Below, one piece after another: positions 1 through 35,368 of a stretch of 35,368 bases of DNA. The notes under the pieces are model-generated. The model did not search any database and was not told the origin of the DNA. It saw only the letters and a program-made list of their open reading frames with translations. The translations under genes and the position numbers were made by a program. Each line of letters opens with the position of its first letter. The first letter of the stretch is position 1. Origin of the DNA: a virus. The stretch spans positions 1 to 35,368 of IMG/VR virus record IMGVR_UViG_3300031841_003114; one strand, 5' to 3'.

Positions 1-2243
1 CCTTGATATCGTTTATCAATTCCTAAATGTCGTAACATGTCGTTATAGTTCAATGCTGATTTAACATGGACTGGCGTTCCTTTCATTCTAGGCATGAATG
101 GCTTATCTCCTTTCCTAACATATTTAGTTACATTCTTAACACCAATCGGAAACATAACATCTACTAATGGCAATGTTTTCATACGATCTTTAAAGTTTAG
201 AATTTTTTCATCCAATGTAACCTTATCAATATCATTTAACATATCTTCCAGTACCTCAGCCATGAACTTTCGAAACGATGGCGGGAATGATGATCGAACA
301 ACATCTAATCCTTTCACATCTAGTTTAGATACAGTATGACCTTCAACATTAATAATCCATTGTGCATATCGTTTCTTGGCAATCCATAAACCAGCCTTCG
401 CAACATTTTCTTGCTTGATATCAAATCTATGAGCTGTTACATTATGAAATCTTTTTGCATAAATGTCATATGATTTATTAATAAAGGCTTGCACTTCATC
501 TGCAACTTCAATAGTTTTTTCAGCCATCCAACCTTCATCTGTAATATCATAATTCGGATAACGGCTTTCGATGATTGGTAAAGATGAAAAGAAAGTTGAA
601 TCAGTATCTGTATAGATGCAATAATCTTTCTTCTCTTGCAATTCTTTTGTATAATATTGATTACCAATATCAGCTGTAAATTTAATCAATTGCTGACCTG
701 TAGATGTAATCGCTGTTGCATTATCCGGATCGAAAAATCTAAATCCTGGATTACCAAGTACTCCATAAAATGAATTGAGAAGAATTTTAGTTACCAACTG
801 CATCCTATCATAATATTCTGCCTTGGCTTCATCTCCTTCCTTTTCATATTTCTTACGAAGATTTTTATATTCAACACGTTCATTAAACCATTTGTCTAAT
901 ATCGATGGCAAGAATCCTTTTATCTTTGTATCATATATAACACCATTAGCAGCAATTGAATATTCATTATCATTCAGATATTTTTGCAGTTCATCTGTAG
1001 TTTCCCAACCGTTCCATCCATCTGTTAAATGAGTAGATTGTCCTTTAACAAATTTATGACCATCAAAGTTTTCAATTTTAGTTACTTTGGTTTCTGGAGA
1101 TATTCCAAGTGTCATAATGATACTAGGATATAACGATGTTAAGTCAAGGTCATATACCCATTTGTATCGGCCTGGATTTGGTGCCTTTACATAAGCTCCT
1201 AACAAATCTAATGGCTCATCTGAATTCCTAGGTTGTCTATTAGGTGCCACAATATTTAATCGATTAAGATATGTAACAGCCGCACCATCCAGATATCTAG
1301 TTGCAAATAAAAAGTCTTCGTATGGAACATGACCTTTATGACATATACCTCGAGCCAAATCGATAAGTTTCATTTTTTGATCTAACTCCACAACCAGATC
1401 AACATCATTCATGTTGTAATCAATATAGGCTTGAATATCTCGTTTCAATAAATCATCTAACGATCCTTCATATTTAATCTTTCCCTTGCCTAATTCTTTT
1501 TGTGATATAGCTTCTAACGAATAACTTGATTCTTGATTATATGTAAAGTTTTTATACAATGCCATATAGTCTAGACACGATACACCTGATATACGATATC
1601 TGTTTCTATGCTTTAGCCAAATAACATCTTTGATTGGTGATAAGGTTCTGGCTTTCTTTTCTCCAACTACCTTAACCAATCTGTTATATAAATACGGAAT
1701 ATCAAAGAAATCAATGTTCCAACCTGTAATGATAGTAGGTTGTATTTCATAATAAGTATGCAAGAACTTTTCTAGTAATGTATATTCATCATGACATGAA
1801 ATGATCTTAACATTATCTTTTACTGTTGATTCAACAACTCCTTGTTTATCTAAAACCCAAACATATCGTTCATCGCCTGCATGATCATAAACAGCCATCG
1901 AAGTTATTTCATGTTCAGCCGTTTCTGGAGTTGGAAATCCATCTGCAATATCAACCTCAATATCAATTGTAAGTATTCTATGACCGACAGATGATTCATC
2001 CGAATCTGTATACATGTCTATCAAAGTACGAGTTTCTGGATTGATATCAGATTCATACAATCCTTTATCATCTCTATCGAAATCAAAGATCTTATCAACT
2101 CGTTGACCGTCCAATGCTACATGTTTACCGTAAGAAGATTTACGATATGCATATGGTTTGTATTTTACCTTAAGATGACCTTTCTTATCATCCCAAATAT
2201 GTACTGTATTTGAATTTTTGTGATACGCTACTGCTTGATACAT
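1..2243 (-). CDS. Family B replicative DNA polymerase (T4 gp43-like), 3' end cut by window
   Basis: Reading minus from the ATG at 2243 gives an open frame of 747 codons that runs off the left edge, so the C-terminus is missing (T4 gp43 is about 900 residues). Visible motifs in order: exonuclease I with DIE at residues 94-96, an exonuclease II-type GWNIDFFDIPYL, exonuclease III YNMNDVD, polymerase motif A DLTSLYPSI near residue 365, motif B LLNSFYGVLG near 487, and motif C YTDTDS near 542. Both the 3'-5' proofreading and the polymerase sites are therefore present. It should copy the phage genome with the helicase, gp32-like and UvsX proteins encoded further right. The start ATG overlaps the HPRT stop by one base (TAATG), so translation is probably coupled. 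No intein or intron is visible in the part seen. Confidence 0.95.
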   Translation of the reverse strand, partial: MYQAVAYHKNSNTVHIWDDKKGHLKVKYKPYAYRKSSYGKHVALDGQRVDKIFDFDRDDKGLYESDINPETRTLIDMYTDSDESSVGHRILTIDIEVDIADGFPTPETAEHEITSMAVYDHAGDERYVWVLDKQGVVESTVKDNVKIISCHDEYTLLEKFLHTYYEIQPTIITGWNIDFFDIPYLYNRLVKVVGEKKARTLSPIKDVIWLKHRNRYRISGVSCLDYMALYKNFTYNQESSYSLEAISQKELGKGKIKYEGSLDDLLKRDIQAYIDYNMNDVDLVVELDQKMKLIDLARGICHKGHVPYEDFLFATRYLDGAAVTYLNRLNIVAPNRQPRNSDEPLDLLGAYVKAPNPGRYKWVYDLDLTSLYPSIIMTLGISPETKVTKIENFDGHKFVKGQSTHLTDGWNGWETTDELQKYLNDNEYSIAANGVIYDTKIKGFLPSILDKWFNERVEYKNLRKKYEKEGDEAKAEYYDRMQLVTKILLNSFYGVLGNPGFRFFDPDNATAITSTGQQLIKFTADIGNQYYTKELQEKKDYCIYTDTDSTFFSSLPIIESRYPNYDITDEGWMAEKTIEVADEVQAFINKSYDIYAKRFHNVTAHRFDIKQENVAKAGLWIAKKRYAQWIINVEGHTVSKLDVKGLDVVRSSFPPSFRKFMAEVLEDMLNDIDKVTLDEKILNFKDRMKTLPLVDVMFPIGVKNVTKYVRKGDKPFMPRMKGTPVHVKSALNYNDMLRHLGIDKRYQ

Positions 2244-2749
2244 TAATTAATTTTATATATGTTTCTGTAATTTCTTTTCAATGAATTATCGTCAAATCCA
2301 TAGCCACAAAGCCATTCATCCCCGACTTCAAATGCAAAATGATCGGCTGGCATTTTCGCGTCCTTACGTTGAACTAAAGTTACCACTTTCACATCTACTG
2401 GCATACGATCATTTACATGATGCAAAACTTCTATCATTGTCTGTCCTGTATCAATAATATCCTCAATGATATAAACTCGTTTGCCTTTCAAATCTAAGTC
2501 CAATGTCTTTGTAATTTCAACGCCTCCGGAATTGTCTCGTCCTTCATATGACTTGGCTCTAATGAAATCCATTTGAACATCGATACCCATATCCTTAACA
2601 AGATCTGTATAAAACATTACAGCTCCATTAAGAACACATATCATAACAGGTGGCAACGAATTACCACTATTTTTATGTTCTTCGGATATCTTATGCGCCA
2701 ATGCTCTTACACGACGCTCTATTTTATATTCAGGAATTACAATTTCCAT
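2243..2749 (-). CDS. hpt: Hypoxanthine/guanine phosphoribosyltransferase
   Basis: A 168-residue protein of the usual length for bacterial HPRT. The PRPP-binding signature EDIIDTGQT is at residues 96-104, the substrate loop SYEG at 67-70, and the LKG-type loop is VLNG at 39-42. The family transfers ribose-5-phosphate from PRPP to guanine or hypoxanthine, making GMP or IMP in the cytoplasm. The gene overlaps the 3' end of folE by 20 bases and the polymerase start by one base, so the three are probably co-translated from the promoter at 3409-3439. Only a weak AAGAAG lies before the start. Making GMP next to a GTP-consuming enzyme suggests guanine salvage into the deazaguanine route (inference). 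Which base it prefers cannot be read from the sequence. Confidence 0.9.
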   Translation of the reverse strand: MEIVIPEYKIERRVRALAHKISEEHKNSGNSLPPVMICVLNGAVMFYTDLVKDMGIDVQMDFIRAKSYEGRDNSGGVEITKTLDLDLKGKRVYIIEDIIDTGQTMIEVLHHVNDRMPVDVKVVTLVQRKDAKMPADHFAFEVGDEWLCGYGFDDNSLKRNYRNIYKIN

Positions 2750-3404
2750 AACTTCTTACAAATTCATAATATTCATTTCTGGTTGCAGGATCGTCTTTGA
2801 ATGCACCAGTTAGTTTGCTTGTCTTCATTGAAGCACCGCCATGCTTAACACCTCTACAAGATACACAGTTATGAGTAGCATCTATCATAACAGCAACACC
2901 TTTATTGTCATTGATAATCGTATCAATCGAATTATGAATGGCAACTGTTAATTGTTCTTGTATAGCTCCTCTCCTACCAAAATGTTCAACTAATCGATTT
3001 AATTTGCTTAAACCGATTACTTTGCTATCCTCGCCTGGAATATAAGCTACATGCACTTTACCCATAATAGTTTGATGATGATGTGAACACATTGAAGTTA
3101 ATGGAATACCTCCTTCAAACACCATGCCATCATATCCATCGCTTGGAAATGCAGTAATCTCTGGAGCTCCGTTATATCGACCTGCCCATAAATCATTAAC
3201 ATATGCTTTAGCTACTCTCCTAGGAGTATCATTTGAATTTGGATCGTCTCTCCAATCACATCGCAATGCATCTAGAAATTCGCCAAATGCTTTGGTTGCA
3301 TTTTCTATCATATCAGACTTCTCTTGATCTGATAATGGACCGCCAGGAGCTACTCCGTTAGCAAATCCTTCTTTAACTAGTTCTATACTCTTTTTTGTTG
3401 TCAT
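2730..3404 (-). CDS. folE: GTP cyclohydrolase I (FolE)
   Basis: A 224-residue protein close to the length of E. coli FolE (222). It should convert GTP to 7,8-dihydroneopterin triphosphate, the first step of both folate and 7-deazaguanine synthesis. The zinc ligands are visible as C106 and H109 (in MCSHHH) and C180 (in THNCVSCRG). Other family motifs are VIGLSKLNRLV at 129-139 and the C-terminal FKDDPATRNEYYEFV. With queD and queE 2-3 kb upstream in transcription order, the likely role is deazaguanine precursor supply. No Shine-Dalgarno is present: the promoter box TATATTTA ends only four bases before the ATG, so the message may be leaderless, or the start may be M32, which would keep the catalytic core. 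Confidence 0.94.
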   Translation of the reverse strand: MTTKKSIELVKEGFANGVAPGGPLSDQEKSDMIENATKAFGEFLDALRCDWRDDPNSNDTPRRVAKAYVNDLWAGRYNGAPEITAFPSDGYDGMVFEGGIPLTSMCSHHHQTIMGKVHVAYIPGEDSKVIGLSKLNRLVEHFGRRGAIQEQLTVAIHNSIDTIINDNKGVAVMIDATHNCVSCRGVKHGGASMKTSKLTGAFKDDPATRNEYYEFVRSYGNCNS

Positions 3405-3408
3405 ATAT

Positions 3409-3439
3409 TAAATATAAGAAATTTTTTTCAAATAAACAA
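3409..3439 (-). promoter_or_regulatory. Bipartite phage promoter before folE
   Basis: Read on the minus strand there is a TTG (3437-3439), exactly 20 bases, then TATATTTA (3409-3416), with an internal TTGAAAAAAA. The same architecture recurs at 6158, 10590, 13653, 16184 (TTG degenerate) and 19928. It resembles the Bacteroidota -33 TTG / -7 TAnnTTTG promoter. The box ends four bases before the folE ATG. Confidence 0.7.
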
Positions 3440-3442
3440 ATA

Positions 3443-3908
3443 ACTCATCCGGAATGTTTAAATTATTTTATAATCGCTTTCGCTTCTAAAATTTTATATA
3501 TCTCTGCAATTTCTCGCGAGACATTATCCGCTGTTTTATCAATACGAGAATCAATTGTTCTGTAAACTTCATCAAATTTTCTTTGAGTGTCTTGTGAACG
3601 GTTTTCTATTTCTCGATGTGCTCCATTGAATCTCTCATCTAGATCTTGATACAAGTCATTGAATTTTGCATCTAAATCACGAAGATTGTGTTCAATGTTA
3701 TTCATTATGGTTTGTTCAACCATTGTTATGTCTTGGTGAGTACTTCCAAATTGTTGCTCGACATCACGCAACATGGAGTTCATCTTCGTCACCTTGAACA
3801 TTGCCCACACAGCTCCTACAGCAACAGCTGTAACAACCACAGAAGCAATACCTAAAGTAAAATAAAGTGTTTCCATCTTTTTTCTCCTATATTAACTTCC
3901 GGATGAGT
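3443..3908. repeat. 12-bp perfect inverted repeat flanking the membrane coiled-coil gene
   Basis: ACTCATCCGGAA at 3443-3454 is the exact reverse complement of TTCCGGATGAGT at 3897-3908. The two arms bracket the 137-residue ORF together with its ribosome binding site. They may mark a mobile or exchangeable cassette, or pair in RNA. No target-site duplication was identified. Confidence 0.55.
3463..3876 (-). CDS. Small membrane-anchored coiled-coil protein, function unknown
   Basis: A 137-residue protein not recognised as any known family. Residues 5-28 are one strongly hydrophobic segment (LGIASVVVTAVAVGAVWAMF), predicted as a membrane anchor. The remainder is charged and heptad-like, with repeated spacing of D, E, R and hydrophobic residues, suggesting a long cytoplasmic coiled coil. 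The start has a good Shine-Dalgarno (AGGAG seven bases before the ATG). It lies between the GroES-like gene and the folE promoter and is bracketed by the 12-bp inverted repeat, so it may be a separately acquired unit. A spanin, a superinfection-exclusion factor or a membrane-attachment factor are all possible; nothing in the sequence decides between them. Confidence 0.75.
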   Translation of the reverse strand: METLYFTLGIASVVVTAVAVGAVWAMFKVTKMNSMLRDVEQQFGSTHQDITMVEQTIMNNIEHNLRDLDAKFNDLYQDLDERFNGAHREIENRSQDTQRKFDEVYRTIDSRIDKTADNVSREIAEIYKILEAKAIIK

Positions 3909-3915
3909 ATATTTG

Positions 3916-4215
3916 TTATTTTGTTGATATCATTGCCAATTCTGATTCATGTACCAGGTAATATTCCTCATCTTCAAGCTTAAGCTTTTTTTGATCACCT
4001 AATTGGTTCTTATGAATCATTATGGTTGCTCCTACTTCACTTATCATAGGAATCTTATCTCCTGTTTGAGTATATAATCCTGACCCGACTGATTTTACGG
4101 TTGCGTATAGATACCCCTCCGTAGCGCTATCAGTCAGAATAATACCTCCTTGAGTCTTTTCTTTCTTCTCATGCATTTTGATCAAAACTAGATCACCGAT
4201 CGGTTTCATTTTCAT
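3916..4215 (-). CDS. groES: GroES-like co-chaperonin (functional analogue of T4 gp31)
   Basis: A 99-residue protein that aligns along its length with GroES: an N-terminal KPIGDLVLIK strand, a mobile loop KTQGGIILTDSA (about residues 20-31) containing the hydrophobic tripeptide that docks on GroEL, and a C-terminal EEYYLVHESELAMI matching the GroES end. It looks more like bacterial GroES than T4 gp31. It should cap host GroEL, probably to fold the major capsid protein. AAAGGAG lies well placed before the ATG at 4215; a second ATG two codons later is possible. It sits 17 bases after queE in the operon that starts at 6132. Confidence 0.88.
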   Translation of the reverse strand: MKMKPIGDLVLIKMHEKKEKTQGGIILTDSATEGYLYATVKSVGSGLYTQTGDKIPMISEVGATIMIHKNQLGDQKKLKLEDEEYYLVHESELAMISTK

Positions 4216-4232
4216 TTTGTAACTCCTTTTAG

Positions 4233-5054
4233 TTATACACCTCTTTCTGTATCATAAGCTATAATATGGTCTCTACCTGTCATATTATATCCATGCTTGG
4301 CGACCATTTCAAATACTTTCGGATACATTTTAATAAGTTCTTCTCTTGTATCTCCAGCTGGCATAACAAATGTTTTATCTTTTGGTATGTTATGCAATAC
4401 TCGGAATTCTTCAATTTCTTCTAGATTATATTCGGTACCATCCCAAACTGGTTTGTAATGATAATCATGATGATATTTCAATGTCTTGCTGATAGCTTCA
4501 TGATTCAATCTTAATCTGTTATGAGTCTTTACCATTTGTTCAGTTACTTCTTTACCGGCTGGTGTTTTAGTTCCTACTACCGGAACACTGTTACTAAACT
4601 TTGGTGATAATGAAACTAGGTCAAATGGCATTGGTGTCTTTAAAAAATGACTGCCTTCTGTTTCTATAGTTGTTATGATACCACGACTCATCGCAAACAT
4701 CGTTAACTCGTTCATCAACGCTGGGTGCATTGTAGGCGATCCGCCAGTGATCATCATTTCTCGAACTTGAGGATTATCATCATATATCTTAACAATATCA
4801 TTAAATGTAAACGTTCCTTTCTCTGGATGTATCGATGTATACCAGCTATCACACCAACCTCCTTCTCCAAAATAACATCGGTGAGTACAACCGGTTGTTC
4901 TTATTGCTATAGTAGGTCTTCCAAATCTACTTCCTTCGCTTTGTACGCATCGATATACTTCAAGTACTGGAAGCGTTTTGTCATAATCATCTATTCCTTT
5001 CCAATCTTTAGAAGGGGAGGTCATCGGCATCTGGCTCATGTTTATTGGTAGCAT
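4233..5054 (-). CDS. queE: 7-carboxy-7-deazaguanine synthase (QueE), radical SAM
   Basis: A 273-residue radical SAM protein. It should convert 6-carboxytetrahydropterin to 7-carboxy-7-deazaguanine. Family features in order: the substrate region RCVQSEG (35-41), the cluster-binding cysteines C56, C60 and C68, TGGSPTMHP (103-111) in the place of the SAM-binding GGEP region, ETEG (131-134) and SPKFS. The cluster motif is CX3CX7C, not the canonical CX3CX2C: an FGEGG-type insertion sits before the last cysteine. The ATG at 5054 has AGGA about eight bases upstream and overlaps the preceding gene by 47 bases. Later in-frame ATGs (codons 6, 9, 11) are possible. It works with FolE and QueD. Confidence 0.9.
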   Translation of the reverse strand: MLPINMSQMPMTSPSKDWKGIDDYDKTLPVLEVYRCVQSEGSRFGRPTIAIRTTGCTHRCYFGEGGWCDSWYTSIHPEKGTFTFNDIVKIYDDNPQVREMMITGGSPTMHPALMNELTMFAMSRGIITTIETEGSHFLKTPMPFDLVSLSPKFSNSVPVVGTKTPAGKEVTEQMVKTHNRLRLNHEAISKTLKYHHDYHYKPVWDGTEYNLEEIEEFRVLHNIPKDKTFVMPAGDTREELIKMYPKVFEMVAKHGYNMTGRDHIIAYDTERGV

Positions 5055-5352
5055 TTAATAATTCCTGTAATTTGATTTCTAAACTTTTTATACGATCAAG
5101 TACTTGATTTAATTCATCTCTACGAACTATTACTTGGTCCGACCGTTTGTATATAGTATCTAAAAAGTCAATTGGATATGTAGCTACTGACTTATATTTA
5201 TCAGTTTGTACTTCTTCTGGCAATAATTTAGTCCTTGGCTTTATCCCTTGTTCTTGCGCTTTTTGCGAAACATATATTCCATCTTCGCTGTTTCTAACAG
5301 CACGACCTAGATAATCGTATAATGATATGTATGGTATTTCTTCTTTACTCAT
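5008..5352 (-). CDS. Small protein with SSB-like acidic C-terminal tip, function unknown
   Basis: A 114-residue protein starting at the ATG at 5352, which overlaps the queD stop by eight bases (ATGAGTAA). An upstream TTG at 5379 would extend it by nine residues but needs a longer overlap. No domain was recognised. Residues about 75-100 look like a short coiled coil (RRDELNQVLDRIKSLEIKL). The last residues are DADDLPF, closely resembling the acidic tip by which bacterial SSB recruits replication and repair partners (DDIPF or DDLPF). This tip is encoded where the gene overlaps queE. Placement between queD and queE suggests co-expression, but the tip suggests a link to host SSB-binding proteins rather than pterin chemistry (inference). 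Confidence 0.75.
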   Translation of the reverse strand: MSKEEIPYISLYDYLGRAVRNSEDGIYVSQKAQEQGIKPRTKLLPEEVQTDKYKSVATYPIDFLDTIYKRSDQVIVRRDELNQVLDRIKSLEIKLQELLNATNKHEPDADDLPF

Positions 5353-5809
5353 AAATTGCAGTATTTTTCTTGTTCTCAAAGAACTCTACTCGCTGCACAT
5401 GCACTCTACCTTTTGTTTCTATTCGAACGAATTCATTTAATTTTTTATATATAAATTCGGCAAACCTTTCAGCACCTACCGGTCCATCCATTAATCGTAA
5501 TTGGATAACGCCTTTAGCATCTAGGTTCTCAAAGAACACCTTTTCTGGATCGTCATTAGCTATTACAACTGTATGATCGAACATATAATCCATCCATTCT
5601 TTAGGAGACATTCCATCAATCTTCGTGTTAGCTCTTTTCATTCCTCCGAAGTCCCATACCCAATTTCTTTCATCAAGATCGCCTTGAAATGTAACTTTGA
5701 ATTCTATTGCATAGCCATGCAAGAATCTGCAATGAGTTCCTTCGGCTTGCCATTGACGGAATACTGTACTGAACCCATCAAAGATTTTTGTTGATTGAAA
5801 TTTATTCAT
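5345..5809 (-). CDS. queD: 6-carboxytetrahydropterin synthase family (QueD-like), variant metal site
   Basis: A 154-residue member of the 6-pyruvoyl/6-carboxytetrahydropterin synthase family. It should convert dihydroneopterin triphosphate to 6-carboxytetrahydropterin. The catalytic cysteine region is present as HCRFLHGY (C27, H31) and the catalytic Asp-His region as FDHTVVI (D76, H77). Compared with E. coli QueD, the first zinc histidine corresponds to F17 (FSTVFRQ) and the HGH motif has become HGY, so two of three classical zinc ligands are missing in this reading. This form resembles a variant subgroup known from other bacteria and phages (recalled, not searched). It overlaps the previous gene by four bases (ATGA), and its operon partners are queE and, further on, folE. 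Confidence 0.85.
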   Translation of the reverse strand: MNKFQSTKIFDGFSTVFRQWQAEGTHCRFLHGYAIEFKVTFQGDLDERNWVWDFGGMKRANTKIDGMSPKEWMDYMFDHTVVIANDDPEKVFFENLDAKGVIQLRLMDGPVGAERFAEFIYKKLNEFVRIETKGRVHVQRVEFFENKKNTAIYE

Positions 5810-6132
5810 ATTGTAACTAATTCGTTTGCCGCGGCTTGATCATAAGTCCATGCAAGATAATATTTTTTGCCATGTAACAAATGAGATGCCGTACTTGTAG
5901 ATGGATCAGCATATTCCCACATCGTCTGATCTTTCACATGCTCGTTATTGAACAATGTAAATGAAGCAGCGCCGGGATAGTATTCATTAAATGATACCCC
6001 AGTATTCTTGACAGAACGATCTAGTACTGTCTCATAAAACATTGTACGAAGATATTCCTGATCACATGCAGGAATCTTTTTGAAATTAAACGTTAATTCA
6101 ACATCTTTGAACTGATATTTTGCTTTGTTCAT
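5806..6132 (-). CDS. Unknown 108-residue protein, first gene of the deazaguanine operon
   Basis: A 108-residue protein of no recognised family, with no signal peptide or membrane segment. It is acidic to neutral and aromatic-rich (YYPGAASF, YYLAWTYD). It is the first gene after the bipartite promoter at 6158-6188, with a leader of about 20 nt, and overlaps queD by four bases (ATGA). That tight coupling suggests a role connected with QueD or with the same stage of infection. No clear Shine-Dalgarno is seen (TTAGTTATATG). Confidence 0.75.
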   Translation of the reverse strand: MNKAKYQFKDVELTFNFKKIPACDQEYLRTMFYETVLDRSVKNTGVSFNEYYPGAASFTLFNNEHVKDQTMWEYADPSTSTASHLLHGKKYYLAWTYDQAAANELVTI

Positions 6133-6157
6133 ATAACTAATTATTTTTAAATTTATC

Positions 6158-6188
6158 TAAATATAAAGACTTTTTTTCAAAGTACCAA
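6158..6188 (-). promoter_or_regulatory. Bipartite phage promoter for the queD-queE-groES operon
   Basis: On the minus strand: TTG (6186-6188), 20 bases including TTGAAAAAAAGT, then TATATTTA (6158-6165). The box ends 25 bases before the ATG at 6132. It is the best-preserved copy of the class, with TTTGG at the upstream element. Confidence 0.75.
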
Positions 6189-6194
6189 ATGTTT

Positions 6195-7157
6195 TTAAAG
6201 ATTTTTTAACATTTCCACTAATTCTTTTTGAGGGAAACAATCGAACTTATCTTTTCTAACTGATGTATGTGACCATAAACCAAATTGTCTAGCATAATAA
6301 GCATCTTCATTAAATTCAAAAGCATCTTTAGGATGTACGCCATCTTTCAATAATTTTGGAATACCATTTACCAAATCCATTTTAGGATAAACGTCTTTCA
6401 AATGCAAAATCAATAATCTTAAACTTTCAATTTGTTTATCTGTATACGCATGCCAATATTGGTGTCCTCTAAATTTGTATCCTAAATCACATACAAACTC
6501 TGGTTTAACTTCTGTATTAACATAAGTATAATACTTATCACCTTTCTTAGTTAGGTAACCAAAATTGTTTAACTCAACACCGCCAGAATATTTTGATATA
6601 TTAAAGTTACCTACTTTTCCTAAATGCCATCCTAAGTAATTATTTGGAAAACATTCAACAACTACTCCATCATATTTTGCTTCTTTACCTTTTACGTTAG
6701 AACCACCTATTACGTATTGTGTAGCAACTCTTCCACGTGTATCACGATTCCAATTATTTACAGTGTTATAAGGATTATCCCAACCAGCTGTATGATGAAT
6801 AAAAAATCCTAATGGTTCTATCTTACCATAATCTCTTACATATTCATCAGAATCTAAATATGCTTTATCGATAACAAGTCCATCTTTTGTTGTATATGTT
6901 CCATGCCTTGCAATCTTATCATCTTTATCATATGCCGTATCTTCTACTGCATTAGCTTGATCGGTATCAACGTCATTAAGTCCTAACGCATCCCAGGTAT
7001 TTGGTCCAACAATTCCATCAACTGCCAATTTTTGTTCTAATTGAAATTGTTTTACTGCACCTTCTGTTTGTGAGCCAAATATTCCGTCTGCAGATATTTT
7101 TAATGCTTCTTGGACTTTTTTAACATCGGGTCCACGATCGCCTTTACGTAATAACAT
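6195..7157 (-). CDS. Endolysin: N-acetylmuramoyl-L-alanine amidase with N-terminal peptidoglycan-binding domain
   Basis: A 320-residue lysis enzyme. Residues 1-60 are a PG_binding_1 repeat unit (GDRGPDVKKVQEAL, DGIFGSQTEGAVKQFQ, DGIVGPNTWDALGL). After a linker, residues about 112-310 are an amidase_2/PGRP fold. The zinc ligands expected from T7 lysozyme are visible: H121 in FIHHTAG, H297 in LWSHTSV and C307 in KFDCFPQ, with K304 in the catalytic lysine position. It should cleave the amide between MurNAc and L-alanine in the host wall at lysis. No signal peptide is seen, so a holin elsewhere would be needed. It has its own box-type late promoter at 7171-7180 and the Shine-Dalgarno AAAAGGA, so it is probably expressed late although it lies between replication and que genes. 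Confidence 0.92.
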   Translation of the reverse strand: MLLRKGDRGPDVKKVQEALKISADGIFGSQTEGAVKQFQLEQKLAVDGIVGPNTWDALGLNDVDTDQANAVEDTAYDKDDKIARHGTYTTKDGLVIDKAYLDSDEYVRDYGKIEPLGFFIHHTAGWDNPYNTVNNWNRDTRGRVATQYVIGGSNVKGKEAKYDGVVVECFPNNYLGWHLGKVGNFNISKYSGGVELNNFGYLTKKGDKYYTYVNTEVKPEFVCDLGYKFRGHQYWHAYTDKQIESLRLLILHLKDVYPKMDLVNGIPKLLKDGVHPKDAFEFNEDAYYARQFGLWSHTSVRKDKFDCFPQKELVEMLKNL

Positions 7158-7170
7158 AATATCCTTTTGT

Positions 7171-7180
7171 TAATAAATAT
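7171..7180 (-). promoter_or_regulatory. Late-type promoter box before the endolysin
   Basis: ATATTTATTA on the minus strand, 13 bases before the endolysin ATG, with no TTG element at the -33 position. One of about a dozen such boxes placed immediately upstream of virion-type genes. Confidence 0.5.
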
Positions 7181-7188
7181 GCATGAGC

Positions 7189-7242
7189 TTATATAGGAAA
7201 GCCGTAATACAATTTTGTTATCCAATCATCTGTTCTCATCAT
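7189..7242 (-). CDS. Possible 17-residue micro-ORF coupled to the ribonucleotide reductase stop
   Basis: An ATG overlaps the TGA of the reductase gene (ATGA) and opens 17 codons (MMRTDDWITKLYYGFPI) before TAA. Length alone is no evidence of coding. The overlap is of the type this phage uses for real genes, but there is no homology or codon signal to test. It could be a decayed gene end. Confidence 0.2.
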   Translation of the reverse strand: MMRTDDWITKLYYGFPI

Positions 7243-9095
7243 ACTATCTCACATGCACCACCGCTGCAGGCCAATTCTCCTGATAGGTCTGTTTCATCTT
7301 CTAGTTCAATAATATTAGTCAAGTCAATATCTTTAAGGTATGAAAACAATCTTTCATATTCTTCTTGAGTACAATCCTGGAATGGTGCTTGTTTATATGT
7401 TCCACCATCATATGGCAATACTGACAATCCGTTATAATATTTTTTATTGTCCCACATCCATTCTCCTGCAGCTGCCCATTCATGCTCTCTCAATGAAATA
7501 GTTGCTGATACATTATGAGTATTTGAACCTGCTCTATGTCCAGGCTTAATCCATTCTTGAGCAACTCTTTTTACTCGTTCTAATAATTGGAATGGAGATT
7601 CTGTTCTCATAATTGCACCCTCTGGAGCTTTTTGTGGTATAGATATCACTGCAGTATCATGCGGACTGAAATATTCATCTTCAATAAGTTCTGGATGGTG
7701 TTCGGCTAAATACTTATATATCGATTCATTTTTTCCGACACGTATTGTTCTGATATAATAATCATTGTGCCATGCATGGATACCTGATGATGTCCCTAAT
7801 GTTAATGATGTTGTTCCTGCAGGCTTAACAGTTGTACATCTAGCCGATCGATTAATACCTAACAGCTCAGCTACTCGTGCATTTTCTTCTTTTACTAATT
7901 TAGCAGCTTCTTTCATATCATAACCTAATACAGTTCCAGAACCGATACCAGTCATAGATACTCCAATCAATGCATCTTTTTCTGTTGTACGTTGCCATAT
8001 TGGACGTAGGTAATGAAAATCAGTATACGATGCTTGCATTGTTCCTATAAATGCAGCTGCCTTAACTCGGTTATTATAATCTTCTTGCGATTCAATATCA
8101 GATGCATTTACTTCACATAGGTTACAAAATTGAAATGGTCTTAATGCAATTTCACAACAAGGATTAGTTCCCCAATCTTTGTCATTGGAAAGATATATTC
8201 CAGGCTCGCCTGCTCCTGATAATTCAACACGTTTCCATAAATCTAAAAAGAACTCTTTCGTGATCTTATGTCTCATTAAAACTGCAGAATTATTAGCTCT
8301 ACCTCTTTGAGGATTAGTTTCCCACCAATTACCTGACTTGCAAGCGATCATATCATCATCATCTGCTGAAAACAAACTGATAAGAGCTGCTCTTCTAATA
8401 CCTCCTGCCAGTACTGCATCTGCAATATGACAAACTATATCATGTACTTGTATAGTCGATAATTTAGAATCATCTTCCATTTCTGATAAGATTCCTTCTA
8501 TCTTAACAAGACATTCTTTTAATGGCTGAGGACCTGGTGCTTTACCACCTGATGTTACTAGTCTAGCTCCTTTAGGTCTAATATCTGAATAATCAAATCT
8601 TAATTTAGATCCACCATTGAAATATGTTTTCATTAATGCTTTAACTGCATCTGCCCATCCTTCGATAGAATCTGCAATTACAAATCTTCTTGTTCTATTT
8701 GGATTTGGTTTTCTAATTTCTGGTAATTGTTCTACATGATGACGTTGAACGGAATAACCAACGCCAGTTCCACCTAATAACAAAAACATTGTTTCACTAA
8801 ATGCTCTTGCATCATCGATCGGTAAGTATGCACAATTATAAACTCGGTTAGGTGATATTTCAATAGGCTTCCCTCCGAACTGTAAAGACCTCATTGAAGG
8901 AAGTACTTTTTTATCATACACATACTTGTATACTGATTCAATATCCTTTTTAAGTTTTGGAAACTTTTTAATGTGCATGTTTTTATTTCGGGTAACTAGC
9001 TCTTCCCACGTCTCTCTTCTATTCAGCTCTGGAATATATTTAGCATACTTCATGTATACTGTAATGTCCGATAATATCCTATTCGAAATATTCAT
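7239..9095 (-). CDS. nrdJ: Class II (adenosylcobalamin-dependent) ribonucleotide reductase, monomeric type
   Basis: A 618-residue protein resembling the Lactobacillus leichmannii-type ribonucleoside-triphosphate reductase. Key residues: C88 in YNCAY and C324 in QFCNLCEVN as the active-site redox pair, the radical cysteine C313 with N311 and E315 in NPCCEIAL, and the C-terminal relay cysteines C610 and C615 (ACSGGACEIV). It would make deoxyribonucleotides for phage replication without oxygen dependence but with host-derived vitamin B12. It is about 120 residues shorter than the L. leichmannii enzyme (739). The Shine-Dalgarno is AAGGAAGAAG. It has its own intergenic region (9096-9229) with a promoter-like box and a small hairpin; no thioredoxin gene is adjacent. 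Confidence 0.93.
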   Translation of the reverse strand: MNISNRILSDITVYMKYAKYIPELNRRETWEELVTRNKNMHIKKFPKLKKDIESVYKYVYDKKVLPSMRSLQFGGKPIEISPNRVYNCAYLPIDDARAFSETMFLLLGGTGVGYSVQRHHVEQLPEIRKPNPNRTRRFVIADSIEGWADAVKALMKTYFNGGSKLRFDYSDIRPKGARLVTSGGKAPGPQPLKECLVKIEGILSEMEDDSKLSTIQVHDIVCHIADAVLAGGIRRAALISLFSADDDDMIACKSGNWWETNPQRGRANNSAVLMRHKITKEFFLDLWKRVELSGAGEPGIYLSNDKDWGTNPCCEIALRPFQFCNLCEVNASDIESQEDYNNRVKAAAFIGTMQASYTDFHYLRPIWQRTTEKDALIGVSMTGIGSGTVLGYDMKEAAKLVKEENARVAELLGINRSARCTTVKPAGTTSLTLGTSSGIHAWHNDYYIRTIRVGKNESIYKYLAEHHPELIEDEYFSPHDTAVISIPQKAPEGAIMRTESPFQLLERVKRVAQEWIKPGHRAGSNTHNVSATISLREHEWAAAGEWMWDNKKYYNGLSVLPYDGGTYKQAPFQDCTQEEYERLFSYLKDIDLTNIIELEDETDLSGELACSGGACEIV

Positions 9096-9134
9096 AATTC
9101 TTCTTCCTTATCTATATGATTAAACAAAAAAATC

Positions 9135-9150
9135 GTAACCGTCTTGTTAC
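9135..9150 (-). other. Small hairpin followed by a T-rich tract in the reductase leader
   Basis: On the minus strand, GTAAC-AAGACG-GTTAC forms a 5-bp stem (7 with a wobble and an A-U pair), followed by GATTTTTTT. It lies between the box at 9171 and the reductase ATG at 9095. It could act as a weak terminator or attenuator, but the stem is too short to be confident. The rest of 9096-9229 holds no gene and no recognisable cobalamin riboswitch. Confidence 0.25.
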
Positions 9151-9170
9151 AAAAATCAACTTATTTTAAC

Positions 9171-9180
9171 AATAAATATA
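9171..9180 (-). promoter_or_regulatory. Possible promoter box upstream of the ribonucleotide reductase gene
   Basis: TATATTTATT on the minus strand, 75 bases upstream of the reductase ATG, further away than other copies of the late-type box. No TTG element is found 20 bases upstream. It is in the only sizeable gap between the helicase and reductase genes. Confidence 0.35.
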
Positions 9181-9229
9181 CAGCGTTGCAGAGCTCAAGC
9201 CGGTTTTGAGTAACTTTTTAATAACTTTT

Positions 9230-10585
9230 TTATTCAAAGTCATTGTTGTTTATTTCTTTGAATTTACGAGCTAACATCTGTCTAGCATACTCTTCTCCTT
9301 TATCCATTTCCTTTTGAGTCTGCTGTCCTTGTACTGATGTATCCGCATAAATATGTATTTGTCCATTTGATGTATTCATCTTACTTGGCAATGTAATACC
9401 ATCAGGTCCAAATCGATTTTTGATAACATGCCACCTACCAGTTCCTGCCAATTTATCTTGAACCTTTCTTGACAATGATATAACAAAATCTGCAACCATT
9501 ACCTTACCATATGATTCAGCAATCTTCTCTGCTCCAATCACATCTTCCTCTAATGCCGATCTATTTGCTTGAGATGCTGTCCATACTGGTATTTCATATT
9601 CTCCTGCTAGTCCTCTCAAGTCCTCATATATACCTTCTAACTCATGACGCTTCTCTTGACCATGGCCTCGTAACAAATCTGCATAATCAACTATCACAAC
9701 ATCGGGTTTCCTGCCTTGCATTATACATTTTTCAATATGACCACGTAAACCTAACACCGATACTGTTTTGGTTGGATAGTATTTTATTATCAACTCTCCA
9801 TCTAATTTTTCTAGATCTTCTTTTACTTGAGATTGATAATGTTTTAGATTTTGATTTGCAATTCCAGTAACTACCGAGTCATATCTTAAACCAACATACG
9901 CTTCATTCAATTCTAATGTATAATGAAGAACAGTCTGTCCTTTCTTAATTGCATTAGCACCAATATTAATTAATCCCCAAGACTTACCAATACCAGCTGG
10001 TGCAACGAATACTCCTAACTCTCCTTTACCTAAACCACCATCAGTCAATTCATTGATTACTTCCCATGGCGTTTCTTTTGTATCCCGTACTGCTTCTGTA
10101 TAACGTTCTTCTATTGAAGTCATGTAGTCATGTCCAATATCTTTATCACCTCCAGCTTTTAACGCATCATCTATTTTTGATTTGATATCTTCATACTTAC
10201 CATGCTTCAATAATTCAACTGATGACAGTATTGCTTTTTTGATTTCTTGATTCTTACAAAAATCTAATGCCTGTTGTTTAATAAATTCTAAATCAGTAGC
10301 CTCTACAAATTTCCAAGCATCTTTAAGGTGATCGATTATCTGTTGTTTAAGTACATCATGATCAACATCTTCTATCTTCACTTTCATTACTTCTAATGTC
10401 GGTGGAGCTTTATATTCTTTGTTGTATTCTAATATCTTGGTTACTATCCAATTATTAGCATCGCTTTCAAAGTATGTTGGTATCAGAATGTCTGATATCT
10501 GTTGTAAGAATAATCTGTCTGTAAATAATGCAGTTATAACTTTTATTTGAAAACTATAACCGTATGAACTTAATCTATCTGTCAT
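9230..10585 (-). CDS. DnaB-family replicative helicase (T4 gp41-like)
   Basis: A 451-residue hexameric-helicase type protein. Residues 1-150 form the helical N-terminal region. The RecA-like motor follows: Walker A APAGIGKS at 195-202, Walker B VVIVDYADLL at 296-305, and the ASQANR motif at 337-342. It should unwind the replication fork on the lagging strand and work with the gp43-like polymerase and a primase not seen in this window. It starts 28 bases downstream of the exonuclease gene, with a bipartite promoter overlapping that gene's 3' end. The Shine-Dalgarno is poor (TTAATGTATG). Confidence 0.93.
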   Translation of the reverse strand: MTDRLSSYGYSFQIKVITALFTDRLFLQQISDILIPTYFESDANNWIVTKILEYNKEYKAPPTLEVMKVKIEDVDHDVLKQQIIDHLKDAWKFVEATDLEFIKQQALDFCKNQEIKKAILSSVELLKHGKYEDIKSKIDDALKAGGDKDIGHDYMTSIEERYTEAVRDTKETPWEVINELTDGGLGKGELGVFVAPAGIGKSWGLINIGANAIKKGQTVLHYTLELNEAYVGLRYDSVVTGIANQNLKHYQSQVKEDLEKLDGELIIKYYPTKTVSVLGLRGHIEKCIMQGRKPDVVIVDYADLLRGHGQEKRHELEGIYEDLRGLAGEYEIPVWTASQANRSALEEDVIGAEKIAESYGKVMVADFVISLSRKVQDKLAGTGRWHVIKNRFGPDGITLPSKMNTSNGQIHIYADTSVQGQQTQKEMDKGEEYARQMLARKFKEINNNDFE

Positions 10586-10589
10586 ACAT

Positions 10590-10620
10590 TAATTATATAA
10601 AAATAATTTCAATTATCCAA
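10590..10620 (-). promoter_or_regulatory. Weaker bipartite promoter before the helicase
   Basis: TTG (10618-10620), 20 bases with an internal TTGAAATT, then TATAATTA (10590-10597), ending four bases before the helicase ATG. The box differs from TATATTTA at two positions, and the TTG lies inside the upstream coding sequence, so this is the least certain member of the class. Confidence 0.45.
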
Positions 10621-11665
10621 GAGATCTGTAAGCATTTAATGGATTGAATGCTGTTTGTAACCATGTATCCAAATCTTTAATAACTGTATACATTTTATCA
10701 GACATAAACATTTTCTTGAAATTTAACACATCCATTTTATTGATGTCATCATTTACTATGTTTAATATTTTCATCTTCGCATCGCCTGATATGTCAACGT
10801 CCTTTAGCTGCATTAATCGGTAATTCATCTGCAATTGCGATTTGTTATCTAATATTGTTTGATGTACTTTGTATTTCTTATCGAGTGAATCTGCATATTC
10901 TATCAACTCATCAATCGATACATGTTTGTTTTCGGTAATCAATGGAAACCTTGATCTCAATGTTTTTAGTCCTACTCCATTAATACCAGGAATGTTATCT
11001 GACTTATCACCTGTTAATGCTCTATACAACAGATAATTAGAAGATGGCATTCCAAATTCTTCTTTCATTGTGTCAGGTGTATACAATATTTTTTTAACCG
11101 GACTCCATACTGTTATTCGATTATTTACCAACTGTAAAAAATCTCTATCGGTTGATACAATTGTAACACGCTGATCATCTTCTGTGAACATTTGATTTGC
11201 AATATATGCTATTGCATCATCTGCTTCAATATTATCAATAGCCAATGTTGTGACAGGTAAACAATTAAGATATTCGATCATTCGACCAAATTGCCTTTTC
11301 ATGCTTTGCTGTTCATCTTCTATTGATGCAAATTCTTGATAACGATTAAATGCCGTTTTGTTGGCTCTATTAGCTTTATAGTCTGGATAAATTGCTTTAC
11401 GCCTTGTCGATCCGCCTTTGCCATCAAATACAATCACACACCTAGTAGGTTTCACATGACGTATAACAGCTGCAATTGATCTTAAGAATCCAGTTACGCC
11501 TCCAATATGCATTCCATCATCATTCAAGGCCGGGACGGCCGAAAACACCCTAATGAATGTATTCAGGCCGTCAATCACTAATAGATGGCTATTCTTATTA
11601 GACCCCGTACCTTGTTTGTGATCTCGCTCTACTTCTCGTAGTAAATCTAGATATCGACGTTTCAT
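10613..11665 (-). CDS. 5'-3' exonuclease / RNase H of the FEN family (T4 rnh-like)
   Basis: A 350-residue structure-specific nuclease. The acidic metal-binding residues appear in family order: D32 (VIDGLN), D81 (VIVFDGKGG), E147, D149 and D150 (IEADDAIAY), D173 and D175 (STDRDFLQL), then D220 and D223 in TGDKSDNIPG, which opens the helix-three-turn-helix DNA-binding element (about 218-240). The RRKAIYPDYKANR segment matches the helical arch region. It should remove RNA primers and 5' flaps from Okazaki fragments. The start overlaps the uvsX stop by four bases (ATGA), so it is translationally coupled to the recombinase. Confidence 0.92.
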   Translation of the reverse strand: MKRRYLDLLREVERDHKQGTGSNKNSHLLVIDGLNTFIRVFSAVPALNDDGMHIGGVTGFLRSIAAVIRHVKPTRCVIVFDGKGGSTRRKAIYPDYKANRANKTAFNRYQEFASIEDEQQSMKRQFGRMIEYLNCLPVTTLAIDNIEADDAIAYIANQMFTEDDQRVTIVSTDRDFLQLVNNRITVWSPVKKILYTPDTMKEEFGMPSSNYLLYRALTGDKSDNIPGINGVGLKTLRSRFPLITENKHVSIDELIEYADSLDKKYKVHQTILDNKSQLQMNYRLMQLKDVDISGDAKMKILNIVNDDINKMDVLNFKKMFMSDKMYTVIKDLDTWLQTAFNPLNAYRSLG

Positions 11666-12801
11666 CCTTCCTCGTTTACAAATTCTTCATCTATCTCGAC
11701 ATCATCAATTCCGAAATCCTCACCTGGCTGATATTTGAGTATATATGCATCACATATCTGCTGATAAATTTCATCTTTAAGACCATCTACTTCTTCTAGC
11801 TTCTTTTCAAAATCTTTTGATAAGAATTTCACTTCCGAACCATCTGTTCTTGTAAATGTATACCATGCACCTGCTGTTGATACAAGTTTATACTGCTTCA
11901 TAACGTTGAGCCAACCTCCGAAGTCATCGATACCAGATTCAAAATAGATATCATAATCAATTGACTTTAATGGTGGACCCATTCTGTTTTTAACCACTTG
12001 GACTCTAGTCTTTATTCCAATGGCTTGATCTACGCCATCTTTTTTGACTTTAATTTGTCCAACCGATTTTAATCGTAACCTGACCGAGGCATGGAATGGA
12101 ATCGCTTTACCACCTGATGTAGTATACGGATCTCCAAATGCTACTCCTAATCGAGTTCTTAACTGATTGGTGAATATCAAACAAATCTTGTTACGGCCAA
12201 GCATATTAGTAAGCTTTCGCATACCTTTTGATAAAATGATCGCTTTGGAAGTTGCGTATCCATCTTTATCAAATTCTTTTGCCATTTCAATCTTTGTCGA
12301 TGCACCCATTACAGAATCAACTACAATTGTAACTAATCGATCTTTGTTTGATTTTCTAATTGACTCGACAATACTTTCAATTGCTTCAAATATGTCCTCT
12401 ACTGTATCCAATGGGACGTATAACATTTTTTCAAGATCTAATCCTATCGCTTCTAGAAACTCTCTACTAACTGCATTCTCTGTATCAATATACACTGCCA
12501 TTCCGCCTTTTTTCTGCGTATTGGCTAATGCATGAGCTGCTAATAAAGATTTACCTGAAGCTTCCAATCCTGTTATTTCTGTTATACGCCCAACCGGAAA
12601 ACCACCTTCGGGTCTATTTGAAATTGCAAGATCAAGCATTGATGAACCGGAACCAACCCAACCTCGTACTTCGCTTGGAGCATCTGTATCAGAATCTAAA
12701 AAGTACGCAGCTTTGAAACCAGTACCTTTAAATTTCTTGTTCAGATTATCCGCTAACGTTACCGCGAGCTCGTCTGCCTGTTCGCTTTTTGATTTTGCCA
12801 T
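11662..12801 (-). CDS. uvsX: RecA/UvsX-type recombinase
   Basis: A 379-residue strand-exchange ATPase. Walker A GLEASGKS is at 78-85, followed by the RecA-type IDTENA, a Walker B TIVVDSV, the sensor TNQLRTRLG and the loop region DPYTTSGGKAI. The C-terminal 25 residues are strongly acidic, as in RecA-type proteins, where such tails tune DNA binding. It should form filaments on single-stranded DNA bound by the neighbouring gp32-like protein and drive recombination-dependent replication and repair. It follows the gp32-like gene by 14 bases with AAAAGGTTACAG before the ATG, so the two are probably on one transcript. Confidence 0.93.
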   Translation of the reverse strand: MAKSKSEQADELAVTLADNLNKKFKGTGFKAAYFLDSDTDAPSEVRGWVGSGSSMLDLAISNRPEGGFPVGRITEITGLEASGKSLLAAHALANTQKKGGMAVYIDTENAVSREFLEAIGLDLEKMLYVPLDTVEDIFEAIESIVESIRKSNKDRLVTIVVDSVMGASTKIEMAKEFDKDGYATSKAIILSKGMRKLTNMLGRNKICLIFTNQLRTRLGVAFGDPYTTSGGKAIPFHASVRLRLKSVGQIKVKKDGVDQAIGIKTRVQVVKNRMGPPLKSIDYDIYFESGIDDFGGWLNVMKQYKLVSTAGAWYTFTRTDGSEVKFLSKDFEKKLEEVDGLKDEIYQQICDAYILKYQPGEDFGIDDVEIDEEFVNEEG

Positions 12802-12815
12802 TCTGTAACCTTTTC

Positions 12816-13613
12816 TTATTCGTTAAACAATGCATCGAATGCCGATGAAACATCATCTACTTTATTAACTGTTTCTCCTGTATCAGAAGACGCTTTAGTA
12901 TCAGTAGATGCAGTTTCTGTCGCTGATGAATCAGTAGTATCAGTAGTACCACTTGCATCATCTTCTGGATTCAACCATTTCTCTAACGCATCTTTAAGAT
13001 CATCATATGATGGCTCTTTGAATATATCAGATAGTTTAGGCTGATGTTTAGCTACTTTCTCTGCAATGTTTTTGTCTTCAGTAACCGGTGTTGTATTTGG
13101 CTTAACACGGATTGCTGTTTTTGGATATTGTCCTGGACCATCTGATGGTGTGAACTCTACAACGATATCTCTACCATTCATTGGATCGGAAAGATCTCCA
13201 TAATCAGGATCTGCGATAAAACCTAATAGTTCTGTATAAACTGTTTTACCAAATCCCCAAAACTTAACTCCTTCGGATTCTTTACCTCTTACGATTACTG
13301 GAACATAAGTTCTCATTTTAGGTTCCATTTTCTTACCTAACTTCCATTCATCTGAATTACCAGAAGATTTCAATTTCTCTGCAAATTCAACTACCGGATC
13401 GGGTTTGCCGTAAGTGACAGGTGATAGATAATTTTTCTTACCTAAATCATAATGAAAGTATAATTCCTGGAATGGATTATCTTTATCATATTGATAAGGC
13501 ACGATTCTGATTGTTTGTTTACCTGGTTCAGGTTTCCATAAATTGTTTTGGCGGTTGCCAACTGTTTGTAACTGATTGAGTTTTCTTTTAATTGCGTCTA
13601 AGTCAATTGCCAT
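12816..13613 (-). CDS. Single-stranded DNA-binding protein, T4 gp32-like
   Basis: A 265-residue protein. The N-terminal basic stretch (DLDAIKRKLNQL) resembles the cooperativity domain of gp32, and the core KQTIRIVPYQYDKDNPFQELYF resembles the OB-fold core of T4-like single-strand binding proteins. Residues about 215-250 are low-complexity Ser/Thr/Asp/Glu, followed by a tip DDVSSAFDALFNE that is a likely protein-interaction end. There is no cysteine, so the zinc ribbon of T4 gp32 is absent. It has GAGGAG before the ATG and a strong bipartite promoter (13653-13683). It heads the run uvsX, exonuclease, helicase. Confidence 0.85.
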   Translation of the reverse strand: MAIDLDAIKRKLNQLQTVGNRQNNLWKPEPGKQTIRIVPYQYDKDNPFQELYFHYDLGKKNYLSPVTYGKPDPVVEFAEKLKSSGNSDEWKLGKKMEPKMRTYVPVIVRGKESEGVKFWGFGKTVYTELLGFIADPDYGDLSDPMNGRDIVVEFTPSDGPGQYPKTAIRVKPNTTPVTEDKNIAEKVAKHQPKLSDIFKEPSYDDLKDALEKWLNPEDDASGTTDTTDSSATETASTDTKASSDTGETVNKVDDVSSAFDALFNE

Positions 13614-13652
13614 TTTTTCTCCTCTTTTGTTAAATTAATAATTAATATTTGT

Positions 13653-13683
13653 TAAATATAATAACTTTTTTTCAATGTACCAA
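13653..13683 (-). promoter_or_regulatory. Bipartite phage promoter for the gp32-like/uvsX run
   Basis: TTG (13681-13683), 20 bases containing TTGAAAAAAAGTT, then TATATTTA (13653-13660). It lies 39 bases before the gp32-like ATG, leaving room for a leader with GAGGAG. The rest of 13614-13730 is AT-rich with no gene or convincing terminator. Confidence 0.75.
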
Positions 13684-13730
13684 GACATTACCGAAAAAAG
13701 TTTAAAAAAAGTTTTATTTGTTATTTGTTA

Positions 13731-14588
13731 TTATTCGTCTTCTTCAAATCCTAATTTTTTTAGCGGCTTCATTTTACTTGCATCAATAGTTGTATATACA
13801 GTCATATTATCATCTTCAAGATTAATGTCATCTTTTTGCAAAGTAACTCCAAGCTTTTTCATTAGGTCTCTCACACCTTTTTCAAGCAACTCATCATATT
13901 GATATAGCAATGGATCGCCAGGATCTAAGTCCGTATCTCCAGCGTTAATTTTCTTTATTAATTGATCTATTTGGGTTTTGTTAGGTAATGCATTGAGTAA
14001 CTTTTTTGGTAGTCTTGCCATGCCATCTTTTATATGCGATACCATTAAGATCATTTCTACTGGTCCTGTTCGGTTACCACTCTTACCTATGAGTTCTTTG
14101 AAAGCATTATTACCTATTGCCCTTTTAATGTTTTCAACATCGCGAGTTTTATAACTTAGCATACCATCATCTTTCAGCCGTTTTCTTACATTGGCGGTAT
14201 CCGTATCAGCCACCGCTATAAGTTTTGGCAAATCTTTAAAGAATTTATACAACGTAGGACCTATATTTTTTTGAGGTATCATTTCTTTTAGCAATTCAAA
14301 AGCTAATTCAGCCTCTGCCTCAGATGAAAAGTTATCCCCTTTCGTAAACGAATATTTGTACTTTGATTCAAGGTTGCGTTTAAACGTCTTTGGATCATTT
14401 TCTGCATGCCAACTGTCATGTGCTTGATAGAATCGTCGTATTGCATCCCATTGAAGTTCGCCAATCCTGTTAATAATCCGTTCTCTATCATCTGGAGAAT
14501 AATTAGAAAAGTTTTTTACATTGAAGTACTCAGTATTATTCTCATTCAAGACTCCTGTTTCTACTAATAGTTTTTTAAGCTTAATCAT
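13731..14588 (-). CDS. Unknown protein with possible capsid-targeting N-terminus
   Basis: A 285-residue soluble protein of no recognised family. The N-terminus is short and basic-amphipathic (MIKLKKLLVETGVLNENN) and contains two (L/I)-x-E tripeptides, LVE and LNE, the form cut by T4-type prohead protease. It lacks the ENYKRLFKG module of the three genes transcribed just before it, so membership of the same class is only suggested. The remainder is mixed helical and charged, ending in an acidic tail. It follows the fused two-module gene by 12 bases with AAAGGTAACC before the ATG. Confidence 0.75.
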   Translation of the reverse strand: MIKLKKLLVETGVLNENNTEYFNVKNFSNYSPDDRERIINRIGELQWDAIRRFYQAHDSWHAENDPKTFKRNLESKYKYSFTKGDNFSSEAEAELAFELLKEMIPQKNIGPTLYKFFKDLPKLIAVADTDTANVRKRLKDDGMLSYKTRDVENIKRAIGNNAFKELIGKSGNRTGPVEMILMVSHIKDGMARLPKKLLNALPNKTQIDQLIKKINAGDTDLDPGDPLLYQYDELLEKGVRDLMKKLGVTLQKDDINLEDDNMTVYTTIDASKMKPLKKLGFEEDE

Positions 14589-14600
14589 TGGTTACCTTTT

Positions 14601-15809
14601 CTATGAAAACTCATCAAACATGTCAATAATGTTCTCATCAGTCATTTGAGTTTCGCTTTTAAACTTACTTTCATTTTCCCAATAAGGTCCTTCATAATCA
14701 CTAACACCTTTAATAGTAATCTCACCTTCATGAGCTTTACCATCTACATCCATATATATGAAATCCATCTTGGCACCATTGGCGTATTTGTCTTCAGCCA
14801 TCTCTACTGCATCAGCATATATCTGATCATCTAATGGTTCGGGACTGGGGAAGTCTTGAAATGTAAAAGAGTTATTGATACTCTTTACTAAGATTGAGTT
14901 CGGTTCAGCTACTGCCTCATTTATCAAGCTTCGATCGTTACTTCTAGCTTTACCTTTAAACAATCGTTTATAATTTTCTCGTAGGTTCATTTTGTTCATA
15001 CCTTTATAATTTTCTAATAAATTTAATAAAGCTTCTGCTGCCTCTGCTTGGTCATTAGGTTCACCATCGGATGTACTTCGTAAATCATCATATGCATCAA
15101 TAAGTTTTTTATTGCGACTCTTTTGTACAGCATCATAAAAATCACCTAATTCATCTATGATATCATCTGTCATGTCTCTACCGCCTCCGGCATCATCTGC
15201 TATTTTCATTACCACATCTGCCAGGGCATCTTTATCTAAAGCCGGTTTTCTCTTTCTCTTCTTTAGATTTTTTGCAGCATCGACATCAAAAGTCCCACCA
15301 TCTTTTTTTGCAACATGATCTTCTAATCCTTTTGACAATGCATATTTCACAACTGCATCATCGATCATTTTTGATACTTCATCTTGTTTTGCTTTGGCCA
15401 TTAATGCTGGAGGCCATTCTTCTTCCCAGTCGGTCGACTTGACGTCGTCCTCGCTATAATCTTTATTCTCTCTAAAAGGATTATTTCTATGGGCGATTTG
15501 AAGTCCCCACATTGATTCTGGGAAATACAACGTGATTGACAAGGCCATATCCGTTCCAGGATCAAGTTGCCTTACTTCGTCCACATCTCCCGCAACGCCG
15601 CGGGCTCCAAATCTAGTTCCTTTTGGAATGTCAGCACCATCTATTGTTCCGCCATATTGAACTAACGCTGAATCAATACCTTTGTAGTTTTGCGGATTAA
15701 TTCTATGGCTGTTTACTTTTATATTATATCGCGATTCAAATAACATCGAACCGTCATTACTAGCCGGTTTGCCTTTAAACAATCGTCTATAATTTTCTTG
15801 TAGGTTCAT
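14601..15809 (-). CDS. Putative head-packaged protein, fusion of two module-bearing units
   Basis: A 402-residue protein of unknown function. It begins with the shared module (MNLQENYRRLFKGK, then LFE as a possible cleavage site) and contains a second full copy from residue 271 (NLRENYKRLFKGK, then INE). The start at 15809 is chosen because AAGGA lies six bases upstream; an in-frame ATG at 15830 overlaps the previous gene and lacks that spacing. DNA before the internal methionine at 14999 (AAAGGTATGAACAAAATG) matches the ribosome-binding region of the neighbouring gene at 16167. The protein therefore looks like two genes whose intervening stop was lost, or a gene with an internal start giving a 132-residue product. 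The first unit has basic (KKRKRK) and acidic stretches; the second has IYMDVDGKAHEGEI. Confidence 0.75.
   Translation of the reverse strand: MNLQENYRRLFKGKPASNDGSMLFESRYNIKVNSHRINPQNYKGIDSALVQYGGTIDGADIPKGTRFGARGVAGDVDEVRQLDPGTDMALSITLYFPESMWGLQIAHRNNPFRENKDYSEDDVKSTDWEEEWPPALMAKAKQDEVSKMIDDAVVKYALSKGLEDHVAKKDGGTFDVDAAKNLKKRKRKPALDKDALADVVMKIADDAGGGRDMTDDIIDELGDFYDAVQKSRNKKLIDAYDDLRSTSDGEPNDQAEAAEALLNLLENYKGMNKMNLRENYKRLFKGKARSNDRSLINEAVAEPNSILVKSINNSFTFQDFPSPEPLDDQIYADAVEMAEDKYANGAKMDFIYMDVDGKAHEGEITIKGVSDYEGPYWENESKFKSETQMTDENIIDMFDEFS
14916..14999 (-). repeat. Targeting-module copy 4 (internal)
   Basis: Encodes MNKMNLRENYKRLFKGK followed by ARSND and the possible cleavage site INE, inside the 402-residue fusion. 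The DNA is similar to the copies at 15735, 16084 and 16696. Confidence 0.75.
15735..15809 (-). repeat. Targeting-module copy 3
   Basis: Encodes MNLQENYRRLFKGK, PASND and LFE at the N-terminus of the fusion protein. Confidence 0.75.
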
Positions 15810-15822
15810 TGCTATTCCTTTT

Positions 15823-16167
15823 TTATCCATGATTCTTTTTTATGTATGGAAATGCAACTTCCTCCATCCAATCATCAACTGTATACCCTTTCTTTGGATC
15901 TAATGCAACCAAATCATCTGTTAAATCTTCGACTTCACGACTTGGACTATCCGATCCGTATTCAACCCAATCATCATAGCTATCGAAATTCTCTAGCATA
16001 TCATTTTCCATAGCTTTTAACACTTCCTCTGCTTTAGACTCGAATGCTGGTGATGGATATGAAAATTTGAAATCGTTCATATTTTCTCGTATCAATTTTC
16101 TATCGTTAGAAGACGTTCTTCCTTTAAACAATCGTTTATAATTTTCTTGTAAATTCATTTTGTTCAT
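15823..16167 (-). CDS. Putative head-packaged small protein with N-terminal targeting module
   Basis: A 114-residue protein of unknown function. Residues 1-28 are the shared module (NLQENYKRLFKGR, then TSSND and LIRE, the last containing I-R-E, a T4-type cleavage tripeptide). If cut there, about 86 acidic residues would remain, rich in Asp and Glu (EDLTDDLVALD) with a WMEEVAFPYIKK end. Such small acidic cargo would resemble T4 internal proteins in size. Promoters of both classes overlap upstream (TAG-N20-TATATTTA and ATATTTATAT). The Shine-Dalgarno is AAAAGGA before the ATG; an internal ATG three codons later is equally placed. Confidence 0.75.
   Translation of the reverse strand: MNKMNLQENYKRLFKGRTSSNDRKLIRENMNDFKFSYPSPAFESKAEEVLKAMENDMLENFDSYDDWVEYGSDSPSREVEDLTDDLVALDPKKGYTVDDWMEEVAFPYIKKNHG
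16084..16167 (-). repeat. Targeting-module copy 2
   Basis: Encodes MNKMNLQENYKRLFKGR, TSSND and IRE at the N-terminus of the 114-residue protein. Confidence 0.75.
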
Positions 16168-16183
16168 ATCCTTTTATTTTATA

Positions 16184-16214
16184 TAAATATAAGAAATCTT
16201 TTTCGTAAGTCCTA
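16184..16214 (-). promoter_or_regulatory. Composite promoter: degenerate bipartite plus late-type box
   Basis: TATATTTA (16184-16191) has TAG in place of TTG at 20-base spacing (16212-16214), with an ACGAAAAAGATTT spacer like the other copies. The box continues as TATATTTATATAAAATAAA, also matching the late-type motif, so the gene may be read both early and late. Confidence 0.55.
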
Positions 16215-16230
16215 ATTTATTTAAAGCTTT

Positions 16231-16773
16231 TTATCCTTCTTGCTTTTTTCGCATTAGTATCATATAAGTTCCTTGTTCAGATCTGACGTTATAATCATAC
16301 TGGCTAGGCGGAAATTTCTTCTGAATCTGGTCATATATCATATTCATATTTTTATCGTCGGTTTGATATTCGTTAGCCTGTTTCATATCTTTTTGAGAAA
16401 CCATCATACAAACTAGATTCTCTTTTGGATCGAGTTTTATTACAAACGGACCGGCTTCGTATCCGGTTTTTTTGCCAGGCGTTGTTTCGCCATCCTCGGT
16501 CTTACCACTCACCGTAGTTCCGCTCATGTCCATTTGAGTCCATGGTCCCTCAGCCTCTATTACTTCAAATCCTTTTCGAAGCAGATTAGTTTTAGATTGA
16601 TCGATGGGTATTCCAAATGCGTTATTTTTGCCGCCTGGTGATCCTTGAGCAAATGCAATCAATTCTTTTTGTAGTTTCTCAGCATCCTTTTCTGCATTCT
16701 CTCGTAATAATTTTAAATCGTTAGAAGACGCTCTTCCTTTAAATAATCTTCTGTAATTTTCGTTAAGTTTCAT
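16231..16773 (-). CDS. Putative head-packaged protein with N-terminal targeting module
   Basis: A 180-residue protein of unknown function, and the first module-bearing gene in transcription order. Residues 1-26 carry MKLNENYRRLFKGR, ASSND and LLRE, containing L-R-E, a T4-type prohead cleavage tripeptide. The remainder has a Lys/Glu-rich helix (about 28-45), a Gly/Thr-rich stretch (SGTTVSGKTEDGETTPGKK) and a C-terminal beta-like region ending YMILMRKKQEG. No catalytic motif was recognised. It has its own late-type box (16792-16802) and AAAAGGGAC before the ATG, consistent with expression when heads are assembled. Confidence 0.75.
   Translation of the reverse strand: MKLNENYRRLFKGRASSNDLKLLRENAEKDAEKLQKELIAFAQGSPGGKNNAFGIPIDQSKTNLLRKGFEVIEAEGPWTQMDMSGTTVSGKTEDGETTPGKKTGYEAGPFVIKLDPKENLVCMMVSQKDMKQANEYQTDDKNMNMIYDQIQKKFPPSQYDYNVRSEQGTYMILMRKKQEG
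16696..16773 (-). repeat. Targeting-module copy 1
   Basis: Encodes MKLNENYRRLFKGR, ASSND and LRE at the N-terminus of the 180-residue protein. Confidence 0.75.
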
Positions 16774-16791
16774 CTTTGTCCCTTTTATATT

Positions 16792-16802
16792 ATATAAATA
16801 TA
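16792..16802 (-). promoter_or_regulatory. Late-type promoter box before the first module gene
   Basis: TATATTTATAT on the minus strand, 18 bases before the ATG at 16773, followed by AATATAAAAGGGAC. No TTG element is seen at 20-base spacing. Confidence 0.55.
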
Positions 16803-16804
16803 CA

Positions 16805-17194
16805 TTACAAATCGATTCTACGCTCTAAAACCAATCCGATTCTGCGTAGGTCATCATCCGATGTTAACAGCAATGAATTTTCATATGTCGGCCAATGCAC
16901 TGCAAACTTTTTATCTAACACTCCGTTATTGGCTTTGCGTATAATTGTGTTCAATGCATTCACTGTGTACAATGTGTTGGTTTCTTTTTTTCGGTGTATT
17001 GAAATTGTATTTGGTGTCTTTCCGTAATCTTCGGATGGATTTACGTTATATGTAATGTATAGGTCATGTGAATTTTCAGCATCGGCAAACACGAATATGC
17101 GACGTTCTGACACATCATATGATTTCACAATGTAATCAATTATGAGATCCAAATCCTTTCTATGTGCAAATGTGCATAATAACTGTGTTTTCAA
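16805..17194 (-). CDS. Conserved-looking unknown phage protein, TTG start
   Basis: A 129-residue protein of unknown function. An ATG at 17260 would overlap the nuclease-like gene by 65 bases; instead a TTG at 17192-17194 lies just after that gene's TAA with AAGGA seven bases upstream, giving a clean start MKTQLLCTFAHRKDLD. Features include RRIFVFADAENSHDLYITYNV, an ISIHRKKETNTLYTVNALN segment and a C-terminal DDDLRRIGLVLERR. I recall similar proteins (IHRKK...NTxYTxNALN) from other T4-like marine phages, but know no function. It is transcribed after the nuclease-like gene and before the module-bearing cassette. Confidence 0.75.
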   Translation of the reverse strand: MKTQLLCTFAHRKDLDLIIDYIVKSYDVSERRIFVFADAENSHDLYITYNVNPSEDYGKTPNTISIHRKKETNTLYTVNALNTIIRKANNGVLDKKFAVHWPTYENSLLLTSDDDLRRIGLVLERRIDL

Positions 17195-17195
17195 T

Positions 17196-18551
17196 TTACA
17201 ATCCTTTTTGTAATTGTACAAATGGATATTTAGTAGCATTGAATAAAGATTTAGGTGCATATCTCATTTGTCCTTGTGTAATATTCGTAGTGTACCATTC
17301 ATCTTTTTCTGCTATTCCCATTTCTTTAGGCGTTTTAGTTTCAGAGGTAGTTCGAAACCACATTACTTTTCCAGATGGGATTTGGGCAAAATAGATATCT
17401 CTTGCCTGGACTAGTTCAGTTATGAATAATTCCGGATCTTGTACCCATGGGTGATTACGTAAATTATAAAGCCAGAGATTGGCTTCTACAACTGATTCAG
17501 TTTTAATAGGTACTACATTAATAGTAACCTCTTTTCCATCAACTGGCACGCCTTGTAAATCTTCGATATCTTCATCTCCTATAGCAAATTTGCCTTTAGA
17601 TGCTCCTGATAATGTCATGGCGGTAATAGACTTATCTTCTAGAAATTTATCTGTTAAAATACTTTGAGCTTTTATTAATCCGTTATAAAGGTTTTGCATA
17701 TCCGATAGGTTACGTTCTGTTCCGCCGGCTCCGTATAATCTAACTCCTTTACTGGATACAGTAGAAAATTCTTTTCCATCTCCAAACATGTCCAATAAAT
17801 TGTTTAATTGTTCATCTTCTGGGTATAATTGTTTTAACGCTTCTATTATATATGTTTCTTCTAACATAGGAAGTACTGCATCTGTATATAGAGACATGCA
17901 CCGCTTGCTCCATGGCATTCGGGCTGCCATACCTCCAGTTGCTGGTCTTATTGTTGATCCGACTAGTTCTTTAATTTCAATTGTCGTTCCGCCTACTTTC
18001 AAATCATGTTCAGCAGTTCCGCCTGATTGACTGCCTTTGACGCCCATTAGTGCAGCTAATTCTCCTCTACCAAAGCCTTCTCTTTTAAAATCCATAAATT
18101 TTATAAAAGTTTTCCAACCACTAGCGACAAACTCTTCAACTGAATATGTACGAAATTTGTCTGCTACTTTTTTTGCTTCACTAGGAGGTAATTGTAAAAA
18201 AGTTTTTTCCGCATAATCTATAACGTCTTGGTATGAACCTGATTCAGAAAATACTTTTTCATCAATTAATTTTTGTAATAATACATTCCATATCTCTGAA
18301 TTTTTATTATCATCTTCATTTACCTTAACTGGCTTTGCATCATTAAACGCTTGATCGAGCTGATCAACCTCATTTCTCATTTGGTCTGGCTCTGTAAACT
18401 TTTCTTTTTCAAGTTTAGCTTCTGATAATGATATACCATTTTCTGATAACACTTCGTTTAGTACTGCAAGTTCCGCGTCCGTGTATGGAGCATCAGCATA
18501 ACCTTTAGGTAGTCTGTAAAACCACTCTCTTACAATTCCGTCAAAATCCAT
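17196..18551 (-). CDS. Putative PD-(D/E)XK nuclease-fold protein
   Basis: A 451-residue protein. Residues about 9-40 form an EWFYRLPKGYA-type module with a helix containing LNE and LSE, followed by an acidic linker. The middle carries a restriction-endonuclease-like pattern: G-x-G-E (GRGE, 161-164), D183 in EHDLKVGG, then E192-I-K194 in IEIKE, i.e. D-X8-E-X-K. A basic, Gly-rich stretch follows (GGMAARMPWSKR). The fold call rests on these motifs only; the cleavage target is unknown and could be host DNA, or DNA at packaging or ejection. Its late-type box and the module-bearing genes downstream suggest a virion-associated or late role. The C-terminal 250 residues are not recognised. Confidence 0.7.
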   Translation of the reverse strand: MDFDGIVREWFYRLPKGYADAPYTDAELAVLNEVLSENGISLSEAKLEKEKFTEPDQMRNEVDQLDQAFNDAKPVKVNEDDNKNSEIWNVLLQKLIDEKVFSESGSYQDVIDYAEKTFLQLPPSEAKKVADKFRTYSVEEFVASGWKTFIKFMDFKREGFGRGELAALMGVKGSQSGGTAEHDLKVGGTTIEIKELVGSTIRPATGGMAARMPWSKRCMSLYTDAVLPMLEETYIIEALKQLYPEDEQLNNLLDMFGDGKEFSTVSSKGVRLYGAGGTERNLSDMQNLYNGLIKAQSILTDKFLEDKSITAMTLSGASKGKFAIGDEDIEDLQGVPVDGKEVTINVVPIKTESVVEANLWLYNLRNHPWVQDPELFITELVQARDIYFAQIPSGKVMWFRTTSETKTPKEMGIAEKDEWYTTNITQGQMRYAPKSLFNATKYPFVQLQKGL

Positions 18552-18565
18552 ATATAAACTCTTTG

Positions 18566-18575
18566 ATATAAATAT
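18566..18575 (-). promoter_or_regulatory. Late-type promoter box before the nuclease-like gene
   Basis: ATATTTATAT on the minus strand, 14 bases before the ATG at 18551 and just touching the stop of the preceding gene. An AAAGAG follows as a weak Shine-Dalgarno. Confidence 0.5.
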
Positions 18576-19924
18576 TAATCGAGTCGGGAAGTCATGTCTT
18601 TCATATCATGATAATTTACTCCAGCCTTGATTTTCACCGGATATGCGCCATTTTCGGATATAACATTTTTCAATTGCATGATAAGTGATTTGCCATCTGT
18701 CAAGTCATAATCAAATAGCATGGAATCATATGTATACAAAATCAATCGGCTCCGATAAGGTTGCAATGCCTCATTGATATTGTTTATGGCATAAAAGTTA
18801 TGTTCCGTTTCGGTTGCCTGTAATATGTAATTGAATAGTTTGTTTGGATTCATTTCATGCAAATGATCTGCATACATCGGCCGTTTAAATGTCGGCGTCT
18901 TAACTTCACCGTTCTTTTTGAAATCTCTCCATAATTGACCTATAAATGATTTCACTTCTCCGAAAAACGGTATCTTTGCAAAGTCTTTATCTATACCTCC
19001 ATATAACAATCGAAACGTTATCTGCTTGGATTGTTCATATTGTTCCTGAGTTAATTCGTTCGCACCAAAATACTGTTTACCAAAATACTCGTGTATAGAA
19101 CCGGTTGGTAATTTGTATCCTATCATTTCTGCAATCAACCGTACGTGATACGCATCATAATCAAATTCCAATAACATGCCACGTTCAAATCTGGAATCAA
19201 AATGCGATCGGCTCGAATCATCTTTATTTAACGCCGCATAGTTAATTCCTCCGAACTTGTTAGAAGGTCTTCCAGTACTGGTATATAAATTGTATTCCGT
19301 AAACACTTTGCCATTTTGTATTCCATTGGATTGAAAATGCTCTGCGAATCCTTTGGCGTTAACATGCAAACCATTCTGTTCAATTGAAAAGAAATTATCT
19401 ATTGCCATTGTGTCATAAGAACGAAATGCTTCAGTCATTTGAAAGGTGGTATATGATTTCATGAACTCTCGTCTCATAGCCGTACACCGTTCAATATGCT
19501 TTGTTATTGGCAACCAATCATTTGTATTTGTTTCATTATGCCACCACCGGTTCCATATATCATGAGCCGATGTATTTGTTTCTGTTAATGGCAACATGTT
19601 ATGAGTTTGCCACCAATGCATTAGGTCTGCATCATAGCATTGTTTTGCATAGAAATTGACAAAGCGTTTCTTGGCTAATACAAAGATATCACCCTGACTT
19701 GTAACCTCTTTTAAACGTTCGATATCCTGGTTAATACAGTCCTTATGACGGAATGGTAATATGAAGTCTAAATCATCATTGATACTATAAATGTATATGA
19801 ATGATATGCGATTATTGATATAATGTTTGAATGCATCCGAATACACCGGAATCCAAAAACTATCTGAAGATTGAATTGAATCAGTCAGATATCTGAAATC
19901 GTTATCACATTCCACTATTATCAT
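18575..19924 (-). CDS. Family A DNA polymerase-like protein (second polymerase)
   Basis: A 449-residue protein whose C-terminal 240 residues follow the Pol I palm and fingers: TSTGRPSN (215-222), motif A FDYDAYHVR with D255, motif B SKQITFRLLYGG with K300, F304 and Y308, a QATETEHNFYAI helix like QGTAADIIKRA, and motif C TYDSML with D400. Both catalytic aspartates are kept. Deviations are H260 where Pol I has the steric-gate Glu (E710), Tyr where Pol I has R754, and Ser after the motif C Asp where Pol I has Glu. Residues 1-150 lack clear exonuclease acidic motifs. It may be a gap-filling, translesion or modified-nucleotide polymerase (inference). The bipartite promoter box ends three bases before the ATG, so the message may be leaderless; there is no Shine-Dalgarno. 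Confidence 0.8.
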   Translation of the reverse strand: MIIVECDNDFRYLTDSIQSSDSFWIPVYSDAFKHYINNRISFIYIYSINDDLDFILPFRHKDCINQDIERLKEVTSQGDIFVLAKKRFVNFYAKQCYDADLMHWWQTHNMLPLTETNTSAHDIWNRWWHNETNTNDWLPITKHIERCTAMRREFMKSYTTFQMTEAFRSYDTMAIDNFFSIEQNGLHVNAKGFAEHFQSNGIQNGKVFTEYNLYTSTGRPSNKFGGINYAALNKDDSSRSHFDSRFERGMLLEFDYDAYHVRLIAEMIGYKLPTGSIHEYFGKQYFGANELTQEQYEQSKQITFRLLYGGIDKDFAKIPFFGEVKSFIGQLWRDFKKNGEVKTPTFKRPMYADHLHEMNPNKLFNYILQATETEHNFYAINNINEALQPYRSRLILYTYDSMLFDYDLTDGKSLIMQLKNVISENGAYPVKIKAGVNYHDMKDMTSRLD

Positions 19925-19927
19925 ACT

Positions 19928-19958
19928 TTAATATAAGTATAATTTTTCAATAAACCAA
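19928..19958 (-). promoter_or_regulatory. Bipartite phage promoter before the family A polymerase-like gene
   Basis: TTG (19956-19958) in TTTGG, 20 bases with an internal TTGAAAAAT, then TATATTAA (19928-19935). It marks a switch from virion genes to a replication-type gene within the structural side of the window. Confidence 0.65.
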
Positions 19959-19959
19959 A

Positions 19960-20700
19960 TTATTCGTATGGAAATATTTTTTTATTTTGTCCGCTTATTC
20001 GACGAGCACCTTCATAAGCCCAATCAGGTTCCATTGCTCTTATATGATATGAACCAATATAATTATCACCAGCTGATGTTTTATATTCTCCACCTGCTGT
20101 AAACAAACCGTTAACAGTTCCTGTATATTTTATTTTTGCAAACTCGGTAGGATTAGTTAATAAGTATGTTCCAATACCAGGAATAGTTTCTTCTGCCTTT
20201 TGAATTGCTTCTTGATTTAATGGCCGGATCACCGTATCAACATCACCGGTTAATTGCCATTGCAGTACATGTCGGCGATATAAAAATCCATTAGGTCCAG
20301 GTTGATTTTTTGTATTATACTGTTTAAACGTTCTTAAATCAACTTCATATATTTTAGATCGTTCATTTATTTTTTGCAGAAAAAATCTAATCTTTTTACC
20401 AAATGTATAATCTTCTTTTGTCAATGTAATAAAATGTTGAGTAACCGGCACGTATTGATTATATAATACTTTTTGAATTTTAAAATATGTGAGACAATCT
20501 GGCGTCTGTAACGGTGCTATAAATGGTACTAACTCTCGACTTTTATTTGAATACTCTGGATCTGAATAAACCGCGTTATTTGGATATACATGATATTCGC
20601 CAAAAAATTCTTGCAGTGTATCTGCATACATATATTCTTGTCCTAACGTTGTTCCTACAACGAGATCTTCTGGAGGTGTATATAATGGTCTTTTTGGCAT
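19960..20700 (-). CDS. Probable virion structural protein, function unknown
   Basis: A 246-residue protein rich in Tyr, Pro and Thr, with no membrane segment. The C-terminal part contains GLFTAGGEYKTSAGDNYIGSYH, a GGEY...NYIGxYHIR-type pattern that I associate with phage tail or baseplate surface proteins. It follows the hub-like gene and has a late-type box just before its ATG, so it is probably a baseplate or tail-tip component. It is the last gene of the structural run before the polymerase-like gene. Confidence 0.75.
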   Translation of the reverse strand: MPKRPLYTPPEDLVVGTTLGQEYMYADTLQEFFGEYHVYPNNAVYSDPEYSNKSRELVPFIAPLQTPDCLTYFKIQKVLYNQYVPVTQHFITLTKEDYTFGKKIRFFLQKINERSKIYEVDLRTFKQYNTKNQPGPNGFLYRRHVLQWQLTGDVDTVIRPLNQEAIQKAEETIPGIGTYLLTNPTEFAKIKYTGTVNGLFTAGGEYKTSAGDNYIGSYHIRAMEPDWAYEGARRISGQNKKIFPYE

Positions 20701-20705
20701 ATTAT

Positions 20706-20715
20706 ATATAAATAT
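20706..20715 (-). promoter_or_regulatory. Late-type promoter box with very short leader
   Basis: ATATTTATAT on the minus strand, ending five bases before the ATG at 20700. If it works like the other boxes, the transcript would have almost no leader. Confidence 0.45.
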
Positions 20716-20717
20716 TA

Positions 20718-22493
20718 TTATGGTACAAGTCTAGATTGAGTATCTAAACTAGTAGTCCAATCTTGTCCTTGCACTTGATGCGTAACTCTTGTAATAGTAA
20801 ATGCTGTATTCTCAGCCCATCGAGTAGCCGATAATGATGCTAAACCAAAACTTTGACCAAATCCAGGATTCAAGAATCCATTACATGTAATTGATAAACC
20901 AATTGGATATGGTCTATCAGCTTTTTCCTTGGCTAAGGCTTTAGGCATTTCCGCAATTACTTTACGTAAACCTGATGATATACCCTGTGCCTGAGTAGCA
21001 TCAAGTCCAGCTTTTGCCAAATCATTTTTAGCTTTATTCCAATCAATCGTAACTGTTTCTGACGGTTCGGGATCTTCTTTCTTCCCTGGACTTGCTTTTG
21101 CAAATGCTTCCATTTGCCAACCAGTCGGAACATCACCGGAAATAGTCGCTGACCGTACTCCACCTTCTCCAGAGATATCATCAATTTCAGTAGGACCGCC
21201 AGATGCATTTTTAGAATTCTTATTGTAAATATATAACGCCGCATCTTTCTCTGCATTTTCAAAAGCTACTGGATCTTCCATGATATCTAAATCAACCCAG
21301 CCACCCGTTGCCTCTCGGATTACTCCAAACACTGATTGCAAGAAACCTTCGAGGTCTAATTTTGTCGCTCCGGGACTAGCGGCTCTTTCGGCATCAGCTT
21401 GATTTGCACTTGTACCGGAAGCTCCTAATGAATTTAAAATTCCTTTAAGGCATGCATATGAAACATATATGTTCATACAATCACCTCCGATCGATTTCAT
21501 TTCTGCCTTCGACGTAAATATTCCTGATGGCTGCGTAATAGCACTAAAAATAAGATCACCAACGTCTGTGGTGTTGCCTTCTACCGGATAATCGGTATAT
21601 GGATCATTTTTAATCAGTACGTTTAATGGATCTCCGGAGATCAAGTTATTACCGCCGCCTAAATCTGTCTCAACTGCTGTTGCTGGGAGGTCATATAATA
21701 TCTTTTTTGTACTGGCTGGCAATCCATCGTTAATTATTCCAATCATATATCCTAATCGAAAATAAACTAATCGATTAGTCTCTCCTAATCCGTTCTGTAT
21801 ATTCTGTGGTTTTACTCCGGTAGGTGCTATAAAGTGTACCCAATCAGAACCATTACCTTTTCCGGATTCGATTGATAATGTTATTGGAACGCCGCCAATT
21901 GCTCCATCCAATGCTTCCCACATCATAAAATCAACAATATTGGTTACCGAAACACTTTCTAACCATGGAAACCCAAGAATATTTGCATATTTATTAAATG
22001 TCTTACCAACAGCTCTTTTTGGTAATGCAATTCCATCTTTTTTTAATACCTCCATTCCTTTACCTAAAGCAGATACTGTTATAACATATCTACCCTCTTT
22101 ATCAGATTGGAATGTATTTTTATACACTGTTAAATCCCAAGAACCTCCACCACCAGCTCCGGGGCCCGATCTTCCAATCGATAAGGTTATATCATTTCCA
22201 ACTCCACCAACTCCACCAGAGCCTATTACAGATTCTAATGAACCGGCATCGTATACCGTAACGGTAAATTCACCACGCCGTAATGAACCTGCCATTCCTT
22301 CTAAAATCATTTTAACGCTGTTTAATGTAGGAGCCGGTCGCCCTCTACCTGCATTAGTTGCCAACACCGGGCTATTTGGACCTCCGCCAGCAAAACCAAC
22401 AGATGCAAATCCATTACTACGAATTGAATAGCCTACACCGCCAGAACCACCAGGTGGTGTTCCATTTAACGGTCTATTAAATACATCTGCCAT
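20718..22493 (-). CDS. Baseplate hub-like virion protein
   Basis: A 591-residue protein. The N-terminus is glycine-rich (GTPPGGSGGVGYS, GPGAGGGGSWD). The end, AFTITRVTHQVQGQDWTTSL followed by an Arg-Leu, is of the type found at the end of phage hub proteins (gpD/gp27-like), where a final beta-barrel strand packs onto the tail tube. An internal CMNIYVSYACLKGILNSLG region may belong to the hub core. It starts immediately after the stop of the LysM-like gene (TAA then ATG). Its place after the tape measure, the large structural and the LysM-like genes fits a hub role. No lysozyme domain is visible, unlike T4 gp5. Confidence 0.7.
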   Translation of the reverse strand: MADVFNRPLNGTPPGGSGGVGYSIRSNGFASVGFAGGGPNSPVLATNAGRGRPAPTLNSVKMILEGMAGSLRRGEFTVTVYDAGSLESVIGSGGVGGVGNDITLSIGRSGPGAGGGGSWDLTVYKNTFQSDKEGRYVITVSALGKGMEVLKKDGIALPKRAVGKTFNKYANILGFPWLESVSVTNIVDFMMWEALDGAIGGVPITLSIESGKGNGSDWVHFIAPTGVKPQNIQNGLGETNRLVYFRLGYMIGIINDGLPASTKKILYDLPATAVETDLGGGNNLISGDPLNVLIKNDPYTDYPVEGNTTDVGDLIFSAITQPSGIFTSKAEMKSIGGDCMNIYVSYACLKGILNSLGASGTSANQADAERAASPGATKLDLEGFLQSVFGVIREATGGWVDLDIMEDPVAFENAEKDAALYIYNKNSKNASGGPTEIDDISGEGGVRSATISGDVPTGWQMEAFAKASPGKKEDPEPSETVTIDWNKAKNDLAKAGLDATQAQGISSGLRKVIAEMPKALAKEKADRPYPIGLSITCNGFLNPGFGQSFGLASLSATRWAENTAFTITRVTHQVQGQDWTTSLDTQSRLVP

Positions 22494-22790
22494 TTATTTA
22501 TCCATTTCTGCAGCTTCTAATCGTCTACCTAAAAAGTCTAATGAAGCTGGTATTCTTAATTGTATTCCAGCTGGGATTATCATTGAAGCTGGCCTTAAAT
22601 CATTTGCAATTGCAATATACCACCACAATGCAACATCATCATAAAATTGTTTTGCAATTAAATCAAACCGATCACCTTCCACTGTAATAATATATTGGTC
22701 ATTTATATCTACTTCTGGTTTAGGCATACGCACAGTTTCGTATGCATCATTTGTAACTGTTGAAAATAAATATCTTTGCATTACTGCCAT
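22494..22790 (-). CDS. LysM-like baseplate protein (gp53 / tail protein X type)
   Basis: A 98-residue protein with a LysM-like core: VEGDRFDLIAKQFYDDVALWW, then IAIAND and IIPAGIQLRIP. Single LysM-like domains of this length near the hub occur in T4 gp53-type wedge proteins and in P2-like tail protein X. It probably links baseplate parts rather than binding peptidoglycan freely. The Shine-Dalgarno is AAAAGGATAG before the ATG, and it abuts the hub-like gene downstream with no gap. Confidence 0.8.
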   Translation of the reverse strand: MAVMQRYLFSTVTNDAYETVRMPKPEVDINDQYIITVEGDRFDLIAKQFYDDVALWWYIAIANDLRPASMIIPAGIQLRIPASLDFLGRRLEAAEMDK

Positions 22791-22802
22791 AATCTATCCT
22801 TT

Positions 22803-25499
22803 TTATTTTGAAGCACCGGTACCATACAATACATAACCAGTACCCGCATCTGGCTTTTTATTACCCATATATTTCAAGCTTAATGTCACTGATGTATACA
22901 ACGGAACTTCTTTACCTCTATCTACGGTAGTTAGTCTTGTTCCGGGTTTGTCGGTTGGTCGTTTAGTATTAATATCTGGTAATGCCCATGGTGTTTCATT
23001 ATCCCAATCGTATGATAACGACTCGATTAACATTGGTATCTTTGTATATAATCCACCGATTGTAACATCAACTCTTTGAGCAAATGGACCACCGCCATAT
23101 TTTGGTAAAGACAAATCTGCTAACCGTTTTAAATTTTCCCATGGTGATGCATCATGCTGTTCCCATACCACTCTAAATGTAATGCTAACACTTCGCTCAA
23201 ATGAAGTATACAAATATCTTGGATCGGCTCTATTCTGATCTGATTCAGATGAATATCCAGGTGTAAAGTTATCTGATATACTATCGATATATCCTTTAAA
23301 TATAATAGAATTAAACTTGAACGATATAAAATCATTTTCATCGTCAGGTATTTTTGAATTTACTTGTGATATATATCGATTCAACGCATTGTCAATTTGT
23401 TGACCTGTTGTGAAATCAATCACAGCTGATGTATTTGCTTGCCGATCCGTCGTGATATCACGTATTTGAGTATATGTCAATCGTTTATATGTTTGTAATA
23501 ATTCTGGTTTATTGACTTCTGGCTCTGGTCTATTTCGACCTGTTTCCTTTGCAGGATAATCTCTATATTTTTTTGTTTGTTCGCGTTTGACATCATTCTC
23601 ATCCGTCTCATCGGTTCCTTGATACTTTTGATATTTATTGCCAGATTTGTCAGGTCGGAAGTCAATAATAGCATTACGTTCACTACTAAATCTTTCGGCA
23701 GTTCGATCTTCTGCTGCTTGGCCTATATCACGATATTCATCTTCAGTTGTTTTAGGAGATGACGTTCCGTCAAATGGATTAACCGGGCTTAGTTCATTTG
23801 GACGATTTGGTTCTGCCAAAGTACGTGGAGATATTCCAATACCATCATGCCGTTGGCCAGAATCTCGATCTTCGCCTAATCGAGTTAATAAAGCTTCTTC
23901 TCGACCTCCTTCTGCGGCTTTATTGCCGGTATTTGTATCAATTTTAAATTCAGTACCAGGTTCATGTTTAAACCCTTTTGCATTTTCATAAGCTCTAAAA
24001 TCCGTAAATGTGCTTCGAGCCGAACCTCTGGTGTTTCGAATATCATTCGATGCCTTTATTATAGAAAATGCATCAGGCTTTACATACTGTCCATCTATTG
24101 GTCGTTGATCAGTATCATCCGGATCGGGAATACCGTCTCGATCATTTTGATGAGCTTTCCATCGTAAATTTGAATCTTCTAATAAAGTTATATAACGTCG
24201 TTCTAACCCTGGATGAAACTTGAATGGTCCTTCCGCGTCTTTAATATCCCCCTCAGCTCTAAATCGAACGCCTTTGACATTTAATGTAATACCACGCGTA
24301 TAATATGGAAAGAAATATGTATATAAACTACCACGTATGTTTGTAAAATCTACTGTAGTACTTCGCCCGAATTTATCACCCATTGGTATTTTTGCTGCGC
24401 CTACCGGTATAGATGACAAAAATCTTTTGAATGGTGTATTTGAAACTTTACCATCATATGTTAAATTGGCAATTGCAGAAAAGGCGCCGCCAATAACTAT
24501 ACCATCAATAAATCCATCATCAAATAATGCTTCACGACGCATAATTACTAATCGATTATTTAATGTAGGTGATACTACCTGTCCGGATTGAGTAATTCCT
24601 AAAGCTCTTTCTTTATGTATGTCTTCATAATTAGATGGAGGAGATGGCGGAAATGGTAAAAATCCTGGTGTATCATATGGAAACTGTCCATGCTTTCTAT
24701 CACGTTCTCCTTTATAGCCTTTACCAACTTGGTTCAATAAATTTTGAATATCAAACACTTTTGGTGAGTTTGCATTGAATGATGGGTCTTGCGGTAAACC
24801 GTTAACGCCCTCTCGGTTTGGATTCATCAAATGCAATTGATTTTGTTTTTCAATAAACCATTGCCCGGGAGGTCTTAACATGAATTTTGAAATTCGATCT
24901 ACGTCTAACTCAGCGCGTTCTTCAGCTGTTTTAGGACCACCACGTGGCACATTTCTTATACTATTATCTCCATATCGTTCTGGAAATATACTATCATCTT
25001 TTTGAATACCTCTTAATATGAATGGCGGCGCTGGATCGCCATACGGATTATATACTTGATCACGCACTTTAAATTTATTGTACATTGCATTGATTGGCTT
25101 TCGTATAACATATGTATCTGCTAATCCTGCATTGCTTAATGAGTTATATACCTCGCTATATTTTCTTGTTATGTTAAAGCCTGTACGTGTTCTATCAAAT
25201 GTAAACACCGTTCCATCAGGACCTGAAGGAAATATCGTTCCTTGTCCTAATGAATCTTTTCTTGTAGCCGTACCTTGAAAACTGTTACCACTATTAATAT
25301 AAAATTGATTGAGCGATGTACGTGCCGGAAATGTTGCAGCCGCACCTGCATTATCAAAACCACGCGGAGTTGCACTAACACTTAAATCTTCATTGTTAAC
25401 AAAATTAGTAGAGTTTTTATCAGCATTAGGTTTATAGCCTGGCGGATTGCCGTTTGAACTATACCATGATAAATTAGAACGTAAATCTACTAATGCCAT
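22803..25499 (-). CDS. Large tail/baseplate structural protein
   Basis: An 898-residue virion protein without a catalytic motif. The middle third is unusually polar and charged, with many Asp, Arg and Asn (about 450-650). The C-terminal 200 residues hold a pattern I associate with tail-tube initiator or baseplate-tube proteins: FISFKFNSIIFKGYIDSISD, SFERSVSITFRVV, VTIGGLYTKIPMLIESL and DWDNETPWALP. The N-terminal region has FPSGPDGTVFTF and PPGQWFIEKQNQLHLMNP. Its position directly after the tape measure suggests an equivalent of T4 gp48/gp54, but the much greater length argues for extra domains. It begins two bases after the tape measure stop region (TAAAATG). Confidence 0.75.
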   Translation of the reverse strand: MALVDLRSNLSWYSSNGNPPGYKPNADKNSTNFVNNEDLSVSATPRGFDNAGAAATFPARTSLNQFYINSGNSFQGTATRKDSLGQGTIFPSGPDGTVFTFDRTRTGFNITRKYSEVYNSLSNAGLADTYVIRKPINAMYNKFKVRDQVYNPYGDPAPPFILRGIQKDDSIFPERYGDNSIRNVPRGGPKTAEERAELDVDRISKFMLRPPGQWFIEKQNQLHLMNPNREGVNGLPQDPSFNANSPKVFDIQNLLNQVGKGYKGERDRKHGQFPYDTPGFLPFPPSPPSNYEDIHKERALGITQSGQVVSPTLNNRLVIMRREALFDDGFIDGIVIGGAFSAIANLTYDGKVSNTPFKRFLSSIPVGAAKIPMGDKFGRSTTVDFTNIRGSLYTYFFPYYTRGITLNVKGVRFRAEGDIKDAEGPFKFHPGLERRYITLLEDSNLRWKAHQNDRDGIPDPDDTDQRPIDGQYVKPDAFSIIKASNDIRNTRGSARSTFTDFRAYENAKGFKHEPGTEFKIDTNTGNKAAEGGREEALLTRLGEDRDSGQRHDGIGISPRTLAEPNRPNELSPVNPFDGTSSPKTTEDEYRDIGQAAEDRTAERFSSERNAIIDFRPDKSGNKYQKYQGTDETDENDVKREQTKKYRDYPAKETGRNRPEPEVNKPELLQTYKRLTYTQIRDITTDRQANTSAVIDFTTGQQIDNALNRYISQVNSKIPDDENDFISFKFNSIIFKGYIDSISDNFTPGYSSESDQNRADPRYLYTSFERSVSITFRVVWEQHDASPWENLKRLADLSLPKYGGGPFAQRVDVTIGGLYTKIPMLIESLSYDWDNETPWALPDINTKRPTDKPGTRLTTVDRGKEVPLYTSVTLSLKYMGNKKPDAGTGYVLYGTGASK

Positions 25500-25500
25500 T

Positions 25501-28368
25501 TTATCCTCTTCCTTTATTCATTGACTGTTGTGCTGATACCTTTTCTGATACTCTTTGACCATCCATATTAACTTGAGGTGGATTAGCAGCTATAGCAGCT
25601 GCAACTGCAGAGCCTAATTTATCATAATCAATTGAAGCGCCACCACTACCAGCACCGCCATGACTTGGTGACATTGATACTCCGTCATTTTTTGTTCCTT
25701 GATATATTCCGCCTTCACGAGGTGATGATACAACAGGACCTCCATTAGGATCGATTGCTAAATCTCCAACAGACATTATGTTACCTATACCTCCAGACAT
25801 TAATCCACTTATAGCAGCTTGTCCTGCACTTGAACCAGCAAAATCTTTTACACCGCCGGCTAGTTTGCCAATACCACCGCCAATTCCACTTACTAAACTA
25901 CCAGCAGCATCTTTCGCTTTACCCATTATGCCTTTTGACTTACCTCCGCCGGTGGCATCTGGTTTTATATCTTCTGATGCTTCTGCAGCTTCTTCTAATG
26001 CCTCTGTCATATCTTCAACGCCTTCAACTCCTTCAGCTATATTATCTGATACATCCTCTGTTTTATCTGCAAGAGCATCTGCTTGGTCTGTCGTACCAGA
26101 CATAGTTTCTGTCAATTCACCTGCACTAACATTTGCAGATTCCATATTCGTGGCACTTGCATCAGTAGATGTTTCGAGACCTCCCATTTGTTCTAATAAC
26201 TGTGTAATTGTATCTGCAACAGATTGAAACTTTTCTCCTAATGATTGTGTAGCCTCTACTTGTTGTTGTGCTAACTCAGTCTGTTTTTCGGCGTTATCAG
26301 CTGTTACTTTATTTGCTTCCATTGACTCATTTTCTAAGTCAACCCGTTCTTTAGTATTACGCGATGCTTCTGCATTTGCTTTTCTAATCTTACGATATAT
26401 AAGAAAGGCAGCTCCTAATACAGCTCCTAATGCAATCGTATATGAAATTACAGTTTGCATTGCTGTACCCGATCCAGTTAATCCTGATGCAAACCAAGCG
26501 ACTCCCTCAGCCATTTTTGTTATTACTTTTTGAACGAATATAGCAATTGGCAATAATGCATTTTTCATTGTATTAGTCGCCTTTTCCATTTCTTGTGCTT
26601 GTATACGTGCTTGATCTGATTTTTTCAACTCTGCCGCAAGTTCTCCAGGTTTCATTTTAAGCATTTCTTCTGCTGACATTCCAAGTGCCTCAGCATCTTT
26701 TATTTGTTGCTCACTAAATTTATCCCTTAACTTATCCATTGCAAAGCTTTTTTCAATTAAATCTAATTCTACACCAGTAGCTTTAGCTAGTTCTTCTCGT
26801 TCATGCTTTTTCATTTTTACAAACGCTGCTTCATCAATACCAGCTTGCTTCATTTGTTTTTGTACTTCAGCAGCTGCTTCCGTAAGTTTATTGTCTAGTG
26901 CTAATGCACGCGCCTTATCAAGGTTTATTTCTTTTCCGGTTAAAGCTTGAAATTTGAATTGGGCTTCTAACGATCCTTCTATATCTAATAAGGCATCGGC
27001 TTGAGATACCATATCAGCAACACTTCTACCTAATTTTGCTGCTTCTATAGCAGCTTTTTTTAACGCTTTTGGATTTCCACCGAAATATTTTAAAGATGTT
27101 TTAGCATTAGCGGCAATATCAGCCATTACTGCTTCTGCACTAACACCGGCTTTATATGCATCCGCCGCGGCTTCTTCTTGTAACTTCGCTGCATCTGCTT
27201 GATCCATGCCCATTTGCATTAACGTTGATTGTACTTGTCCAGCCGTTTCATTTGAAATACCAAATGCCGCCGCGGTTTCTGCCACGTTAACTGCTACTTG
27301 ATCTGATAATCGACCCATAGGTCCAAAATTCTTAATAGCTTCTGTCTGTACTGCTAAGATATCTTCTTCCATAGCTAATACATTTCCAGTTACATTGCTT
27401 CTTTCACCAGCACTTTTAACTAACGCTTCTGATTGTGCATGTGTTAATCCTGTCTGTTTTGTTAGATTTCGTGCTTTTTCATCTTGTTCATTTGCTATAC
27501 TTAATAGTCCTTTTCCAGCCGCAAGCAATCCTACGCCTAACGCAAGAGCAGCTGGTACTAAATTCTTTTTTAATACACCACCACTAGCTTTTAAGGATTT
27601 GAATAATGCATTTCCTCCATCTTCTGCTTCAACTAATGATTCTTGCACTTCCTCATAATTCTCTTTAACTTGATCTTGCATTTTTTGAGACATATTATCA
27701 AAGCCTAATGCAGTTGCAATTAATTTACCGCCTGGTATACTATCAAATATTGAATCTACCTTATCGCCAAGTTTTTTTGCAGCATCTAATGATTCTTCAA
27801 ATGACGCTTTCATTATTTTGAAACCTTCGGATTCCATTGCATCATTCATTTTTTGAATCATCTCATTTTCTTGCTCTAGGAGCTTTAAATTTTCTAGAGC
27901 TCTAGATAAGGCTTCTCCTTGCAGTCTACCGGATTCGATATCAAGTTTTACTCGTTCAACCGATCGTTGATTTGCTGCTTGTAAACTTTTTACTTGATCT
28001 TCTGTAAGGTCAAATATGTTTTGTTGAGTTGTTCGATGTTCTTTGAGTCGATCTATGATCAATTCACTCATATCTTTTTGATCGACTAATAAATCATATT
28101 GTTCTTTATCGAGCTGATTTTGCTCTTCTTTTGCTTTATTAACTTCTTCTTGTTTTTGCTTTCTTAATTCTGTTTCTCTACTGAGCCGTTCTTGTCGTAA
28201 AATTTCTTTATCGAGTTCTGCAACAGTTTTAAAATGACCTTCTTCAACTTTTTTATTAAGATTAACTAAACGCTCGGCCGATATTTCAAGTTGTTTGTAC
28301 TTTGAAAGATACGAATCTAGTATCTTTTCCTGATTTTTATCCGGTCCGGGTGTTTGTTTTTTAGCCAT
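25501..28368 (-). CDS. Tape measure protein
   Basis: A 955-residue, highly helical protein, with long coiled coil in residues 1-260 (Glu, Lys, Gln, Leu) and two hydrophobic segments, 270-291 (VPAALALGVGLLAAGKGLL) and 639-658 (ISYTIALGAVLGAAFLIY). Between them lie repeated Ala-rich helices, and the C-terminus is Gly/Ser-rich. This architecture and the position after the chaperone genes identify the ruler that sets tail length. At about 0.15 nm per residue, it predicts a tail near 140 nm. The hydrophobic segments are of the kind that may enter the host membrane on ejection. A spacer of three bases separates it from the preceding gene. Confidence 0.92.
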   Translation of the reverse strand: MAKKQTPGPDKNQEKILDSYLSKYKQLEISAERLVNLNKKVEEGHFKTVAELDKEILRQERLSRETELRKQKQEEVNKAKEEQNQLDKEQYDLLVDQKDMSELIIDRLKEHRTTQQNIFDLTEDQVKSLQAANQRSVERVKLDIESGRLQGEALSRALENLKLLEQENEMIQKMNDAMESEGFKIMKASFEESLDAAKKLGDKVDSIFDSIPGGKLIATALGFDNMSQKMQDQVKENYEEVQESLVEAEDGGNALFKSLKASGGVLKKNLVPAALALGVGLLAAGKGLLSIANEQDEKARNLTKQTGLTHAQSEALVKSAGERSNVTGNVLAMEEDILAVQTEAIKNFGPMGRLSDQVAVNVAETAAAFGISNETAGQVQSTLMQMGMDQADAAKLQEEAAADAYKAGVSAEAVMADIAANAKTSLKYFGGNPKALKKAAIEAAKLGRSVADMVSQADALLDIEGSLEAQFKFQALTGKEINLDKARALALDNKLTEAAAEVQKQMKQAGIDEAAFVKMKKHEREELAKATGVELDLIEKSFAMDKLRDKFSEQQIKDAEALGMSAEEMLKMKPGELAAELKKSDQARIQAQEMEKATNTMKNALLPIAIFVQKVITKMAEGVAWFASGLTGSGTAMQTVISYTIALGAVLGAAFLIYRKIRKANAEASRNTKERVDLENESMEANKVTADNAEKQTELAQQQVEATQSLGEKFQSVADTITQLLEQMGGLETSTDASATNMESANVSAGELTETMSGTTDQADALADKTEDVSDNIAEGVEGVEDMTEALEEAAEASEDIKPDATGGGKSKGIMGKAKDAAGSLVSGIGGGIGKLAGGVKDFAGSSAGQAAISGLMSGGIGNIMSVGDLAIDPNGGPVVSSPREGGIYQGTKNDGVSMSPSHGGAGSGGASIDYDKLGSAVAAAIAANPPQVNMDGQRVSEKVSAQQSMNKGRG

Positions 28369-28371
28369 CTA

Positions 28372-28740
28372 TTAACAGTAATTACGATTCTTCTTACGAT
28401 ACTTGGCAAGATGTTTTAACCATTCTTTACGCTCGCGTTCAACAAAATCTCTTGTAGTACCACCTGGATGTTTAGCTAGATCGAGTAATCCTTGTTTATG
28501 AGAATCTTGTGTTCGTTTAAGCGTTTGTTCAATTTCATCCCCTAGCTTTTCAATAGCATCCATCTGTGCTTTTAGTTCTGGCACATCTTCGATATCAGCG
28601 GCCATTTTCTTAAGATTCTTTTTTAATCCTCTATTCTTGAAAAACCAGTTAACTACATTGGCTCCCCAGCCTTCATTCAATTGTTTATCAATTTTGTTGA
28701 TTTGAGTTAACTGCCGATTTTCAAATTCATCTAGTTTCAT
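28372..28740 (-). CDS. Small basic helical protein next to the tape measure, function unknown
   Basis: A 122-residue, highly charged and helical protein without recognised domain. The C-terminus is strongly basic (KHLAKYRKKNRNYC). The N-terminus MKLDEFENRQLTQ contains LNE at about residue 21, which could be a cleavage tripeptide, but this is weak. It lies between the chaperone pair and the tape measure and has its own late-type box, so it may be a third assembly factor or a baseplate part. The Shine-Dalgarno is AGGACG. Confidence 0.75.
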   Translation of the reverse strand: MKLDEFENRQLTQINKIDKQLNEGWGANVVNWFFKNRGLKKNLKKMAADIEDVPELKAQMDAIEKLGDEIEQTLKRTQDSHKQGLLDLAKHPGGTTRDFVERERKEWLKHLAKYRKKNRNYC

Positions 28741-28756
28741 AGCACGTCCTATTTAT

Positions 28757-28766
28757 TAATAAATAT
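28757..28766 (-). promoter_or_regulatory. Late-type promoter box before the 122-residue gene
   Basis: ATATTTATTA on the minus strand, 16 bases before the ATG at 28740, in the 28-base gap after the chaperone ORF. Confidence 0.5.
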
Positions 28767-28768
28767 GA

Positions 28769-29056
28769 CTATCTACCAAATTTGGGTGGGCGTGCGCGCG
28801 ACGAATTCGATCTTGCTTGCCTGTTGGCTTTTTCTTGAGCTTTATTCCGATCTTTAAAGATTTTATTGATTTTATTGATATAGTATACGCGAAGATATAC
28901 TGGCATATCTGTCACGTCAGAATAAGAAAATCCTTTACCGTAATAAACTAGATCAAATATTTGATCATATACATTTAATCTATATTTTGCTGTCAGGCCA
29001 AAAAAAGTCCAATCCGATGCTAAGGTTACACGAAAAGGGATCGCCGTCCTCCTCAT
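28769..29056 (-). CDS. Second tail assembly chaperone ORF, probably a frameshift extension
   Basis: A 95-codon ORF in the +1 frame relative to the upstream 290-residue ORF, overlapping its last 77 bases. Its only in-frame starts (ATG 29056, or TTG one codon earlier) lack a Shine-Dalgarno; a GAGGAGG lies just inside the ORF with no usual start codon after it. The protein-like part begins at TFFGLTAKYRLNVYDQIF, immediately at the T7 run (29000-29006). It continues as LVYYGKGFSYSDVTDMPVYLR and ends in a basic tail (RARPPKFGR). The most economical reading is that it is made as a fusion to the upstream protein by +1 or -2 frameshifting, as in other long-tailed phages. It may correspond to T4 gp51 (guess). 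Confidence 0.65.
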   Translation of the reverse strand: MRRTAIPFRVTLASDWTFFGLTAKYRLNVYDQIFDLVYYGKGFSYSDVTDMPVYLRVYYINKINKIFKDRNKAQEKANRQARSNSSRARPPKFGR

Positions 29057-29852
29057 CAACGGCTGTAACTTCCATTTTTAAATCTGGAGTTATTTTTTTT
29101 ATTTCTGTTCGTATATATCTAGAATCGTTTGCAAATAATTCGTTATCAACAAAATGTCGTATGGCTGATGTTTCAGAGTTGCCATCAATAGATGTTATGA
29201 TATGTTTTAACATTGTAGTAACAGATGCATCCTTCTTTAATTTTGTCAAGGCCTTTTCTTCTGACTCAATTTTCTTTTGAATGTGTCCAGTTAATAATTG
29301 AACGGTAACAACTCTTTTTGATACTGGCAATGTTAATTCGAATTCAGTTTCTCCTTCTTTAATTTGATCCCAATCAATTTCTTTATCAGATAATTGAGTC
29401 AAATCAACATGAACCGTTTGTTTTACACCAGAAGGTGCAATTGTACTAAATTCATAATCTTTTCCATATCCTAAAATACGAGCAGCGACCATAATAGCAT
29501 TTTTATCACCTACCAATAAATCCTTGTAATTGAATTTAGTTACTAGTAATGATTGAAATAATTTATCTAATACTACGCCTTGTTTAATATATGATTGATT
29601 AGTTAAGATATCTTCTTCTTTAGCAGTCATATATTTCATTTCTACTGTACCTGATGCCAATGGATGATCTTTTGGATAAAATTTTCCTTTGGATGGTAAC
29701 TGAATAATCTCAGTTGGAAATTTATTTGTTGTCTGAGTTTTTGACTCTGAGATTTGCTTGGCTTCAAATTCAGCAATTGCTTTTGCTTTTATTTGAGCAT
29801 CTGTCAATTCTTTTTGCTTACTAGCTGGATAATCGTTGTTAACTGTTCCCAT
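28980..29852 (-). CDS. Tail assembly chaperone / baseplate hub assembly protein (gp26-like)
   Basis: A 290-residue protein. After a charged N-terminal 40 residues comes IIQLPSKGKFYPKDHPL, then VEMKYMTAKEEDILTNQSYI and QGVVLDKLFQSLL, a pattern I associate with T4-like phage proteins annotated as gp26-type hub or tail chaperones. The end, SCNLSIGLDFFWPDSKI, encodes the T7 run that probably serves as slippery sequence. It lies just before the tape measure region, the conserved place for chaperones that coat the tape measure during tail assembly. AGGAGACC precedes the ATG, with a late-type box and a terminator upstream that insulate it from the tail tube gene. Confidence 0.72.
   Translation of the reverse strand: MGTVNNDYPASKQKELTDAQIKAKAIAEFEAKQISESKTQTTNKFPTEIIQLPSKGKFYPKDHPLASGTVEMKYMTAKEEDILTNQSYIKQGVVLDKLFQSLLVTKFNYKDLLVGDKNAIMVAARILGYGKDYEFSTIAPSGVKQTVHVDLTQLSDKEIDWDQIKEGETEFELTLPVSKRVVTVQLLTGHIQKKIESEEKALTKLKKDASVTTMLKHIITSIDGNSETSAIRHFVDNELFANDSRYIRTEIKKITPDLKMEVTAVDEEDGDPFSCNLSIGLDFFWPDSKI
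29000..29006 (-). other. Candidate programmed frameshift site (T7 run)
   Basis: The zero frame reads GAC TTT TTT TGG CCT and stops nine codons after the GAC. The extension frame reads TTT TTT GGC CTG and stays open for a further 75 codons or so. Passing between them needs a +1 slip (skip one T) or a -2 slip. A -1 slip would give TTG GCC TGA, i.e. an early stop. Confidence 0.55.
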
Positions 29853-29879
29853 TGGTCTCCTATAACTTATTTTTATTTA

Positions 29880-29890
29880 ATATAAATATA
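29880..29890 (-). promoter_or_regulatory. Late-type promoter box before the tail chaperone genes
   Basis: TATATTTATAT on the minus strand, 27 bases before the ATG at 29852 and directly after the terminator at 29898-29925, a clean transcription-unit boundary. Confidence 0.6.
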
Positions 29891-29897
29891 CAGTCAG

Positions 29898-29925
29898 TAA
29901 AAAAGCCTTACCGGAGCAAGGCTTT
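29898..29925 (-). terminator. Intrinsic terminator after the tail tube gene
   Basis: On the minus strand AAAGCCTT-loop-AAGGCTTT forms an 8-bp perfect stem (arms at 29902-29909 and 29918-29925, loop GCTCCGGT) followed by a TTTTTT tract. It lies 21 bases after the tail tube stop. It is the only textbook terminator found in the window. Confidence 0.85.
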
Positions 29926-29946
29926 ATTAATGATTTTAAAATACTA

Positions 29947-30435
29947 TTAGAATTGAAGTATTGCGTAATCGTATTTCAATGTAAGTTCGATCATTACTGG
30001 ATCTTCAGTTGCCCAATCCATATCACCAAATGTTGCTGATGATATAAACGCGCCTTTCAAAGTCCATTCTTCAACTTTATCTCCAACAGGTCCTAATGAA
30101 TTAAAAGTGATATCTTTTTTATAGAAATCCGAGTAACCATCTCTACCTGTTACAGATTCGTGGTGCAAACGTACCCATTCCATTACTGCCTGTGCTCCAG
30201 AAGGAACGACCGGATCATATAATGTTACAGTTACATCTTGCCATCTTGACTTACCTTTCAACTTTCTTTCAACGTTAATGTGATCAAGAATAACCTCACC
30301 TTGGTCGATTGATGGTCTCGAGGCAGCTTTAATAAGATACGAAGGTATTCCTTCAAGATACATGATGAACCTGTTTGACATTTTAGGTTCATACGCTGTA
30401 TAAAATATCTCAGTTGGGTCTAATAATTCTGCCAT
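29947..30435 (-). CDS. Tail tube protein (T4 gp19-like)
   Basis: A 162-residue protein, the same length class as T4 gp19 (163). Family features include the N-terminal NRFIMYLEGIPSYLIKAASRP, the strand LDHINVERKLKGKSRWQDVTV, PVVPSGAQAVMEWVR and the terminal VMIELTLKYDYAILQF. It should stack as hexameric rings inside the sheath, around the tape measure. It follows the sheath gene in the usual order 18-19, has GGAGTAAATAG before the ATG and its own late-type box, and is followed by a strong terminator. High production from a short, insulated unit fits a major virion protein. Confidence 0.93.
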   Translation of the reverse strand: MAELLDPTEIFYTAYEPKMSNRFIMYLEGIPSYLIKAASRPSIDQGEVILDHINVERKLKGKSRWQDVTVTLYDPVVPSGAQAVMEWVRLHHESVTGRDGYSDFYKKDITFNSLGPVGDKVEEWTLKGAFISSATFGDMDWATEDPVMIELTLKYDYAILQF

Positions 30436-30464
30436 CTATTTACTCCTTTAATTTTATCTATTTA

Positions 30465-30474
30465 ATATAAATAT
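30465..30474 (-). promoter_or_regulatory. Late-type promoter box before the tail tube gene
   Basis: ATATTTATAT on the minus strand, 29 bases before the ATG at 30435, followed by TAAATAG and AAAGGAG. Confidence 0.6.
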
Positions 30475-30484
30475 GCTCCTAATC

Positions 30485-32230
30485 CTATTCTGGGAATGCA
30501 GCTCCGGTTGGTAATATGTTAAAGTCAATAATAATGAATTCAGCTGTCTTAGCAGGTTGCAAATAAATTGCTCCTCTCATTTCATTTCTATCAACTACAT
30601 CTGGTGTATTATTTGTTTCGTCCATTACTACTTTGAATGCAAACAAACCTTGTCTCTGCTGTACATTTTCAAAATATGGATTAACAATTGATAAGAATCT
30701 GTTTCTTGTTGCTGCCGTATTATTTTCAAATACCAAGAACTTAGTAGATGATGCAACAAATTTCTTAGCAGCGATTAACAATCTTCTCACGTTTACACGA
30801 TCCAATGCCGATGCTTTTTTCTGCAATGTTTTTTGTCCATAAACAACAACACCTGAATTAGGGAAAGTTGCAATTGGATTCACAGCAGCTTCATATAATG
30901 TATCTCTATTTGATTGAGTCAATTTTCTCTCTGTTTGTACAGCTATATCCAAACCACCTCTGTTAAGACCGGCAGGAGCATACCATGGAGCAGCTACTCT
31001 ATCATTGAATGCATATACACTTGGTATTAAAGTAGATGCTGGTACCCAAACGTTTCTTCCAAGATCTACATCTGGAATTTTAACCCATGGCCAATATTCA
31101 GCAGCATAATTAGTATCACGAGCATCTGCTTTTGCAGTCGCGGTAGCTAATGTTGATGCATATTCAACCGGATCAATCAATAAGAATGCATCCGAACGAT
31201 CTTCAACCATATTTAATGCTGTTGTTAATACTCCAGCATGATTTGAAAAGTTATCTACTAATCCAGGTAATGCTAACAAGTTAATATCATATTCATCTTG
31301 GTTACCTAATAAATAAATTGCATCTTCATATGATGTTTTACCATTAGATGCTACTGCCAAGTTAAATCCTTGTGTATTTGTATTTGAAATGTCTTCGTTA
31401 AAGGCAACTGGATGCTGAACGTTTCCATCAGAACCATTTGCAAATGTCCCAGATACTGCGGCTGGTAAAGAAGATGATAAAGCATTATCACGAATATTAC
31501 CATTAACATCTAAATAATTATATGTTGTTCTGTTAACAGAAACTCTTACGTATTTTGATCTATTAACAAAAGAACCTGATAATTGAAGGAATGGATCTGT
31601 TGTTCCAGAATCTTTCAATGTAAATGATTGATCTCCAATAACTCTTGCAATATAGTTATTTGAATTAGGATCTAATGTCAAGTTATTATACTGTTCTAAA
31701 ATAATTTTTCTTTTACTAGTATCATCACCACGTCTGATTAACAATGTAAATGTACCTTTTGTATTACTTACATTTGATACTTCCCATCTCAAGTTATTTA
31801 CAGAACCAGAATCTAATGAGTTATTAGTTCCTTCCGGACCTTCGCTATTTTGGTCAGCACCGTCAGATAATGTTGTTAATGTAAATGCATTATCAGCTAC
31901 GCCAGACGCTGTTACATCTGCAGTTGCAGGTGCATATGCTCCTGCTAATATTCTAACAACAGTCAATGTATCAGAATACTTGAGATATTCCTGAGCCATA
32001 TAATTTGTTAGATATTTATATTTTTGCTCCGATGCTCCAGAACCTGAAGTAAACTGCGCTCCAAATGTTTGCACAAATTCAGAATAGCTAGTTACGACAG
32101 TTGGTATTCCAGCTGGTCCTTTTTGTGTAGGACCGATAACCGCAGCCCCTATTGCGGCAACACCTGCAGGTAAAAACGATTGATCTACTTCATTCGTAAA
32201 TACTCCGGGTGATACAATTCTTTCAGCCAT
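30485..32230 (-). CDS. Contractile tail sheath protein (T4 gp18-like)
   Basis: A 581-residue protein with the characteristic sheath N-terminus RIVSPGVFTNEVDQSFLPAG, followed by AAIGAAVIGPTQKGPAGIPT and EFVQTFGAQF. The conserved core and C-terminal domain include WPWVKIPDVDLGRNVWVPAS, APWYAPAGLNRGGLD, YGQKTLQKKASALDRVNVRRL and an end in FIIIDFNILPTGAAF. Length is a little below T4 gp18 (659), with the variable surface domain around residues 110-290. It forms the contractile outer cylinder around the tube. AAGGAG lies before the ATG, with a late-type box 32 bases upstream. It establishes a contractile-tailed (myovirus) morphology. Confidence 0.96.
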   Translation of the reverse strand: MAERIVSPGVFTNEVDQSFLPAGVAAIGAAVIGPTQKGPAGIPTVVTSYSEFVQTFGAQFTSGSGASEQKYKYLTNYMAQEYLKYSDTLTVVRILAGAYAPATADVTASGVADNAFTLTTLSDGADQNSEGPEGTNNSLDSGSVNNLRWEVSNVSNTKGTFTLLIRRGDDTSKRKIILEQYNNLTLDPNSNNYIARVIGDQSFTLKDSGTTDPFLQLSGSFVNRSKYVRVSVNRTTYNYLDVNGNIRDNALSSSLPAAVSGTFANGSDGNVQHPVAFNEDISNTNTQGFNLAVASNGKTSYEDAIYLLGNQDEYDINLLALPGLVDNFSNHAGVLTTALNMVEDRSDAFLLIDPVEYASTLATATAKADARDTNYAAEYWPWVKIPDVDLGRNVWVPASTLIPSVYAFNDRVAAPWYAPAGLNRGGLDIAVQTERKLTQSNRDTLYEAAVNPIATFPNSGVVVYGQKTLQKKASALDRVNVRRLLIAAKKFVASSTKFLVFENNTAATRNRFLSIVNPYFENVQQRQGLFAFKVVMDETNNTPDVVDRNEMRGAIYLQPAKTAEFIIIDFNILPTGAAFPE

Positions 32231-32262
32231 TATTTTGCTCCTTATTAATAAATCTTTATTTC

Positions 32263-32272
32263 ATATAAATAT
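32263..32272 (-). promoter_or_regulatory. Late-type promoter box before the tail sheath gene
   Basis: ATATTTATAT on the minus strand, 32 bases before the ATG at 32230, followed by GAAATAAAG and then AAGGAG. Confidence 0.6.
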
Positions 32273-32295
32273 CGAATAATGGCGTCAAACAATCA

Positions 32296-32568
32296 TTACG
32301 ATGCAACAAATTCGCCATTTTCAATATTTAAAGTGCCAGCTCCGTATTTAGTATTAAATTGATCAACTAACGTTGCTTCTTTTTCTTGTAATTCTTTGTA
32401 TTGAGTTTGCAATGAATCTTTATGCGTTGTTAATTCTTTTAACCTATCTTGCAACATAATAATTTCCATTTCAACCTGTCCGAATTGAAATATAAGATCG
32501 GTACTTGAACTACGCAATTCTTCTACAGATTTCAATTCATCTTTAGTAATAACTTGTTTTTCTGACAT
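32296..32568 (-). CDS. Small coiled-coil protein among tail genes, function unknown
   Basis: A 90-residue protein. Residues about 10-70 are a continuous heptad-like helix (QFGQVEMEIIMLQDRLKEL, then HKDSLQTQYKELQEKEATLV), followed by a short conserved-looking end, KYGAGTLNIENGEFVAS. I recall similar small coiled-coil proteins beside structural genes of other T4-like phages; the function is not known to me. It lies between the gp15-like and sheath genes with its own late-type box. An assembly factor or small virion protein is likely. Confidence 0.78.
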   Translation of the reverse strand: MSEKQVITKDELKSVEELRSSSTDLIFQFGQVEMEIIMLQDRLKELTTHKDSLQTQYKELQEKEATLVDQFNTKYGAGTLNIENGEFVAS

Positions 32569-32591
32569 AACTTTATCCTTATTTTTATTTT

Positions 32592-32602
32592 ATATAAATA
32601 TA
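32592..32602 (-). promoter_or_regulatory. Late-type promoter box before the coiled-coil gene
   Basis: TATATTTATAT on the minus strand, 23 bases before the ATG at 32568, followed by AAAATAAAAATAAGGA. Confidence 0.6.
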
Positions 32603-32611
32603 CGTTTAATA

Positions 32612-33436
32612 TCAATAACCGCCTGGTGGTGGATCTTCAGTATTTGCATTAAAATTTGTTGTTTCTGTTTCATTTCCAAATGTAACACGCTTTACTGCAA
32701 ATTGTTTTTGTAAATTTGAAATTCGTAATTCATATGGCATTAACATTGTACCTTTAACTGTTATTGGCAATGTAGCTCTCACTACTCTATCTTCACCAAT
32801 CGTATTCAATGTTTCAAATGAATAATCAGATATAAAGGTCGGAAACTTCCAAGTAGTACCCCAAGCAAATCCATTTAATGGCATTATCTGTTCTATAATA
32901 GAATTCATTTGATCTGTATATTCAGTCCATATTAATACATCATAAGATACATCTACAAATTCTGGTACTGGTGATACATAAAACTCTTGGCTTGGCTGAA
33001 TGCCTTGTAGCACTGAAAAACGTCCATATCTATTTTTTAATGTATGTTTATTTCTATATATGTAACTATTACCTTCAGGATTTTCATTAACTCCTAATGT
33101 TTTTAATGAATCGCGGTCTGCCATTGAATTACGTCGTATTGATATAGATGGTGTTAACGCTTTACCGCGGTCATCAAACATATATCCACGCGATTGAAAC
33201 TGTGCCCACTTTTCTCCATTGGCATAAAATACCGGCACATCAACTACTGAATTGTTTTCTATAATCTGCGGTTGTATCACATCTTGTATATACGTCATAA
33301 TTGCTGCATCAATATCAATGATAGTACATTTAGGAGTCTTTATACGATCATCATCACGGCGGATTTGATTTTCTTTTTTTGGTACCGGGTTATTGGTAAA
33401 CGAACTATATGTTTTATTTAATTTTGGCTTACTCAT
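32612..33436 (-). CDS. Tail completion / sheath stabiliser protein (T4 gp15-like)
   Basis: A 274-residue protein, matching T4 gp15 in length (272). Two regions align with gp15 as I remember it: VSYDVLIWTEYTDQMNSIIEQ corresponds to the gp15 segment ending in EDDMFQIVEQILP, and ATLPITVKGTMLMP to SLTFEVNGWMYP. It should form the ring that caps the head-proximal end of the tail and joins it to the neck. Gene order gp13-, gp14-, gp15-like then sheath and tube follows T4. It overlaps the gp14-like gene by four bases (ATGA). The C-terminus is Pro/Gly-rich (EDPPPGGY). Confidence 0.82.
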   Translation of the reverse strand: MSKPKLNKTYSSFTNNPVPKKENQIRRDDDRIKTPKCTIIDIDAAIMTYIQDVIQPQIIENNSVVDVPVFYANGEKWAQFQSRGYMFDDRGKALTPSISIRRNSMADRDSLKTLGVNENPEGNSYIYRNKHTLKNRYGRFSVLQGIQPSQEFYVSPVPEFVDVSYDVLIWTEYTDQMNSIIEQIMPLNGFAWGTTWKFPTFISDYSFETLNTIGEDRVVRATLPITVKGTMLMPYELRISNLQKQFAVKRVTFGNETETTNFNANTEDPPPGGY

Positions 33437-33969
33437 AAGTTCCTCGGTATATTATTATGTTTATTAATTCCACTTCGTATTTCTTGTATATTCAATCCAG
33501 TCTTTCTAGTTACATGAGTTTCACAAACTATAGATACACTTAAACCAAATTCACCTCTTTCACCTAACGTAAATCCTAAATCTCTACTTGGATTCTTACC
33601 GGCAAAGAATTCAGATGATGATACATTATCAATTTCATGAAATTCTCCGTTAAATTCTAAAATATCTCCAACTTCCATTACAATGTTTTTATCTCGCAGA
33701 TCATCGCGAATAAATCCAAATGTCACGACTCGACTTGAATCTCCTCCATATTCATCTAATAATCTTGTACGAGTTTCTCTCAATATTAACGAATTTATTT
33801 TCATTACAGAATAATAAACTTTATCATCTGATTCATCGTATATATTTGTTTTAGTAGCTTCTAAATTTAATTTATAATATCCAACCTCTGTGTCAATATA
33901 ATCATTGATCAATTCACGATTGATAGATCTGATTAATGACGCATCTCTTGCTGAACCAAATAAAGCCAT
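33433..33969 (-). CDS. Neck protein (T4 gp14-like)
   Basis: A 178-residue protein, shorter than T4 gp14 (256). The N-terminal region SLIRSINRELINDYIDTEVGYYKLN then TKTNIYDESDDKVYY resembles gp14-type neck proteins of T4-like phages. The rest includes VTFGFIRDDLRDKNIVMEVGD and a hydrophobic FGLSVSIVCETHVTR strand. It should help close the head vertex and dock the tail. It begins three bases after the gp13-like stop and overlaps gp15-like by four, so the three genes form one unit from the promoter at 35152. The assignment rests on pattern plus gene order. Confidence 0.75.
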   Translation of the reverse strand: MALFGSARDASLIRSINRELINDYIDTEVGYYKLNLEATKTNIYDESDDKVYYSVMKINSLILRETRTRLLDEYGGDSSRVVTFGFIRDDLRDKNIVMEVGDILEFNGEFHEIDNVSSSEFFAGKNPSRDLGFTLGERGEFGLSVSIVCETHVTRKTGLNIQEIRSGINKHNNIPRNL

Positions 33970-33972
33970 TTA

Positions 33973-35136
33973 TTATCCTATGTATATTTTCATTGGAATT
34001 TTATTGAACTGAGAAAGCAATGAATCTGCTTCCGCTTGTTTTCTTTCCAATTGTGCTTGTCTTGACATTGAATCCAGTATCTCTTTTAACTCCGTTATAA
34101 GACCCTCTTTATCCGTCTGAGCCCCGGAAATAAGGTCCGAACCATTCAATGTTATTTCTGCATTAGGAATAGGTAAAGATGAATATTTACTACGAACCCA
34201 TCCTAAAGTTTCTTTTGCTAATGCTAATGTATATCTACGAATCCAATCACGGCCAACTGAATTAATATTACAATATTCTATATTTTGATATGGCACATTT
34301 GAAAAATCAGAAATAGTACCAGTAGCTCCTTTCAATGCATTACTACGATCTGCCTTCTTAATATAATCAAAATGTATTTTAGTAAACGCATCTCCGTTAG
34401 GTATTGGAAATACACGCATTCTATCTTTTGACATTTGGAATGAATATGCAGAACGTCTAACCATATCATTTATTTCAATTGCTTGCAATCTTAATAAATC
34501 TGCAAATACCGGCATCATCATAAATGACACTCCTGGCGAATAAGAACCAAATCCAAATGCATCTAACATTTGTTGAGTTCCTATACCAGTTCCTATGAAA
34601 GGATCGAAGAATCGAGCTAAGGCAGGAGGTGCATCATGATATACTCTTTTTATTTCAATTGCATCTGTACCAGCCGTTCCTGATTCCAATGATACCACAT
34701 TAGGATCTGACAAGTCATATATTTGCTGTCCGGCGGTAATTGAGATACTACCTGTATAATATGTTACATTTCCGCCCGAACCAGCTTCCGTTCCATATTC
34801 TTCTGCCAATTCAATCAGACCACCCATCGATGGCGATACTTTTTGTCCGGATAAATTGGAACCGGTGGCTGAACCGTATAAGTTCAACATGTTATCTCTA
34901 ATATTATATGTATTTATCTGTGCACCATATTCCGTAACCGCTTCTTCAAAACATGTATAAAATTGAATGTCTTGTAATTCTATATCTGATATTGGATAAC
35001 CTAATCTTTTGGCACACCAATTAGCCACACCATCTGCTTCAGATTGAAATGTTGTATCGTTGTCATAGAATCCAAACGGAGTATCTCCAGGGAAGAAACT
35101 TGACGATCCAGGCCATATCGGAATGTTCACTGCCAT
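33973..35136 (-). CDS. Neck / head-tail connector protein (T4 gp13-like)
   Basis: A 387-residue virion protein, longer than T4 gp13 (309). The N-terminal region holds VANWCAKRLGYPISDIELQDI and FEEAVTEYGAQINTYNIRDN, typical of connector or neck proteins of T4-like phages. A middle variable region follows (YYTGSISITAGQQIYDLSD), and a helical C-terminus (ELKEILDSMSRQAQLERKQAE). It is the first gene of the gp13-14-15 unit, with AAAAAGGAAAC before the ATG and a late-type box. Identity as gp13 rests largely on gene order; a portal-adaptor role is the main alternative. Confidence 0.72.
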   Translation of the reverse strand: MAVNIPIWPGSSSFFPGDTPFGFYDNDTTFQSEADGVANWCAKRLGYPISDIELQDIQFYTCFEEAVTEYGAQINTYNIRDNMLNLYGSATGSNLSGQKVSPSMGGLIELAEEYGTEAGSGGNVTYYTGSISITAGQQIYDLSDPNVVSLESGTAGTDAIEIKRVYHDAPPALARFFDPFIGTGIGTQQMLDAFGFGSYSPGVSFMMMPVFADLLRLQAIEINDMVRRSAYSFQMSKDRMRVFPIPNGDAFTKIHFDYIKKADRSNALKGATGTISDFSNVPYQNIEYCNINSVGRDWIRRYTLALAKETLGWVRSKYSSLPIPNAEITLNGSDLISGAQTDKEGLITELKEILDSMSRQAQLERKQAEADSLLSQFNKIPMKIYIG

Positions 35137-35151
35137 ATTAGTTTCCTTTTT

Positions 35152-35161
35152 ATATAAATAT
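35152..35161 (-). promoter_or_regulatory. Late-type promoter box before the neck genes
   Basis: ATATTTATAT on the minus strand, 15 bases before the ATG at 35136, followed by AAAAAGGAAAC. Confidence 0.55.
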
Positions 35162-35175
35162 GTAAATGAAAGAGA

Positions 35176-35368
35176 TTAATCGACTATTTTGATATCTTTA
35201 CGACCATCATTCCAATAACCTGAACTACCGTAGTTTATACATATTTCTTCTTCTGGTTGTATTGATTTAATTGCTATAAATTTAAAAGCCATATCATTTT
35301 CTATATCTAGCCAATCAGCATTAGGTGTATTCGAATGATTATACAATGAGCCATATCCCCAAGCAACT
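35176..35368 (-). CDS. SET-domain protein, C-terminal fragment
   Basis: A minus-strand frame entering from the right edge is open for 63 codons to TAA. It contains GSLYNHSNTPNADW, then MAFKFIAIKSIQPEEEICINYG and YWNDGRKD. This is the C-terminal half of a SET domain: the NHS-x-x-PNA motif and the E-E-I-x-I-N-Y-G motif form the SAM and lysine channel of protein lysine methyltransferases. The cysteine-rich post-SET region is absent. A methyltransferase acting on a virion or host protein is possible; the N-terminal half and its start are outside the window. Confidence 0.8.
   Translation of the reverse strand, partial: VAWGYGSLYNHSNTPNADWLDIENDMAFKFIAIKSIQPEEEICINYGSSGYWNDGRKDIKIVD

Follow-up and report, generated by a model that had tools for sequence, protein, structure and literature searches.

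The window analysed here, a 35-kb (35,368 nucleotides) genome fragment of an uncultured T4-like phage, encodes several proteins that share a 25-residue module (leader A; consensus LxENYxRLFKG..SND..[LI]xE), and this module very probably acts as a leader that targets proteins to the capsid of a T4-type head and is then removed. The first-pass annotation had proposed the same reading, which is supported by exchanges of leaders at the predicted cut, by the depletion of [LI]xE in the cargos and by the protease of relatives, and under which the proteins would be packaged, cleaved and injected, and would act as effectors. If this is true, the leader flags proteins that are packed and injected by uncultured T4-like phages, and candidate injected effectors could therefore be listed from metagenomes without virion proteomics. 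These candidates, almost all of which have no known fold, would likely be anti-defence factors.

Genes carrying the putative leader

All four copies of the module reported by the first-pass annotation are present, on the minus strand and within three neighbouring genes, and 14 of the 25 columns of their alignment are invariant. The 180-aa gene (16231–16773) starts with a leader A (MKLNENYRRLFKGRASSNDLKLLRE, 16699–16773; profile match of 42.7 bits) that would be cut after E25 according to the junction register; [LI]xE is found solely at LNE5 and LRE25 of this protein, and a tblastn search against 'phages' found no relatives of it. The leader of the 114-aa gene (15823–16167) is recognized by the module profile (16084–16167), with a predicted cut after E28 (LIRE; junction IRE28); a relative from contig G002 is 79% identical to this protein, and its use as a query in the related-locus scan found nothing. 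The 409-aa gene (14601–15830) encodes a putative polyprotein, made of an N-terminal leader A (15735–15830; predicted cut after E32, LFE), a cargo 1 with beta-rich and helical domains that ends with LLE273 (residues 33–273, 15012–15734), an internal leader A located between LLE273 and INE305 (residues 274–305, 14916–15011) and a cargo 2 (residues 306–409, 14601–14915). A 285-aa gene of the same strand (13731–14588), previously singled out for its LVE and LNE, does begin with these two sites (MIKLKKLLVE/TGVLNE, the slash marking a predicted cut here and below): its residues 1–16 (14541–14588) comprise a different leader (leader C), of a type found on other cargos, and a second site (VLNE16). No relatives of its cargo were found in the contigs fetched.

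None of the leader cargos matches any Pfam family, and the proteins that carry the module have no PHROG or Pfam match. Searches of 28 proteins with Pfam and PHROGs gave nothing convincing, in line with the initial remark that the cargos resemble nothing recognizable. The cargos are also largely unrelated to one another, as claimed at first sight, except that the cargo of the 114-aa protein and the second cargo of the 409-aa protein share a short F.F..PSP stretch.

Scans with DNA patterns of the module recovered further copies: about 21 other IMG/VR contigs have it at N-termini, and three additional ones at C-termini. In total, 29 cargo starts carry it; these counts are not independent, because the contigs are fragmentary and several of them nearly duplicate one another. 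Two candidates were discarded: one contig (L022) is a chance match of the DNA pattern in a 13-residue frame, and another (L017), at first classed as a module at a C-terminus followed by a few residues, probably arose by a deletion that joined an upstream gene to what is left of a module; its last residues, EIQA, are identical to the end of the cargo from contig L015. The profile of leader A has no match in the parts covered of two isolated distant relatives. Microcystis phage Mel-JY01 and Flavobacterium phage immuto have N-termini that are leader-like in an analogous way. By eye, gp071 of immuto (LQEKYNAIQEGKFSKEHFIAE/A) looks similar to leader A, but the module profile does not bear this out, so homology is not claimed.

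Leader exchange, predicted cleavage junction and prohead protease

As judged from sequence comparisons, at least two other leader types, leader B (MIKLAG[IL]A..[FL][IL]KE) and leader C (M[IM]KLKKLLxE; also on other cargos in contigs L023, L024, G008 and L021), are interchangeable with leader A. The same cargos are found behind unrelated leaders, the exchange occurring at the glutamate (LINE/AVAEPN vs LIKE/AVAKPN, LLSE/AMAWER vs LLE/GMAWER and VISE/ANSAMRLKS vs LLE/DYSTMSLKS). The leader–cargo junctions appear as recombination seams within a hypervariable island, which is bordered by a conserved 151-aa ORF (16805–17260, minus strand) and a gene encoding a single-strand DNA-binding protein (12816–13613, minus strand; phrog_1192, E 7e-22), both syntenic in relatives. 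Baseplate-type genes on one side and replication genes on the other flank this island.

The sequence [LIMF]xE is found at the junction in the exact register for 25 of the 29 cargo starts and within one residue for 28 of them (LLTTSE being outside the pattern), and is almost absent at other offsets. Conservation drops, and entropy jumps, directly after the junction glutamate. The mature parts are poor in further protease sites, as are T4 internal proteins: 30 [LI]xE were observed in the cargos vs 44.8 expected, a moderate depletion (ratio 0.67) that is significant in comparison with replication proteins (Fisher P 0.0004) and weaker in comparison with tail proteins (P 0.03). The cargos of the 180-aa and 114-aa proteins contain none, and T4 internal proteins, for which control sets are small, have [LI]xE solely at the cut.

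The prohead protease expected by the first-pass annotation is encoded by near relatives but not by the window, which ends before the head genes and contains none of them. A gp21-type S77 protease scores above the Pfam cut-off in two related contigs, G007 (whose sheath and tube share 91–98% identity with those of the window; protease at 13769–14377 of L029) and G010, and its motifs GELDHP and GISSRG match those of T4 gp21. The predicted maturation sites of major capsid proteins that align with E65 of T4 gp23 (QLVSE/AN, QLVTE/AN and QLISE/AN) resemble a junction of the module (LISE/AN). Furthermore, a module gene of G010 is located within the head operon, between the protease and the scaffold.

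Alternatively, the module might be an interaction peptide that recruits proteins to a replication complex or to another part of the virion (tail or baseplate), [LI]xE then being a structural or binding motif that is not cleaved. The position of the island between baseplate-type and replication genes would fit such a role, as would the fact that cleavage is only predicted. However, this explanation is unlikely, as the junction matches the predicted capsid maturation site, [LI]xE is depleted in the cargos, a module gene sits inside a head operon and the leaders that replace each other have just a hydrophobic-x-E end in common.

Fused copies of the module and selection on it

The AlphaFold2 (AF2) models of the 409-aa and 451-aa proteins (for the latter, see below) are of low confidence (mean pLDDT 53, built with 4–5 sequences), and neither gave a significant Foldseek match. 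In the model of the 409-aa protein, pLDDT is below 50 at residues 1–15 and 18–32 as well as in the internal leader, and order appears from residue 33 on. The module is therefore predicted to be disordered, the disorder ending at the junction, and not to be embedded in a folded domain, an outcome that the first-pass annotation had named as fatal to its proposal. The helical propensity of leader A (AF2 helix 10–17) could still suggest that the module forms the initial helix-turn of a domain in a single family whose remainder has diverged. This is very improbable, since the same cargos carry unrelated leaders, the module is also found internally and at C-termini, and AF2 confidence is low across leaders, order beginning at the junction.

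In the 409-aa protein, LLE273 lies near the position of the natural C-terminus of homologs of the second domain of cargo 1 (LLDLLS, LLDIIG), the internal leader A carries its own possible RBS and ATG, and a homolog of cargo 2 stands alone behind a leader B in contig G001 (58% identity over 110 aa, E 8e-43).

The recurrence of the module at N-termini elsewhere and the excess of synonymous over non-synonymous differences in its 9-codon core exceed what chance would give. Synonymous positions approach saturation, whereas the nine residues of the core hardly vary; therefore, selection acts on the peptide. A functionless DNA repeat spread by recombination or duplication is scarcely credible: stretches of the copies are nearly the same, and recombination seams coincide with junctions (chimaeras of contig L007 vs L021), but pS is 0.68 vs a pN of 0.10 in the core, and this codon-level divergence points to a selected peptide.

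Comparison with known systems and proposed mode of action

The internal proteins IPI, IPII and IPIII of T4 carry a short N-terminal propeptide that ends with L/I-x-E and is cut by the S77 protease gp21, and this capsid targeting sequence (CTS) is the sole conserved part of T-even internal proteins (PMC3012670, PMC9026906). A short cleavable N-terminal propeptide with a [LI]xE end, conserved on divergent cargos, is also what is predicted here. However, the T4 CTS has 10–19 residues (MKTYQEFIAE in IPII and IPIII), whereas leader A has 25 and includes ENYxRLFKG; by inspection, only the final [LI]xE is common to leader A and the N-termini of T4 internal proteins. Unlike the T4 CTS, leader A has LxE at both ends and is found in genes arranged in tandem, within fusions and at C-termini, and at least three interchangeable leader types exist here. 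By analogy, leader A would function as the targeting sequence of T4 internal proteins does, although no homology between the two is detectable. T4 Alt, a head-packaged protein cut by gp21 with propeptides at both termini (PMC9026906), provides a precedent for the C-terminal leader copies, although no ENYxRLFKG module is reported in it. In phage P1, the first 30 residues of DarB are enough to bring a foreign protein into the capsid and the cargo counters restriction, but Dar proteins have no consensus leader (PMC9024508) and P1 heads assemble without a separate scaffold. Phages phiKZ and SPN3US package many head proteins whose propeptides, with redundant sites, are cut after glutamate by a gp21-like protease (PMC9026906); their motif is S/A-x-E, whereas P3 is L, I, M or F at 25 of the 29 junctions described here.

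The following scenario can be proposed. The leader genes would be expressed late, alongside virion genes, as suggested by a common upstream motif, ATATTTATAT, which occurs 10 times in the window vs 1.07 expected. All nine coding-strand copies lie just upstream of genes, six of them virion genes and three discussed here (the 114-aa gene, with the 409-aa gene behind it, 16181–16190; the 180-aa gene, 16792–16801; the 451-aa gene, 18566–18575; all minus strand), and the picture is similar in relatives. The ENYxRLFKG part would bind the prohead core or the shell interior and bring the cargo into the prohead, where the gp21-type protease would cut after the glutamate of [LIMF]-x-E and free the cargo within the head. 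As with T4 internal proteins, the cargos would then leave the head together with the DNA and act in the host at an early stage, plausibly by countering defences. Being bounded on both sides by [LI]xE (LxE/NYxRLFKG..SND..LLxE/), the leader could also work between two cargos, being excised, or at a C-terminus, which would explain the fused internal and C-terminal copies. It is tentatively proposed that the leader serves as a packaging tag that can be cleaved on both sides and works regardless of its position (N-terminal, internal or C-terminal), that head-packaged polyproteins are cut in the prohead into separate injected proteins and that the island is a plug-in site for effectors with interchangeable leaders. 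If this reading is right, natural exchanges of leaders, together with internal leaders that are partial, would also separate the targeting part (ENYxRLFKG) from the cleavage part (SND..LLxE), so the old question of the binding partner of the capsid targeting sequence would become testable.

The 451-aa gene (17196–18551, minus strand), which was not listed in the first-pass annotation, has a conserved N-terminal segment (EWFYRLPKGYADAPY..LDEVL..GxSLxE) followed by sequence that diverges in relatives. Whether this segment is a leader is uncertain, as the family is not depleted in [LI]xE and the likeness of its EWFYRLPKG to ENYKRLFKG was seen by eye alone. The protein has no Pfam match. Its divergent part is probably a PD-(D/E)xK nuclease: E164, D183 and K194 are invariant in seven homologs, and 17 of the 18 structural matches of its model, all weak (Z at most 4.0), are type II restriction enzymes.

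Leader conservation and copy arrangement

The window, a 35,368-base IMG/VR record, is a fragment of a T4-like myovirus whose genes, all on the (-) strand, include those for tail tube, sheath, neck, baseplate-type proteins, RecA/UvsX, SSB, helicase and ribonucleotide reductase (genes without a family hit were named from sequence reading and relatives). As described in the first-pass annotation, the leader A module begins three genes, encoding 180 aa (16231..16773), 114 aa (15823..16167) and 409 aa (14601..15830), and recurs within the last; the fourth gene, singled out there for its LVE/LNE start, encodes 285 aa (13731..14588) and begins with MIKLKKLLVETGVLNE.

A DNA pattern back-translated from ENYxRLFKG retrieved 21 viral contigs (17 with an N-terminal module, three with a C-terminal copy and one chance match), and a second pattern four more module-bearing contigs. 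The module occurs in 29 instances whose cargo starts differ (two of them are slight variants of another), and columns E, Y, L, F and D are identical in all. The junction [LIMF]xE lies in exact register in 25 of the 29 and at most one residue off in 28; from the module start to cargo residue 21, it is nearly absent at all other offsets. Column entropy is 0.85 bits at the junction Glu, 2.4 at the next residue, most frequently Ala, and about 3.5 further on. Since synonymous differences in the 9-codon core are near saturation (pS 0.68) and amino acids barely differ (pN 0.10), the module peptide is under selection.

The module starts with a conserved LxE immediately preceding NYxRLFKG, so that internal copies are flanked by sites on both sides: LLE273..INE305 in the window, LLE273 lying near the point at which the preceding domain terminates in its homologs; LDE240..LKE265 in the related contig G001, whose copy lacks Met and must be read through; and IEE102..ISE115 in contig L007, which retains only the SND..LISE half. 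Copies in two more distant phages are C-terminal (PFKE|NYNRLFKG and PLRE|NYNRLFKG), and the G014 protein bearing such a copy also has a leader-like N-terminus (KLLNE); T4 Alt is processed at both termini (PMC9026906). The two-sided leader may be excised.

Leader exchange and cargo island

In relatives of the group with both flanks, leader genes occupy a single hypervariable island between the conserved 151-aa gene (16805..17260 in the window) and the SSB gene (12816..13613), with lone copies elsewhere, namely in the head operon of contig G010 and at another locus in G011. Three leader types occur in the island: A, B (MIKLAG[IL]A..[FL][IL]KE) and C (M[IM]KLKKLLxE). The module might instead be part of a folded domain common to these proteins, but where one cargo follows different leaders the change falls at the Glu, as separable leaders predict, unlike a common domain. 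Window cargo 2 (A, LINE|AVAEPNSILV) matches G001 (B, LIKE|AVAKPNTILV) at 58% over 110 aa (E 8e-43). Likewise, G001 and L053 (A, LLSE|AMAWER) match L023 (C, LLE|GMAWER), and G008 (A, VISE|ANSAMRLKS) matches L024 (C, LLE|DYSTMSLKS). The AlphaFold2 model of the 409-aa protein also goes against the folded domain that the first-pass annotation had raised: pLDDT is <50 at residues 1-15, 18-32 and 277-333, spanning both leaders, and order starts at residue 33, directly after LFE32 (overall confidence is low and this boundary alone was relied on).

Two fusions (L007:5827-6423 and L021:298-828) have near-identical first cargos and two different second cargos, joined via a retained GRISSNDKMxISEAN segment, and are a case of cargo exchange at the seam of the module. 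Leader A can be separated from the same cargo by another stackable segment, AWERTPGKPLPTLKDVxEKHNKSxNE (L023:2384-2710, L053:1235-1630), which suggests tandem leaders with two cut sites. The leader C arrangement is also seen in a distant relative, G014 (L044), where two neighbouring genes (9554-10266, (-)) both start with MIKLKKLLQE[NS]SPGFENRKFGDPLPTLADVQEAKRLKE and diverge afterwards.

Protease and probable exposure of cargos

No S77 protease is found in the window, which stops short of the head genes; a gp21-type protease is present in contig G007 (sheath 91% and tube 98% identical to the window's), among head genes in T4 order: terminase, portal, S77 protease, acidic scaffold and major capsid protein. 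This protease can be aligned to T4 gp21, including the GELxHP and SSRG motifs. T4 gp21 cleaves after L/I-x-E (PMC9026906). Predicted maturation sites of the major capsid protein, aligned with T4 gp23 Glu65, are QLVSE|AN in G007, QLVTE|AN in G010, QLISE|AN in Mel-JY01 and QIVSE|AN in immuto; module junctions include LISE|AN, VISE|AN and LLSE|AM. The G010 head-operon leader A gene lies between protease and scaffold and adjoins core-type proteins whose N-termini end in LNE.

Cargos contain 30 [LI]xE against 44.8 expected by shuffling (ratio 0.67) and are enriched in [LI]xD, [LI]xK and Ex[LI]. In the phage's own replication proteins, by contrast, [LI]xE is over-represented (1.44; Fisher P 0.0004 for the comparison with cargos); P is 0.03 for cargos against tail proteins. 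As a yardstick, T4 IPI, IPII and IPIII carry [LI]xE at the cut only, and enrichment is 2.3-fold in the gp21-degraded T4 core proteins gp22, gp67 and gp68. We read the cargo depletion as a probable footprint of protease exposure.

Expression, cargo function and comparison with T4

The window contains 10 copies of ATATTTATAT (1.07 expected). Nine are on the coding strand, each directly upstream of a gene: six virion genes, tube and sheath included, and the 451-, 180- and 114-aa genes. It is absent upstream of SSB, RecA and ribonucleotide reductase in the window, and its placement is the same in relatives; it would be a late promoter.

The cargos have no curated family match. The 451-aa protein (17196..18551, (-)), conserved over its first 45 residues and divergent beyond, is a probable PD-(D/E)xK nuclease, judging from E164, D183 and K194, invariant in seven homologs, and from a model matching mostly type II restriction enzymes (Z 4.0 or less). 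As its family lacks [LI]xE depletion, it may or may not be packaged. Anti-defence roles are plausible for the other cargos by analogy with T4 IPI, which inhibits a type IV restriction enzyme, and with IPIII, which is required on a single E. coli strain (PMC9026906, PMC9391042).

The leader/cargo system works like the T4 internal-protein system. The sequences themselves show the module, its register, the leader swaps, the [LI]xE depletion, the shared upstream motif and the protease in relatives; leaders would bind the core and be cleaved, and cargos would be packaged, injected and act as effectors. Leader A appears to fall outside the T4 capsid-targeting sequence family, because similarity stops at [LI]xE. 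New are the leader sequence, the several interchangeable leaders, the dedicated cargo island and the fused and C-terminal copies.

A 122-aa gene in the window's tail region (28372-28740, (-)) starts with MKLDEFENRQLTQINKIDKQLNE|GWGANVV, possibly another leader; the initial segment of its relatives in G008 and G012 likewise ends LNE/INE, and it weakly matches a PHROG internal head protein (E 0.018). In Flavobacterium phage immuto (NC_055915.1), gp077 and gp076 (27632-28633 and 28633-28932), just before the terminase gene, have a 25-residue leader in common (NF[DN]L..FL.ENKLT.N...LKE) and are unlike thereafter; the cob(I)alamin adenosyltransferase annotation of gp077 looks doubtful. Microcystis phage Mel-JY01 (PP395634.1, 2060-3691) has genes at the same island position, between the 151-aa homolog and SSB, that start ...ETARINE|GAI and MQFKQYILGE|SSL, the latter resembling a 10-residue T4 capsid targeting sequence.
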